Below, in pieces: positions 1 through 51,558 of a stretch of 51,558 bases of DNA (its first letter is position 1; every line of letters begins with the position of its first letter). Origin of the DNA: a virus; IMG/VR virus record IMGVR_UViG_3300028666_000042, positions 1 through 51,558 of that record. One strand, 5' to 3'. A model generated the notes under the pieces. That model did not search any database, was not told where the DNA came from, and saw only the letters and a program-made list of their open reading frames with translations. Position numbers and translations under genes: made by a program.

Positions 1-129
1 GACTGTCGGCACATCGGTCGACTTTCCAAATGGCGCGGAAATCCGCTTGCCCGACGGTCGGCTGATTGGCCGCGTGACAGGGCCGAACACAATCGGAGTC
101 GTGGACTCGTCCACTATCGAACAGATTGA
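1..129. repeat. Terminal direct repeat, left copy
   Basis: Positions 1-126 are identical to 51430-51555. Position 127 differs (T here, C in the right copy) and the next two bases match again. The mismatch is silent, because both ATT and ATC encode Ile in the gene that crosses the junction. The overlap shows that the contig closes on itself with a 51429-bp unit. A length near 127 is typical of an assembler k-mer overlap, so this is more likely a circularity mark than a packaged physical terminal repeat. Confidence 0.95.
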
Positions 130-469
130 GTCGGGAGAGTTGCAGAGCCTTAGCGGGGAATTCTCGTTTCGCGAGACGTTCAACCTCGGCCCGGCGAAGC
201 CACTACGGGGCAGCCTCGCCGAACTCTTCGGACTCCCCGGACCGCGCCGGCCGCCTCCCGAGGGCAACGTCGAGCCGGGCAGCGTCGGCCTCAAGCGCCC
301 GGTACGTCCTCGGCTCACTAGGAAGGTTGCTAGGGGGTTGCTCGGGTTGGTCCCACATCTTGACGCCTCCGTACTTCTGAGCGGCAGGGGGAAGGCCACC
401 AGCGACTTACGGGCCGCCGTGGACTACCTATCCCTACTCGCCCGGTGGTTTCGGTACAAGAGCGGTTGA
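1..469 (+). CDS. 3' part of junction-spanning gene, unknown function
   Basis: This is the C-terminal portion of the gene that begins at 51095. Joined across the terminal repeat it gives one frame of about 267 residues, ending with the TGA at 467-469. The visible motif LPDGRLIGRV and the mixed beta-like sequence around it match no family I recognise. A proline/arginine-rich linker follows at about residues 190-210 of the joined protein. Beyond about position 300 the codon use changes: AGG and GGG codons appear that are rare elsewhere in this genome. The last 50 or so residues are therefore less certain than the rest. Promoter P1 lies just downstream and starts the next unit. Confidence 0.6.
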   Translation, partial: TVGTSVDFPNGAEIRLPDGRLIGRVTGPNTIGVVDSSTIEQIESGELQSLSGEFSFRETFNLGPAKPLRGSLAELFGLPGPRRPPPEGNVEPGSVGLKRPVRPRLTRKVARGLLGLVPHLDASVLLSGRGKATSDLRAAVDYLSLLARWFRYKSG

Positions 470-508
470 CGGTACCCGGTCGAATCGTCAACGTCGGTAC
501 GCTACCGC

Positions 509-557
509 ACGAAACTGTGACGCAGGTCTTGATTTCGTCAACGAAGGGTAGTAACCT
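509..557 (+). promoter_or_regulatory. Early promoter P1 (first of three copies)
   Basis: A -35 box TTGATT (529-534) is followed by a 17-base spacer and a weak -10 TAACCT (552-557). The upstream stretch ACGAAACTGTGACGCAGGTC (509-528) is shared almost unchanged with the copies at 2075 and 49118. The arms ACGAA (509-513) and TTCGT (534-538) are inverted repeats 20 bases apart and bracket the -35 box, as an operator might. The first downstream gene starts at 592 with the ribosome-binding site CCGGAG. Confidence 0.75.
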
Positions 558-591
558 ACCCCCAGTCGATAAACAAACCGGAGCAACGACC

Positions 592-759
592 ATGTACTCA
601 ACCGTCCGCACCACGATTCGCCGCACCACGCGCACCTACTCGGGCCGCGCCCCGGGTTACTACGTGGTCCGCAGCAACAGCAAGGGCGTGGTTAGCCAGT
701 GGCTGAGCGGCCCGCACGCGACCCACGAAGCGGCGATCATCGCGAAGGGGCAGTCATGA
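592..759 (+). CDS. Small basic protein, unknown function (55 aa)
   Basis: This is the first gene after promoter P1. The ATG at 592 was chosen because CCGGAG stands about 7 bases upstream and the longer reading frame would run through the promoter. The N-terminus is Arg/Thr-rich and is followed by a short region with YYVVRSNSKGVVSQW, which may form a small beta sheet. Its stop overlaps the next start as ATGA, so the two genes are translationally coupled. I recognise no family. A small early protein in this position could act on the host, but nothing in the sequence shows that. Confidence 0.65.
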   Translation: MYSTVRTTIRRTTRTYSGRAPGYYVVRSNSKGVVSQWLSGPHATHEAAIIAKGQS

Positions 760-1013
760 CCCGCCCCGAAACGTGGCTGCCCCCAACGATCCGCCACGCT
801 CGCGAGCGCGAGACCCGCGCGGCGAACCGCACGGCCCGCCTCATGGGCGCGGTGTGCGTCCTCCTCTGCCTCGTCGGCCTTGCACAGTGCGTGCTGACCC
901 CGACGTCGCCGCTCGACGCCTACCGCCAGCGCAATCAGGCGTGCGCCGACCTCGTGGCCGCGCACCCCGACGACCCGAACTTGAAAGAGGAATGCGCGAG
1001 GTTACGGCAGTGA
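756..1013 (+). CDS. Small single-pass membrane protein (85 aa)
   Basis: The start at 756 overlaps the previous stop (ATGA). A charged N-terminus rich in Arg (about residues 1-28) precedes one hydrophobic segment at about residues 30-48 (GAVCVLLCLVGLAQCVL), followed by a roughly 35-residue polar tail with two Cys. The positive-inside rule would leave the tail in the periplasm. The family is not recognised. It overlaps the next gene as GTGA. Confidence 0.65.
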   Translation: MTRPETWLPPTIRHARERETRAANRTARLMGAVCVLLCLVGLAQCVLTPTSPLDAYRQRNQACADLVAAHPDDPNLKEECARLRQ

Positions 1014-1573
1014 TAGACGATCCCCGTTACTCCCCGGTCGAAGCGTTGTGGGCCACGGTCGCGCACGATCTCACGACGCCCACGCGCGCGATGGCTAAAA
1101 CCGCCGTGCGCCGTATCCTGCGCGGCTTCGATACCTCACTCGACCGCGCGATGGGTCAAGTTTCGATAGCTTCGCGCCCGGCCCACTACATTCATGAAGT
1201 CCGCCGCGTATGGGTCGGCCAGCGCAGCGCGTTTGATGGCTACCTAGACAAAGGTTGGCCGCGCCTCGTGCACGACGTCTCGCACGCGATTTTCCGTGTG
1301 CGCCAGCCGCGCGCCAGACCACACGACCCGGGCCACGATACGCTTGAGCTTGAAATTGCGCAGTATGTAATAGGTCAGGACTGGCACATTGCCGTCGAGG
1401 TCAAGAAACCGAAAGCGACCGTCGACGACAAGCTCGCCGTGCTCGACGCCCGAATCGCCCGGTGGACCACGAAACAGAAACGCGCGACGACGGCGCTGCG
1501 CAAGCTCAACACCAAGCGCCGCGCGATGGTCCGTCGCCGCGAAGCCACACTAACCGAGGACATCCTGTCATGA
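1010..1573 (+). CDS. Unknown early protein (187 aa)
   Basis: The GTG at 1010 is taken as the start because it overlaps the preceding stop (GTGA) and GAGG lies about 8 bases upstream. An ATG at 992 in the same frame is the alternative. The middle of the protein contains basic helices. Residues about 120-135 read DWHIAVEVKKPKATVDDKLA, and a Lys/Arg-rich, probably coiled C-terminus follows. The E-x-K in VEVKKP resembles the strand of PD-(D/E)XK nucleases, but I cannot place the other catalytic residues, so no enzyme is assigned. It overlaps the next gene as ATGA. Confidence 0.65.
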   Translation: MIDDPRYSPVEALWATVAHDLTTPTRAMAKTAVRRILRGFDTSLDRAMGQVSIASRPAHYIHEVRRVWVGQRSAFDGYLDKGWPRLVHDVSHAIFRVRQPRARPHDPGHDTLELEIAQYVIGQDWHIAVEVKKPKATVDDKLAVLDARIARWTTKQKRATTALRKLNTKRRAMVRRREATLTEDILS

Positions 1574-1821
1574 AACTAACGACCTACCAGACCGATGCAC
1601 TGCTGGTGCTGCGCGCACGATTGGACCCGACACACCCGGGGTTCAATGCGAGCGACGACATTGCCGACGCGCTCAACGTCGCTCGGTATTACCTCGACTC
1701 GTGGGTGTTCCCCTACCTCGACGTGATCGCGGGGGAAAATAAATATTCCCGCGAGTACTTGGCACAGGACGCCGACTATGTGCGTATCAAAATGCAGGAG
1801 GCCAAGACATGTACGCCCTGA
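1570..1821 (+). CDS. Unknown early protein (83 aa)
   Basis: The start at 1570 overlaps the previous stop (ATGA). The sequence is mostly helical, with MKLTTYQTDALLVLRARL at the N-terminus and an acidic, Tyr-rich second half. The first 40 residues resemble a small helix-turn-helix fold in composition, but no clear motif is present. It overlaps the next gene by 13 bases. Confidence 0.6.
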   Translation: MKLTTYQTDALLVLRARLDPTHPGFNASDDIADALNVARYYLDSWVFPYLDVIAGENKYSREYLAQDADYVRIKMQEAKTCTP

Positions 1822-2075
1822 TCCTGACGTTCGCCTGTGCCGGCTGTGGGCCCTCTGGCGCCCTCACCATCGGCCCCCTGACGCAGAGCCAGTGCGCGGC
1901 CGTTATCGCCGACATGCGGAACGTAGAGGCCACGTATCGCAACGCCCCGGCATTCATGGCGTGCCTCCCTGAGGACCTTACCCGGGCGGCCGTCAACTCG
2001 GACCACTGCATCCCGACGCAGTTCACGCAATTGACTCCCGCAGTGCACCAAAAAGTATGGTGGTGCAACAGTTGA
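1809..2075 (+). CDS. Cys-rich small protein, possibly exported (88 aa)
   Basis: The ATG at 1809 opens a short hydrophobic N-terminus, MYALILTFACAGCGPSG, which could be a weak signal sequence or a lipoprotein signal (AGC). There is no basic n-region, so this is uncertain. Several further Cys residues follow (QCAA, ACLP, DHCIP, WWCN), enough for disulfides in the periplasm. The stop TGA at 2073-2075 is the first three bases of the next promoter element, an arrangement repeated at 49116. Confidence 0.6.
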   Translation: MYALILTFACAGCGPSGALTIGPLTQSQCAAVIADMRNVEATYRNAPAFMACLPEDLTRAAVNSDHCIPTQFTQLTPAVHQKVWWCNS

Positions 2076-2123
2076 CGAAACTGTGACGCAAGTCTTGACT
2101 TCGTTAGTCGGGGGTAGGATACT
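2075..2123 (+). promoter_or_regulatory. Early promoter P2 (second of three copies)
   Basis: The -35 TTGACT (2095-2100), a 17-base spacer and the -10 GATACT (2118-2123) form a strong sigma70-type promoter. The upstream block ACGAAACTGTGACGCAAGTC matches P1 and P3. The arms ACGAA (2075-2079) and TTCGT (2100-2104) are again 20 bases apart. The element begins on the last base of the preceding gene's stop codon. Confidence 0.85.
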
Positions 2124-2162
2124 AGCCCCACTGCAACGAACTGACCAACCCGGAGAAACGCC

Positions 2163-2621
2163 ATGCTGATTTTCATCTATAACGTCGTCGACCGCAAGCT
2201 TGTCAAGGTCATTGATGCTTCGGCCGAAAACTACTCCGCTGGCGCCCGCGACGCCCTCAAGGCGAACGGCGAGGCGATGCTTAACCGTTGGGACTTTAAG
2301 ACGTTCGCCGACGCCGACAAGATGGCCGCCGAGGCAACCACACTGACGGGGCGCCTACACATCGGCACCGATTCAGGCGAGCACGTGTCGCCTCGGTACG
2401 ATGTGATCGAGGCCCCGACCGTCGGTCAGGAAGTGTCGTGTTACTTCAACGGCGACGCGTACCCGGCCGGTAAAATCGTGTCGATCAGCAAGACGCTCAA
2501 AAAGGTCGTGACCGACGACGGCACCACGTTTTTCCGCCGCCGCAACTCGGGCGCATGGGTCAATCACGGCACGTGGGCGATGGTCGAGGGCCGCCGCTCG
2601 GAACGGAACCCCTCGTTCTAA
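2163..2621 (+). CDS. Unknown early protein (152 aa)
   Basis: This is the first gene after promoter P2. The ATG at 2163 is preceded by CCGGAG about 7 bases upstream. Residues about 85-140 (EVSCYFNGDAYPAGKIVSIS and the following TFFRRRNSGAW) look like a small beta-barrel with a Gly-Asp turn, of the kind that binds nucleic acid or another protein. The N-terminal half is helical. I recognise no named family. The position behind a strong early promoter points to high expression soon after infection. Confidence 0.7.
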   Translation: MLIFIYNVVDRKLVKVIDASAENYSAGARDALKANGEAMLNRWDFKTFADADKMAAEATTLTGRLHIGTDSGEHVSPRYDVIEAPTVGQEVSCYFNGDAYPAGKIVSISKTLKKVVTDDGTTFFRRRNSGAWVNHGTWAMVEGRRSERNPSF

Positions 2622-2634
2622 GAATCCACCACCC

Positions 2635-2656
2635 GCCCGGGGACTGACACCCGGGC
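2635..2656 (+). other. GC-rich hairpin between early genes
   Basis: GCCCGGG (2635-2641) and CCCGGGC (2650-2656) form a perfect 7-bp stem with an 8-base loop, in the 53-base gap between two genes. No run of U follows, so it is not a classic terminator. It could protect the upstream message 3' end or slow transcription. Confidence 0.5.
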
Positions 2657-2674
2657 AACTTTGGAGCCCCGAAC

Positions 2675-2926
2675 ATGTCCGCCCTCTACAGCCTCGACGA
2701 CTCCCCGACCACGGTTCGCTTTGGCGAAGCGTTCAACGACTCGGACTCGCTTATGGTCTACGACGCGACGGGAGGGCTCGGCAAGGTTGAACCCTATTGG
2801 ACCGGCTGTCGCTGGTACAAGGTACGGGACGCGCGCGGCGTGATCGTCGCTCACGTTCGCCGGTACGCACAGGCACTGCCGCGCGCTCTGATCGGTCAGA
2901 TTCTCACTGACGCCCGCAACGCTTGA
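2675..2926 (+). CDS. Unknown early protein (83 aa)
   Basis: The ATG at 2675 follows the ribosome-binding site TTGGAGC. The middle reads YWTGCRWYKVRDARGVIVAH, which looks like short beta strands, and a helix ends the protein. No family is recognised. The leader before it (CCGGG then CAAC then GGAGC) resembles the leader of the gene at 2969, suggesting that these short genes share a duplicated 5' region. Confidence 0.6.
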   Translation: MSALYSLDDSPTTVRFGEAFNDSDSLMVYDATGGLGKVEPYWTGCRWYKVRDARGVIVAHVRRYAQALPRALIGQILTDARNA

Positions 2927-2939
2927 CTATCGACAGGGA
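2920..2939 (+). repeat. 20-bp direct repeat, copy 1
   Basis: CGCTTGACTATCGACAGGGA is repeated exactly at 3174-3193. Each copy spans the TGA stop of a gene and lies just upstream of the next start. It contains TTGACT, a good -35 box, but no convincing -10 is found 17 bases on. Confidence 0.8.
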
Positions 2940-2968
2940 CCGCCACCGGGGGCAACGGAGCACCGACC

Positions 2969-3151
2969 ATGACCACTTCCAAACTCTCCGCACAGATGCT
3001 CGACGCGCTTAAAGCGCTGTCGATTTCAAATCACAACTACCTGCCCGCGTCGATGGGCACGCGTCGCGCGCTGATCCGCCGGGGTCTCGTCATGTACCAC
3101 AACGGCTACGCCTATCTGACCGAAGCGGGCCGGGCCGCGCTTCGGTCATGA
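2969..3151 (+). CDS. Small winged-helix-like protein (60 aa)
   Basis: The ATG at 2969 follows CGGAGC. The pattern of a helix (SAQMLDALKALS), then TRRALIRRGLV, then a beta hairpin (MYHNGYAYLTEAGRAAL) is what a minimal winged-helix DNA-binding domain looks like. The ending LTEAGRAAL in particular is seen in many phage and MarR-like proteins. At 60 residues it contains little else. A role as a small transcription factor is inferred from the fold only. Confidence 0.6.
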   Translation: MTTSKLSAQMLDALKALSISNHNYLPASMGTRRALIRRGLVMYHNGYAYLTEAGRAALRS

Positions 3152-3173
3152 TCGTCAAGACGACACGGATCAC

Positions 3174-3193
3174 CGCTTGACTATCGACAGGGA
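3174..3193 (+). repeat. 20-bp direct repeat, copy 2
   Basis: Exact copy of 2920-2939. Here it precedes a 36-codon gene that starts at 3204, and the GGGAGG formed at its right edge serves that gene as ribosome-binding site. Confidence 0.8.
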
Positions 3194-3203
3194 GGCTACT
3201 ACC

Positions 3204-3314
3204 GTGCGGCTTCGGACAGTAATCATCGTGGGGGTACTGGTTGTTGCGGCGATTGTCGCGCTTGACGATTGGGCGACTGGCATCCGGGATTCGTTACATG
3301 CTATCCCGCGCTAA
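3204..3314 (+). CDS. Very small membrane peptide (36 aa)
   Basis: GTG at 3204, with GGGAGG about 9 bases upstream, opens a frame of 36 residues. MRLRTV is followed by a clean hydrophobic helix (residues 6-20, VIIVGVLVVAAIVAL) and a short polar tail ending in AIPR. It would be a single-pass inner-membrane peptide. Its end overlaps the next gene by 17 bases. The good ribosome-binding site and the membrane segment support a real gene. Confidence 0.6.
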   Translation: MRLRTVIIVGVLVVAAIVALDDWATGIRDSLHAIPR

Positions 3315-3492
3315 GGTTCCCCCCGTCATTCGGCTCGACCCGTACATCGGCGCCGCACCCCGACCGACATTCCGCGAATGCGCCAAACGATGGGAGGCGC
3401 TCCGTTTTCTCCGCGAGCGCGGCATCACAGAGCCGCACCCGCTCCGCTCCACTACTACCAATCTGCTAGGGGTTTCACGTGAAAAAAGTTGA
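3298..3492 (+). CDS. Small basic unknown protein (64 aa)
   Basis: The ATG at 3298, inside the end of the membrane peptide gene, is preceded by CGGGA. The protein is basic, with a helix ECAKRWEALRFLRERG in the middle and no recognised domain. It overlaps the next gene by 14 bases. Confidence 0.5.
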   Translation: MLSRAKVPPVIRLDPYIGAAPRPTFRECAKRWEALRFLRERGITEPHPLRSTTTNLLGVSREKS

Positions 3493-4003
3493 CTACAAGG
3501 GCCTCGCACCGTCCACGGTCAAGCGAGTCAAGGCCGCGTATCGTCTCGGGCTCTCGAACGGCAAGGCGCTACAGAAGCTCGCGAGCGCCCCATATATATT
3601 TGAAGTCCGGAAGGAACGCGACAACGCTCTCGGGAAGGTCTCGACGTACCTGACCGAACTCGGCAAGAAGTCCGAGCGCGACGCGACGCAGTGGCTCCCG
3701 CGCTGTCAAACACTCCTTGGGGGCTTAGGAGACGGCCCGGGCATCGGTCAATGCACGCTCGCCGACAAACACCTCGGCGACCACGATTCCCGCGCACCGA
3801 TTGTCGACCTCGGCAACGGTGAGCTTGGACGGGTGGTGCCGGGCGCCGAGCCCGCCTGCGTCGTGTGCGACGGCAAGCCGAGCGCCGAGAACTCGCCGTG
3901 TGTGGGGTGCGGAGCGATGGTCACGGCGGCGGGAGTCAATCAGTACGAGAACGACGGCACGCCGCCGAGCGTCGACAACGAGTCGGGCGACTGCGCGCCA
4001 TGA
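3479..4003 (+). CDS. Unknown protein with zinc-ribbon-like Cys pairs (174 aa)
   Basis: GTG at 3479 follows TAGGGG. The N-terminal 80 residues are basic and helical (STVKRVKAAYRLGLSNGKAL). At about residues 128-146 the pairs CVVC and CVGC are 11 residues apart, as in a rubredoxin-type zinc ribbon, and the C-terminal tail is acidic. The cytoplasmic role is unknown. It overlaps the next gene as ATGA. Confidence 0.6.
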   Translation: MKKVDYKGLAPSTVKRVKAAYRLGLSNGKALQKLASAPYIFEVRKERDNALGKVSTYLTELGKKSERDATQWLPRCQTLLGGLGDGPGIGQCTLADKHLGDHDSRAPIVDLGNGELGRVVPGAEPACVVCDGKPSAENSPCVGCGAMVTAAGVNQYENDGTPPSVDNESGDCAP

Positions 4004-4215
4004 GCATCGAGCACGGTCCGCCCATTGAGTTGCGGATAGTCGTGACGTCTCACGGCTATCAAATCTCGCAATGGCGGCCAGCCAACGCCATGAACCCGCC
4101 CCCGTGGCGCACGGTGACGCCGGTCAAGTGGGAGGAACTCTCCGACGCTGAACGCGAGGAGATCCGCACCACGAGCCGCAACGCGCGCTTTGCGTTCAAC
4201 GAGCCGCCGAAGTGA
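4000..4215 (+). CDS. Unknown early protein (71 aa)
   Basis: The start at 4000 overlaps the preceding stop (ATGA) and the end overlaps the next start (GTGA). The protein begins with two short strands (IELRIVVTSHGYQIS). A Pro/Trp-rich middle and an acidic helix follow. No family is recognised. Confidence 0.6.
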   Translation: MSIEHGPPIELRIVVTSHGYQISQWRPANAMNPPPWRTVTPVKWEELSDAEREEIRTTSRNARFAFNEPPK

Positions 4216-4391
4216 AGCGCTGGCCCCTCGTCTGGCGCTCGACGCTCGGCCTTGAGCGATTGCGCGGCGATCTACTTAAAGACCGACTTGAGGAATCGCA
4301 GGCCGCGTTACGTCTCTGCCGCCGAGAGAATCGCGACTTACAGCAACAGATTACGGTGCTGTTGAATAGCACGTCGGGCAAGCGCCAGTAG
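4212..4391 (+). CDS. Small coiled-coil protein (59 aa)
   Basis: GTG at 4212 overlaps the previous stop (GTGA). Almost the whole protein is one charged helix, with heptad-like hydrophobics from about residue 13 to 50 (LGLERLRGDLLKDRLEESQ, then LCRRENRDLQQQITVLL). It resembles small phage coiled-coil proteins that form dimers. Nothing indicates a specific role. Confidence 0.6.
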   Translation: MKRWPLVWRSTLGLERLRGDLLKDRLEESQAALRLCRRENRDLQQQITVLLNSTSGKRQ

Positions 4392-4392
4392 C

Positions 4393-4758
4393 ATGAAGCC
4401 GAACCAACTCGAACACGACCGACGATATAACGTGACCCCCAAGGGCCGTTATAAACAGCACAAGGCGAAGTCGAAGCAACGCGGCATTGCCTTTTTGCTC
4501 ACCTTCGACGAATGGTGGGACATCTGGTACACGTCGAAAAAGTGGCCGCTACGTGGGAACCTCCCGGGACAGTTCGCGATGTGTCGGCTCGACGACGCGG
4601 GACCGTACGCCGTCGGTAACGTGTACATCGGCGAGGTGCGGCGAAACGTCCGTGATCGAAATTTCAGCTACCACGGTCACCCCGAGAAACGCAGCGACCG
4701 GGGCAAGGTGATTCGCACCCACACGCGCCGTTCAACATCCGTGAGGTTCGAGGAATGA
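4393..4758 (+). CDS. HNH-endonuclease-like protein, probably degenerate (121 aa)
   Basis: The layout is that of small phage HNH proteins and of AP2-type DNA-binding companions: a basic start (RYKQHKAKSKQRGIAF), then LTFDEWWDIW, then MCRLDDAGPYAVGNVYIGE. In those proteins the segment 'R-x-D-D-x-G-P-Y-x-x-x-N-V' closes the beta-beta-alpha fold. I do not see the metal-binding His pair clearly, so activity is uncertain. It follows the coiled-coil gene by one base and overlaps the next gene as ATGA. It may be a free-standing homing enzyme remnant or a domesticated DNA-binding protein. Confidence 0.55.
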   Translation: MKPNQLEHDRRYNVTPKGRYKQHKAKSKQRGIAFLLTFDEWWDIWYTSKKWPLRGNLPGQFAMCRLDDAGPYAVGNVYIGEVRRNVRDRNFSYHGHPEKRSDRGKVIRTHTRRSTSVRFEE

Positions 4759-4931
4759 GTGACACGTTCGAAAAGTATTTCCAGCGCCTCTACGGAATCG
4801 AGCCGTACCGCGACGCCACGTGGACCCGGCGAAAGCCGTGCTATTTCACGAAGTGGCAACAAGACATTTTTCTAACGTTCAAAGCCGGCTATCTCGCGGG
4901 ACGTCGCGCAGCCAATGGATCAGCACCATGA
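4755..4931 (+). CDS. Small unknown protein (58 aa)
   Basis: ATG at 4755 overlaps the previous stop, and GAGG stands directly upstream. The frame is rich in aromatic residues (FEKYFQRLYGIEPY, KWQQDIFLTFKAGY) and ends at 4931, overlapping the next ATG by four bases. This composition, with a helical tail of the type 'FKAGYLAGRRAA', is common in short phage proteins of unknown function. Confidence 0.6.
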   Translation: MSDTFEKYFQRLYGIEPYRDATWTRRKPCYFTKWQQDIFLTFKAGYLAGRRAANGSAP

Positions 4932-5593
4932 ATGACGCAATCAAGGAACTGAGGGACGGTCGCGCGGGCGCGATTGGCTGTTGGGCGGCCGATGAGATCG
5001 AGGCGCTGCGCGTCGAGTTGGCGCAGTGGAAAAAGAACGCCGCCGAATCCATGCGTGACTTCACTGAGTCCGATGTCGAGAACCGGGCGCTGCGGGCGGC
5101 GCTGGAGAAGCTGCGCGGCATCAGCGGTGGCGCGAACGTCGGGGCGTTTAAGGACATTGATCTAATCGCCACCGAAGCCCTAGCAGGAGCCGCTGACCAA
5201 CCGGCGGTTGCTCGCCCTATCACGCGCGAGTGGCTGGATCGAAAGTTGGCGACGGTTGATGATTCCGCTGTCGGCGCAGGCGTCGCGCGGCGCGAGTCGG
5301 GGTTTTGGTGGCTAATCGAACTGGGATCGCCAAGCGATGAGCGCCTAGCCGACATCATTCGACAGGGCGAATCGTTCCACCGTTGGAACGGTGACAGCGA
5401 AAGCGCCGAAATGCTCGTTTGTCTGTTTCAGCTCCAAAGGCTTCGCAGCGCGGCAACGGCCGCATTCGTAGCCTATCAGGCGATGCCGGACGGGCCGCTT
5501 GGACACGGCCTGACGAATGGGCATTTTTTCGCGCTGCGCGACGCGCTAACTAGCCCCACTGTCCCCACACCCGATGCTCAGGTGAAGTTGTGA
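4928..5593 (+). CDS. Unknown early protein with coiled-coil N-terminus (221 aa)
   Basis: The ATG at 4928 was chosen for its ATGA overlap with the preceding gene. Residues about 25-65 form a charged helix (LRVELAQWKKNAAESMRDFT). The rest contains WLDRKLATVDDS and a hydrophobic core near FWWLIELGSPSDERLADI. This mosaic of helix, linker and late domain is typical of accessory phage proteins built from shared segments. No function can be assigned. Confidence 0.65.
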   Translation: MNDAIKELRDGRAGAIGCWAADEIEALRVELAQWKKNAAESMRDFTESDVENRALRAALEKLRGISGGANVGAFKDIDLIATEALAGAADQPAVARPITREWLDRKLATVDDSAVGAGVARRESGFWWLIELGSPSDERLADIIRQGESFHRWNGDSESAEMLVCLFQLQRLRSAATAAFVAYQAMPDGPLGHGLTNGHFFALRDALTSPTVPTPDAQVKL

Positions 5594-5856
5594 GCGAGTG
5601 GAACCGCGTTGGGTACGGCGGGTGGCAGGCGTTGCCGAAGGTCCAAGCGCTGTTCTACGTCGTGCCGAAAAACGCCGATGAAGCGCCGGTTAACACCAAC
5701 GGCGAGCCGATCCTAGGCCAAGGGGAGCCGCGAATCATGATCTGCCGCCCCGGCTGTTGGTCGTCGCTGGATAAGGCGACGCACTGGCTGCCGCTTCCCG
5801 CGCCGCCCGAAACACGAGCATCCGTGAACGTAACCGAGGAACTCACGAAGTCATGA
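5590..5856 (+). CDS. DUF551-like protein (88 aa)
   Basis: GTG at 5590 overlaps the previous stop (GTGA). The ending THWLPLPAPPE is the hallmark of DUF551 proteins, which are short phage and prophage proteins beginning with a conserved Trp-rich stretch; SEWNRVGYGGWQALP is seen here. Their biochemical role is unknown. In other phages they sit among nonessential early genes, as here. It overlaps the next gene by four bases. Confidence 0.75.
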   Translation: MSEWNRVGYGGWQALPKVQALFYVVPKNADEAPVNTNGEPILGQGEPRIMICRPGCWSSLDKATHWLPLPAPPETRASVNVTEELTKS

Positions 5857-6131
5857 AGAACAACCCGAACGAAATATCGTCTATCAACAAAGATGTGTTG
5901 CGCGATATAATCGAAGGCCGAAAACCCGAGGAGGCGGTCGCCCTCGTTGCTCGGGTCGAGAGGCTCGTTCCGGGGCATGAGAATTTCGGGCTGCCGGCCG
6001 CCGTCATATCATTCGAGTTTCGCGACAAGAACGGCCGCACGCTGGTACGAATCAACGAACACCAAATATCCGTGCACAGTGAGCTTAAGCTCTTGGACCT
6101 ACAGACCGCCCTAAATCTTACCGTCAGCTAG
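5853..6131 (+). CDS. Unknown early protein, last of the rightward operon (92 aa)
   Basis: ATG at 5853 overlaps the DUF551 gene stop (ATGA). A helical first third (INKDVLRDIIEGRKPEEAVA) is followed by what may be a beta domain (AVISFEFRDKNGRTLVRIN). The stop TAG at 6129-6131 interlocks with the TAG of the convergent primase gene in the palindrome CTAG. There is no room for a terminator between the operons. Confidence 0.65.
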   Translation: MKNNPNEISSINKDVLRDIIEGRKPEEAVALVARVERLVPGHENFGLPAAVISFEFRDKNGRTLVRINEHQISVHSELKLLDLQTALNLTVS

Positions 6132-8509
6132 CTCCGTTGAGCGTCGACGAAGCAAGCCACAATCTGAGCCTCTGTAAGCCCCGCCACGGCGTGGGGATGG
6201 CCCACCCGGATAAAGAGCACGGGCAATGCGCCATCGGCTAGGCGCGCCGCCGGGCGGCCGCCCGCGAGCCCCGGGTGCGGCACGTATCCGAGCGAGCGGA
6301 GCATGTCCACGCGGCGGTTGCGATTGATGGCCTTGGCCTTGCCGATGGTCGCGAGTAGATCGTTTAGCTTGTGACCGGCCACCCAACCGCCCCTAAAGCC
6401 TTCCCTGCCCTCGGCGATGGCCTCTAGCACCTCTTGCTCGGCCGATCCCCGCGACTCGCTGACGGCCTCGTGCGTGCTCGACGTGACAGGGGCCACGGTC
6501 GCGAGCTTCGCCGGGTTGAACTCATCGGGAATCGGCGAGGTGTAGAGGTACTCCGCGCAGATAGCCCACCCGCCCGCGTCGAGCCACCTAAACAGGTCTA
6601 TGAAGTATTGCGGGGTCAGGCCGTCACGCGCGAGGTGGGACTTGTGTTGCTGCGCCGTAAATATCGGGGCGATGCGCCGCTCGTTGTCGGACGCCGGCAG
6701 CGCGTCACGATAGTTGCTGTTGAGGATGATATTGAACGGCAGGAAGCGGGACAGGCGGTCGACCCCCTTGAATTCGACCTCGCCGTATTCTTCCGTAATC
6801 ATCGGCTTGAGGCTCTCCCACTGTAGCGCCTTGTCCTCGGCGACGTGCATGTCCTCAACCGTAATTAGAATTTTACCGTGATAGACGCTGTTGAATTTCG
6901 AGCCGAGTTGCGATGCCTTCGCCGGGTGGCAATAGATCCGCCCGACCGCGCGACTCAACACGTTCGATATGAGCGACTTGCCGTTGCCCTGCACGCCTTG
7001 GACGAACAGCGCCCACCGGGCTTTGCGCCCCGGATATTGAACGATGAACTTGAAAAACGACAGCGCGATTTCCCGGTCTCTGTCGTTGGGTATCAGCCGC
7101 CTCAGATGATCGAGGAACGGAGTCACGTCGCCGGCCTTCCGCTCGATAGGCACCGGCACGAACGTGTTGACGTACCGCCGGCCCTCAAGCTCGAAAATCT
7201 CGTTGGCCCCCCGCGTGGGCATGAAAATATCCGAGTGCACCTTGGGGAACGCGGTCAAGCGTGACTTCGTGAAACACTCCCACGCGCTCGTGATGGGTTT
7301 TTGCTCGGTCGCGCTGACACTGAATTCAAAGCCACCAAACGTCGAATCGAATTGCGGACGATCCAACCGACTGCCATCGGGAATCAGGATTTGGTCAACG
7401 TCTCGGACCCACACGCACCCGGCGAATAGTCGGTGTTGCTCGGGCACCGTCAGGTAGTCGCCGGGGCTGAATTCGCCCTCTACGGGCGCCGATGCTTGCG
7501 GCGCGTCAGACTCGGCAACATGTCCGATCTCGATTGCGGCCGTGAGGGTGGGTGCGGGCGGGGAGGTTCGAGAACCGCGCGAGTACCAGTTCCGGCACTC
7601 GCTGGCGGAGCGAATGACCGTGCGGGAAATGTAATCGGGGCGCTCCCACTTGTCCCGGGCGAGGGCGGAGCGGCGAGCCAGACGAAGCATCCGCTCGCAA
7701 TCGCTGCCAGTATAGAACGCGAGGTGATTAAACAACGCTTGGTCGGCGCTACTCCTATCGAACGCGTCGAGCGGTTTGTTAGGCGGGAACGCTTGCGCGA
7801 GTGCGGCATCGTCGGAATTCCATAGCTGTTGGAGCGTGACGCCTTTACCGAACAGGGCGTGAGGCGAGCCACGCGAGCGTAGCATGACGTCGATTAGCTC
7901 ATCGTCGTCGGTCGGCCCGAACCATGCTGCGACCGGCGTCTCGGTCCACTCCGGGTCGACCTCGTGCTCGGGCGCGGGCGGGAACATTTCCGCGAGCGTC
8001 CAAAGCAACGCCGCCGTTTGGTCGAGGAGAACATCGCCCACCATGTCGCGGAACGTGAGCGCGATAAACCGCTTTCGCGTGTAGCACTCGGTACGCGTCG
8101 CGGCATTCTTGACCCGGTGGGGAGCGACCGTGCCCGAGTAGCTAAACAGGATATGCAGCGATTCGCCGGACTGCGATATCTCAACGGCCGAGCCGTGGAA
8201 GCGCGCGCACATCTTGGCCGAGTGCTCGGACCACATCCCCGTTGATCGGTCTAGGCAGTGGTCGATATCAATGCAGCCGAGTCCGCTACCCTCGACGATC
8301 ACGAGCCCCACGCCAAAGCCGGCGCCAAGCCGCTCCGAAATCGCCCATGCGGTTTCCGGGAGCAGCCAGTTCTCCGGACTCTGAGCGTCGAGGTTGTCGA
8401 GCGTGTCAGGGTCTACGGGAATCTTGTCGACGGCGCCGCTGTCTGTCGGCACGAGCCGATAGACGATGAATTGCCGGCGCCCCGCAAGTGATTGCAGGAA
8501 CGGAGGCAC
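6128..8509 (-). CDS. Primase-helicase (AEP-type primase plus SF3/D5-like helicase)
   Basis: This 793-residue replication protein probably makes primers and unwinds the fork. The N-terminal domain has the archaeo-eukaryotic primase signature: GCIDIDHC with metal ligands Asp81 and Asp83, then ISQSGESLH (about 111-119). The C-terminal ATPase has Walker A GVQGNGKS (505-512), Walker B ILITVED (about 547-553), and an Asn-containing segment, INLNSN-like (FNIILNSNYRD), as in DUF5906/SF3 helicases. The start is GTG. It is the last gene of a leftward operon with a TetR-like protein, a VRR-NUC nuclease and an SF2 helicase. Fused primase-helicases of this kind are common in phages with a family A polymerase, such as the one at 14513-16780. 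Confidence 0.9.
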   Translation of the reverse strand: MPPFLQSLAGRRQFIVYRLVPTDSGAVDKIPVDPDTLDNLDAQSPENWLLPETAWAISERLGAGFGVGLVIVEGSGLGCIDIDHCLDRSTGMWSEHSAKMCARFHGSAVEISQSGESLHILFSYSGTVAPHRVKNAATRTECYTRKRFIALTFRDMVGDVLLDQTAALLWTLAEMFPPAPEHEVDPEWTETPVAAWFGPTDDDELIDVMLRSRGSPHALFGKGVTLQQLWNSDDAALAQAFPPNKPLDAFDRSSADQALFNHLAFYTGSDCERMLRLARRSALARDKWERPDYISRTVIRSASECRNWYSRGSRTSPPAPTLTAAIEIGHVAESDAPQASAPVEGEFSPGDYLTVPEQHRLFAGCVWVRDVDQILIPDGSRLDRPQFDSTFGGFEFSVSATEQKPITSAWECFTKSRLTAFPKVHSDIFMPTRGANEIFELEGRRYVNTFVPVPIERKAGDVTPFLDHLRRLIPNDRDREIALSFFKFIVQYPGRKARWALFVQGVQGNGKSLISNVLSRAVGRIYCHPAKASQLGSKFNSVYHGKILITVEDMHVAEDKALQWESLKPMITEEYGEVEFKGVDRLSRFLPFNIILNSNYRDALPASDNERRIAPIFTAQQHKSHLARDGLTPQYFIDLFRWLDAGGWAICAEYLYTSPIPDEFNPAKLATVAPVTSSTHEAVSESRGSAEQEVLEAIAEGREGFRGGWVAGHKLNDLLATIGKAKAINRNRRVDMLRSLGYVPHPGLAGGRPAARLADGALPVLFIRVGHPHAVAGLTEAQIVACFVDAQRS

Positions 8510-8518
8510 GTCCTCTCG

Positions 8519-8809
8519 TTACTTGAGGATGTGCGCGAGCGCCTTTTGCCGTTCCGCCGGCTTGAGATCCTTGGTTGCCGGGTGATTGGCGAGGAGTGCC
8601 ATCGCGACAACTTTGTGCAGACTGTTGCGGATAGCGAATTTCACGAGTTCGTCGTGAATGTTGACCACGGCGCCGAAATAGTGATTGACGAGACCGGGCG
8701 CCACGCGGGCGCGGCGGGCCACGTCGTCCCGATTCACGCGGTAGTCGGACTGTGCGATAGCGGCCCGGATGGCGGCCTGCAAAATGCGTTCTTTCTTTGC
8801 GGATTTCAT
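8519..8809 (-). CDS. Short TetR-like helix-turn-helix protein (96 aa)
   Basis: The ATG at 8809 overlaps the nuclease stop (ATGA); the longer frame upstream would be inside that gene. The first 50 residues follow the TetR N-terminal pattern: KKERILQAAIRAAI, then VNRDDVARRARVAPGLVNHY with the recognition helix, then F-x-x-x-x-x-I-H-D-E-L. Full TetR proteins are about 200 residues with a ligand-binding domain, whereas this one ends after a single further helix pair. It may be a DNA-binding regulator or a replication accessory protein. Its place between primase and nuclease genes allows either. Confidence 0.7.
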   Translation of the reverse strand: MKSAKKERILQAAIRAAIAQSDYRVNRDDVARRARVAPGLVNHYFGAVVNIHDELVKFAIRNSLHKVVAMALLANHPATKDLKPAERQKALAHILK

Positions 8810-9276
8810 AGTGAACCAACCCCAGTGACGATAGCGGCGTCTCCGCCGAGGGAATTTATCAACGTGGCCCATCGGCGTTGCGCGACGTCGCGCTCGTCTT
8901 TGGGGTTGAACACCCACCCCGGGTGTTTTATCTCACGACTCAGAAACTGCCCGACGAATTTACCGACATCCGCTTGCGTTATGTGCCGCCGCTGAATGCC
9001 GATCAGGTCGCCGGACTTGAGGACCTTGTTTACTTTAGCCGAATCGTTCGCCAAACCGAAGCGGATAAACGACCCGGTGTCGGTCTTTGCCGCACCGACG
9101 TTGTTCCGCCAAAGATACTTGCCGAGGTGCGCAGCCTCAAGGCGGACTAGGCTACTCACGGCCGACTCGCCGTCGATATGCACGGCCACGTTCGCTTGCG
9201 GCGCGACGACCGATTCAAGCTCGACGAGCGCCTGTTGAGGCAAGCCCCACCGCTCGGCCCACTTCTCGAACGTCAT
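8806..9276 (-). CDS. VRR-NUC domain nuclease (156 aa)
   Basis: The start at 9276 gives an ATGA overlap with the upstream gene. The protein has the order of the VRR-NUC family, which belongs to the PD-(D/E)XK superfamily: a helix with Glu47 (LVRLEAAHLGKYLWRNN), then KSGDLIGI with Asp90, then LSREIKHPG with Glu115 and Lys117, and Gln-Arg-Arg followed by GGDAAIVTG at the end. Phage VRR-NUC proteins act as structure-specific or Holliday-junction nucleases in replication and recombination. All expected catalytic residues are visible. The position beside helicase and primase genes fits. Confidence 0.85.
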   Translation of the reverse strand: MTFEKWAERWGLPQQALVELESVVAPQANVAVHIDGESAVSSLVRLEAAHLGKYLWRNNVGAAKTDTGSFIRFGLANDSAKVNKVLKSGDLIGIQRRHITQADVGKFVGQFLSREIKHPGWVFNPKDERDVAQRRWATLINSLGGDAAIVTGVGSL

Positions 9277-9518
9277 TGATGTGGCGCCCCCGCTGGACGC
9301 AACGATATCTTGGTTAGAGCCGCCGCACAGTCGGAGTAGTATCGAATATGACCGTCCTTGGTGGTAGGAAACGTTTTGTCCCACGCAAAAACCACCAAGA
9401 CAAATCCGAGCCGCTCGCCGGGCGATTTCGCCAGCGTGTGCCGAATGTGCTCTAAGAGCGCCTGTTCCGTCGGAGTGATGGGGCGCCTTTGTTTCTGCCT
9501 AAAGCTATCGTCGCTCAT
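9273..9518 (-). CDS. Small unknown protein in the replication operon (81 aa)
   Basis: The start at 9518 overlaps the helicase stop and the end overlaps the nuclease start, both as ATGA. The N-terminus is basic and polar (DDSFRQKQRRPITPTEQALL). A central stretch follows (ERLGFVLVVFAWDK) and then a Tyr-rich segment. No domain is recognised, but coupling to both neighbours suggests an accessory role to the helicase or nuclease. Confidence 0.6.
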   Translation of the reverse strand: MSDDSFRQKQRRPITPTEQALLEHIRHTLAKSPGERLGFVLVVFAWDKTFPTTKDGHIRYYSDCAAALTKISLRPAGAPHQ

Positions 9519-11149
9519 TGCGGCACGATCCGGTTAGCGGTCAATTCAGAGTCGATCCGAACGCGAAGTGCATCAGCGTTAGTTGTTCCCAACGCGCACG
9601 CGCTCGCAACATCAACGCCAAAGGCGTGCCAGAATCGGCGGTAACTCTCGGCGTCGGATCGCCCGAGGTGTTTTTGCCATCCGGCCCACAGTGCGATGAC
9701 GGAGCGCAATAGCCCTTGGGCTTGCTGTCGTTCGAGCCAGTCACGTTTAATCGCTCCGGCAACGTTCGGGGGCACACCTTGCGGTATCTGCGGCGGTCCG
9801 TCAATACGTGCGACTTCGGCCCGCATCATTGACAACACCGCAGGGTCTATTTCGGTCAAATCCCCGTCAACGTACTCCGGCGCCGCCCGGCTCTGCGGCA
9901 CTGGCCGAGTGTTGCAGTAGGGGCACGCCGTCAGCCACGCCTCATACGGTTGCAGACAATCCGGGTTGAGACACGTTGTCAAGGGGATGCGATTTTTCGA
10001 GCGGCTCTGCCGGTTCTCCCGGAACAGCGAGTAATCTTGCGGCACGTCAGGCAGGCCGTGGCGCTTGTAGTTCTGTACGTGGTCAATGATTATCGCGCGA
10101 TCCTTGCCGGGCGATGGGCGCAGGCCGCGCCCAAACATCTGCGCGTACCACTGAAACGACATCGTGGCGCGCGCCATGCTGATAACTTCCACGGCGGGCA
10201 CGTCGACACCCTCGCCCAACGTTTCGACGCTCACGAGTTGCAGGAGTTGACGCGCCCGGAACTTGCGCATGAGTTGCGACCGGACGTGAATCGGGGTCTC
10301 GGCGGTGATGATTTCCGCCGGGATACCGGCGCCCCGGTAGGCCGCCGCGAGTTCCCGGGCTGCCTCGACGTCAACCGCGAACGTGAGCCCGAGCTTGCCG
10401 TCGGCCCACTTGCGGTAGTGGTTGACGACATCGCCGACAATCGTGCCAGACTTGTGCGTGGCCGCTGCAAGCTTCGGCATGGAAAACTCGCCGTTGCCGC
10501 TAATCGGCACGTCCTCGAATCGGATATCGGTCGGCGGGGCAATCAGTCGGTAGTCGCACAGGTAGCCGCGCTGGATAAGCTCGCGACAGTTCGGCCCGAT
10601 CACGAGCGCATCGGCCACCCCGTCCGATGCTCGGCCGAGCCCCTTGCCGTCGGCACGTAACGCGTGCGCCGTCAAGAGGAGCCCGCGCGCCCGGGGAAAC
10701 ATCTGCATCGCCTTATCCCACTTCGACCCGGCGAGCACGTGGTGCCCCTCGTCGACGATGACAAGCTCGACGCTGTTGAACCACGGATCGCGAACGGTGT
10801 TGCGGCGAATCAGGGTATCGACGCCCGCGACTCGCACCGGGGCGCGCGACTGAAAATAGCTCTTGCCGTGCGTATCGGTTTCGAGCATCACGATTTGGCG
10901 CACGGTCGCAGGGGTCGCCACGATGCCGTGCGGGACCTCCTCGCGATTGAGCGCGAGCGCGATTTGCGATACTAGCTCTTGCCGATGAGCGATGGCGCAA
11001 GCCGGGCGATTCAGTTCCTTTAGAATATCGCCCATGACAACGGTTTTACCCGAGCCCGTCGGCGCGGTGCCGATAACGTTAATGGCGCCTGCCGTCCATG
11101 CGGCGTAAATGTTGCCCTTGAACGTTACTTGGTAGTCGCGAAGTGACAT
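9515..11149 (-). CDS. SF2 DEAD/DEAH-box helicase (544 aa)
   Basis: An ATP-dependent DNA helicase or translocase of the restriction-type SF2 class. Motif I is GTAPTGSGKT (27-36), motif II is VDEGHH (132-137) and motif VI is QMFGRGLRPSP (about 345). The C-terminal third has a four-Cys zinc motif (CLNPDC then CPYC), followed by a helical tail. The ATG at 11149 starts with MSLRDYQ, the usual beginning (Q-motif-like RxYQ) of this class. It is the first gene of the leftward replication operon. Helicases of this type occur beside primase-helicases in many phages. Confidence 0.9.
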   Translation of the reverse strand: MSLRDYQVTFKGNIYAAWTAGAINVIGTAPTGSGKTVVMGDILKELNRPACAIAHRQELVSQIALALNREEVPHGIVATPATVRQIVMLETDTHGKSYFQSRAPVRVAGVDTLIRRNTVRDPWFNSVELVIVDEGHHVLAGSKWDKAMQMFPRARGLLLTAHALRADGKGLGRASDGVADALVIGPNCRELIQRGYLCDYRLIAPPTDIRFEDVPISGNGEFSMPKLAAATHKSGTIVGDVVNHYRKWADGKLGLTFAVDVEAARELAAAYRGAGIPAEIITAETPIHVRSQLMRKFRARQLLQLVSVETLGEGVDVPAVEVISMARATMSFQWYAQMFGRGLRPSPGKDRAIIIDHVQNYKRHGLPDVPQDYSLFRENRQSRSKNRIPLTTCLNPDCLQPYEAWLTACPYCNTRPVPQSRAAPEYVDGDLTEIDPAVLSMMRAEVARIDGPPQIPQGVPPNVAGAIKRDWLERQQAQGLLRSVIALWAGWQKHLGRSDAESYRRFWHAFGVDVASACALGTTNADALRVRIDSELTANRIVPQ

Positions 11150-11226
11150 AGCGTGGGAGCTTGACGGATGTTCGTCGCGAGAGCAACATCGCTTCCCCCG
11201 TCACACCACACGCGGATGCAGGCACC
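11150..11226. promoter_or_regulatory. Divergent intergenic region between the two replication operons
   Basis: Seventy-seven bases separate the leftward helicase gene from the rightward proline-rich gene, so promoters for both operons are expected here or nearby. On the + strand TTGACG (11171-11176) could be a -35 box, but the hexamer 17 bases on (CAACAT) is a poor -10. On the - strand I see no good match. The region lacks the P1-P3 element, so these operons are probably controlled differently. Confidence 0.4.
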
Positions 11227-11982
11227 ATGCACCTAACAATTGATACGGATACCGAGAACACCGCCGGCCTACGTTTCGCCGCTGCGATTTTGTTGCAAGT
11301 CGCCGCCGGCAAGGAAGCGCCCGCGAAGCTCGCCGACGCGCCCGCTCCGCCACCGCCGCCCCCTTCCCCGGCCCCCGTCGCAGCACCGCCTACACCGCCT
11401 CCGCCCGCTCCGCCACCGCCGCCTGCTACCGCACCGGCAACCACGGTGGGCGAATCCGGCCGCGACCGCGACGGGGTGCCGTGGGACTTCCGAATCCACA
11501 GCGAGCGCAAGTCGCTCAACAAAGACGGCACGTGGCGCGTCCGCAAGAACCTCGATAAAGCCTATGTGCAAGCATTGTCGTACCGGCTGCGCGACAACCT
11601 TGAGGCCCCGCAAGGCGTGCCGACCCGCGAGGCACCCCCCGCTCCGCCGGCTCCGCCCCCGCCCCCTCCGCCTCCGACGACGACCGAGACGCCGCCCGAA
11701 ATGCGCGGGCTCTTCGGTCCCGCTGCCGGTGCGCCTCCGCCGCCGCCTCCGCCTCCCGCTGCCCCGCCGGCCGCACCGGGGACGCCTGACGTCGCCACGC
11801 TCGAAAAATTCCGTGACCTCATGTCGCGGGTGGTGCAGTTGCAAAAAGACGGGAAGCTCAACGCGCAGCAACGCGTCGACGGGTGCACGCGGGTCGGAGT
11901 CACGTCGCTACAGGATCTTGCCTCGCGGCCTGACCTCGTGGCGGCCTATGGCCTCTACCTCGACTCGCTCGGCATTCGGTAA
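11227..11982 (+). CDS. Proline-rich protein of the replication operon (251 aa)
   Basis: The ATG at 11227 is preferred over the TTG at 11161, which would place the start in the divergent control region. A short N-terminal domain (HLTIDTDTENTAGLRFAAAI) precedes three runs of consecutive prolines, at about residues 40-75, 140-160 and 180-200. Between them lies VPWDFRIHSERKSLNKDG-TWR, a motif I know from phage proteins near DUF2800 nucleases. The C-terminus is helical (LEKFRDLMSRVVQLQ). The polyproline runs would depend on host EF-P for translation. Its position suggests a scaffold or partner for the nuclease and ssDNA-binding proteins that follow. Confidence 0.75.
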   Translation: MHLTIDTDTENTAGLRFAAAILLQVAAGKEAPAKLADAPAPPPPPPSPAPVAAPPTPPPPAPPPPPATAPATTVGESGRDRDGVPWDFRIHSERKSLNKDGTWRVRKNLDKAYVQALSYRLRDNLEAPQGVPTREAPPAPPAPPPPPPPPTTTETPPEMRGLFGPAAGAPPPPPPPPAAPPAAPGTPDVATLEKFRDLMSRVVQLQKDGKLNAQQRVDGCTRVGVTSLQDLASRPDLVAAYGLYLDSLGIR

Positions 11983-11984
11983 GC

Positions 11985-12176
11985 GTGTTCGGGTCGCACT
12001 ACCAACTCGCCGACGGTCGTCAGCTAATCCAGTTGACGGCCGACGGCGAGGCGCCGCAACGCTTCGCACTGCAAACGCTCGATAGCAAACACCTCGGCTA
12101 CCTGATCGCCGAGCACGTGGAACTACCGAGCCGCTTGCCGGGGGAACTCATGATGATTCGAGAGGCGAAACCGTGA
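11985..12176 (+). CDS. Small unknown protein (63 aa)
   Basis: GTG at 11985 lies two bases after the preceding stop, and its end overlaps the next GTG (GTGA). The protein looks like a small beta-rich domain (YQLADGRQLIQLTADG and RFALQTLDSKHLGYLIA). No family is recognised. It is translationally coupled to the DUF2800 nuclease. Confidence 0.6.
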   Translation: MFGSHYQLADGRQLIQLTADGEAPQRFALQTLDSKHLGYLIAEHVELPSRLPGELMMIREAKP

Positions 12177-13300
12177 GCTTTCATTGGCCCATTGGCTTTA
12201 GCAGCCTCGGCCGGACGGTCGAGTGCCCGGGTTCGGTCAAGCTCGGACTTGCCCACGCCAACGACCCGCCGACTCCGGAAATGATCGAGGGCACGGCCGC
12301 CGATTGGGTCGCCGAACAGCGCGTACTCGGCCACCCGGTTGTTGAGGGAAGCAAGGCCCCCAACGGCCACACCGTCGACGCCGAAATGATCTACGGCGCC
12401 AACCTGTGGGCGCGGCTCGTGTGCCGCAACGGCGTCGAGGGCGTTGCGCAAATGCCGATCCCGGCCGAGCGTATCCACCCGACCCACGCGGGCGGCACGC
12501 CGGACTACTACGCCTATGACCGCGCGTTCAAAACGCTGTACGTCGACGACTACAAGTATGGGCACCTCTACGTCGAGGTGTTCGAGAACTGGCAACTGGC
12601 CGGCGCTGCCGCCGCGTTGATAGACCTACTCGGGCTTGTCGACAGCGAGACCACGATTGTCGGAACCATCGTACAGCCGCGCAGTTACCACCCGGACGGC
12701 CCGGTGCGCTCGTGGCGCGTACGCGGGGACGAAATCCGCGCCATGATAAATGTCGCCCACGGTGCGGCGGTCGAGGCGCTGAAAGACGAACCGCGCACGA
12801 AGGTCGGGGATCACTGCGTACTGTGCCCGGCGCGTGTCGAATGTCGGACGCTGCAAAAGGCGACGTTGCAAATCCTTGACCTCGCCGGCATGGCGGAGCC
12901 GGTCAACCTTGGCCCGCACGAGTTGGGGCGAGAATTGAATTTCCTAGACCACGGCCTCGAACTGCTGGAGGCGCGACGCACGGGGCTCGCGGCGCAGGCC
13001 GAGGCGTTGCTCCGCTCGGGTCAGTCGATTCCGTACTACGGCCTTGCGCCCGGACAGGCTCGACTTTCGTGGAACATTCCCTCCGAAGAAGTCGCCGCCC
13101 TCTGCGACGCGTTCGGGATTGACGTAAGGAAGCCCCTCGCCGTCATTACGCCAACGCAAGCCAAGGCCGCAGGGCTTGCCGAGGAAACTGCTAAGGCGTA
13201 CTGTTCCCGCCCCACCGCCGCGTTGACGCTCAAGCGATTGAGCCTCGACGATTCCAGAAAACTGTTCGCCAACAACACCACGTCAACGAGGACGCCATGA
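12173..13300 (+). CDS. DUF2800-type PD-(D/E)XK nuclease with probable Fe-S cluster (375 aa)
   Basis: The protein begins with FSSLGRTVECPGS, where Cys18 sits in the position of the first ligand of Cas4/AddB-like exonucleases. The nuclease core shows GTPDYY with Asp111 and YVDDYKYG with Asp125 and Lys128. Three more Cys follow as C-x2-C-x5-C (215, 218, 224), which completes the 4Fe-4S pattern. This predicts a RecB-family exonuclease acting on DNA ends during replication or recombination. DUF2800 proteins regularly lie beside an ssDNA-binding protein and a family A polymerase, as here. GTG start, overlapping the gene before and the gene after. Confidence 0.85.
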   Translation: MSFHWPIGFSSLGRTVECPGSVKLGLAHANDPPTPEMIEGTAADWVAEQRVLGHPVVEGSKAPNGHTVDAEMIYGANLWARLVCRNGVEGVAQMPIPAERIHPTHAGGTPDYYAYDRAFKTLYVDDYKYGHLYVEVFENWQLAGAAAALIDLLGLVDSETTIVGTIVQPRSYHPDGPVRSWRVRGDEIRAMINVAHGAAVEALKDEPRTKVGDHCVLCPARVECRTLQKATLQILDLAGMAEPVNLGPHELGRELNFLDHGLELLEARRTGLAAQAEALLRSGQSIPYYGLAPGQARLSWNIPSEEVAALCDAFGIDVRKPLAVITPTQAKAAGLAEETAKAYCSRPTAALTLKRLSLDDSRKLFANNTTSTRTP

Positions 13301-14238
13301 CCGCCACCGCTCAGAATATCTTGACCCCAACCGGCCGCGTGGTGTGGGGCTCACTCTACGTCGCCCGCGACAAGGACTATGACGGAAATCCGATGGTCAT
13401 TAAGAATGGCCCCGACGCCGGCAAGCCGACGAGCCGTTACGAATTCGGCCTCGCGATCAAAAAGACGCAAGCGCACTGGGCAAGCGAGCCGTGGGCCGCG
13501 CCGATTTGGGCAACCGGCCACGCCGGGCACCCGGTCGCTGCGCAGCGCGATGACTTTGCGTGGAAAGTTCAAGACGGCGACAGCACCAAGCCCAACAAGC
13601 GGGGCAGCATCAACGCCAACAACGTTGACTATCGCGGTTGCTGGATTCTGTCATTCTCCTCGACGTTCGCGCCCAAGATCGTGAACGCCGACGGCTCCGC
13701 GTACATCCTTGAGCCCGATGCGGTCAAGCCCGGGTACTACGTGCAGGTTGCCGGCACCGTCGCCCCGAACACGGGCGCGAGCCCGGGCGTCTACCTCAAC
13801 CACAACGTCGTGTCGTTGCAGGGCTACGGCCCTGAGATCATCACCGGCCCGGACCCCAAGTCGCTCGGCTTCGGTGGCGCGCTACCCCCGGGCGCGAGCG
13901 CAACCCCGGTTGCGAACATGACCGCGCCGCCTGCCGTCCCGCCGCCTCCGGCGCCGCACGCGGCGACGATTTCGCCCCCGCCTCCGCCGCCCCCGAGCGC
14001 GCCGGCCGCCGCTGCACCGCCCCCGGTGCCCGTGCAGCCGCATCCCGCGTTCGTCGCGCCGGCCGCCGTACCGCCGCCTCCGCCGAGCGCAGCGCCCGCC
14101 GCGCCGGCACCGCCCCCGCCGCCTCCGCCGGCGCCGGTCGGCCCGCAGATGACCGCAGCGGCGACGACCACCTATGCGGCGTACATCGCCGCCGGGTGGA
14201 CCAACGAGACGTTGCGGGCGAACGGGCTCATGGTGTGA
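13297..14238 (+). CDS. ssDNA-binding protein (DUF2815-like) with polyproline tail (313 aa)
   Basis: Residues 1-190 have the features of the phage DUF2815/gp2.5-like OB-fold proteins: TPTGRVVWGSLYVARD, then FAWKVQDGD, then GYYVQVAGTVAPN and GVYLNHNVVSLQGYG. These coat ssDNA at the fork. Residues about 195-290 are a low-complexity Pro/Ala linker with runs of up to seven prolines. The last 22 residues (YAAYIAAGWTNETLRANGLM) are a short conserved peptide that I expect to be a partner-binding tip. There is no acidic DDDIPF tail here; that peptide appears instead at the end of the exonuclease gene at 14513. ATGA overlap with the nuclease gene. Confidence 0.8.
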   Translation: MTATAQNILTPTGRVVWGSLYVARDKDYDGNPMVIKNGPDAGKPTSRYEFGLAIKKTQAHWASEPWAAPIWATGHAGHPVAAQRDDFAWKVQDGDSTKPNKRGSINANNVDYRGCWILSFSSTFAPKIVNADGSAYILEPDAVKPGYYVQVAGTVAPNTGASPGVYLNHNVVSLQGYGPEIITGPDPKSLGFGGALPPGASATPVANMTAPPAVPPPPAPHAATISPPPPPPPSAPAAAAPPPVPVQPHPAFVAPAAVPPPPPSAAPAAPAPPPPPPPAPVGPQMTAAATTTYAAYIAAGWTNETLRANGLMV

Positions 14239-14378
14239 GTCAAGGCCGACCGCGAGGGGGCACGTACCAATCGTGGGTACCGTGCCCCCGGGGTCACTTC
14301 ACGTTCTACGTAAAACATCCGCGAATGTGCGCCACGTGTCGACGGGGGTCCTATGAGCGAAAAAGAGGAAAACGCTAG
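14235..14378 (+). CDS. Small zinc-ribbon-like protein (47 aa)
   Basis: GTG at 14235 overlaps the preceding stop (GTGA). The sequence has CPRGHFTFY and CATCRRG, giving one zinc site of the C-x3-H and C-x2-C type, in a very basic protein ending in YERKRGKR. It probably binds nucleic acid. It overlaps the next gene by 26 bases. The overlap pattern and the intact ligand set support a real gene. Confidence 0.6.
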   Translation: MSQGRPRGGTYQSWVPCPRGHFTFYVKHPRMCATCRRGSYERKRGKR

Positions 14379-14535
14379 GCTGCGTCGGTGGCTGCACGCC
14401 ATCATCATGAGCCCCGACTACACGGGCAGCGAAATGAAAGCGGACGCAGAGCGTGCGCTGCAAGGCCAAGAATTCCCGGACAGCCACCCGCTAGCAACAA
14501 AGGTAATCGCCCTTGAGCGTTCGCTCGGGCGATAG
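14353..14535 (+). CDS. Small helical protein (60 aa)
   Basis: ATG at 14353 is preceded by GGGGG about 5 bases upstream. The protein is charged and helical (SEKEENARLRRWLHAII, then SEMKADAERALQG). Short proteins of this composition occur just before the polymerase gene in related phages. Role unknown. It overlaps the exonuclease gene by 23 bases. Confidence 0.6.
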   Translation: MSEKEENARLRRWLHAIIMSPDYTGSEMKADAERALQGQEFPDSHPLATKVIALERSLGR

Positions 14536-15079
14536 GTTTTCGGTCGGGGCCGGGATCGCAACGGCCCTGCCGACGTTTGACTTCGAAACGTTCGGGACCG
14601 CCGGCTACGTGTGGGTGCCCGAGGAAAACAAATGGCGCGGAGTCGAAGGATCGCCGGGGACAAAGCGCGGGCTGCCCGTCGTTGGCGTCCGAAATTACGT
14701 GACGCATCCGAGCTTCGAAATCCTGTTGTTGTCGTGGGATTTGCTCGACGGTGCGGGGAATCAATCGTGGTCGCCGCACGCTCCCACGTACCCGAGGCCG
14801 CTGATAGAGCATGTCCGCAACGGTGGATTGCTAGAAGCCTTCAATGTAAATTTCGAGTGGACGGTATGGAATTTTTATTGCGTACCGCGTTGGAGTTGGC
14901 CCCCGTTGAATATCCGTCAATGCCGGTGCGCGATGGCGAAGGGCCGGGCGTGGGGACTGCCGGGTAGCCTAGAGGATCAAGGCAAAGTCGTTGACAACAT
15001 GCACCCGAGCCACATTCAAATAGTGGCGCCCACGCTGCCGGCGATTCCCGACGGCTATGACGACGATATCCCGTTCTAA
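14513..15079 (+). CDS. 3'-5' exonuclease half of a split family A DNA polymerase, ending in an SSB-like tail (188 aa)
   Basis: TTG at 14513, with AAAGG about 10 bases upstream, is the only workable start. Exo I is TFDFETFG with Asp23 and Glu25, and Exo II is AFNVNFEW (109-116). The CRCAMAKGRAWGLPGSLE helix that follows is what one sees in intact phage polymerases. In those the chain then runs on through about five residues to the GRLM segment, which here lies in the next gene. Instead, 27 new residues follow Asp161, ending in GYDDDIPF and then TAA. DDDIPF at the extreme C-terminus is identical to the bacterial SSB tip. Exo III (YNRQD) is in the downstream gene, so the two chains must associate to make a complete exonuclease. 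Confidence 0.85.
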   Translation: MSVRSGDRFSVGAGIATALPTFDFETFGTAGYVWVPEENKWRGVEGSPGTKRGLPVVGVRNYVTHPSFEILLLSWDLLDGAGNQSWSPHAPTYPRPLIEHVRNGGLLEAFNVNFEWTVWNFYCVPRWSWPPLNIRQCRCAMAKGRAWGLPGSLEDQGKVVDNMHPSHIQIVAPTLPAIPDGYDDDIPF

Positions 15080-16780
15080 ATGATCGGACTCCAACTCAAG
15101 GACCCCGACGGCGGGCGGTTGATGCGGAAGTTTTCGAACCCGCGCAACCCGACCAAGAAGGACCCGCGCACGCGCATACGTCCTATCGAGGACCCCGAGG
15201 ACGGTCCGAAGTTTGTCGCGTACAACCGCCAAGACGTGCGCGCGGAAATCGACCTCTCGATACACGTGCCCGACCTCTCGCCGCGTGAACAACGGATATG
15301 GGAGGTCGACCAACTCGTCAACCAACGCGGCATACAGATTGACGAAAAGGCCGTCGACGATTGTATCGCGATTCTCTATCAAGCCGAAGCGAAGTACACC
15401 GCTCGACTTCGCTACCTGACGAACAATCACGTGCAGGAAGCCAGCGAGGTTGCGCAAATCGTTGCGTGGCTCGCGATGCAAGGCGAGTACACGCCCAATC
15501 TTGACGACGACGCAATCGAATCCTTGCTCGCGCGCGGACTGCGCGCCGACGTGCGAGAAGTCCTTGAGATCCGCCAGAAGCTCGGCAGCGCGTCGGTCAA
15601 AAAAGTCTTTGCGTTCAAGTTGCAGTCGGTCAGGGGTCGCGTTTATGACCTCTACATGTATGCGATTGCGCGCACGCTTCGGTGGGGCGGCAGCGGCCCG
15701 CAACCCCAGAACATGCCCAAGGGCAAGTTTAAGAAAATCGCCGACGTCGAGCGCGCGCTAAAGTGTCTGTCGACCCGCGTCCTCGAATGCGTCGAGGCCG
15801 AATACGGCGACGCGCTGGAATGCATCGCGAGCGTGCTGCGCTCGTTGCTGATCGCGGCGCCCGGTCATGACCTCATTTGCTCCGACTACTCGGCGGTCGA
15901 GGCCGTCATATCCGCGTGCCTGACGGGCGAGGAGTGGCGGATAGAAGTGTTCCGCACGCACGGCAAGATTTACGAAGCGACCGCCGCGCGCCTGTACGGA
16001 ATCCCGTTCGAGGAGTTACTCCGCCACAAAAAAGAGACCGGCGAGCATCACCCGATCCGCGACAAAACCAAGCGTATCGAACTCGGGACCGGGTTCGGCG
16101 GTTGGGTCGGTGCAATGAAATCGTCACAGATTCGGCTCGACGAAATCCTCGACGACGAAGGCATAAAGCGTGCGGTCCTAGACTGGCGCCGCGCGAACCC
16201 GAGCTATCCGGAAATGTGGGGCGGCCAGACGCGCGGCCGATTCGAGTACGCGCGCGAGGAACTGTTCGGCCTTGAAGGCGCAGCGATTGCGGCGGTCAAG
16301 AACCCCGGGCAGTGTTTCGGCTATCGAGGCATCCGCTACCAGACGCAGGGCGACGCGCTCTATTGCTGCCTCCTCGACGGCGGGATGTTGACGTACCACG
16401 CGCCGCGACTCGCACGCTCTACGCGCGAGTGGGCGAAGCCGTGGGAATTGGAACTGACATTCGAGGGCTACAACACCAACCCCAAAATGGGGGCAATGGG
16501 TTGGGTCCGGATGAAAACCTACGGAGGCAAGCTCTTTGAAAACGTCGTGCAGGCCACCGGGCGCAACATGCAAGCCGCCGCGCTCGTGCGCCTAGAGGAC
16601 GCGGGCTATCGCCCAGTGATCCACTCACACGACGAAATCGCAGGCGAGGTGCCGGAGGGTTGGGGCTCGATCGAGGAGTTCGAGCGGATCATGTCCACGC
16701 CGGCCCACGAGTGTTACGCGGGCTGGCCGATCAAATGCGCCGGGGGTTGGCGCGGGAAACGCTATGGAAAATTTGAATAG
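15080..16780 (+). CDS. Family A DNA polymerase, polymerase half (566 aa)
   Basis: The replicative DNA polymerase. It starts with IGLQLKDPDGGRLMRKFSNP, which in other phages is the middle of the exonuclease domain, and carries Exo III as YNRQD (Tyr48, Asp52). The polymerase motifs are complete: motif A CSDYSAVE (Asp269), motif B RDKTKRIELGTGFGG (327-341) and motif C HSHDE (Asp518, Glu519). The ATG at 15080 follows the TAA of the exonuclease gene directly and in the same frame. No Shine-Dalgarno sequence is evident (upstream is GACGACGATATCC), so synthesis probably depends on re-initiation after termination or on stop-codon readthrough. Confidence 0.9.
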   Translation: MIGLQLKDPDGGRLMRKFSNPRNPTKKDPRTRIRPIEDPEDGPKFVAYNRQDVRAEIDLSIHVPDLSPREQRIWEVDQLVNQRGIQIDEKAVDDCIAILYQAEAKYTARLRYLTNNHVQEASEVAQIVAWLAMQGEYTPNLDDDAIESLLARGLRADVREVLEIRQKLGSASVKKVFAFKLQSVRGRVYDLYMYAIARTLRWGGSGPQPQNMPKGKFKKIADVERALKCLSTRVLECVEAEYGDALECIASVLRSLLIAAPGHDLICSDYSAVEAVISACLTGEEWRIEVFRTHGKIYEATAARLYGIPFEELLRHKKETGEHHPIRDKTKRIELGTGFGGWVGAMKSSQIRLDEILDDEGIKRAVLDWRRANPSYPEMWGGQTRGRFEYAREELFGLEGAAIAAVKNPGQCFGYRGIRYQTQGDALYCCLLDGGMLTYHAPRLARSTREWAKPWELELTFEGYNTNPKMGAMGWVRMKTYGGKLFENVVQATGRNMQAAALVRLEDAGYRPVIHSHDEIAGEVPEGWGSIEEFERIMSTPAHECYAGWPIKCAGGWRGKRYGKFE

Positions 16781-17282
16781 ACCACTGACAGATAGCATCC
16801 GCCGCGAGGCACGGCTTAGCGACGACGGCGCGTATCGGTACGAACTCGTGCGGATGTGGGGTTCAGGCATTAGCCACATTCTGTGGGTTATGCTCAACCC
16901 GAGCATTGCCGACGCCAGCATTGACGACCCAACGATTCGACGTTGCACGGGGTTTACTAGCGACTGGGGGTTCAACGCCTATACGGTCGTGAACCTCTAC
17001 GCGTTCCGGTCTACGAGCCCGTTGCGGTTGCGTTTCGCGGCCGACCCGGTGGGGCCGGAGAACGGCCAAGCTATTCGGGGCGCCGCGCGTCACGCCCAAC
17101 TGATTATATGCGCGTGGGGTCACGCCGGGCCGAATGCGAACCGGCCAAACGAGGTGGTCAGCCTACTCGTGTCTGCGGGGCACAAGGACAAACTCCGCCG
17201 CCTTGGGACGCGCAAGAACGGCCAACCCCGTCACCCCCTCATGCTCGGGGGCAACTGCAAACCCCTGCCGTTCTGGGGATAA
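16764..17282 (+). CDS. DUF1643 family protein (172 aa)
   Basis: ATG at 16764 overlaps the polymerase end by 17 bases. The family signature is clear: YELVRMWG, then WVMLNPSIADASIDDPTIRRC, then YTVVNLYAFRSTSP, then ICAWGHAG and a C-terminal KPLPFWG. DUF1643 proteins are found in many phages and bacteria and have no proven activity. The last gene of the rightward replication operon. The terminator hairpin follows 30 bases on. Confidence 0.9.
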   Translation: MENLNRPLTDSIRREARLSDDGAYRYELVRMWGSGISHILWVMLNPSIADASIDDPTIRRCTGFTSDWGFNAYTVVNLYAFRSTSPLRLRFAADPVGPENGQAIRGAARHAQLIICAWGHAGPNANRPNEVVSLLVSAGHKDKLRRLGTRKNGQPRHPLMLGGNCKPLPFWG

Positions 17283-17311
17283 GTCAAGTTAAGTTTAAGC
17301 GGTCATGACCG

Positions 17312-17343
17312 AAAAAAGCCCGGGAGCTACCAACCCCCGGGCT
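17312..17343 (-). terminator. Rho-independent terminator of the leftward late operon
   Basis: On the - strand AGCCCGGG and CCCGGGCT form a perfect 8-bp stem (17336-17343 with 17317-17324) around an 11-base loop, followed by a run of U (AAAAA at 17312-17316 on the + strand). It stands at the end of about 30 kb of leftward late genes. Read from the + strand the hairpin has no U tract, so it would stop rightward transcription only weakly. Confidence 0.9.
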
Positions 17344-17388
17344 CCGCAGTCGGCCGAGGCCAACCGCTGCCGCACCACCCGACGTGGT

Positions 17389-17676
17389 TTAGGACGAGCT
17401 ACCGGCGTCGCCAGCGGGCGCCGGGGCCGGCGCGGGGGCATCCGCCGCGACAGTCGAATCGAGGCTCGTGCCGGCCGCCGCGAGGGCGTCGGCCTTGGAC
17501 GAGAGGTCGGCCGCGATGGCTTCGACGGCCGCCGGGTCAATGGCGTTGCCGGCCTTGACCTCGGCCGCCAGCGCGTTAAGCGCAGTCACGGCCGAGCCAA
17601 TCGACACAACAACGGCCGCGATGGCCGCTGAAATCTTGGCCTGTGCGGCCTGCAAGTCTGCGAGTACGGTTGACAT
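17389..17676 (-). CDS. Ala-rich helical protein, end of the late operon (95 aa)
   Basis: The start at 17676 is chosen for the AAGGAA about 10 bases upstream; a longer frame starts at 17727. The first 70 residues form a continuous amphipathic helix (STVLADLQAAQAKISAAIAA and ALNALAAEVKAGNA), and the tail is a Pro/Ala-rich string (APAPAPAPAG). Short proteins of this build sit at the end of lysis or tail regions in other phages. The function is not known. Confidence 0.65.
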   Translation of the reverse strand: MSTVLADLQAAQAKISAAIAAVVVSIGSAVTALNALAAEVKAGNAIDPAAVEAIAADLSSKADALAAAGTSLDSTVAADAPAPAPAPAGDAGSSS

Positions 17677-17734
17677 GTGGGCGAGTTTCCTTTCGATACG
17701 GGCGATGGTGAGACGATTCACGTGCACGGCCAGC

Positions 17735-18187
17735 CTACCACGCGAGATTGCGTTCGAGCGGCAGATGGTCGCTGAGGTTGTGCGAAACCGTCAGGGTGTA
17801 CGTGCCGGGCGTTGTCGCAGGAAACGCCTTGCATACCGGATTGGTCTGCGCGCCCTCCCCGCCGCTCGAATCAACCGCCGTACCGACGAAGTAGTACGTT
17901 GTGCCTGACGCAAGGTTGGCCGTCACGGTACTCGTGAGTGTCGAGACCCCCGACACTATCTTGGTGGGGTAAGTCCCCTGCACCGTGCCCATGTAGACGT
18001 TGAACGTTAGCGGCAACTTCGCGATGGTGGTGCCGTCCTGATTCTTGGTCGGCGCCGTCCACGTGAGCGTAGCGGTCGGCGCGAGGCCGACGGTTCCCTG
18101 TGCGCACGTGATGGCCTGCGCCATCGACGGCAGCGCAAAGAGGAGAGCGAGGGCGAGCGTGCAGAGAAGCGAAATTCGCTTGAGCAT
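17735..18187 (-). CDS. Secreted fibronectin type III-like protein (150 aa)
   Basis: The ATG at 18187 has GGAG upstream and starts a textbook signal peptide (MLKRISLLCTLALALLFALP, then SMAQA, cleavage before ITC). The mature 125 residues have an Fn3-like beta pattern: ATLTWTAPTKNQDGTTI, LTFNVYMGT, STLTSTVTANLASGTTYYF, VGTAVDSSGGEGA. Two Cys residues could pair in the periplasm. Export from the infected cell is likely. Because it lies next to the lysis genes, a role in lysis, envelope change or blocking of superinfection is possible, but none is shown. Confidence 0.75.
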   Translation of the reverse strand: MLKRISLLCTLALALLFALPSMAQAITCAQGTVGLAPTATLTWTAPTKNQDGTTIAKLPLTFNVYMGTVQGTYPTKIVSGVSTLTSTVTANLASGTTYYFVGTAVDSSGGEGAQTNPVCKAFPATTPGTYTLTVSHNLSDHLPLERNLAW

Positions 18188-18216
18188 GGCGGGAACTCCG
18201 AAGGGTTGAGGGTTCG

Positions 18217-18669
18217 TCAGGCGCCGTACGCGCCGCAAGCCGCAATCACGTCCGATAGGACAAGCTGTATCGTGGTTTGCGTATTGGCGTTCGCCCCGTT
18301 CGCGGTGTACTGGGCAATAACCGCTTCAAGCGCGGATACAAGCGCCTGTGCAATCAGCACGTCCTCTCCGCCGAGTCCCGCCGCCGCGAGGAGCGGAGTT
18401 AGTGCCGACACAATCTGCGGCAACGATACCGCTGCGCCCGTCGCGAGTGCCTGTAGCTGAGTCGCGATAGCCTTGATCTTGACGGCTCGCGCGGTCTGCG
18501 TCGCCGCGTTCGGCGATCCGTTTTCTACGGCGCGGGCAACCGCAACGTCCGTGAGGATCGCGACGGTAGATACCTGTGCGGCGGTCGTCGCACAACCGCC
18601 GAGCGGCAGGCCAACGCATACACTGAGGAGAAACGAGGCGCCAAGAATGGCAACGCGGGAGAGGGCCAT
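18217..18669 (-). CDS. Putative phage lipoprotein (150 aa)
   Basis: MALSRVAILGASFLLSVCVG is followed by LPLGGC, a plausible lipobox with Cys26 as the lipidation site. The mature part is Ala/Val-rich and helical with almost no charged residues (DVAVARAVENGSPNAATQ, ALATGAAVSLPQIVSALTP). It lies directly after the holin candidate. It could be the outer-membrane spanin subunit, but it is longer and less Pro-rich than typical o-spanins; an exclusion lipoprotein is the alternative. Confidence 0.65.
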   Translation of the reverse strand: MALSRVAILGASFLLSVCVGLPLGGCATTAAQVSTVAILTDVAVARAVENGSPNAATQTARAVKIKAIATQLQALATGAAVSLPQIVSALTPLLAAAGLGGEDVLIAQALVSALEAVIAQYTANGANANTQTTIQLVLSDVIAACGAYGA

Positions 18670-18694
18670 AACGAACTTTCCTTGTGGTGCGGGG

Positions 18695-18928
18695 TTACTT
18701 GAACTGTCGCCCGTCGGGGTGTAGGTACGCGATCAGCACCGTGACGAGGGTTGCAACGCCGGCCGAAACTTCCGGGCTCATGGGATGCCCGAAACTCGAC
18801 GCAATCCCCGAGGCGACCGTCGCGGCGGCACCGCCGATTGCGCTGTACATGAGGCCGTTGGTGGGGATGGCCCCCGACGGCGGCGACTTGTCCAACTGCG
18901 GGGCGGGGGCGGTAACGGGTTCGTCCAT
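18695..18928 (-). CDS. Putative holin (77 aa)
   Basis: A small protein with a polar, Pro-rich N-terminus (DEPVTAPAPQLDKSPPSG) and two hydrophobic helices (about residues 29-45, YSAIGGAAATVASGIAS, and 54-69, VSAGVATLVTVLIAYL), ending in a basic tail. Size, two-helix topology and position directly after the endolysin fit a class II holin that permeabilises the inner membrane at lysis. There is no family signature to confirm it. Confidence 0.65.
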   Translation of the reverse strand: MDEPVTAPAPQLDKSPPSGAIPTNGLMYSAIGGAAATVASGIASSFGHPMSPEVSAGVATLVTVLIAYLHPDGRQFK

Positions 18929-18949
18929 TGATCGCGCTCCGGATTTGAC

Positions 18950-19459
18950 TTAAGCGACAACCGACGCAGTATAAACCCGGATTAGCCGGCGCATCCACCC
19001 CAATTCGAATTGACCTTCCGGCCCCTGCAATTGAGCGTAACGCACGGCTCGCCTAGCCGTGAATTCGGCCAAGGCTTTGTCTCCCATCCCCTGAATCGCG
19101 CTCAGTGTGGCGGGGCCCATGCGACCGTCTACGCTCACGCCGACGGCTTGTTGCAGCACCATGACGGCGGTTGGCGGACCTTGATTCACGGCCGCGTCCA
19201 TGACCGTCAGCGCGAGCCCGGGCGGCAACCGGTCGCCCTGAATCGGATTCCAGAAGTAGGCGACGTAGAGCGCGGCAATCGCCGCGTCGCTGAGTTCGTC
19301 CACGGTGGCCGGGAGCGTGCCCGCGTATTCCTCGCGTACCGAGTCTAGGAATCGCTGCGATATGCCCTTGTTGGTCCGGCCGCCCGGATCGCCCGGCGCG
19401 TCGACTATGCCGCCCTCGTCGTTGGCGATGATCCAAGCAATGATCGAGTCGCGAGTCAT
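18950..19459 (-). CDS. Endolysin: GH108 muramidase with C-terminal peptidoglycan-binding domain (169 aa)
   Basis: The ATG at 19459 overlaps the upstream stop (ATGA); a GTG 12 bases earlier is an alternative. The N-terminus NDEGGIVDAPGDPGGRTNKG is the glycoside hydrolase 108 signature, with Glu15 as the catalytic acid. The C-terminal half (LQQAVGVSVDGRMGPATLSA) is the PG_binding_3-type domain usual in these enzymes. It cuts the glycan chain of peptidoglycan. No signal peptide is present, so it needs the holin to reach its substrate. Confidence 0.9.
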   Translation of the reverse strand: MTRDSIIAWIIANDEGGIVDAPGDPGGRTNKGISQRFLDSVREEYAGTLPATVDELSDAAIAALYVAYFWNPIQGDRLPPGLALTVMDAAVNQGPPTAVMVLQQAVGVSVDGRMGPATLSAIQGMGDKALAEFTARRAVRYAQLQGPEGQFELGWMRRLIRVYTASVVA

Positions 19460-19896
19460 GGCGCGGTGCACCCGGGCTCGTGATACCGATGCCCCGTCAG
19501 GGCGCTGTATCTCGCCTGCAATTGGTCAATCGAGGCGTCGATAAGATCGCGCACCCCTTGCTGACTGTGGGGGTCGCATCGCAATTTTACTTGCGCGCGA
19601 ATTTCCCCGGCGATGTTGAGCGCGAGGGACTGATTGATGCCCGACGTTAAGTCCGCTACCGACTTCGATAGCACGGCAACGTTGGCTTTTGTTTGGGCTA
19701 GATCGTCGGCGCGGGCGTAGGGAACCTCGGCGCCCCACGCCACGAGCCACCCGCAAATCCAAGCGACGTGGACTAACATACCGAGCACTCCTAAAAAGAT
19801 CGTGACCCGGATCAATTCCTTTCGCTTTAAACCAATGAGGCGGACTAAAAATCCGACAAGGCCACTCGGCTCGATTTCGGGAGCTTCGTCGACCAC
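19456..19896 (-). CDS. Lysis-cassette membrane protein, possible i-spanin (146 aa)
   Basis: The frame is open further upstream, but that would run into the fibre gene. GTG at 19896, preceded by CGGAAAC, is the likely start. One transmembrane helix (about residues 31-55, TIFLGVLGMLVHVAWICGWL) follows a basic stretch LKRKELIR. The rest is helical and possibly coiled (LAQTKANVAVLSKSVADL). A single N-proximal membrane anchor plus a long helical periplasmic part fits an inner-membrane spanin; the match is by topology only. Confidence 0.6.
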   Translation of the reverse strand: MVDEAPEIEPSGLVGFLVRLIGLKRKELIRVTIFLGVLGMLVHVAWICGWLVAWGAEVPYARADDLAQTKANVAVLSKSVADLTSGINQSLALNIAGEIRAQVKLRCDPHSQQGVRDLIDASIDQLQARYSALTGHRYHEPGCTAP

Positions 19897-19900
19897 GCGA

Positions 19901-21172
19901 CTAGTTTCCGACCGCAACGTAGAATGCGGGCATTCCGACCACCCCGATATTCCAGTTGCTCGACATGATGTAGTTAAATCCCGTCTTGCTGATTCCTTCC
20001 GCTTCCAGTACCGAGGTGTTCGCATTCGCCACGCTGGTATTCTGCGAGGCCGCGTTCGCGGTCATGACAACCCCGAAACACGCATTGGGGTAAGCCTGCG
20101 CGAACGTCAGCGCGTGGTAGGCACTATCCGACTGCGCGGGCACCGGGCCAAAGTTCACAACCCACGGGCCGATAGCGAACCACCCGCGACCGCCCGACAC
20201 GGCACCACCGGCCGCCGCGATAATCGCGGCCTGCACAAACGCGTCGGTCGCAATCTGCGTCGAGGAGTCGGTCGGCGTGACGTTCGTCGGCGCGGTCGGA
20301 ACACCCGTAAGATGCGGAGCCGCCAGCGGCGCGAGCGGTGCGACCGCTGCGGCCACGGCTGCCGTCGTCGCGAGCGGCGCAATCGCCGTCTTGACAAACG
20401 CGGTGGTCGCAATAGATGTGTTGTTGCTCGCCCCGGCGGGCGTGGGCGCCGTGGGGGTGCCCGTGAAAGCGGGCGACGCAAGGGGTGCAAGCCCCGCCGT
20501 GGAAATGCCCGTGCTCTGAATGTTCGTCCCGTCGCAATAGATGGTTGACGGCGCAGAAGGTCCCGTCTGCGGAATGACAACACCCGTGCCGGCCGACGTC
20601 TTGGCCGTCGCGCTAAACGCGCCCGTGGTGTTGTTGATGACCACCCAATCGAGGAACAACGTCGGAAACACGACGTTGACGTTGCCGGTCAGCGTGCCGG
20701 TCAGCACGATAATTCCACGGCGGTACTGAGCCGGCGTCAGCGTGACCGATCCGCCCGCGAGCGATACCGACGCCTCGCCGTAGCTGAATGCCGGCACCCA
20801 GTGGCCGGGGGTCGTGTCCGGGTTGTCGCTGTTCGCCGCCTCGATTGAGTACCACAGGGACGTCCCGTCGCTCGCGCCGAGGAGCGCGCCGAGCGGGTAG
20901 CCGCCGACATCGCCCTCGAATGTCGAGGAGTAGAGGTAGGGATTCCCCGCCTCAAGGTTCATGAGGTGGCACGTGATCGCGTTCAAGATGCCGTTAACGT
21001 CCGGCCCGAGCGGGGGCAGGCCGCCCGATACCTCGGTCTGCATCGTGATGTTCGGAAACCCGGTGTCATACCCGGCGGTATTCGAGCCCGGGGAATTCTT
21101 GGGGATCACGGTAAACGTGCCGCCAGAACTGGCCCACGGAATCGGGATAACTGGAATTGCGGGGAGGCTCAT
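19901..21172 (-). CDS. Tail fibre protein (423 aa)
   Basis: The N-terminal 120 residues (WASSGGTFTVIPKNSPGSN, then LPPLGPDVNGILNAIT) are a common baseplate-attachment domain of short fibres. A shaft follows with two copies of the fibre repeat SPAFTGTPTAPTP / APHLTGVPTAPTN, each ending in SIATTAFV or QIATDAFV. The C-terminus, from GRGWFAIGPWVVNFG to GMPAFYVAVGN, resembles the gp53-like receptor-binding head. It would bind the host surface. Last of the baseplate genes and followed by the lysis cassette. Confidence 0.85.
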   Translation of the reverse strand: MSLPAIPVIPIPWASSGGTFTVIPKNSPGSNTAGYDTGFPNITMQTEVSGGLPPLGPDVNGILNAITCHLMNLEAGNPYLYSSTFEGDVGGYPLGALLGASDGTSLWYSIEAANSDNPDTTPGHWVPAFSYGEASVSLAGGSVTLTPAQYRRGIIVLTGTLTGNVNVVFPTLFLDWVVINNTTGAFSATAKTSAGTGVVIPQTGPSAPSTIYCDGTNIQSTGISTAGLAPLASPAFTGTPTAPTPAGASNNTSIATTAFVKTAIAPLATTAAVAAAVAPLAPLAAPHLTGVPTAPTNVTPTDSSTQIATDAFVQAAIIAAAGGAVSGGRGWFAIGPWVVNFGPVPAQSDSAYHALTFAQAYPNACFGVVMTANAASQNTSVANANTSVLEAEGISKTGFNYIMSSNWNIGVVGMPAFYVAVGN

Positions 21173-22896
21173 GGCTGCACCACGTTGTAAGTGACACCGG
21201 CCGGGTGCGGCAGCGCGCCCGACTGAGTGAGGATAGCAAACTCGATTTGTGTCAGCGGGAACTCAAACACAAACGACATGGACATGCCCCCGTTGTCGGT
21301 CACGTAGCAAACGCCACGTCCGGGGAACAGGTTTTGCAATAGGCGATTGAGCGCGGGCGCCGCCGTCGCAGCGATGTTCGCGAGCGCCTTGGTCAGAATC
21401 AAAATCCGGTACGCATCGTCCGGCAACAAGTACGTGGACGATGCCGAGTTTCCGGCAGCGAACGGCGCTTGCGACCACGGCTGCCAGTCGAAAGGAATGT
21501 CTGTCGTGTAGAAGCCGAACACATCGGACGTGCCCGGGATTGAGAGTAACCGCGACACGTCGACAATCTTGCCCCAGATATCGAGGCCGAAGCCCTGCGC
21601 CGTGTCCACGTTCCACACGAAGGCGTAAAACGTCTCAAGATTCAGGCGCGGGTCAAGGGCGCTCGCCATCGCTTCGACAATCGCGAGGATCGTCGGCGAC
21701 TGCGCGTACTGTGAAATAACAGTCACGTCAACGTCAAACGGCGCGATCATCGGCAACGGCGGGGCCGGCCCGGCCGACTCGACGAGCGCAACGGGGTAGA
21801 GCGCCGGCACGCTCGTGCCCGGGGGCGGCGATTGCGTGAGAACCTGACCCGCCGGCACGAACTGGTTGTAAACCACCGTCACGCCGCTCGTGACGAGCCC
21901 GGCCGCCGCAATCGCTGCGAGCGCGTCGGAGTTGGAATCCCCGACGACGTTCGGGACGATGTAGACCGCCGCGCCGAGCGAGACGGTGTAATCGAGGTTA
22001 CTGCCCTGTGATACCAGCGTCCCGGGCGCGATGCCTTGCAGCATCACGAAGCCAGCCGGAACCGTCGGGCTGTTTAGCTCGGTGATGTTCCCGGGGACCA
22101 ACTGCGCCGCGATGATCGCGTCGGTTGCGTCAGACTGGCTGAGCCCGACGATATCCGGCACGGGTACTTGCGGGAGGCTCGCGCGCAGGCGGATGACGAC
22201 CGTTTGCGCGTCTTGGTCACTTAGTGTGGTGCCGGTTTTTTCCCACTCTACCGCGTTGGTTTCGTTAGCAACACATACGCGATACCCCATGCAGTACCCG
22301 ACGCCGCCGGTAAATACCAAGGAGTTATCAACTGTAATCGCAGGCGCAGAGGTGGATGCATACGGGCCGCCGCCGACCGCCTCTTGAATGACTACAGCCG
22401 AGGCGATCATGTCAAATTCAAGAGCAGATATCGGCGGATTTGTAATTGAGAACGGCGACACGACGCCGGCATTCGTCGAAACCGCATCGGCAAGAGTGGT
22501 GCCGGGGTCAACGCCGGTAGCGACGAAGCCGACCGCGCCTTGTACGAAAAACGAACTAGACCCGTTGAGTGTAACGACGAAATCTGCGCCCGAGTACGTG
22601 TCGCTCGGCCCGGGCAGGCATTGAACCACAATCAACGGTCGGTTGGTCGAAGTCGCACTCGGGTTTTGCTCGACCCAAATGGCCGTCGCAGGGAGGCCCG
22701 CGTAAGTAGCGCTTATCGAGGTTGGGTATACGTCAGCGTGGCCCGCGAATATCCCAACAATTACCGGACTCGCGGAGGGGGGTTGCGCAACGCCTTGCGA
22801 AAACGCTTGCGTTATGACGTTTCCGGATACGGAAGGCGAAACTAGCTGTACGCCAAGATTGCCCCCGGCAATGATCGGTGTGACTGCGGACGGCAT
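21169..22896 (-). CDS. Baseplate protein: beta domain, two PASTA repeats and DUF2612 domain (575 aa)
   Basis: The C-terminal 190 residues (from about 385) carry the DUF2612 signature LETFYAFVWNVDTAQGFGLD-IWGKIV. This domain normally makes a protein of about 200 residues that links the gpJ-like wedge to the tail fibre. Here it is fused to two PASTA repeats, about 244-308 (VPDIVGLSQSDATDAIIAAQ) and 311-376 (VPNVVGDSNSDALAAIAAAG, then QVLTQSPPPGTSV). The N-terminal domain of about 240 residues is beta-rich and not recognised. PASTA domains bind peptidoglycan fragments in bacterial kinases and PBPs, which suggests that the tail contacts the cell wall. It overlaps the fibre gene as ATGA. Confidence 0.85.
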   Translation of the reverse strand: MPSAVTPIIAGGNLGVQLVSPSVSGNVITQAFSQGVAQPPSASPVIVGIFAGHADVYPTSISATYAGLPATAIWVEQNPSATSTNRPLIVVQCLPGPSDTYSGADFVVTLNGSSSFFVQGAVGFVATGVDPGTTLADAVSTNAGVVSPFSITNPPISALEFDMIASAVVIQEAVGGGPYASTSAPAITVDNSLVFTGGVGYCMGYRVCVANETNAVEWEKTGTTLSDQDAQTVVIRLRASLPQVPVPDIVGLSQSDATDAIIAAQLVPGNITELNSPTVPAGFVMLQGIAPGTLVSQGSNLDYTVSLGAAVYIVPNVVGDSNSDALAAIAAAGLVTSGVTVVYNQFVPAGQVLTQSPPPGTSVPALYPVALVESAGPAPPLPMIAPFDVDVTVISQYAQSPTILAIVEAMASALDPRLNLETFYAFVWNVDTAQGFGLDIWGKIVDVSRLLSIPGTSDVFGFYTTDIPFDWQPWSQAPFAAGNSASSTYLLPDDAYRILILTKALANIAATAAPALNRLLQNLFPGRGVCYVTDNGGMSMSFVFEFPLTQIEFAILTQSGALPHPAGVTYNVVQP

Positions 22897-22899
22897 GGC

Positions 22900-24108
22900 T
22901 TAGACCAACGTTACCGTGATGTCCGACGCCTGCACCGTAGGCGCTTCGTCAATACCGATTTGCTGCGCGGTCAGCGTGGGCGTGGAACTCCCGAGGAGAA
23001 TGCTGATAATCGAGACCTCGGGGCCAATGGTCTGTACCGCACCGTAGAACTGCGACGACACGAGCAACGATCCGATGCGGACACGCGGCGAGCCGTCGAC
23101 ACCGTTGAACGAGGCAATGATTGCCGCCTTGGTCAAGTCGACGATGTTTGCCGGCAGCGCCGCCGAGTTCGATATGTCCACGGCGAATTTGATCGCGAGC
23201 GGGGGCGGCCTCTCGAACGTCACGGTATACGTGGGCTGAGGGAAACTGTAGCTCGGGTCCGCGACGGTCACGGAAGTGTTCCCGTTGTAATCGCAGCCGA
23301 CGTCCTTTTTGTTCCAAATCGCTTGGCCTACGTCCTGATCCTCTCCGCCGACCACGGCGACATACAGGGAGTGCGGCGCGAGCGGGTAGTTAGTCGACCC
23401 GGTGTTTTGCGTCGTGTTCGTAACGTTCTCGGTCACGTAAACGTCGATAACCCCCTCGACGTCAAACACTGCACCGCCGATTGACGGGAGCGACCCGTGC
23501 GCATTCAACGCGACAGACTGTTGGCGGCGGAACTCGAACGCGGCCCGCGTTTCCACGTCGGCGCCCTCGGTTCCGGGGCCGGTGTTGTTGATCGAGTCCC
23601 AACCCGGAATCGCCTGATAGATCACGGTCAGTGTGTTGGACGGACACGGGATCGGGCCATTGACGACGTTCTCGAACGCGAGCGTAACGTTACCGCCCGA
23701 GCCGATAACCCCGCCGCTCGTGCACACGTAGCGGTTGCCGCTCGTGTCGAGCGCCTGAGCGCCAATCGGAATCACCGTCCCGAACAGGCCCGTGCAAACG
23801 CATTCGACGTTCGTGGGCACACCGGGCGAGCGCGTCAGGAAGTAGATACGCGCGATAGCGTCTTGCATGAACCCGTCGGCCGTGTCGGGGTCGACCTGAT
23901 TCACGAACTCGGCAAACAAATTGTTGTTGTCGACGATAACGGCAGTCTCGCTCGACGCGATTTGCCCCTGCGGTGTGTTGAGCGCGGGATTCAGGTTTCC
24001 ACCGAACGCGGCGTTAAGGTCGGTCTGCACGCCTACCAAAACCTGTGCGGCCGTGGGGAGTACAAGCCCCTCGGGGGTGAACTCAATCGGGGGTACTGCC
24101 GTAGGCAT
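22900..24108 (-). CDS. Baseplate gpJ-like protein (402 aa)
   Basis: A member of the baseplate J family that forms the wedge around the tail tube. It shows the usual start FTPEGLVLPTAAQVLVGVQT-DLNAAFG, then NTPQGQIASSETAVI, a middle beta domain, and GAQALDTSGNRYVCTSG. GTEGADVETRAAFEFRRQQS follows as the conserved helix of the family. The C-terminal part has the repeated IDEAPTVQASDITV pattern. It lies between the gp25-like and DUF2612 genes, the usual order in contractile-tail phages. Confidence 0.9.
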   Translation of the reverse strand: MPTAVPPIEFTPEGLVLPTAAQVLVGVQTDLNAAFGGNLNPALNTPQGQIASSETAVIVDNNNLFAEFVNQVDPDTADGFMQDAIARIYFLTRSPGVPTNVECVCTGLFGTVIPIGAQALDTSGNRYVCTSGGVIGSGGNVTLAFENVVNGPIPCPSNTLTVIYQAIPGWDSINNTGPGTEGADVETRAAFEFRRQQSVALNAHGSLPSIGGAVFDVEGVIDVYVTENVTNTTQNTGSTNYPLAPHSLYVAVVGGEDQDVGQAIWNKKDVGCDYNGNTSVTVADPSYSFPQPTYTVTFERPPPLAIKFAVDISNSAALPANIVDLTKAAIIASFNGVDGSPRVRIGSLLVSSQFYGAVQTIGPEVSIISILLGSSTPTLTAQQIGIDEAPTVQASDITVTLV

Positions 24109-24109
24109 G

Positions 24110-24466
24110 TTAGATACTCACCGCTGTCGTTTGCTCGAACGAATCGACGAACTGTACTTGACCCTGCACTTTGCGAGTAGTCCGGGAGTAGCTCTCAATC
24201 ACGCACGTTGCCGAAACCACCTCGGGCACGGTCAGCGCCGCGTTAATCATGTACTCCTCGAACAGCGTCACCGGCGGAGTTTTCCCGAGGATCTGTTCGA
24301 AGTAGGGAATACCGAGCGTCCTGTCGTACCACACCTCGCCGAGGAATGTGCGAATAGCGCTCGCGACGTCTTGGGCAAGCGCGTACGGCTCGGCCGCAAG
24401 CGCAATGTTGCCCGCCGCATCCGCGACAAGATCCCACGCGCCCGTATCGAGAAGAAGCGTTTTCAC
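24110..24466 (-). CDS. Baseplate wedge protein, gp25/GpW-like (118 aa)
   Basis: The pattern ALAQDVASAIRTFLGEVWYD-RTLGIPY is the lysozyme-like core of gp25 family wedge proteins, which bind the gpJ homologue and start sheath assembly. Length is normal for the family (110-140). GTG start overlapping the spike gene by four bases. Confidence 0.9.
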   Translation of the reverse strand: MKTLLLDTGAWDLVADAAGNIALAAEPYALAQDVASAIRTFLGEVWYDRTLGIPYFEQILGKTPPVTLFEEYMINAALTVPEVVSATCVIESYSRTTRKVQGQVQFVDSFEQTTAVSI

Positions 24467-25125
24467 GTGACCGGTCCCGAGTCCGCCCCACCCGACACGA
24501 CTCCCGTGTGAGTATGCGTCAAGAATACCTTACCGTCGACGCTCGTGCCGCCGCCCTCAATCGTGATCGCGGGCGAGTTGATCGTGACGGACGTCGACGC
24601 CTCGATGTCGACCTCGGGCGCGTTAAGCGTGATCTTGGTCGGCGACGTGATCGTGATTCCGCCCGTCGCAAACTCGACAAATTGCGTGGGCACACCGTTA
24701 AGGACTCCCCCGAGGTAGAGCCCGTCGGCCCAATCGAACGTGCGAAACGATCCCGGGTTGGCCTGCGCTTTGTTGGCCTTGACCGACGAAATATCCCGCG
24801 ACGCAAACACCGCGATGCCGATATCGCCCGGTTGCGGATCGAGGATCAGCGCATTAGCGCCACCCTGAATACGCAAGTACGGGAGGCCGAAAATCTGACC
24901 GTGCGGAACGATGGTCCCGTCGCCCGCTTTCATGTTGACGAGGGGTTGAACGTCCACGCTGCCGACGGCAGTCACGCCGCCGTCGTTGGTGCACGCGACG
25001 ACCTTGACGAGCGTCGCGGTCTGTACCTTGGTTAGATACTGCGAGATCACGAACACGAGCGCGTTGTACTCGTCGTGAGTCGTCGTGAGCAGTTGCTGGC
25101 CGGCGGCCTGTGGGCTCGCGCTCAT
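24463..25125 (-). CDS. Tail spike, gpV/gp138-like (220 aa)
   Basis: The membrane-piercing needle at the tail tip. The N-terminal OB-fold region has VKVVACTNDGGVTAVGSVDV and GIAVFASRDIS. A beta-helix follows (ITITSPTKITLNAPEVDIEA, STSVTINSPAITIEG). The last residues contain HTHTGV, the His motif that coordinates iron at the apex in gp138-type and P2 gpV spikes. The start overlaps the hub gene as ATGA. Order hub, spike, wedge agrees with related phages. Confidence 0.9.
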   Translation of the reverse strand: MSASPQAAGQQLLTTTHDEYNALVFVISQYLTKVQTATLVKVVACTNDGGVTAVGSVDVQPLVNMKAGDGTIVPHGQIFGLPYLRIQGGANALILDPQPGDIGIAVFASRDISSVKANKAQANPGSFRTFDWADGLYLGGVLNGVPTQFVEFATGGITITSPTKITLNAPEVDIEASTSVTINSPAITIEGGGTSVDGKVFLTHTHTGVVSGGADSGPVT

Positions 25126-26081
25126 GTTGAGAACGCCCCGGCCTTGACACCCGGCGGATAACAGAGCAAGTCGCTAAACCAGTCTCCGCCAAACTTCTTG
25201 GCCTCTAGGTGGTGCTCGACGCGCGATATCAGCCAGTTCCCGGTGTTGATATCGTAGGCGGGAAATCCGGCCGCGTTGACGATTCCCGATTCGGACAGAT
25301 TGAGTAAACCGCCGTAACGGTACCCGGGATTATAGAGCGTCCGCAGGTTGATGAACCCGTTAGCGTCTCGCATCGGATATCCGACAAGCCCGTTTTTCGG
25401 TGAAATATTCCACACCGGCACGTTACGCGGCTTACCGAAAGGGGCGATGGCAACAACCGGCGAAGCCTGAGCGTTTTGCGACCCACCTTGAGCACCCGCC
25501 GCGTCGAGGTACAGCGCGATATTCGCAGCGCTGCACACCGCGCGCAACTGTTCCGAGAGTGAACCCGGAAAGTAGGGGTTGCTCAACTGCACGTCGACGC
25601 CGTTATTCTCGAACGCAAAGCCCATGTTGGTAGCGATGGCCTGTACGATGGTCGCGACGTCCGTTGCGCCCGTGTAGCTCACGGGCGTCGCGGGCGCAAT
25701 GCTCTGATACCACAACATGCGCGAGTTGAGTCGGAGCGGCACCTCAGGCGCGCCGGAGTAATCCGGGAAGCAATCGAGGATTTGCCCCGAGTACGCGACC
25801 GACCAACCGTTGCCGGAGTTCGCTTCCACGAGCACGCTGTTTTGGGTCCAGCGATTCGGCTGGAACGCGAGAGAAACCAGCGCGTTCATGTCCGCGAGCG
25901 CCATGCCGTAGACGAGGATTTCTGCGTCGGGGAACGCCGGGAAGCCCGCGCTCTTGGCGCGAAGCCCCGTGCGCAGCCCTTCGAGCTTGAGCGTGTTGGA
26001 GTTCGTCCCGGGAAACTTCGCGTTGTTCTCAAGGACGAACGTCACCCGCATGAGCTTTTCAACGTAGCTTTTGCCGGTCAC
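25122..26081 (-). CDS. Baseplate hub protein, gpD/gp27-like (319 aa)
   Basis: The protein opens with VTFVLENNAKFPGTNSNTLK, as expected of a tail-tube-like hub. It continues with AEILVYGMALADMNALVSLA and SVAYSGQILDCFPDYSGAPE, which are typical of gpD-like hubs. The C-terminus, TGNWLISRVEHHLEAKKFGG, is a conserved part. It trimerises and connects tube and spike. GTG start, GTGA overlap with the plug-like gene. Confidence 0.85.
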   Translation of the reverse strand: MTGKSYVEKLMRVTFVLENNAKFPGTNSNTLKLEGLRTGLRAKSAGFPAFPDAEILVYGMALADMNALVSLAFQPNRWTQNSVLVEANSGNGWSVAYSGQILDCFPDYSGAPEVPLRLNSRMLWYQSIAPATPVSYTGATDVATIVQAIATNMGFAFENNGVDVQLSNPYFPGSLSEQLRAVCSAANIALYLDAAGAQGGSQNAQASPVVAIAPFGKPRNVPVWNISPKNGLVGYPMRDANGFINLRTLYNPGYRYGGLLNLSESGIVNAAGFPAYDINTGNWLISRVEHHLEAKKFGGDWFSDLLCYPPGVKAGAFST

Positions 26082-26398
26082 GGCAGGTCGCTCGCTTCTA
26101 GGTACACGAGTTGGAACCGCGAGCCGAGCCCGGAGTACGCGGGGTCCTCACCGTTAATAAGGTCCGCCACGTGCAAGTCCAGAAACATAAAGTCGCCGAT
26201 GAACCCGTGATATCCGGCGTCGCGCAAGAGGCGCTGTACGTTCCGGCAAATGCGGCACGTCACCACGTCGATTCCGTTGTAGCTCAAGTCGAAGTATAGA
26301 AACGCCCCGCGCGTGTAGAGGTTGATCGCGCAGTTCTGTTGAGCCAGCACGATTGCAAGCGTCTGCGACGGGACGGGCACGAGCGGCACAACGAGCAT
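26078..26398 (-). CDS. Small baseplate plug-like protein (106 aa)
   Basis: The arrangement VPLVPVPSQTLAIVLAQQNC, then INLYTRGAFLYFDLSYNGID, then a C-terminal FQLVYLEA agrees with the small baseplate plug domain, described for cyanophage Pam3 gp18, that closes the tube near the hub. Two Cys (C-R-I-C) are present in the middle. Between the hub and a larger baseplate protein, its usual place. Confidence 0.8.
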   Translation of the reverse strand: MLVVPLVPVPSQTLAIVLAQQNCAINLYTRGAFLYFDLSYNGIDVVTCRICRNVQRLLRDAGYHGFIGDFMFLDLHVADLINGEDPAYSGLGSRFQLVYLEASDLP

Positions 26399-27090
26399 TA
26401 GGGAACGTCCACGAATGGGGTAGTGTCGGGGAACTGCGCGAGCGCACCACCGGCTGACGAAAAATCCTCCGGGGTCAGGGGTTGGACAAGTCCGCCGTTA
26501 ACGGGATCGAATGCGGTCGGGTCCTGAGCGTTCGCCGTCGATTGCCCCGTAGTGCTGTACTGCGGTTGCACCTCTTGGATTTGAATAAAGTAAACATCAA
26601 CCTCGTTCAAGTAAAACGCACTGTTGACCCCGCGCCGCGAGACTTCGTACCGGGTGACGTTGACGCCCGTATAGCTGCGCTCGGGCGACACAATCGTGTA
26701 GAGGTCGAGGGACTGGGCGATTTTGTCGAGCGCCGCTAAGAAGTTTTTGCGGTCGGTCTTGGTCTTTCCCTTGGTCATGCGGACCGAGAGTTCGTACGGT
26801 ACCGTTACCTTGTTGTACTGCGCGAATTGCCCTTGCTGCACCGGGTACGTGGAAATCCGCCACTCGTTGCGATTGTCGAAATTCATGATGTTGTCGGGAT
26901 CGAGAACTAGCTTCCCCTTGCTATCGAACACCCCCCACGTGGGCGCTCCGGCCGCGCTCTGCCACAGGGCGCCCTGTACCGCCGGGTTCCCGAGTTCGGG
27001 CTGAGGTGTCACCGGGAACAGCCCCGAGCGCGCCAACTGGGGCACGCCGGGAACGTTCGGCACGTTCGGAAAGAGAATGGGCAGACTCAC
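26398..27090 (-). CDS. Baseplate/tube-initiation protein (230 aa)
   Basis: The start LPILFPNVPNVPGVPQLARS and the following WGVFDSKGKLVLDPDNIMNF are conserved in proteins of DUF3383-sheath myophages. There they lie after the tape measure and are annotated as Dit-like or LysM-type baseplate proteins. The core has YELSVRMTKGKTKTDRKNFL and VNVTRYEVSRRGVNSAFYLN, and the C-terminus is a disordered Pro/Thr tail. GTG start, GTGA overlap with the tape measure. Confidence 0.75.
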   Translation of the reverse strand: MSLPILFPNVPNVPGVPQLARSGLFPVTPQPELGNPAVQGALWQSAAGAPTWGVFDSKGKLVLDPDNIMNFDNRNEWRISTYPVQQGQFAQYNKVTVPYELSVRMTKGKTKTDRKNFLAALDKIAQSLDLYTIVSPERSYTGVNVTRYEVSRRGVNSAFYLNEVDVYFIQIQEVQPQYSTTGQSTANAQDPTAFDPVNGGLVQPLTPEDFSSAGGALAQFPDTTPFVDVP

Positions 27091-28715
27091 GACTGACCCC
27101 CGTCGGCCTGTGCCGCGAGGTTCTTACGCACGATGGCGCCGCGCAGCGAATGAGCAATCGCGTTCGCGTCAGTCGCCTGCGTATACACGGTGATACTGCC
27201 AATCTCGGTTACGTTCGTCGCGGCGCTCTTGCCTCCCGTGCTCACGGTGCCGGTCGGAGTGGGGCCTACCTGCCCGAAGCGCTGCGCTCCGAGCACAGAC
27301 GAAATCTGCGCAACGCCCGGGGCACCCGGCCCCGACTCGACACGGAACATTGCGGCCAATAGCTGCGCCATCATGTCCGGCGAGAGTGTCGCGCTACGGT
27401 CAACGCCAAGTTTCTTGGCGACGGTGTTGATGTAAGACTCAGTGTCGTTGTGATCCTTGCGCGGCGCGTAGGTCGATACGATACCCTCTACGCTTTGAAT
27501 TCCACGCGCCGCATAGCGCTGTATTTGCTTGGCCGCCTCGCGCTCACCCGTGGCGAGGTCGGGGAACACGCTGAATCCGTCCTTATCGTGCTGCCCGCCG
27601 GGTAGCCGCAGGTTGCCGGGATTGTTGTTCCGAAGTCCGCGCGTGCGGGGATCGTTGGGCGTTCCTGTCGCGCCGCTTGCTGCCGGAGCGTCAGGGTCTA
27701 AATTCCCGTGCTCGGCATAGCGACGGAGCAACTCCGCCCCCGCGTTAAACATGCCGAGCTTGCGGTCGACAAACTTGCCGAACGCGCCGCCAAACTTTGT
27801 CCCCGAGACGAGGTTAACCAGTTGGGTCCACCCGTCAATAATCAATTTAATGACATCGTAGATTGCGCGGAACGCGACCTGTATCTCGTGCAAAGCCGTC
27901 AACGCGGTGGCGTCGTTTGCCAACCGATTGAGCATGTCAATAGTTGACTTCGCCGCATCCGCCAGAATCGGGCCTATCGTAGTGGCGAGCTTGAATCCAA
28001 TTGCGTCAATCGCGTCCTTGATCGAGTTCCACGTCTTGCGAAGCTCGTCGGCGTCCTTGGCCTTTTTGTCGTCGAGTACGGACTGTTCCTGCGCTTGCTT
28101 TAGGATCGCTTCCTGTTCCGAGCGCTGACGCAAGAGGAAATCGCCCACACCGCCCGAGACTCCGGCGCGGCCGAGGAGCATCGCGCCAATCTGCGGGCCG
28201 TTCTGGGCAGCGGCGCGGCCGACATCCTTGATAACGTCAATCGCCGGGCGCAACTGCCCATTCGCGTCGCGCCATGCAACACCAATAGCCTGAGCGGTTT
28301 GCAGGAACGGCGAGAGGGCGCCGCCCGCCTGCGCTGCTGTCATTTCCTGAGTCAGACTGTTGACGAGCCCGAGCGCCTCCTCCGCTGAGCCGCCACTGAT
28401 CTTAACGGCGCGCGAGAATACGTCTAGCTCGTGGACACTCTCACCCGTACGCCGGGAGAGTAGCGACATGTTCGCGGCGGCATCGGTCAGTTGCCCGAGC
28501 CAGCCTGCAATTTTGGTGGCCGCCTCGAACGATAGAAAAAATTTGGTAGCCTTGATGGCGGCCTCATCGAGCGCCCGCCCCATTTCGCTTCCGGCTTTTT
28601 TGGTGTCGTCCTTGGCGTTGAGCAACGCCTTAGCGGCTTCCTTCTGACCCTTCTTGAATTGGGTCGGATCGAGGCCGAGCGTAACTATCAGTTGGTCGAC
28701 GACGGTGGTACTCAC
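27087..28715 (-). CDS. Tape measure protein with lytic domain (542 aa)
   Basis: Sets tail length. Residues 1-300 are helical (KKGQKEAAKALLNAKDDTKK and the hydrophobic run IYDVIKLIIDGWTQLVNLV). From about 355 to 460 there is a lytic domain that starts RGLRNNNPGNLRLPGG and contains GEREAAKQIQRYAARGIQ and NDTESYINTVAKKLGV. This is the transglycosylase-like fold of phage structural lysins that open peptidoglycan during DNA entry. A 542-residue tape measure predicts a short tail. GTG start overlapping the frameshift product's stop as GTGA. Confidence 0.85.
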   Translation of the reverse strand: MSTTVVDQLIVTLGLDPTQFKKGQKEAAKALLNAKDDTKKAGSEMGRALDEAAIKATKFFLSFEAATKIAGWLGQLTDAAANMSLLSRRTGESVHELDVFSRAVKISGGSAEEALGLVNSLTQEMTAAQAGGALSPFLQTAQAIGVAWRDANGQLRPAIDVIKDVGRAAAQNGPQIGAMLLGRAGVSGGVGDFLLRQRSEQEAILKQAQEQSVLDDKKAKDADELRKTWNSIKDAIDAIGFKLATTIGPILADAAKSTIDMLNRLANDATALTALHEIQVAFRAIYDVIKLIIDGWTQLVNLVSGTKFGGAFGKFVDRKLGMFNAGAELLRRYAEHGNLDPDAPAASGATGTPNDPRTRGLRNNNPGNLRLPGGQHDKDGFSVFPDLATGEREAAKQIQRYAARGIQSVEGIVSTYAPRKDHNDTESYINTVAKKLGVDRSATLSPDMMAQLLAAMFRVESGPGAPGVAQISSVLGAQRFGQVGPTPTGTVSTGGKSAATNVTEIGSITVYTQATDANAIAHSLRGAIVRKNLAAQADGGQS

Positions 28716-29346
28716 GAGTTGTCCGCCTCCGCCTCTGACGCCGCCCTGATAAGCCGCATGTTGTGACTGTCCACTGAGACAATCTCAAGTAGATCGTACA
28801 AATCCCGTACACCTAAAATCGTCTGCAACTCTACCAGCGTTGCCCGATTCGCCGAGATCACCGCGCCGATGGTGCGCGGAACGTTGACGTAATCGACTAG
28901 GACTAGGCCGAGCGCGCCCGACGGGAGCCCGTCGAAATCAGGGGCTCGTCGGCCTTCAAAAAACCCAAGTGCAAATCAAAGAGCGCCTTGCGCAATGTGA
29001 AGAACGTCGCGACCTCTTGGACCTGACACATATCGCCCTCGCCGAGCGGGAGCGGTGGGCCCTTTTTCGGAACGTACTTGACGCACGTCAACATTTCACG
29101 GAGCAAGTCCTCGACTTCCCCGTGGTAGCGCAACTTCGACAGTGCGCCCACGCCAAACGCAGCGAGCCCGGCCATGCCCGCGCTTTTAAGATCGTCGGGG
29201 ACTTCGGCCCCGGAGGTAGTCAGCGCGAGGAGGGCTCGCGTTGCCCAACGCTCGGCTTGGTCGGCCGGCATTTCGGTCAAGAGAAACTGAGCGCCGAGGT
29301 CGCGACCCTCGGCCTCAATCGTGACGGTAGTAGTGCGGCGAGACAT
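28712..29346 (-). CDS. Tail assembly chaperone, -1 frameshift fusion (211 aa)
   Basis: Reading shifts by -1 at the slippery heptamer at 28960-28966 after codon 129 of the short chaperone. It then continues for 82 residues (FEGRRAPDFDGLPSGALGL, DYVNVPRTIGAVISANRATL, DLYDLLEIVSVDSHN) to the TGA at 28712-28714. That TGA overlaps the tape measure's GTG start by the usual GTGA. The downstream stretch has no start codon or ribosome-binding site of its own. This is the gpG/gpGT arrangement known from lambda and many other phages, and the long form is expected as the minor product. Confidence 0.85.
28903..29346 (-). CDS. Tail assembly chaperone, short form (147 aa)
   Basis: Zero-frame product of the gene whose frameshift version is given separately. 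It carries TVTIEAEGRDLGAQFLLTEM at the start, and the middle is helical (WATRALLALTTSGAEVPDD). It lies between the tube and tape measure genes, where chaperones that load tube subunits on the tape measure are always found. It is cytoplasmic and absent from the finished virion in phages that have been studied. ATG at 29346, directly behind the tube gene. Confidence 0.85.
   Translation of the reverse strand: MSRRTTTVTIEAEGRDLGAQFLLTEMPADQAERWATRALLALTTSGAEVPDDLKSAGMAGLAAFGVGALSKLRYHGEVEDLLREMLTCVKYVPKKGPPLPLGEGDMCQVQEVATFFTLRKALFDLHLGFLKADEPLISTGSRRARSA
28960..28966 (-). other. Slippery heptamer for -1 frameshifting
   Basis: On the - strand the sequence G-GGT-TTT (GGGTTTT) lies in phase with the codons GGT TTT of the chaperone gene, so both tRNAs can re-pair one base back as GGG TTT. 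It continues as TTG AAG. This is a standard X-XXY-YYZ site. I did not identify a clear downstream pseudoknot by eye. Confidence 0.85.
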
Positions 29347-29349
29347 GGG

Positions 29350-29787
29350 CTACACGAGCGGAGCGGGCTGCACGCTCTCCCAGTTAATTTCGAACATCTG
29401 GGGCTGCAAGATTTTCTTGGCACCCGGGAATTGTTTGACGCGGGTCAGCACCCCGTTGACCAAGTTCCACGCCTTGCCGATGCTCGGCAGGATCAACGAC
29501 CCCTGCACGAATACCGCTTCCTGCGAAGCGATGCTCGCGCCGAGAATCTGATCGAAAAACTCGATTGACGGCGAGTCCGCTTGCAGCGTGATCGGCATTT
29601 TAGTAATGAACGGGATGAACCCCGCCGACATCTTGCCGTCGACGCCCATGACCGTTTCCGCGACGTCGACCTGTTCGTTATCGAACGCCTCGTCGGTCGC
29701 ATACCCCTGAATGTTGACCGGAACGGGGTTGACGTCCGGGGCCGACAGCGTCAAAACGCTGTTCGCACTAGTGATTGTCCGCGCCAT
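29350..29787 (-). CDS. Tail tube protein, DUF3277-like (145 aa)
   Basis: The inner tube subunit of the contractile tail. Start: TITSANSVLTLSAPDVNPVP; then VDVAETVMGVDGKMSAGFIP and ITLQADSPSIEFFDQ, which are DUF3277 features. The length of about 145 is normal. It follows the DUF3383 sheath gene in the same order as in other phages with this pair. Confidence 0.9.
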   Translation of the reverse strand: MARTITSANSVLTLSAPDVNPVPVNIQGYATDEAFDNEQVDVAETVMGVDGKMSAGFIPFITKMPITLQADSPSIEFFDQILGASIASQEAVFVQGSLILPSIGKAWNLVNGVLTRVKQFPGAKKILQPQMFEINWESVQPAPLV

Positions 29788-29817
29788 CGTAGGAACTCCT
29801 TAAGTGCCCGCTCGCGA

Positions 29818-31536
29818 TTAGAGAACGTCGATTGACGCGAGGTTGATTTTCTGAATGCTGCCGCCGTCGGTGTACCACAGGGTGCAGACCGGCGAGCCCC
29901 GGTTCGCGCGAACCGTCGCGCCCGGGTCAAGAATCTGCAAGTACCATCCGATATTCTGCAACGTGGCCGCGATGTCCACGCCGGCCGCGTTGTTGACCTC
30001 GGCCGCCTGTCCCGCGCTCAGGATCACACCGGCCTGAATGCCGCCAAAGTTCTTGAACTGCGTAATAACCGGGAGCAACGCCGCGCGTACCAAGCCGTAA
30101 CCCTTCTGGGTGTAGGGGAGCGACTTGATGTTGATGAGGAAGTTCATAAGCGCGGTCTGCATCGCGCTGTTGAACCAAATCTGGTTGATGTACGGGTCGA
30201 GCCACAGCCAGTCGCCCGATACCTGCCCGTTCTGGAACTCTTGGAACGACTGCGCGGCCGTCGCGTAGGCGCCGTAGAAGTTGTAACCGTTCGCGATGAG
30301 GTTGTCGGCCGTCGTCGCGTCGGTCACGCCCGGCACAAGCCCGGCCTGTCCCTTGAACGCGAACGTGATGCGCCCATTCGTTTCCTCAAAGTTGATGGCC
30401 GCCGCCGCGCCGCAGACAAACGCCGCGATGGTGTTGTCCCCGGTCGGAGCCCACACGGCGCACACGCCGTTGTCGTCGGCCGTGATGCGGCCGAACGAAC
30501 CGGCGGCGTCGTTGCTCTCCGTCGGCGTTACGTCGGAGTCCTGACAGACATAACAGAACCGCTGGCCCTGCCCGTTGACCCACGCGGCGAACGCCTCTTT
30601 GACGCTGAGGGTCTGTTCCGTCAGCGTCATGAACGTCGCCCAATTCTGCGTCTGCGTCACCACGAGGTCCATGACCTCGGCGGGAGTCATGGCCGCCGAA
30701 CCCTGCGAGAGCACCGCGCCGGCCGCCTGCGTCAACAGCAAGTCGGTGGCGAGCGTCCCGGTCGTCGGAAACGCGATGCTCGACGCGGCGCCCGTGGTGC
30801 CCGAGTCGATCACGAACGCGCCGCGCACGGAATCGTACGTGACCGTAGGATTCGCCGTGATATCGACCGCACCCGAACTCGTGGTGCCGCTCGTGCTGAC
30901 GTTCACCGTGCCGGTGCCCGCCGCGACCGTGTAGGTACCGAACGAGAGGACCGTCGCCGTGCCGCCGTCGACGCCCGCGCCCGTGACCGTGGCGCCGACG
31001 TACAACTGCCCGGAGGCCGTCGCGCTGATCGTCAGGACGCCCAGTGCCTGCGAACCCGTGCCGGCGAATACGCCGCCCGTGGTGCGAAGCGCCGCTTGAA
31101 TGATCGTCGCCGCGTTCGAGAAGCTCGACGCTGCCGACAAGTCGATGTTGGCGCTCGTGATCCCCTGACCGTCGACCGCGATGGCGAGCGTACCGGAGTA
31201 CGTTTGCAACGTCGCGAGCGGGAGATCGGAAATGTTGCCGCCGCGCAGGTAGGCCGCAACGTTGCCGATGGGCTGCTGCACGAAGAAGAGCGTACCGGGC
31301 ACCTGCGTCGAGCCGATAAAGCCGTTGAAGTAGACCGACGCAAGCGCGGCCTCGGCGGAGTTCGGCCCGAAGAAGTCGGCCACATCGCCGGCCGTCGCGA
31401 ACCCCATCACCGTATCAATGGGAATCGCCGGGTTGTTGTCGACCCAAACCGAATTCAGCGAGAGGTCGCTACCGCCGGCACCAAGGACGCCCGGGAGGAC
31501 GTTCACTAGCTGCGATGCGGGGATTGCATTAGTCAT
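29818..31536 (-). CDS. Tail sheath protein, DUF3383, with inserted Ig-like module (572 aa)
   Basis: The contractile outer tube. Signature parts include ASQLVNVLPGVLGAGGSDLS at the start, and in the C-terminal half MDLVVTQTQNWATFMTLTE, FAAWVNGQGQRFCYVCQDSD and LIANGYNFYGAYATAAQSFQ. Residues about 165-225 are an extra surface module (GVLTISATASGQLYVGATVT-GAGV and GTATVL..GTYTV). It matches modules in the three cement proteins at 38206-41016 and is probably a display domain inserted in the outer sheath domain. Confidence 0.9.
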   Translation of the reverse strand: MTNAIPASQLVNVLPGVLGAGGSDLSLNSVWVDNNPAIPIDTVMGFATAGDVADFFGPNSAEAALASVYFNGFIGSTQVPGTLFFVQQPIGNVAAYLRGGNISDLPLATLQTYSGTLAIAVDGQGITSANIDLSAASSFSNAATIIQAALRTTGGVFAGTGSQALGVLTISATASGQLYVGATVTGAGVDGGTATVLSFGTYTVAAGTGTVNVSTSGTTSSGAVDITANPTVTYDSVRGAFVIDSGTTGAASSIAFPTTGTLATDLLLTQAAGAVLSQGSAAMTPAEVMDLVVTQTQNWATFMTLTEQTLSVKEAFAAWVNGQGQRFCYVCQDSDVTPTESNDAAGSFGRITADDNGVCAVWAPTGDNTIAAFVCGAAAAINFEETNGRITFAFKGQAGLVPGVTDATTADNLIANGYNFYGAYATAAQSFQEFQNGQVSGDWLWLDPYINQIWFNSAMQTALMNFLINIKSLPYTQKGYGLVRAALLPVITQFKNFGGIQAGVILSAGQAAEVNNAAGVDIAATLQNIGWYLQILDPGATVRANRGSPVCTLWYTDGGSIQKINLASIDVL

Positions 31537-31588
31537 TGAAAATGCTCCGACAGTTGGGCGGGCCCATAGATTAGGTTAACAAAAAGCA

Positions 31589-32122
31589 TCACGGCGGGTA
31601 AGCCTCGTCGACGTTTATTAACGTCACGGGGCCCACGGTGTCCGCAAACTCGTTGGTGACGGTCACAATCGGGTTGTACTGGAACGCCGCCGTAAGCGCC
31701 CACCGGGGTTGGTACTGTTCCTCGGCCGTGGCGAAAGGAATCTGTCGGCCCTCGTCGGCCCACAGGGGTTGCATGGTTGGCGCGAGCGCATCGCACCCGT
31801 ACTCGTCGCGAAGAAGCGTGCAAAGAATATCGTTCCACGCCTGCGCCTGCGTCCCGTAGCAGTCGATTTGAATATCGACGCGCGTGGACTTCTGGTAGGT
31901 CTGTTCGGTCGGCGCCGGGTCTGTCTTGTCCCAAAGGTCAACCGTCGTCGCGAGGCGAAGCGTGGAAAGAATCGTCATAACGACATAATCGCCCACCGGG
32001 GTCGGTACGCGATTGTCGAGACCGACGATCACATTTCCCGCCGCAAGCGTCAGCGTCGTCGCGATAAAGTCGCCGAGTGACTTGTAGATGTCCGCCTGTA
32101 CGATGTCGATTGACGCGCTCAC
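31589..32122 (-). CDS. Tail completion/terminator protein (177 aa)
   Basis: GTG at 32122 overlaps the preceding stop (GTGA). The sequence contains STRVDIQIDCYGTQAQAWND and ALAPTMQPLWADEGRQIPFA, with YQPRWALTAAFQYNPIVTV. These are conserved in the LIC_12616 family, found in phages just before the sheath gene. A role in closing the tail top is inferred from position. Confidence 0.8.
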   Translation of the reverse strand: MSASIDIVQADIYKSLGDFIATTLTLAAGNVIVGLDNRVPTPVGDYVVMTILSTLRLATTVDLWDKTDPAPTEQTYQKSTRVDIQIDCYGTQAQAWNDILCTLLRDEYGCDALAPTMQPLWADEGRQIPFATAEEQYQPRWALTAAFQYNPIVTVTNEFADTVGPVTLINVDEAYPP

Positions 32123-32508
32123 GGCGTGTCGACCTGTAACGTCACGGCTACATGGCTCCAATCCGGCCAAGTCTCGACGACACCGACCACGAGCCACACG
32201 CGCGGATCGCCGCCGGGGACCTCGGGAAACGTCAGCAAGTCGCCGCCCTGCACGTCGACGCGGTTCACGCCTTGCTTATTGCCGTAGCAGTAGACCGAGC
32301 GCGTGATGCCTTGCAGGTTCTGATACTCGGCCTTTTCGAGCGCGGTGCCATTCAGCGCCTGTACCTGCACCGGAATGTCGGCGGTGACGTAGGTCGGCGC
32401 ACGCGTGTAGTCCGCGTTGCTCGTTGAGCCGGTCGACTTCGACCACGTGGCGATAATGTCCGGGTTAACGGTCGTGATCGCTCCGCGCACCATGCCGTGC
32501 AGGTTCAT
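32119..32508 (-). CDS. Head-tail connector/neck protein (129 aa)
   Basis: The start overlaps the upstream gene as ATGA. TTVNPDIIATWSKSTGSTSN and YTRAPTYVTADIPVQVQALN, with SHVAVTLQVDTP at the end, resemble small neck proteins of myophages with DUF4054/DUF2184 genes. It probably belongs to the head-completion ring. The family name is not certain. Confidence 0.7.
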   Translation of the reverse strand: MNLHGMVRGAITTVNPDIIATWSKSTGSTSNADYTRAPTYVTADIPVQVQALNGTALEKAEYQNLQGITRSVYCYGNKQGVNRVDVQGGDLLTFPEVPGGDPRVWLVVGVVETWPDWSHVAVTLQVDTP

Positions 32509-33089
32509 CGCGCCGGCACCTTGTCGACTTCGTAATCGACCGCGCGCAGCATCGTACTGGTGTCAATCAGCGGCTTGTCGAATCCCTTTTCCTCGACGGT
32601 CCGATCCGAGAGCTTCGGCGACACGAGTGCTATAATCGACTCGCGAATGTCACCCTGCATCACCTCGCCCATGATGCCGAGCACGGCAGGGATATCGAAA
32701 TTCGCCGGCTTCACGAGCGCGGCGAGCGTATTGCCCCACTCGTCGGACTTGTCCGCGATGGCGTTGCGAAAGAACGGCCGAGGGGGCGCCGTCTTTGTAC
32801 CAAACTCGTTCCAGAACGCGACCTGTGCGACGGCAAGTGGCGTGCCTGTTTCGCCCTCGGGAACCTCGCCCGCTTTGAAACGTCCGGCCTTGCCCCGCGT
32901 CGCCGTCGTAATCCGGCGCCCGACGACCTTGCCTTTTTTCTTGACCTTGACCTTTTTGCCCGGCGGATACGTCGAGCCCTCAAGGAACCCCACACGAACG
33001 ACGCCGCCGCCCCCGATCTTGTCGGCGAGCTTCGCGAGGTACGCGTTTAGTTTGTCGCCGCCCTTGAGACTGAGGGACTGGGTGGCCAC
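32505..33089 (-). CDS. Neck protein, HK97 gp10-like (194 aa)
   Basis: GTG at 33089. VVRVGFLEGSTYPPG and PLAVAQVAFWNEFGTKTAPP-RPFFRNAI are hallmarks of HK97-gp10/neck type proteins ('NEFGT...PPRPF'). A basic insertion, KKVKVKKKGKVVGRR, lies between them and could contact DNA. Last of the head-completion proteins in this cluster, which connects head to tail. Confidence 0.85.
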   Translation of the reverse strand: MATQSLSLKGGDKLNAYLAKLADKIGGGGVVRVGFLEGSTYPPGKKVKVKKKGKVVGRRITTATRGKAGRFKAGEVPEGETGTPLAVAQVAFWNEFGTKTAPPRPFFRNAIADKSDEWGNTLAALVKPANFDIPAVLGIMGEVMQGDIRESIIALVSPKLSDRTVEEKGFDKPLIDTSTMLRAVDYEVDKVPAR

Positions 33090-33608
33090 TTACGAACTGC
33101 CGCCGTTCCAACCGGGGTAGCCGTTGCCGAGTGGACCGAGATTCGAAAACGGGCCGACGCAACCGCACTGGGGTGCGCCGATGTAGACGGCCGTGCGGTA
33201 TTGCGCGGTCATTTCCCAGTAGAGCGCACCCCACTTGGATTGAATGTAGAACGCTTCGCTTTGCGTGACGTTGCTCGAATACTCCGCCGACACGCTGACC
33301 GAGCCCTCGGTCGCGGAATTGATCCGGCCGACGATGCCGGGCGGAGGCGTCAGCGGCGGAATGCCGTTGGTCAGGAACGTAAGGTGCGCGGTGAGGAGGT
33401 CGAGCAACGTCTCACGCGTGTTCGCGTCCATGACGCGCGAGCCGCACGAGTTGTTGAGCAACACCGTGGCACGATTGAAATTGAAAGTCAGTTGCGCCGC
33501 AGGCACCGCCGCGAACTCGGGGTAGTGGTTCGCATCCGTGAAAATCGACGGATCAAAAACCACGATCCCCCGAGTGATCGGTGTCGGTGCACACGGCGCA
33601 ATGGGCAT
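33090..33608 (-). CDS. Head-tail adaptor, DUF4054-like (172 aa)
   Basis: VVFDPSIFTDANHYPEFAAV and QLTFNFNRATVLLNNS are DUF4054 features. RETLLDLLTAHLTFLTNGIP follows, with a SVSVSAEYSSN strand and the QSKWGALYWEMTAQYRTAVY helix. This adaptor binds under the portal. ATG at 33608, one base shared with the upstream gene. Confidence 0.85.
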   Translation of the reverse strand: MPIAPCAPTPITRGIVVFDPSIFTDANHYPEFAAVPAAQLTFNFNRATVLLNNSCGSRVMDANTRETLLDLLTAHLTFLTNGIPPLTPPPGIVGRINSATEGSVSVSAEYSSNVTQSEAFYIQSKWGALYWEMTAQYRTAVYIGAPQCGCVGPFSNLGPLGNGYPGWNGGSS

Positions 33609-33976
33609 CAGCGTGTCGCCTGCCGGACTTTCGCCATTGCGCCCTTGTCCTCCTCGACGCCCGACGGGAGCTTGTCGGGGGACAGGCGCTCAAGCCCGTT
33701 TTTCTGTTCCGAGTGGTCGAGCGCGCGGGCCTGCGCCTCGGTCGTGTTCTTCATCTTGAACACGAGATCCTGACGCGCCCACGGCAGCAACTTGTGCCGT
33801 TCGTACCACGCATCGAACGTCGCTTCGTCGACGCCCTCGGTGATGCCGAATCCGCCAACGACGATGGCGCTGTTGGAACCCTTGAGGACGTGCTGACGAT
33901 ACTCGGCCGTGCCGGGATCGCCTGCGTCCATGACGATTCCGTTAGGTAGTTTGCAGCCGACTGAAACTGTGCTCAC
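33608..33976 (-). CDS. Unknown conserved head protein (122 aa)
   Basis: GTG at 33976 overlaps the fibre gene stop (GTGA). The sequence has VSVGCKLPNGIVMDAGDPGT, GGFGITEGVDEATFDAWYER and LVFKMKNTTEAQARALDHSE. I have seen such proteins between capsid and adaptor genes of DUF2184 phages. The role is unknown. The repeated position suggests a structural or assembly role. Confidence 0.65.
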   Translation of the reverse strand: MSTVSVGCKLPNGIVMDAGDPGTAEYRQHVLKGSNSAIVVGGFGITEGVDEATFDAWYERHKLLPWARQDLVFKMKNTTEAQARALDHSEQKNGLERLSPDKLPSGVEEDKGAMAKVRQATR

Positions 33977-36201
33977 GATGGGTAGACTCCCCAAGTTGAA
34001 ATAATAGCGAGTTGCCCCGGCGCGGCGCTGCGAATCACGGTCCACCGCGTGGGGATGGCCCCGGCAGCATACCCCGAGATCGCAGACCCGTCGATAGGAT
34101 TGGCATACACCTTGTCGCCCTGCGACGCACCGCCGGGGAAGCGCATGAAGAATTCACCGTTCGTTGCCGCCGTCACGGGCAAGCCCGTGCGAAGCCACCA
34201 ACGGCCACGGTCATAGTAGATTTTTTGCCACGTGCCAACGACGGGCAGCACCAAGCCAATTGGCTGCGACTCGTCGACCATCGTGTTTGAAATGGTGCCC
34301 GCTTCGATATCGGCCCAACCGAATTGACCGACGGCCACGCCGGGGCTCGGACCCGCAACGAGTCCACCGGGGCCCGCGAGAATTTGCGTGCGCGTGTTGT
34401 AACTCGCAAACCGGCCGTCTTGCCCGTCGAGGAATTGCTCCGTAAATTGCATCACCGTCGCGCCGACGATGCCGGTTTGCAGCGTCACGGTCGCGCCGGT
34501 CAGGTCGACCGTGACATCGCCCGGGGTTCCGGCGCTAATGATTCCGGGCGTACCGACGATCCCCGCGCCTTGCAGGAACGCGACGACGCCCGGGACCAAC
34601 TGGCCGCCCGCAAGCGTGATGACCGCGCCCGTGAGCGAGACCGTCACGTCGCCGCCCTCGCTCGCGGTCACGGTACCCGGGAGCGCGGCCATGCCCGAGC
34701 CCACGAGGCCGATACCGAGCGCGGCGGCGAGGTGCCCCGGGCTCAGGGTGATGGCCTGCCCGGACAGCCCGATGGTGACGTCGCCGCCCGCCTGTACCCC
34801 GACATTGCCGGGGCTCGCCGTAACTCTCTGTCCGGCCAGTAGGGCGCCTATCGCCGCCGTGATGGTGCCAGCGGACGCGGCGAACGGTGAGCCCGTCAGC
34901 GCCTGTTCTAGCCCGCTTAGGAGCACGCCGGGGCTCGCGACAATCGAGGCGCCGACCAACGGCAGCCCGAGCGACAACCCGAGTTGCCCCGTGGTCGACA
35001 CGACCGCTTGACCTATCAAGCCCGTGTCGATTTCCGAGGTAAGCGTCCCGGGCGTCGCGGTCAGCGACTGGCCGATGAGTAACTCGCCGACCGCAAGCGT
35101 CAACGTCCCGGGCGTGGCCGCTAAGCCCGCGCCAGTCAACCCGACGACCGACGCCGGAGCAATCGCGCCGGCTGACGTCGCCACGCTCGCGCCAGTCAAC
35201 AGCGGCGCGACTCCCACGCCCACCGTGCCGGGGGTTGCGGCCATGCCGCTCCCGGTCAGCGCCTGCGCGGGCGAGGAGACGACCGTGCCGGCCGCGCTCG
35301 TGATCGCGCCGCCCACGAGCGACGTATTGAGGGCCGTCAGCAACGCGCCGGCTGCGCTCGTGATCGCGCTCCCGGCGAGCACCGCCGCAACCGCCGATGC
35401 AACCGTACCCGCGCCACTCGTGATCGCACTCCCCGTCACGCTCGGCGCGAGCGCGCGGCCGACGGTCCCGGCCGAACTCGTGATCGCGCTACCCGTCAGA
35501 TTGACCGATGTGCCACCACTCGCGAACTTGAATGTTGCGAGGACGCCAGCCCAAGAATCCACATTGCCGCTATTGACCGACCACGCTGCCTTAGCGTTCG
35601 GCGTTTCTTGCGCCGACAAAACTATATAGCCGGACGCTCCCGCGATGAAGGTATTACCGTCGGTCTGATTGGCAATCGTCGTGTAATTCGTCGGGCCATT
35701 CGTATCGGTAAACGTGATTGTGCTTGACGAAACGGTCGTGTCGCCCGAAAACACGGAAACAAGCAACTCGCTGGCCTGCGCCGTCGAACCGCTACCCGTC
35801 GTGGTGACGGGCGAGGCCGTGGTCGAAGTGGCTCCGCCCGAGCCGGTGATGTCAAGATCCCCGGTAGATAGCAGCCCGTTGACTTCGGCAATGCCGCACG
35901 TGATGTCATACGCGCCAGACCCGGTTGCCCGGGCTGCGGTGATCGTCAGCGCTTGACCACCCGCAACGCCCTTGGCCGTATAGATCGCGCAACACGCATT
36001 CGTCGTCTGAAATTTCGTGACGCGCGCGGTGTAGGTGTTGCTGCCGCCCGTCTTGTTGTCGGTAACGGTAAACCCGGTGCATGCATCGGCGATGATAACA
36101 ACGACAATGTCGTTACCCGCCGTGACCGGCGATGCGAACGTGGCGGTATCCGGGTTGGAGTGGTGGCCCGCTCCCGCCGCAACCTGAATTACACCGGACA
36201 T
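33973..36201 (-). CDS. Large repeat fibre with C-terminal cement domain (742 aa)
   Basis: Three parts. Residues 1-230 form a beta-sandwich, lectin-like region (TATFASPVTAGNDIVVVIIA, ELLVSVFSGDTTVSSSTITF). Residues 235-583 contain 17 tandem repeats of 20 residues (24 in three of them), of the form L-x-G-x-x-h-x-x-x-x-G-x-h. The last 159 residues (YNTRTQILAGPGGLVAGPSP, VGQFGWADIE, then GQLAIISTWG) match the cement proteins at 38206-41016. The cement domain would fix the protein on the capsid, the repeats would form a shaft and the N-terminus would be a distal head. It lies among head genes, not with the tail fibre. I infer a capsid-surface fibre. Confidence 0.75.
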   Translation of the reverse strand: MSGVIQVAAGAGHHSNPDTATFASPVTAGNDIVVVIIADACTGFTVTDNKTGGSNTYTARVTKFQTTNACCAIYTAKGVAGGQALTITAARATGSGAYDITCGIAEVNGLLSTGDLDITGSGGATSTTASPVTTTGSGSTAQASELLVSVFSGDTTVSSSTITFTDTNGPTNYTTIANQTDGNTFIAGASGYIVLSAQETPNAKAAWSVNSGNVDSWAGVLATFKFASGGTSVNLTGSAITSSAGTVGRALAPSVTGSAITSGAGTVASAVAAVLAGSAITSAAGALLTALNTSLVGGAITSAAGTVVSSPAQALTGSGMAATPGTVGVGVAPLLTGASVATSAGAIAPASVVGLTGAGLAATPGTLTLAVGELLIGQSLTATPGTLTSEIDTGLIGQAVVSTTGQLGLSLGLPLVGASIVASPGVLLSGLEQALTGSPFAASAGTITAAIGALLAGQRVTASPGNVGVQAGGDVTIGLSGQAITLSPGHLAAALGIGLVGSGMAALPGTVTASEGGDVTVSLTGAVITLAGGQLVPGVVAFLQGAGIVGTPGIISAGTPGDVTVDLTGATVTLQTGIVGATVMQFTEQFLDGQDGRFASYNTRTQILAGPGGLVAGPSPGVAVGQFGWADIEAGTISNTMVDESQPIGLVLPVVGTWQKIYYDRGRWWLRTGLPVTAATNGEFFMRFPGGASQGDKVYANPIDGSAISGYAAGAIPTRWTVIRSAAPGQLAIISTWGVYPS
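34453..35499 (-). repeat. 17 tandem 60/72-bp coding repeats in the fibre gene
   Basis: The repeats encode units such as LTGSGMAATPGTVGVGVAPL and LIGQSLTATPGTLTSEIDTG. Units 12, 14 and 16 carry an extra GGDVT- or PGDVT-like tetrapeptide before the next Leu. The DNA copies have diverged and only the pattern is kept. The same kind of repeat, LSGQ-x-x-x-x-S-x-G, is known from other phage tail and fibre proteins. Confidence 0.9.
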
Positions 36202-36227
36202 GGCCGCCCGTTAAGAACGGCCTCCCG

Positions 36228-36683
36228 TTACGCCAACTGAATCAGCGCGGTCCCCGCAGCGTTCACCGGCATCGTCAGCGTGAGGTTGCCGGCGGTGATC
36301 GTGGTCCCGCCGAAGGTGTACACCGCGCACGCCTTGTTGCTCTGCGTGCTGTTGTACAACAACATGGTGTCAAACGACGTCGTGAGCGTGACCGTGTTCC
36401 ACACGAGGTTCGCGCTCGGCGTCCAATAGGCGGTTGTGCCGCTCGACGTGGGCGCCGTGGCGTTCGTGACGTTCTGGCCGCCCGCCGTGTAGCCCGTGCC
36501 GCTGACCTCGCCCGTGGCGCTGTACGCGGTCGTGGTCGCATTCAGCGTCGCGCTGGCGAGGAAAAGCGCCGACTTGAACGTATCCGCGCCGGTACCTCCG
36601 CGCACGACGGTGGTGCCAAACGCGTGAACGCCGTTCAACAGATCCACCTTAAAGGACGTGCAAATCGCTTGGGTGTTCGACAT
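36228..36683 (-). CDS. Capsid-associated small beta protein (151 aa)
   Basis: NTQAICTSFKVDLLNGVHAF and FKSALFLASATLNATTTAYS, then EVSGTGYTAGGQNVT and NAAGTALIQLA. This pattern is shared by small structural proteins of many tailed phages, always near the capsid genes. It is beta-rich with no charged surface helix. It may be a capsid decoration or fibre base; position is the only support. Confidence 0.7.
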   Translation of the reverse strand: MSNTQAICTSFKVDLLNGVHAFGTTVVRGGTGADTFKSALFLASATLNATTTAYSATGEVSGTGYTAGGQNVTNATAPTSSGTTAYWTPSANLVWNTVTLTTSFDTMLLYNSTQSNKACAVYTFGGTTITAGNLTLTMPVNAAGTALIQLA

Positions 36684-36687
36684 TGCC

Positions 36688-37107
36688 TTACGCTCCGAGT
36701 GTTCCTGTGGCTACGCCGACGACAAGCGCGCGCAGTGCCGTAATCCATCCGTCCTCGCGGACCATTTCACCGCTGGCCGTGTACCAGCGGGTCATGATCT
36801 TGCAACAGTTCGGCAAATCCTCCGCCATGTCGCGCACGGTCAGGTCACTAATTTTAATCAGCCCTTTTTTCGTGAACGCGAAGCCCTCTTCGCGCTCGAA
36901 CCCTGCCGGGCGCAGCGCGTTGTCGGAACGCTCGGCACGCACCATGTCGCCGACACGTCCCACGACTTCACCCTCGGGCGTCCGCATTTCGCGGTTGAGA
37001 GTGTAGACGCGGGACATGTGGCGATTATTCGGCAGCCATTCGACCAACGTCTGAATATTCAGAGCGTCGAGCGGAATGGAGCCGATTTGCGTGTCGACGC
37101 GTTCCAT
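36688..37107 (-). CDS. Unknown head-region protein (139 aa)
   Basis: Opens with RVDTQIGSIPLDALNIQTLV and continues with HMSRVYTLNREMRTPEGEVV and GFAFTKKGLIKISDLTVRDM. The order of short strands and helices suggests a compact domain, but I recognise no family. ATG at 37107, eight bases after the capsid gene's stop. Confidence 0.65.
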   Translation of the reverse strand: MERVDTQIGSIPLDALNIQTLVEWLPNNRHMSRVYTLNREMRTPEGEVVGRVGDMVRAERSDNALRPAGFEREEGFAFTKKGLIKISDLTVRDMAEDLPNCCKIMTRWYTASGEMVREDGWITALRALVVGVATGTLGA

Positions 37108-37114
37108 TCGCGCG

Positions 37115-38200
37115 TCAAACTCCGATCATCGAGGCGATGGCGAACGGCCGGAAGAGGATCGCACCCCACGTGGTCTGCGACTTCTTCTGCTTCCACGAGG
37201 ACGAGTCAACCACCGTGGCGTGCGCGCGAAGCTTCTCGCCGAACGCGCACGTGACCGTTTCCTGACCGTCGATTTCCTCGACAATCAACTGCACGAGCTG
37301 GCCGGCCGTCGTGTTGTACTCGACGGCGGTCTCGACGCGCATGGCCGGAAAGTTCTTCTTCAACTGATCGTACACGTTGACGTTGAACTCGTTGGTCTTG
37401 TTGAGCGCCGGGGCAATCGTCGGCGACATCGTGAGGACCATCGCCTGTTTCGCGTTGATCGTGCCGTTCGCCTGCGACTGCGCCTGCACGAACAGCCGAC
37501 GGATGTCCTCGTAGATTTCCTCGGACGTGGTGCCCGCGAGGTTCCACTGAGCCGTTGGCGCGATGCTCGCGTAGAGCGACGGGTCATTCAAGAGCCCGTA
37601 GTTCTGCAGGTTCGCGATGCCGAAAAAATAGGACTGGTTCTGAAACTTGTTGAGGAGGAGCACCGACGCGATGTTGACGCGCGACGCCCAATCCACTTTC
37701 GCGAGACCCGCCATTTCGAGTTCGCGTTCGCCCCACTGCGAGAACGTCTGATAGACGTACTGCTGCCGCTGCGGGAAGTTGAGGTTGACGTCCACCGAGC
37801 CATTGGCATTGTAGTCGCCGTAGCTCGACACTTCGCCGGTCGACTCGACGACCGGGAACGTGGCGACCGTCGAGGTCCAATCGCCCTTCTTCGTCTCGCC
37901 CGCAATCTGTGCGGCCATCATCGGCGACACGAGAACCTCGATCAACTTCGGGTCAAAGTAGTTCGAGAGAAACGCGGGAATGCCGGCGTTGCTCTGCGTC
38001 ACGAGTTCCGGCTGCGCGTCGAACGCGAGGCGGTAATCGTGCGAAATCCCCGGCTTGAGGAAACCAACCGGCCCGTAGTTGTCGCTGAACGACAGGCCGA
38101 TGCGCGCCGCGAGGTCGCGCAGAATGGCGGGACCGTGACCGGCGTTGATCGCCGCGTCAAATGCCACCGCGTCGAAAGCTCGGTCAGTGTGAACGCGCAT
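37115..38200 (-). CDS. Major capsid protein, DUF2184-like (361 aa)
   Basis: ATG at 38200 with GGGG about 7 bases upstream; a TTG five codons earlier is not needed. HK97-fold features: GIPAFLSNYFDPKLIEVLVS, GDWTSTVATFPVVESTGEVS, VNIASVLLLNKFQNQSYFFG and FPAMRVETAVEYNTTAGQLV. The DUF2184 major capsids are of this length. It has DUF2213 protease/scaffold, cement proteins and connector genes as neighbours, all as in other DUF2184 phages. Confidence 0.9.
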   Translation of the reverse strand: MRVHTDRAFDAVAFDAAINAGHGPAILRDLAARIGLSFSDNYGPVGFLKPGISHDYRLAFDAQPELVTQSNAGIPAFLSNYFDPKLIEVLVSPMMAAQIAGETKKGDWTSTVATFPVVESTGEVSSYGDYNANGSVDVNLNFPQRQQYVYQTFSQWGERELEMAGLAKVDWASRVNIASVLLLNKFQNQSYFFGIANLQNYGLLNDPSLYASIAPTAQWNLAGTTSEEIYEDIRRLFVQAQSQANGTINAKQAMVLTMSPTIAPALNKTNEFNVNVYDQLKKNFPAMRVETAVEYNTTAGQLVQLIVEEIDGQETVTCAFGEKLRAHATVVDSSSWKQKKSQTTWGAILFRPFAIASMIGV

Positions 38201-38205
38201 TGTGA

Positions 38206-39156
38206 TTAACCCCAAGTAGAGATTTGGGCGAGGTGCCCCTGAGTGGAAGTCATAGCCACGGGTCCGAGAGCCGGTCCCGTGTCCGTCGAATTGGTGTAGT
38301 AGGTTCCTGCACCACCGGCCGAGCCGGACACCTGAGCGATGATCGTGAGGTTCGGATTCACCCCGACCCCGCGCAGCACCGACCCAATCTGAATGACGCC
38401 GGTCACGCTCGTCGTGACGAGGTTTCCGTCAGTGAGCGTGCCGGTAAACGACGCGTCCGCGTACACGGGCGAGTCAACGTAGAAGTTCGTTTCGACGCTC
38501 GACGCGGCGACCATCGTGCCCGAGCCGACGACGGTGGTACCCGTCGTCTGGTACGTGCCGGTGCCGCCCGTGCCGGACAGAAACGCCGTGATGCGCACGC
38601 CCGCCGGCACCGTCGCGCCGTTTGAGCCGATCACGTCGCCGACCTTGAGCGCGCCCGAGGCGACGGCCGAAACGGTCAGGATGCCGGTCGAGGCGAGCGC
38701 GGCGGTAAACGCCGCATCCTGCGTCGAGGCGCCGGCAGCTGCCGCGTACACCGAACCGTCGACGTAGTTGGCAAAGACCTTCTGCCCAACCGTCGCGCCG
38801 AGCGGGAACGAAGCGTAGAACGAGCCACGATCAAAGAGCGTGACAATGTTGCCGCCCTCAATCGCAAGTTCGTCGGCCGCGAGCCACGGCACGATAACCG
38901 CGTTGTTTTCGCGGTGCACGAAACCGATTTTCGCCGTCGGCGAGCCGAAGAACGAGGACGATGCGAGGTTGCTGCCGCCCTGTTCGCCCCACGCGAAGTG
39001 GCCGACAATGGGGGACTTGGTGCCGTAGTCAGCAACGAACCCGCCCGCGCGCGCAATCACGTTCATGCGCACGTTGGCGTCGGCAAAATCGCCCTGCGCG
39101 GCCGGCGCGGGCTGATTGTTGACGACGTTCTGAAATCCGTTCTTGACCGTGGACAT
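38206..39156 (-). CDS. Capsid cement protein paralogue 1 (316 aa)
   Basis: N-terminal domain of the structural-cement type: [20 protein letters not shown], then GFVADYGTKSPIVGHFAWGE. The last residues are GHLAQISTWG. Between them at about 155-217 and 235-303 are two Ig-like modules, each with 'LTVSAV-ASGALKVGDVIG' or 'GVIQIGSVLRG' and GTGGTGTY / GGAGTYYT. It decorates the capsid surface or stabilises it. First of the trio in transcription order after capsid is the gene at 40075. Confidence 0.85.
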   Translation of the reverse strand: MSTVKNGFQNVVNNQPAPAAQGDFADANVRMNVIARAGGFVADYGTKSPIVGHFAWGEQGGSNLASSSFFGSPTAKIGFVHRENNAVIVPWLAADELAIEGGNIVTLFDRGSFYASFPLGATVGQKVFANYVDGSVYAAAAGASTQDAAFTAALASTGILTVSAVASGALKVGDVIGSNGATVPAGVRITAFLSGTGGTGTYQTTGTTVVGSGTMVAASSVETNFYVDSPVYADASFTGTLTDGNLVTTSVTGVIQIGSVLRGVGVNPNLTIIAQVSGSAGGAGTYYTNSTDTGPALGPVAMTSTQGHLAQISTWG

Positions 39157-39165
39157 GAGAGCCCC

Positions 39166-40065
39166 TTACCAAGTCGAAATGATGGCAAGCTCACCAGCGG
39201 CGGCGACGCTCTGTACTTTCCACGGGGTCGCGATTCCCCCCGTCGTAATGGACTCGGCCGTCTGTTCGTGCTGCGCGGCACCGCTCAACTGATAGGTGCC
39301 GATGCCGCCGGGCGTGCCAGTCAACTGTGCGGTGATCGCCGTGCCCGAGGTGATGCCCGAGCCCGTGATGACCGCGCCGACTTCGACGGTGCCCGTAGCG
39401 ACCGCCGTCACGTCGAGGATCGTCGAGGAAGCCGTCATGGCTTCCGAGCCCTGATCGGCATGGGTCACGGTGTACGTGCCAGCGAGCCCGGGCGAGCCGG
39501 TCAACTGCGCGCCAAGCACCGCATTCGTGATGCCCGTGCCGTTGATGAGGTCGCCCGGGTGCAGGATGCCGGTCAGCGCCGAGACGGTCAGCACGTTCGC
39601 CGCGAGGACGCCCGTGAAGCTCGCACCCACGCTGCCGGTGAATGACGCCGTGGTCGTCGGGCCGCTCAGTGCGGCGCCCGTGCCCTCGTCGGCGTAGACC
39701 GTGTTGCCCGGCGTCGCGCCGCCCGCAAACGCGGTCCAGAAATCGCCCTGTGCGAAGAGGTCGAGCGGCAGGCCGCCGTAGACGGTATACGTTGCCGGCG
39801 CGAGGAACACGGTGATGACCGCGTTGTTCCCGCGCTTGAGAAACGCAATCTGGTACCCGGCCTTGTAGCTCTGCGACACGTCGCCCGTGTCGGGGTTGAC
39901 CCAACAGAAGTTCCCGACGGTCAGACCGCTCGGGGGCGCGACGTACTGGCCCGGCCCACCGATGGTGAGCACGCGCGGATTCGTGCCGTAGAAGTCGCCC
40001 GATTCAGCCGGGGCCGGCTGGTTGTTGACGACATCCTGAAATCCGAGGGTGGTAGGACCGGACAT
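39166..40065 (-). CDS. Capsid cement protein paralogue 2 (299 aa)
   Basis: Cement start [20 protein letters not shown], then [20 protein letters not shown], and an end ELAIISTW identical in pattern to the fibre's C-terminus. Two modules at about 140-210 ([30 protein letters not shown]) and 215-275 ([30 protein letters not shown]). Closest of the three to the fibre's cement domain. Confidence 0.85.
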
Positions 40066-40074
40066 GTTGATTCC

Positions 40075-41016
40075 TTACGCCTGCCACGTCGAGATTTTGC
40101 CGACCTGTCCGCCGCCGAACGTCAGCGTGGTCGACGTGACGGGAATCAGCGTGTTGGTCTGATACGTGCCGTTGCCGCCCGTGCCGCTGACCGCCGCCGT
40201 GATGTACGTCCCCGGGGGAACGCCAACGCCCGTGAGGTACTGGCCGGCGGCGAGCGCGGGGCCGGTGACGCCACCCGAGACCGTCAACAGCCCGGTGTTG
40301 TCAATGACGCCCGTCGCCGTCGCGTTCGCGGCGACCGTGCCCGCCAGCGTGAAGTTCGTTGCGACCGCGTACGTGGCGTTGATCGTCACGCCCGCTGCGG
40401 CCGGCACGGCCTGATTGAGATTGTACGTGCCCGTGCCGCCCGTGCCCGAGCCGAGCGACGCGATGAACGTGCCGGCCGGAACGCCGGGGCCGGTGATGAC
40501 CGAGCCCACGCCAAACTGCGCGGTCGGTGTGCCATCGGCCGTGACGTTCATCAACGTCGTCGCGTTGAATGTCGCCGTGGCCGCCACGGTGCGCGTGATC
40601 GTCGGCGCGCCTGCAACCGCTTCGCCCGAGGCGGCGAGTGCGTACACGGTCGCACCGATGGCGCCGCCCGACGCGAAGAGCGCCCAGAACTCGCCCTGAT
40701 TCATCAACGAGACTTCGTAGCCGTGCGGCACGGTGCGCCCGCTGCCCTGCAGGAAGTCCGTCAACAGCGCTTGCTGTTCGCGGTGACAGAAGCCGACCGA
40801 CGAGCCTTCGGTAAAGTACGGGTTTGCCTCGCGCGCGCCCGGAAGCTCGCCGTTGTTGACGAAGTTGAAAACACCGACGCGCGAGCCCGAGGGGCCTGCG
40901 ACAAGCTCACCGGGGCCGGCAAGGAACGATGCGCGGATGTTCGAGCCCGCGAAGTCGCCCGCCTCGGCCGGTGCCGGCTGGCGCTGCACGCTCTGCTGAA
41001 AGGTTCCGTTGCCCAT
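40075..41016 (-). CDS. Capsid cement protein paralogue 3 (313 aa)
   Basis: Cement start FQQSVQRQPAPAEAGDFAGS, then GELVAGPSGSRVGVFNFVNN; end QVGKISTWQA. Two modules: about 150-215 (GVGSVITGPGVPAGTFIASL, GTGGTGTYNL) and 240-300 (LLTVSGGVTGPALAAGQYLT, GTGGNGTYQT). First of the trio to be transcribed, right after the protease/scaffold gene. Confidence 0.85.
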   Translation of the reverse strand: MGNGTFQQSVQRQPAPAEAGDFAGSNIRASFLAGPGELVAGPSGSRVGVFNFVNNGELPGAREANPYFTEGSSVGFCHREQQALLTDFLQGSGRTVPHGYEVSLMNQGEFWALFASGGAIGATVYALAASGEAVAGAPTITRTVAATATFNATTLMNVTADGTPTAQFGVGSVITGPGVPAGTFIASLGSGTGGTGTYNLNQAVPAAAGVTINATYAVATNFTLAGTVAANATATGVIDNTGLLTVSGGVTGPALAAGQYLTGVGVPPGTYITAAVSGTGGNGTYQTNTLIPVTSTTLTFGGGQVGKISTWQA

Positions 41017-41048
41017 GTCTTGCCCCTAGAGAGTTGACGGCGTGCGAA

Positions 41049-41777
41049 TCAGGCCGCGCGGATGGCGCGCAGTCCCGGAATCGCCTTGTCAATCGACGAC
41101 ACGGCCGCCGAATCGTACGCGATGCCGTCGCCGTTGCCCGAGGGCTTGGCGGCCTTCGCCTTGTGCGAGTCGAGCGCCATGCTCACGAGCGCCGGGTAGG
41201 CGGAGGCATGGACGCCCTCGACCTTGACGCCGACCTTCTTGAGCGCGAACGCGTAGACCTCTTCGGCGCTGTCGAAGGCGACCTCGCCGACGAGCGGCGC
41301 AACGACCTTGCGCGCCTCGAACAGCGCGGTGACGCGCTTCACGGCATTCGACTCGGCGGCACTCGCCGCGCTCTTGATTGCTGCGTCCATCGCTTTCGCA
41401 TCCTTCGCGGGGTTGGGGGCGCCGCCCTCGGGCGCACGTCCGGTCGACGGGTCGCCCTCGTCGCGGGCCTTCTTGTCGGCAGCCTTTTTGTCGGCCGCGA
41501 CCTTGGCGTCAGCGGCCTTGCGGTCGCGAGCCTTCTTGTCCTTGGCCTTGTCGGCCGCTTCCTTCTTTTCCTCGTCGGTCAGCGAGTCGCACGCCTTGCC
41601 GTCCTTCGCCGACTTCTCGGCCATGAACGCGTCCTCTGCGCTCTTGCGCTCCTCGGGCGTAAGTTCCGCATCGGCGGCTTCCATTTCCTCGGCGGCATCA
41701 ATCGCCTTGTCGAGCGCGAGGAGTTCAACCGAGGGGAGCGCGGCGACGAGAGCGGCAACGAGATTTGAGCGGCGCAT
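41049..41777 (-). CDS. Possible nested scaffold protein from an internal start (242 aa)
   Basis: In the protease/scaffold gene ATG at 41777 (MRRSNLVAALVAALPS) stands at the junction between protease and scaffold domains and is preceded by CCGGAG 10 bases upstream. This is better than the ribosome-binding site of the full gene. The nested product would be the scaffold alone, as in lambda C/Nu3. Its existence is inferred. Confidence 0.5.
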   Translation of the reverse strand: MRRSNLVAALVAALPSVELLALDKAIDAAEEMEAADAELTPEERKSAEDAFMAEKSAKDGKACDSLTDEEKKEAADKAKDKKARDRKAADAKVAADKKAADKKARDEGDPSTGRAPEGGAPNPAKDAKAMDAAIKSAASAAESNAVKRVTALFEARKVVAPLVGEVAFDSAEEVYAFALKKVGVKVEGVHASAYPALVSMALDSHKAKAAKPSGNGDGIAYDSAAVSSIDKAIPGLRAIRAA

Positions 41778-42347
41778 TTTTGAAAGACTCCGGGGTTTTG
41801 AATCAGCAACCAACACGTCGGGGCCGGCTCGGCCTTCCTCGACGAGCGCGACATGATTGCCGCGAATGTTCCGCATGACGCCATCGTAGCTTTCGCCCGT
41901 TGACGTGACGCCCGAGACCATATCCGCATCGTAGCGGTACGCGCAAGACAATTCGCGCGTGGCCTCGCTCTCGACGCGCGCGATTGCATCGGCGGTCCAC
42001 ACGCAAAGTGAGCCCTTGAGGAACGGCGCGTCGAAATGCACGTCGCTGCCAATTGACCCGCACACCATTTCGGGGCGCGGATTTTCCGCGTTCACGCCGA
42101 CGTGCGTCACGAGCAAGGGGAGGTTGTTGAATGTCGAGGCGCCCTTTTCCAACTCGACCGGATCGCGGTAGAGCCGATAGCGCTTGTTCGGGTCAAGCCC
42201 GAGCGCCTGAGATTTCGGGATCTCACGACCCCAATACTCGTTGACGGCGGCCTTCGACAGATTGGTCAGCGCGACGTGCAGACGGCCGTCGGCGTCGACG
42301 GAGCGGTTGCTCTTGCTATCGAACCCGAGACGTAGGACGGCGCTCAC
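41049..42347 (-). CDS. Prohead protease and scaffold, DUF2213 (432 aa)
   Basis: Residues 1-185 are the DUF2213 serine protease (LPLLVTHVGVNAENPRP, RELSCAYRYD with Ser134, GNHVALVEEGRAG with His165). From about 191 a scaffold begins: a helical coil (LTPEERKSAEDAFMAEKSAK, EKKEAADKAKDKKARDRKAA) and a Pro/Gly linker, then a C-terminal capsid-binding helix domain. It matures the prohead and helps capsid assembly. GTG start without a clear ribosome-binding site. Confidence 0.85.
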   Translation of the reverse strand: MSAVLRLGFDSKSNRSVDADGRLHVALTNLSKAAVNEYWGREIPKSQALGLDPNKRYRLYRDPVELEKGASTFNNLPLLVTHVGVNAENPRPEMVCGSIGSDVHFDAPFLKGSLCVWTADAIARVESEATRELSCAYRYDADMVSGVTSTGESYDGVMRNIRGNHVALVEEGRAGPDVLVADSKPRSLSKMRRSNLVAALVAALPSVELLALDKAIDAAEEMEAADAELTPEERKSAEDAFMAEKSAKDGKACDSLTDEEKKEAADKAKDKKARDRKAADAKVAADKKAADKKARDEGDPSTGRAPEGGAPNPAKDAKAMDAAIKSAASAAESNAVKRVTALFEARKVVAPLVGEVAFDSAEEVYAFALKKVGVKVEGVHASAYPALVSMALDSHKAKAAKPSGNGDGIAYDSAAVSSIDKAIPGLRAIRAA

Positions 42348-42381
42348 GGGGGGACATAATGCAGTCCGACAGCGCGCTATG

Positions 42382-43188
42382 TCAAATGCCGAGCGGGACT
42401 ACCGGTTTCGAGACGCAACGACAGTTGATGAGTTCGCCCGGCCAGACGTTCTTGCCTTCGTCCGAATCGTACATCCCATCGGCTGTTTTATAGACTTTCC
42501 CGTGCATCGCCACGTGCGTCGGACGCGGCGTAATACCGGCGTGGGAGTGCAACCATATCGCTTCGGTGATCCCCAATTCCCTGCGCCGCACGTTTTCCAT
42601 GACCGCCTTGGCTTTGGCGTTTTGGTCACGAGCGATCAAGGCCGCCCGGCGCCGGCCGACCTTGTAGTTTCGCTCGATACTCTGCGCGAGCGTGTACTGA
42701 TCGCCACCACGCATCACGCTAGACCACACCGACGTTTGCACGTCCTTGAGGTATTGCGCCGGAATCGACTTGATGAGGTTGACCTGTTCCGCCCGCACCG
42801 TGCGGTACGCCTCGACACTTGCGACGGTCGGTTTGAATTTGACGGTAAAGCCCGCCTTGCGGAACGCGTCACGCATTGACGCGTCGGTGTAACGGTAGTT
42901 TTTGATCGCGAACTTTTTGGATAGCTCATCGCTCATGTCGTTGAGCTTCTGAGTCCACAGGTCGCCCCACTTCGCGAGCGCGCGACGTAACGCCACGGTG
43001 GGCGAGGCATCCGTGCCAAAGCCGATGGTGGGCTCGTTCCGCTTCCACGCCGCTTGCAAATGCAGCAAGAGCGAATCGTTCATGTCCTCAAGGACACGCG
43101 TCAGTTGCGTGCGGTACCACGCCTCGATAGCTGCGCTCGGTCGCGTGGCGTCCGCGACCGGTTTATTTATCGGCCGCAGTCTTGCCAT
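42382..43188 (-). CDS. Mu F-like minor head protein (268 aa)
   Basis: ATG at 43188 with AAGGCG upstream; the longer frame lies in the portal gene. The C-terminus has the MuF pattern: ALIARDQNAKAKAVMENVRR, EAIWLHSHAGITPRPTHVAM, then HGKVY and INCRC. The N-terminal 150 residues are helical. MuF proteins join portal and capsid and are injected in some phages. The gene follows the portal as usual. Confidence 0.85.
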   Translation of the reverse strand: MARLRPINKPVADATRPSAAIEAWYRTQLTRVLEDMNDSLLLHLQAAWKRNEPTIGFGTDASPTVALRRALAKWGDLWTQKLNDMSDELSKKFAIKNYRYTDASMRDAFRKAGFTVKFKPTVASVEAYRTVRAEQVNLIKSIPAQYLKDVQTSVWSSVMRGGDQYTLAQSIERNYKVGRRRAALIARDQNAKAKAVMENVRRRELGITEAIWLHSHAGITPRPTHVAMHGKVYKTADGMYDSDEGKNVWPGELINCRCVSKPVVPLGI

Positions 43189-44746
43189 TCGGCTTCGCCT
43201 TGGGCTTCGGCGCACCGGGGAGCGCAGCCGCAGGGGCAGCGCCCGGCGCTACGGGCTCGCCGTTCTCGTCAAGATCGGGTAGCTCGGGCTCCGGCGCCTC
43301 GCCCTCAAGGTTCGTGTAGCCCGACAGCGGATCATTCTTGATTCGGTCGCGCTCTTCGTTGTTGTCGATAACGCCCGCGTTGATGTACGCGACGCCCGCC
43401 TCGGCGTCCGACTTGCGCTGTTCGGCAAGCTCTTTCGCCGTCAGCGCGTCGAGCGGCTCGAACATGAATGAAATGTCCGGGTCGACCTCGCCGAACTCCG
43501 ATAGCTGAATGATTTCGAGTAGCGTACGAATCGGATCGCGGAGCACGGCCTCTTGCTGCGCGTTGATGTAATCGTAGAAAACCTGAATCTCGCCCTCGCT
43601 CGACGCATTCAGGCCCGACGGCGTGATGCCCGTGAGCTTCACGAGCGGAATGTGCGTGGGCGCGGCCATGTGCTCTTGCGCCTGCGCCTGTAGCTCGCTG
43701 AGCCCCGAGAGCGGCACCGCGATCTGGTCAAGCTCCTCTTGCTCCTTGTCCGCGAGGAAGAGCCCTTGATTGTCGCGCATCTGCGTAAAGAGCTTCGCGC
43801 GACCGAATACGCCCGTGTCGGTTTTACCCGCCAGCGTCGCTTGCATATTCGTTTTGAGAATGATGATCGAGTAGTTGCGAATCAACTGGTTGACGGCCGT
43901 CACCGTCGAGAGCCAGCGGCCGACGTACGGCTCGATTAGCTGCGACACCGACATGCCGCCGAAGTTGAACGCGGGCTTGAGGATGTCCGGCACCGGGCGC
44001 GAGCAAATCGTAATGAGGCGCGAGGCGTGCGTGCGCTTGCCCATCACGTACCACGCGCGCGGCTTGAAAAAGTCGGGCTCGGTCGGGTCAAGCGAATCGT
44101 ACGTGTACGGCGTGGTCCAAATCGGTTCAATGACCTTGAACCCGAGGAGCGAGTCCTTTTTGATCGCCGCCTTATCGACCACAAGCGGCAATTGGCGGCC
44201 GACGTCGTTGGTCTGCCCGGCGATACGCGGGTAAATCTGCGCGCGCCCGAAATACTGATCGTGTTGCAACATCAGCCGCACGTGGCCGCGCAGGTTGAAC
44301 CGCTCGCACGCCTCGGTTAGCTGGCGGATCTTGTCGGCCTTCTTGCCGCCGTCCTGAGTCGTGAACTTGATCCACTTGCGCACCATTTCGTCGGCGATGG
44401 TCTCGACCGGCGCGCGAAATTCCGACTTCTGTGCAAGCTCCGACAGGTACGCATAGCCCGGAAAGCCGATCCCGCAATTGAACTGGTTGGCGTAGCTGTA
44501 GAACGGCGCCATTGCCTCGCTGTCGAGCGCGAGATACACGCCAAGCTCGGCCGGATCGTTTTTCGGTGCGGCCTGCGCGCGGCGCGTGTTGCCGTTGGGG
44601 ATCACACCGGGGAACAGTTCGGGCGCCCGGATCGGCCATTTTTTCTCGGCCGGTGGCGGATTCATCGCCGCGAGGAATTCCATCATTTCGGAAATGTGCG
44701 TCGGCTCGCGCGTGGCGGGCACGAGTCGGACGGCGGACTTGCTCAT
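43163..44746 (-). CDS. Portal protein, DUF1073 (527 aa)
   Basis: The dodecameric channel at the capsid vertex. DUF1073 features: FPGYAYLSELAQKSEFRAPV-ETIADEMVRKW, LRGHVRLMLQHDQYFGRAQI, and SRLITICSRPVPDILKPAFN. Then FGGMSVSQLIEPYVGRWLST and a helix-rich LTGITPSGLNASSEGEIQVF. The C-terminus is a disordered Pro/Ala/Lys tail. ATGA overlap with the DUF6527-like gene before it. Confidence 0.9.
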   Translation of the reverse strand: MSKSAVRLVPATREPTHISEMMEFLAAMNPPPAEKKWPIRAPELFPGVIPNGNTRRAQAAPKNDPAELGVYLALDSEAMAPFYSYANQFNCGIGFPGYAYLSELAQKSEFRAPVETIADEMVRKWIKFTTQDGGKKADKIRQLTEACERFNLRGHVRLMLQHDQYFGRAQIYPRIAGQTNDVGRQLPLVVDKAAIKKDSLLGFKVIEPIWTTPYTYDSLDPTEPDFFKPRAWYVMGKRTHASRLITICSRPVPDILKPAFNFGGMSVSQLIEPYVGRWLSTVTAVNQLIRNYSIIILKTNMQATLAGKTDTGVFGRAKLFTQMRDNQGLFLADKEQEELDQIAVPLSGLSELQAQAQEHMAAPTHIPLVKLTGITPSGLNASSEGEIQVFYDYINAQQEAVLRDPIRTLLEIIQLSEFGEVDPDISFMFEPLDALTAKELAEQRKSDAEAGVAYINAGVIDNNEERDRIKNDPLSGYTNLEGEAPEPELPDLDENGEPVAPGAAPAAALPGAPKPKAKPNGKTAADK

Positions 44747-45339
44747 TTGTTGGGTTTCCTCTCGCCCTTGCAGCCGACGAGCACCCCGTCGACTAAATGA
44801 CCGTGCCAGTAGCGGCCGCTCTCGATATTCGCGTGTCGAATCGACGGCGTGAGCGAGGGCCGCTCAATCGAACCGTTCCAGTTCCAACGCGGATGTTCTT
44901 TCAGTGGCGGGTTGCCGCCCGGCGGCACGATGTCAATGCACGCGGTCGACACGCCGCCGTCAGCGGTCGGCAACGTGAGCCACAGACAGCGCAAATCCTT
45001 TTCGTCCACGCCCTGATAGCTGCCGAAATAGCAGTCGCCCGCCTCAAGCGTTGGCGGTCGATACTCTTCGTCCTCGTCGTTCCAACTACCGCGCAACGCT
45101 TCGTATGCGGCCCAATCCGCGATCACCTGCACCGGCACGTCGCGATTCTCAACAGCGATGGTGTCGGGGGCGACGACCGGGGCAGGCGCCTCGGCGCGCG
45201 AGGGGTGCGGCGGCGTGGGCGCTGGCGGTCGCCCGAGTTGGTTGACGTGTTGCTGTCCCGTCGGCGGGATGCGTCGTTGCGGTTGGTTTAGATACAGCGG
45301 AGCGCCACGGGCCGGGCGTGGCGTGCGGTGCGACGGCAT
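44743..45339 (-). CDS. DUF6527-like protein between terminase and portal (198 aa)
   Basis: The C-terminal part follows the DUF6527 pattern: WNWNGSIERPSLTPSIRHAN, then RYWHGHLVDGVLVGCKGE, in which the H-x-H and Cys could bind a metal. The first 60 residues are a Pro-rich disordered region and 60-120 an acidic domain (YEALRGSWNDEDEEYRPP). The role of this family is unknown; it is often near terminase genes. Confidence 0.7.
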   Translation of the reverse strand: MPSHRTPRPARGAPLYLNQPQRRIPPTGQQHVNQLGRPPAPTPPHPSRAEAPAPVVAPDTIAVENRDVPVQVIADWAAYEALRGSWNDEDEEYRPPTLEAGDCYFGSYQGVDEKDLRCLWLTLPTADGGVSTACIDIVPPGGNPPLKEHPRWNWNGSIERPSLTPSIRHANIESGRYWHGHLVDGVLVGCKGERKPNK

Positions 45340-45348
45340 GGTCAGCCC

Positions 45349-46968
45349 TCACTGAGTGTGCGGCGAGGGTATCAGCAACGACGGGTGGATCGCCAGCGGG
45401 AGGCGTTTCGGTGCGAAAACCATCATGACCGCGTCGGCGAGGTTCGGCGACGCCACGCCCTCGGGCGATTTGTCGACGACGATTTTCCCGGCCGTGTTGA
45501 GCTTGTACGTGGGCTGCGATAGCTCGACGCAGAGTTTCGAGCGGTATTTGAAACCCGAGGCGATGCTGATAATGGCGTCGCGGTCGTACGGCTTGCCGTT
45601 TACGGCCTTGAACGTCTCGGCGAAGCGGTAGCGGAGCGCCCACCAGCATTGCGCCTTGCGGTTCGCGAAAAAGTCTTTGTTCTTGCGGTCTGTGTTGGGC
45701 ACGATCATTTCGGGATCGAGCACTTCGGCCGAACCCCGGAACGCGTCGACGTCGAGTTCCTTGCGCTCTTCGGCCGCGCGGGCCTCGTTGATAACCCGCG
45801 CATCGCCCCGGCACGAGGCGCCGAGGCCGTCGCTGTCATAGCTGAATCCGGGGAGCTTCGCGGCGTCGGCCAACGCAAACGCCTTGACCGTCGTCCCGAA
45901 AATGTCCGAGCCCGCGCCGCTCCACTCCTCGACGCTCTTGAGCAGGATGCCGTGGCGTATCGCAAACGCGTTCTTGTCGCGCCCCTCGTCCGCGACGTCA
46001 AGCGCCGCCTCTTCGATACCGCTCGGGTCGATACCGAGCCGAATGTGCGCGTCAACGGCCGCCGCGACCCAAACGCTCGGGATGACAACGCCCTCGACGG
46101 ACGCGGCGTAATTGATCTCATATTCTTGAGCCCACACCACCGGATCTGTGTCGGCCTGTTTCTTGTCAATCCACTCTTGGGTTTTGCGCGGGTCGTCGCG
46201 GTAGTGAAACGTAAACTTTTTGATCGTGCCGCCGTGCGCCTTGGTCGCAAACGGGTTGGCCGTACCGAACACGCTCGACATGTCGTGACGCGCGTCGGTG
46301 TTGCCCGCCAACGATGCGTCGATTAACTGCGGGCGTTCGAGGTGCGCCGCCTCGTCAACGAAGTAGAGCGACGACCGTCCGCCTCGGCCGATGTTGTCGC
46401 CCGCCTCGCCCGTGATCGCGCTCGACGTTGACGGAAACAGCAACCGCATGTGCGCACTGTTCCGCTTCACCGACCACTCGCCTCGAAACTCGCGCGGCAG
46501 GTATTGCGCGAACATCCGGCCCTTGTAGAACAGACAGTCCGGGTCGCCGCTGCGATCCACCTTGTCCTCCTTGGCCGAGCCGAACCCGATCTGTACGTCG
46601 CGGTGGAATAGGCAGAGCGACACGGACAGCGCCATCGCGAGCCAGCTAATGCCGACGTCGCGCGACTTCTCGGTCAGTGCGGGCTCTTGGTTGCGCCAGC
46701 ATTCGAGCGAGAACTCCAACCACTCGATTTGACGCGGAGTCAGCACGAAGGGCATGACCGCTGGCCGGCCCTTGGCGATCACGCGCGGGTCGACCGTTAC
46801 GCCCCAGTCGTTGATGAATTGCGCGATGTTGTCGCGGTAGAACGCGCGGAGCTTCGGTAGCTCGCCCGGATTCTTGCGCACGTGCGCGAGGCGCCGCGAG
46901 CGCTCGACGAATATGGGCGTGTACTGCGGGTCAGCCCAGTTGATCGGCGTTTGAACGAGAAGGGACAT
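45349..46968 (-). CDS. Terminase large subunit (539 aa)
   Basis: The packaging motor and nuclease. The ATPase has an adenine-binding FVLTPRQIEWLEFS, Walker A TEKSRDVGISW (Lys101, Arg103) and Walker B SSLYFVDEAAHLE (Asp205, Glu206), then a coupling motif SVFGTANPF. The RNase H-like nuclease domain begins with ALDVADEGRDKNAF (Asp324) and ends with GVASPNLADAVMMVFAP. ATG at 46968 after an 88-base gap from the small subunit. Confidence 0.95.
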   Translation of the reverse strand: MSLLVQTPINWADPQYTPIFVERSRRLAHVRKNPGELPKLRAFYRDNIAQFINDWGVTVDPRVIAKGRPAVMPFVLTPRQIEWLEFSLECWRNQEPALTEKSRDVGISWLAMALSVSLCLFHRDVQIGFGSAKEDKVDRSGDPDCLFYKGRMFAQYLPREFRGEWSVKRNSAHMRLLFPSTSSAITGEAGDNIGRGGRSSLYFVDEAAHLERPQLIDASLAGNTDARHDMSSVFGTANPFATKAHGGTIKKFTFHYRDDPRKTQEWIDKKQADTDPVVWAQEYEINYAASVEGVVIPSVWVAAAVDAHIRLGIDPSGIEEAALDVADEGRDKNAFAIRHGILLKSVEEWSGAGSDIFGTTVKAFALADAAKLPGFSYDSDGLGASCRGDARVINEARAAEERKELDVDAFRGSAEVLDPEMIVPNTDRKNKDFFANRKAQCWWALRYRFAETFKAVNGKPYDRDAIISIASGFKYRSKLCVELSQPTYKLNTAGKIVVDKSPEGVASPNLADAVMMVFAPKRLPLAIHPSLLIPSPHTQ

Positions 46969-47056
46969 TGTTTAGTCCGGGTTACCGACTCCCGGGCCCG
47001 TGTTTGTTGCGGGAGTTTACTGCCGATTTCACTCGGCTACCCCGGGCGGCTCGCCG
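46969..47056. other. Gap between terminase genes, with two hairpins
   Basis: Eighty-eight bases without a gene. ACTCCCG (46988-46994) pairs with CGGGAGT (47010-47016), and GCCGA pairs with TCGGC at 47022-47037. Neither has a U tract. They may control expression of the large subunit, or the region could be part of the packaging start. I cannot tell by eye. Confidence 0.4.
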
Positions 47057-47827
47057 TCACTTTACCATCGCGAGGTAGGCGGTGGAAGCGGTCACGGCCG
47101 ACACCTCGCCGTCAATCACGTTGGCGTCATTCGGGGTCGGATTCAACGGCGTCGGATCGTTGCCGAGCAATCGCATCGCCTTGCCCAACGACTGACGCGC
47201 GGCTTCCTGATCGTGCAACAACACTTCCGTCGCGCCGAACCGATCCGTACGCACGCCCTTGAATAGCTTTCGCGCGGCGCCGGTCAACTTCGTCGTGTCG
47301 GCAATGATCGTACGTCCGATGCCGTCGCCGTAGCAGTGCGGACACGCGCCGTTAGGTTCGAGTTGAGAGTTGAAGCCGAAGCCGCCGCTAAAATCGGGGG
47401 GCGCTTTCGGTGGGATCATTTCCGCATTCTTGGCGCACGCGTCAATCCACTCTTGCATGTCGCGCCACTGATACGCGAAGTTGACGCCGCGACAATGCCG
47501 GCAGTTCTCATGCACGTAGCGCACGATTTCGTTCGGATCGCAACGTGCGATATCTACCCAATCGTTGACGAGTTCCTGTGCCGCCATCAATGAATTTTTC
47601 GAACGTTCGATATTCAATTCGCGAAGCCTAGCGGCAACGTTCGGTGTGCGCGCATACGCCGCCGCACTATTCCAAATAGTCCGGGGCAACGTTGACGGAC
47701 CGGGCTTGAACACTTCCCGGTACGCGAGCGAATAGTTCCCGTGTTCCGCGACGCGTTGCGCGAAGCGTTCCAATAACTCGGGCGAATCGTCCCCGAGCAC
47801 AACGTTTGCGTATCGTTGAATTTCCAC
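47057..47827 (-). CDS. Terminase small subunit (256 aa)
   Basis: First gene of the late operon. GTG at 47827 is preceded by CGGGG. The N-terminal half has a helix-turn-helix-like start (LLERFAQRVAEHGNYSLAYR, PRTIWNSAAAYARTPNVAAR), typical of DNA-recognising small terminases. A zinc motif follows, CRHCRG at about 109-113 and CPHCYGDGIG, like a DnaJ zinc knuckle, and the end is disordered. Directly before the large subunit in transcription. Confidence 0.85.
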   Translation of the reverse strand: MEIQRYANVVLGDDSPELLERFAQRVAEHGNYSLAYREVFKPGPSTLPRTIWNSAAAYARTPNVAARLRELNIERSKNSLMAAQELVNDWVDIARCDPNEIVRYVHENCRHCRGVNFAYQWRDMQEWIDACAKNAEMIPPKAPPDFSGGFGFNSQLEPNGACPHCYGDGIGRTIIADTTKLTGAARKLFKGVRTDRFGATEVLLHDQEAARQSLGKAMRLLGNDPTPLNPTPNDANVIDGEVSAVTASTAYLAMVK

Positions 47828-47905
47828 GGCCCCGAGAATCCCACGCGCAACCCACTAAGCGCAAGGCCATTTAGTCGGCCTAGCCCGGATGGAGTGTTCC
47901 CGAGG

Positions 47906-47933
47906 TTTACCACTTATAGAAACTGTTTATAAA
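47906..47933 (+). promoter_or_regulatory. Possible second promoter in the control region
   Basis: TTTACC (47906-47911), a 16-base spacer, then TATAAA (47928-47933). The -35 box matches at four of six positions. It uses the first of the two GTTTATAAAG repeats as the -10. Confidence 0.4.
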
Positions 47934-47984
47934 GTATTATTAATTACCCCCATTCCTAATAACTTTTGCGTCTTTAAATAGTAA

Positions 47985-48013
47985 TTGATAATTCTACATA
48001 GACAGTTTATAAA
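47985..48013 (+). promoter_or_regulatory. Promoter for the rightward early genes at 48039
   Basis: TTGATA (47985-47990), a 17-base spacer and TATAAA (48008-48013) form a good sigma70 promoter. The expected start lies about 20 bases before the ATG. The 3' arm of the 10-bp inverted repeat overlaps the leader and ribosome-binding site. Confidence 0.75.
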
Positions 48014-48038
48014 GGTAGCGAAACCGAGGAACACTCCT

Positions 48039-48359
48039 ATGCCCGCAATTACGGATCGTCGCACGCAAGCCGCTCAAGGCTATGCGCGCTTCTATACTGG
48101 GAAACGTTGCATTCACGGCCACGATGCCGAGCGATTTGTGAGCAACGGCGGTTGCGTCGAGTGCATTAACGTCAAGCGTGCTCGCAAAACCACTGACGCC
48201 CGCAACGTTCGCTTTCCCGACAAGCCTTTTACGCTCGCTGCCGGACTCATCAAACCGGGCGAGGAATCGTTGTGGGACGAAATTTTTGAAATTTTGCGCG
48301 GCTGGACCAAGGACGCTTACCTTGCAGCCGTTGCGTTACGCAAAAACCGAGTACCGTGA
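48039..48359 (+). CDS. Small Cys/His protein, first early gene (106 aa)
   Basis: The ATG at 48039 has GAGGA about 7 bases upstream; the longer frame starts in the promoter. RRTQAAQGYARFYTGKRCIH is followed by GH and GGCVEC. This is the C-x2-H/C-x2-C zinc knuckle found at the start of many HNH-type proteins, but no nuclease core follows. The end is helical (LWDEIFEILRGWTKDAYLAA). First in its operon after a strong promoter, so it may be expressed immediately on infection, perhaps as a regulator. Confidence 0.7.
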   Translation: MPAITDRRTQAAQGYARFYTGKRCIHGHDAERFVSNGGCVECINVKRARKTTDARNVRFPDKPFTLAAGLIKPGEESLWDEIFEILRGWTKDAYLAAVALRKNRVP

Positions 48360-48419
48360 ATTTCGGGCGGCCTACGCCTCAACCGTTCCTTGCCCCCGCT
48401 CCGATCACGAGGCCCCCTA

Positions 48420-48665
48420 ATGAGATCACATAGAATATACAGTTGGCAGACTTTCGACGGCAGCGAGCAATGGCGTTGCATCGTGGCCGCGTACTCGCGC
48501 GCTGACGCTGCGCGCAAGGTGCACAAGCTCCCGCATCAACTCTTCAACCTGAGCGAGACGTACAACCATACCGAGCGTAACGTCGCGATGCAGGCGCCGG
48601 GTACCGTGTACCGCTGCACCCTTGTCGACTCACTGAGGAGTGATGCGAAATGGTCTACCTGTTGA
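48420..48665 (+). CDS. Unknown early protein (81 aa)
   Basis: The ATG at 48420 follows CGAGG. The start RSHRIYSWQTFDGSEQWRCI-VAAYSRADAARKVH looks like a small alpha-beta fold with two strands and one helix. The 60 bases before it contain no gene. It overlaps the next gene by 16 bases. No family is recognised. Confidence 0.6.
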   Translation: MRSHRIYSWQTFDGSEQWRCIVAAYSRADAARKVHKLPHQLFNLSETYNHTERNVAMQAPGTVYRCTLVDSLRSDAKWSTC

Positions 48666-48847
48666 CCCCCCTGTTCGCACTGGCGCTCTTCCTCTACTGC
48701 GTCGAGGAATTCGGAAAGTGGGATGAACGGGAATGGTTCGCGTGGCGGCCCGTGCGCGACGAGGACGGGAATTGGATATGGTGGCGCTACGTGGATCGTC
48801 GCGCCGATGGTCGCATAGTGAGGTTGCCCACCGATGTCGACTACTGA
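48650..48847 (+). CDS. Small membrane protein (65 aa)
   Basis: ATG at 48650 with GAGGAG about 10 bases upstream. The N-terminus is one hydrophobic helix (about residues 2-18, VYLLTPLFALALFLYCV). The rest is polar and rich in Trp (EREWFAWRPVRDEDGNWIWW). Probably a single-pass inner-membrane protein with the C-terminal part in the cytoplasm or periplasm. It overlaps the next gene by 14 bases. Confidence 0.65.
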   Translation: MVYLLTPLFALALFLYCVEEFGKWDEREWFAWRPVRDEDGNWIWWRYVDRRADGRIVRLPTDVDY

Positions 48848-49118
48848 CCACGAGAACGCAGAGACGTGCCTGCATTGCCAGCTATCGCAGGTCGTGCAGA
48901 AGTTCATCGCCGCGCAACCGCCGGGCACGTTGCTCGCCGCCGACGTTATCGAGAAAATCACCGAGACGCTCGGCGAGTATCTGGCCGTCACGTACGTGCG
49001 CCAGCACATGGACGTTGCGCACGGAATATCCATGATGTCGCACGCGGCCGAATCCCTCTCGGACGCGTTCAACCGCTTCGTCGAGGGCTATGCTGCGATG
49101 CAAGGCCCAACGAATTGA
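48834..49118 (+). CDS. Unknown early protein with a Cys pair (94 aa)
   Basis: ATG at 48834. A C-x2-C pair (TCLHCQ) near the N-terminus is followed by long helices (ADVIEKITETLGEYLAVTYV, then AESLSDAFNRFVEGYAAM). The Cys pair in one chain would need a second one from a partner to bind zinc. The stop TGA at 49116-49118 is the first three bases of promoter element P3. Confidence 0.6.
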   Translation: MSTTDHENAETCLHCQLSQVVQKFIAAQPPGTLLAADVIEKITETLGEYLAVTYVRQHMDVAHGISMMSHAAESLSDAFNRFVEGYAAMQGPTN

Positions 49119-49166
49119 CGAAACTGTGACGTAGGTCTTGACTTCGTTAACCGGGGGTGGGATACT
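49118..49166 (+). promoter_or_regulatory. Early promoter P3 (third of three copies)
   Basis: The -35 TTGACT (49138-49143), a 17-base spacer and -10 GATACT (49161-49166). Upstream ACGAAACTGTGACGTAGGTC matches P1 and P2. ACGAA (49118-49122) and TTCGT (49143-49147) are again 20 bases apart. Confidence 0.85.
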
Positions 49167-49192
49167 AGCGCCACTTGAAAGGAGACCGCCCC

Positions 49193-49354
49193 ATGTACCT
49201 CGCCACGATCACCAGCAAGACGAACACCCGCCACGCCTACGAACTCGAAGTCGAGGGCGGTACGGTCAAGGTCTTCGCCTACAGTCGTTGGGCCGCCCGC
49301 GTCCTCGCCGAAATGGCCGGGTACGTGGTCCGCTCCGTCAACATGGTGGGCTGA
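49193..49354 (+). CDS. Small beta-alpha protein after promoter P3 (53 aa)
   Basis: ATG at 49193 with AAAGGAG about 9 bases upstream, the strongest ribosome-binding site in the region. YLATITSKTNTRHAYELEVE then GGTVKVFAYSRWAARVLAEM looks like a three-stranded sheet with one helix. High expression is expected; the function is not known. Confidence 0.7.
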   Translation: MYLATITSKTNTRHAYELEVEGGTVKVFAYSRWAARVLAEMAGYVVRSVNMVG

Positions 49355-49357
49355 GTC

Positions 49358-49741
49358 ATGATCCGCATTACGTTTACGCCCGCCGAGGTCGATTTCCTCA
49401 CACATCGCCTCGCGGTGCCCTACGCCATCGCGGACGTGCTGGCCGGGACCGACGGCGGCGAGGGCCCGCTACTCAACGGCGCGTCGCACGAGACCATAGA
49501 GGAACGCGCGGACCAAGAGCGGTTACGTATCGGCCTCTACGCGTTCACCGATGTCGACCCGGCCGACACGCTTAGCTCGGCCATATTCCTCGACTGCATT
49601 GAGGGGTCCACGTGGCTCGCCGATGCGGGCGCGTACCTGACGCCCGCCGCGTTGCGCGTCGCCCGGGACGTGACCGAGTGCGCCGCCCGCAAGCTCGCCG
49701 AGGCGTTCAAGTGGCCCGTTGTACCCAAGTGCCCGGAGTAA
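49358..49741 (+). CDS. Unknown early protein (127 aa)
   Basis: ATG at 49358, three bases after the previous stop. FTPAEVDFLTHRLAVPYAIA and the acidic middle GASHETIEERADQERLRIGL are helical. The end LTPAALRVARDVTECAARKL is also helical. No family is recognised. Acidic overall. Confidence 0.6.
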   Translation: MIRITFTPAEVDFLTHRLAVPYAIADVLAGTDGGEGPLLNGASHETIEERADQERLRIGLYAFTDVDPADTLSSAIFLDCIEGSTWLADAGAYLTPAALRVARDVTECAARKLAEAFKWPVVPKCPE

Positions 49742-49746
49742 CAACC

Positions 49747-50169
49747 ATGAAATACGAACGCGGTACGTGGCGCGTCGAGCGGGACTGTTGCACCGGCGGT
49801 CTGTGCGTTGATTGCCACGGTGGCCCCGACCGACTAAAGCTCTCGGGCAAGCGCCCGTCGCGTGTGGTGCAGGGCTCGGGGTACAGCGAGGCATACGCCA
49901 AGTTCGTCGCCTCGAATTGGTCGAGCTACAAAGCCGAGGCACTACCGTCATTGCTCAAGGTACGCATTGACGTGGCCCGCCGCGCCGACCGCAAACGGAT
50001 AGCCGCTCTCACCAAGGACGCCACGGCTATTCTCGTGTCGCTCAACGCTACGCTGCGCACGTTCCGCGAGTGCATCGGCGCGGAAGCGTTCGCGGAGTTC
50101 CGCAAGGACAACAAAACCATTATCGAGGCGGTGCGCCTCGTCACTCTGCACGGAGACCCGGTGTCATGA
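49747..50169 (+). CDS. Unknown early protein with an N-terminal Cys cluster (140 aa)
   Basis: ATG at 49747. CCTGGLCVDCHGG near residue 15-27 could form a zinc or Fe-S site. The rest is a basic helical domain (VRIDVARRADRKRIAALTKD, ATAILVSLNATLRTFRECIG). ATGA overlap with the next gene. Confidence 0.6.
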   Translation: MKYERGTWRVERDCCTGGLCVDCHGGPDRLKLSGKRPSRVVQGSGYSEAYAKFVASNWSSYKAEALPSLLKVRIDVARRADRKRIAALTKDATAILVSLNATLRTFRECIGAEAFAEFRKDNKTIIEAVRLVTLHGDPVS

Positions 50170-50522
50170 ACGAGAACGAACATAATGATTGGCTTGCTTC
50201 ACTCAAGGTCGGCGACGAGGTGGTTGAATATGGTGGCTTCACGAGCAAGCCGATGTGTGTCAGTAAAATCGAGCGCGTGACGCCGACGCAGCTTATCGTC
50301 AATCGCGGCCGGTACTACCGCAAGAACGGCCGGCTCGTCGGCAGTGACCCGTACTGCCCGGGGCACATCGGCGAGGCGACACCCAAGAATCGCGAGGCGG
50401 TCGAAAAGCGGCTGATCGTGCAACGCGCGATTGTTTTTCAGTGGTCCACGCTCGACATGGTGGAACTACGCGCGCTCGACGCGGTGATGACGAGCGCTAA
50501 GGCGCGTAAGGTCAAGCCGTGA
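50166..50522 (+). CDS. Unknown early protein (118 aa)
   Basis: The start at 50166 overlaps the previous stop (ATGA). DWLASLKVGDEVVEYGGFTS, then KPMCVSKIERVTPTQLIVNR suggests a small SH3- or KOW-like barrel of the type seen in nucleic-acid-binding proteins. GTGA overlap with the next gene. Confidence 0.6.
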   Translation: MNENEHNDWLASLKVGDEVVEYGGFTSKPMCVSKIERVTPTQLIVNRGRYYRKNGRLVGSDPYCPGHIGEATPKNREAVEKRLIVQRAIVFQWSTLDMVELRALDAVMTSAKARKVKP

Positions 50523-50608
50523 CCCGCCCTGAACTCGGTTGGCTGTTGATCGGCCTCGGGGTCGGCTATGCCCTGTGGATTAACCATCACCCGGAGATCA
50601 AACGATGA
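50519..50608 (+). CDS. Very small membrane peptide (29 aa)
   Basis: GTG at 50519 overlaps the previous stop (GTGA) and the end overlaps the next ATG by four bases. The 29 residues consist mostly of one hydrophobic helix (LGWLLIGLGVGYALWI) with a short basic end (HHPEIKR). The two coupled overlaps support a real gene. Confidence 0.6.
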   Translation: MTRPELGWLLIGLGVGYALWINHHPEIKR

Positions 50609-50823
50609 GCATTGACACCCTCGACCTCGTGACGCGCCTCGCGCTCTACGCCGTGTTGGCGCTGATCGCTTACGGCTCGCTCTGCATCGTGATCGGGCCG
50701 GACTGGCTCGTGCGCCTGTGGTGCCTCGTGTTCGGCCACAAGCAACCGTACGCGGGGGTGGCTAACTGGCCCGTCGCAATCTACCGCTGTACGCGCTGCG
50801 GAAAGATCGTGAAACTTCTATGA
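50605..50823 (+). CDS. Membrane protein with zinc-knuckle end (72 aa)
   Basis: ATG at 50605. One helix (about residues 11-30, RLALYAVLALIAYGSLCIVI) and a second hydrophobic stretch (WLVRLWCLVF), then YRCTRCGKIVKLL. The C-x2-C end resembles half a zinc ribbon. GH-KQPYA between them. Small membrane-anchored zinc proteins like this occur in many phages; the role is unknown. Confidence 0.65.
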   Translation: MSIDTLDLVTRLALYAVLALIAYGSLCIVIGPDWLVRLWCLVFGHKQPYAGVANWPVAIYRCTRCGKIVKLL

Positions 50824-51098
50824 TCCCCTTTACCAACCGCCGCGCATGGATCGTCAACGAACTGCGCGCCGTGCGCGGCGCGGACATCCTCAATGCGGAT
50901 TTCGTCGCGGGCTACGTGCTGTACACCGGGGCCAAGTACCACGTATGTGCGTACGGCGCGCACAAGTGCCCGCAACTGGGGCGCGACCTACGGAAATTGT
51001 ACAAGCTCGGCGTCCTGCGACGTCGCCGGGCGAGTGTGCACGGCATGGGCGGCATGGGTTTCCCCACGTGGGTATGGTTTTATGAGGTGTCGCGATGA
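50820..51098 (+). CDS. Unknown early protein (92 aa)
   Basis: The start at 50820 overlaps the preceding stop (ATGA). The protein has a basic helical domain (RRAWIVNELRAVRGADILNA, RDLRKLYKLGVLRRRRASVH) and a Gly/Trp-rich end (MGGMGFPTWVWFYEV). This is the arrangement of a winged helix: the last part could be the wing. It overlaps the junction-spanning gene by four bases. Confidence 0.6.
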   Translation: MIPFTNRRAWIVNELRAVRGADILNADFVAGYVLYTGAKYHVCAYGAHKCPQLGRDLRKLYKLGVLRRRRASVHGMGGMGFPTWVWFYEVSR

Positions 51099-51558
51099 TT
51101 CACTTCGATCCGATAACGGGCGAGTATCGCGACGCGGACGGCAACGTGGTATCGCGTGAGGAATTCATTGCCTCGGGTGCCGCAACGCAGTTCCGCAAAG
51201 ACGTCGAGGCGGGTGTGCGCGAATTCCAGCCGAGACCGCTACGCCCCGGGGAGTCAGTCGCCGCCGTTCTCTTCGAAGGGAAGCCCGACTCGCGCAGCGC
51301 CGAAACGCAGCGCGCGGCGGACCGAATCATCGCCGAGGCTAACGAGCGCCATCGGCGAGAGCGCACGCCGGACAGTATCCGAGGATTACTACGCGCGGAC
51401 CGGGTAGCGCGAGAGCGCGTACTGCACGTGACTGTCGGCACATCGGTCGACTTTCCAAATGGCGCGGAAATCCGCTTGCCCGACGGTCGGCTGATTGGCC
51501 GCGTGACAGGGCCGAACACAATCGGAGTCGTGGACTCGTCCACTATCGAACAGATCGA
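51095..51558 (+). CDS. 5' part of junction-spanning gene, unknown function
   Basis: ATG at 51095 overlaps the previous stop (ATGA). The frame is open to the end of the window and continues at position 1 in the same frame, giving about 267 residues. This part has FDPITGEYRDADGNVVSREE, then a charged helical stretch (AETQRAADRIIAEANERHRR) and the start of the beta-like domain with DFPNGAEIRLPDGRLIGRV. No family is recognised. Confidence 0.7.
   Translation, partial: MIHFDPITGEYRDADGNVVSREEFIASGAATQFRKDVEAGVREFQPRPLRPGESVAAVLFEGKPDSRSAETQRAADRIIAEANERHRRERTPDSIRGLLRADRVARERVLHVTVGTSVDFPNGAEIRLPDGRLIGRVTGPNTIGVVDSSTIEQI
51430..51558. repeat. Terminal direct repeat, right copy
   Basis: Copy of 1-129 with the single difference at 51556 (C for T). 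See the left copy. Only one copy belongs to the real genome unit. Confidence 0.95.

Follow-up and report, generated by a model that had tools for sequence, protein, structure and literature searches.

A split family A phage DNA polymerase with an SSB-type C-terminal tip, and candidate recoded tips at the SSB genes of related phages

The N-terminal chain of a split family A DNA polymerase, encoded in the stretch of 51,558 nucleotides analysed here in full (the window), ends in DDDIPF (15059–15076; this and the other parts of the window's polymerase and SSB genes described below lie on the plus strand), the exact hexapeptide of the bacterial SSB C-terminus. Taken as a whole, the sequence comparisons make it fairly probable that a short insert split the polymerase gene and that an SSB-derived tip docks the reassembled enzyme. 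The best reading of the wider clade is that an SSB-type docking tip would be added to a replisome protein, usually via recoding of the SSB gene and here by fixation in the polymerase.

Results

The window encodes the polymerase as two chains, both matching one PHROG family of DNA polymerases, phrog_17. The N-terminal chain (14513–15079, 188 aa, E 9.6e-10) starts at TTG and carries in order Exo I (DFET, 14579–14590, residues 23–26, with D23, E25, and T26 invariant in the alignment), Exo II (NVNFEW, 14843–14860, residues 111–116 by alignment), and an added tail, with the C-terminus reading TLPAIPDGYDDDIPF and its last residues, GYDDDIPF, standing directly before TAA (15077–15079), as the preliminary description had stated. 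The C-terminal chain (15080–16780, 566 aa, E 2e-63) begins in the same frame at an ATG immediately behind this stop, a point missed in that description, with no Shine-Dalgarno sequence visible ahead of it in the sequence read directly, and comprises the end of the exonuclease domain followed by the polymerase domain. Exo III (YNRQD, 15221–15235, residues 237–241 of the joined frame, with Y237 and D241 invariant) lies on this second chain, which had likewise been overlooked. The three exonuclease motifs, the polymerase domain, and a Klenow-like fold are thus all present, spread over two chains rather than one uninterrupted chain, and the break falls inside the exonuclease domain, with Exo II and Exo III on different chains. 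Because Exo III is on the second chain, the tailed chain is not a complete, self-sufficient proofreading subunit, as it had been taken to be. The earlier proposal that a docking signal was moved onto the polymerase therefore stands in part: the insertion, its non-chance character, and the fit of the role hold, whereas the notion of a complete proofreading subunit does not.

A model of the joined frame, in which TAA was read as Gln for modelling only, has a mean pLDDT of 91.6 and a pTM of 0.89, and the solved structures that match it best include the Klenow fragment and phage G20c Pol I. Residues 173–189 of the tail are disordered (pLDDT <50), with ordered elements on both sides, and on this model a reassembly of the two chains that leaves the tip free is plausible. 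The continuous frame across TAA and the good model of the joined chain would also suit readthrough of the stop, giving one long polymerase with the tip in an internal loop and never terminal; the ATG that follows at once, and the nature of TAA as a normally efficient stop, make such readthrough hardly credible. The SSB tip peptide needs a free C-terminus to act as it does in SSB.

The insert (14993–15091), comprising the tail, TAA, and the ATG of the next chain, amounts to ~28–30 codons, its ends being uncertain by a few codons, and falls after Exo II (residue 111) and before Exo III (residue 237). The preliminary description had guessed at an insertion of about 27 extra residues, and the alignment it called for agrees: none of 39 intact relatives has anything corresponding to residues 168–193 of the joined frame, and when both halves are searched against phages by tblastn the matches abut, with the insert missing. 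A further 80 of 80 relatives are intact at the exonuclease-polymerase locus, and the exact split of the window was not found at any of these 80 loci; the insertion is documented in one metagenomic contig. The six frames of the whole window contain 977 open stretches of 30 codons or more, of which the 14513–15079 chain alone ends in an SSB-like tip, and the pattern [DE][DE]IPF-stop occurs in just 2 of 42 related phage genomes, a rarity that makes chance a poor explanation. By the features that define an SSB C-terminus, the tail has the acidic hexapeptide, the Ile-Pro-Phe end, the free C-terminus, and, in the joined-chain model, a disordered linker ahead of the tip (residues 173–189); its carrier is a family A polymerase chain and not an OB-fold ssDNA-binding protein. 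A tblastn search of phages for a known SSB tail resembling it returned a sole match, the sliding clamp of Brenneria phage BREN6.

This clamp (L017, phrog_947, 6951–8033) ends in PDGYDDDIPF, in a phage whose own SSB is tip-free, and its gene adjoins a phrog_1252 polymerase. DDDIPF also ends a clamp-like protein (L089) and helicase-like proteins (L054, L077, L082, L090) of metagenomic phages, all assigned by eye. Given its presence on the BREN6 clamp and on these helicase- and clamp-like proteins, the tip appears to behave like a portable tag, and a docking role fits with its occurrence on other phage replisome proteins.

A second, independently split polymerase (L198) has an exonuclease chain with Exo I–III that ends in APAEGAPLPDFDYDNEIPF, with the tip DYDNEIPF, followed by a methyltransferase ORF (7119–7598, phrog_111) and then the polymerase chain; no tip lies near the SSB of this phage. 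In a third phage, L011, the exonuclease domain is broken near the position of the window's break by 1.3 kb with small ORFs (5513–6822), the N-terminal chain carries no tip, and a tip stands behind the SSB gene instead. Splits in this region are evidently tolerated, as the tip-free chain of L011 indicates, and the window could accordingly represent a neutral accident, in which a small insertion split the gene, the pieces complement each other, and the tail has no role. Against this, an exact DDDIPF is very unlikely to arise by chance, even the looser pattern being so scarce, the second split chain is itself tipped, and the tip of L011 sits behind SSB; we judge such an accident very unlikely. 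As a separate observation, a family A polymerase of another phage (L001, 5001–7514) bears an apparent intein insertion.

The window's own ssDNA-binding protein is gp2.5-like (13297–14238, phrog_7011, E 8.1e-61), with a weak match to Pfam Enc34_ssDNA-bd below the cut-off of that family. It ends in GLMV, its gene closing with GTG TGA, so that the tip-free state previously ascribed to it is correct, and no tip occurs in any frame nearby. Neither a prfB-type arrangement, the gene ending GTG TGA with no tip in the +1 frame, nor a T7-type in-frame acidic tail is present. A putative coding stretch in the −1 frame relative to SSB, containing the zinc-ribbon-like CPRGHFTFYVKHPRMCATC, runs across the SSB stop (14196–14378) and is tip-free; similar −1 frame ribbons in relatives end in a CxxC-IPF tip. 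The window also has a phrog_11133 gene at 11161–11982.

In related phages, tips were found out of frame at the SSB gene. A scan for DDDIPF-stop matched a single relative, L080, where the hit falls in the gap that follows the gp2.5-like SSB gene, and the scan of genome contigs gave two relatives only. Across 108 non-redundant gp2.5-like SSB genes from related phages, 11 have a similar tip immediately downstream of the SSB stop in the +1 frame; in 8 of these 11 the stop is preceded by CTT, as in prfB. In L080, L004, L003, and L011 the SSB ends in GHMV(K/R)L, and the +1 tail behind the CTT-stop ends in DDDIPF or DDPIPF; further relatives with +1 tips are L191/L193, L192, L203, L239, L231, L199, L187, and L219, with stop contexts including CTT TGA CTA, as in prfB (L203), GTT TAG (L199), CCC TAA (L187), and CGA TAA (L219). 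CUU-U before the stop together with a conserved +1 extension, a candidate shift site, is seen in L004, L080, L003, L011, L191, L192, L203, L239, and L231, with UGA, UAG, or UAA next and GGTG three bases ahead of CTT, and each of the six contigs in which the motif GGYCAYATGGTNARRCTTTRR was detected carries such a tip. Roughly three in four SSB genes from related phages have no tip nearby, hence the clade does not depend on it.

Assembly or homopolymer error was considered as a source of the +1 tails and rejected, with nine contigs and three different stops (TGA, TAG, TAA) following CTT, and with changes in the +1 peptide being mainly synonymous. Independent small genes were also rejected as the source of out-of-frame tips, as most of the open stretches, including that of L080, lack an ATG, GTG, or TTG start. 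A weaker +1 tip, WDDIPL or WDDIPLF, is present in Nonanavirus, Gorganvirus, and related phages, and Bas82 has WDNIPL; in L147, L148, L149, L152, and L317–L320, from Nonana-, Gorgan-, and related enterobacterial phages, the +1 SSB tail ends in WDDIPL(F/I). These phages have a conserved TTT-C upstream of the +1 tail and no CTT-stop, which we regard as a lead only.

A second class of tip, found in ~15 more of the 108 SSB genes, is Cys-rich, often with a zinc-ribbon-like end and CxxC-IPF, and lies in the −1 frame inside the 3′ part of SSB; one further gene has a tip behind UAG. Ends of the form CxxC-(I/V)PF occur in L155, L157, L163, L167, L171, L183, L184, L204, L207, L214, L216, L221, L265, and L284, and in several relatives, though not all, the ribbon is preceded by a slippery CCCTTTN or AAACCCT. 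In L195 and L141 it is instead a Pro-rich gene upstream (phrog_11133 in L195) whose −1 frame contains the Cys-rich end. The tip DLDDEIPF of L225, 45 bases past the SSB stop, stands in frame behind a TAG-C stop, an arrangement that suggests readthrough, and in L208 and L287 the tip is in frame within SSB itself.

The numbers of both out-of-frame classes exceed expectation. Over 68 non-redundant SSB genes, 10 tips were seen in the +1 frame compared with 0.002 expected from Markov resampling of the downstream sequence, and 13 in the −1 frame compared with 0.07 expected from synonymous codon shuffles. A scan of 653 kb gave 35 tips, all on the plus strand; 29 lie in the interval from −450 to +150 relative to an SSB stop. 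All eight SSB genes with a CTT-stop have a +1 tip, compared with 3 of 100 others (Fisher 5e-10), although the SSB genes are kin and p-values from such related sequences overstate their independence and hence the significance. Additionally, over the last 48 bases L191 and L011 differ in the +1 frame by 11 synonymous and 2 nonsynonymous codon changes, with 0/12 and 1/11 synonymous/nonsynonymous in the other two frames, a signature of selection on the +1 peptide.

The window tail was likely copied from such an SSB tail, judging by its sequence. At its tip the insert matches the SSB tail of L231 in 23 identical bases, and its SHIQIV aligns to SHKQIV or SHRQIV in the SSB 3′ ends and tails of relatives. 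For the part ahead of the tip, only 7 of 5000 shuffles align as well with L004, giving moderate support, and the comparisons with L080 and L231 are weak (172 and 714 of 5000 shuffles respectively); with weak homology to two of the three relatives, the tip may be convergent. Host SSB is probably not the source, in that the closest relatives have the tip downstream of their own SSB gene, in another frame.

Discussion

We propose that a segment of ~85–90 bases entered the polymerase gene between Exo II and Exo III and gave rise to two chains. Translation of the second chain most likely occurs by termination-coupled re-initiation, as it starts at an ATG right after the stop. Going by the joined-chain model, the two chains would then reassemble into one exonuclease-polymerase, each enzyme with one exposed SSB tip. 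The tip would most likely dock the polymerase on proteins with an SSB-tip pocket, either host chi, PriA, RecQ, Exo I, DnaG, or RecO, or a phage counterpart, as suggested by the tip-free state of this phage's own SSB.

Two other uses of the tip must be weighed. It could act as a decoy, titrating host SSB partners and disturbing host replication restart and repair, for which it has the peptide of host SSB itself, a peptide that is disordered when the joined chain is modelled. One would expect a polymerase subunit to be scarcer than host SSB, however, and therefore a poor competitor, and in relatives the tip is predicted on only a fraction of SSB, leaving a decoy quite unlikely. Alternatively, the tip could bind phage proteins, such as the groove of this phage's gp2.5-like SSB or its helicase, in the manner of the acidic tail of T7 gp2.5. 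The acidic tail of Enc34 SSB is reported to affect DNA choice (PMC5686142), and contacts of the T7 gp2.5 tail with polymerase and primase-helicase are cited in the same paper. The hexapeptide, however, is the exact bacterial consensus, as are many of the relatives' tips, which suggests a conserved bacterial pocket, and we consider binding to phage partners unlikely.

Docking by an SSB-derived tip thus remains the preferred reading, and the tip probably derives from an SSB gene. Relatives would add it to a fraction of their SSB by a +1 shift at CUU-U before the stop, by a −1 shift, or by readthrough, and in the window's lineage it would have reached the polymerase gene by copying or transfer, and there recoding would be unnecessary. 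It is for us an even call whether the clade at large controls recruitment of SSB-tip binders by recoding SSB into a tip-free and a minor tipped form, with the cassette mobile between replisome genes and fixed in the split polymerases of the window and L198.

In the accessible part of a frameshifting review (PMC5009743), CUU-U is described as outperforming every other +1 site tested before UAG by a wide margin, and neither that part of the review nor a tool paper (PMC10885494) includes an SSB case. Recoding of SSB genes was not found in the literature searched, though such absence is no proof of novelty. If the proposal holds, the SSB tip is for phages a portable tag for docking whose dose depends on recoding or on the carrier chosen, and gene callers would miss the functional, out-of-frame C-terminus of such SSBs. 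The weaker versions in cultured enterobacterial phages make the idea testable.

Compared with the bacterial SSB C-terminus, the window tail ends freely in the identical hexapeptide, preceded by a predicted disordered stretch, whereas its carrier is a polymerase chain rather than an OB-fold ssDNA-binding protein. The window SSB resembles T7 gp2.5 and Enc34 ORF6 in belonging to a Gp2.5-like PHROG, phrog_7011; in descriptions of T7-type SSBs the acidic tail is in frame (PMC5686142), however, whilst the window SSB has none and the tips of relatives are out of frame. As in the +1 frameshifting of prfB (CUU UGA C), the SSB genes of relatives end in a CTT-stop with CUU-U, but the predicted shift adds a 3′ docking tip and not the main protein, and the window needs no shift. 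Similarly, dnaX −1 frameshifting yields two C-termini from one replication gene, with the difference that the alternative end here carries an SSB-type tip. Other split phage DNA polymerases also consist of two chains; in the window it is the exonuclease domain that is broken, and the first chain bears an SSB tip. The BREN6 clamp shares the same ten C-terminal residues, likewise alongside a tip-free SSB, on a protein of a different family, phrog_947.
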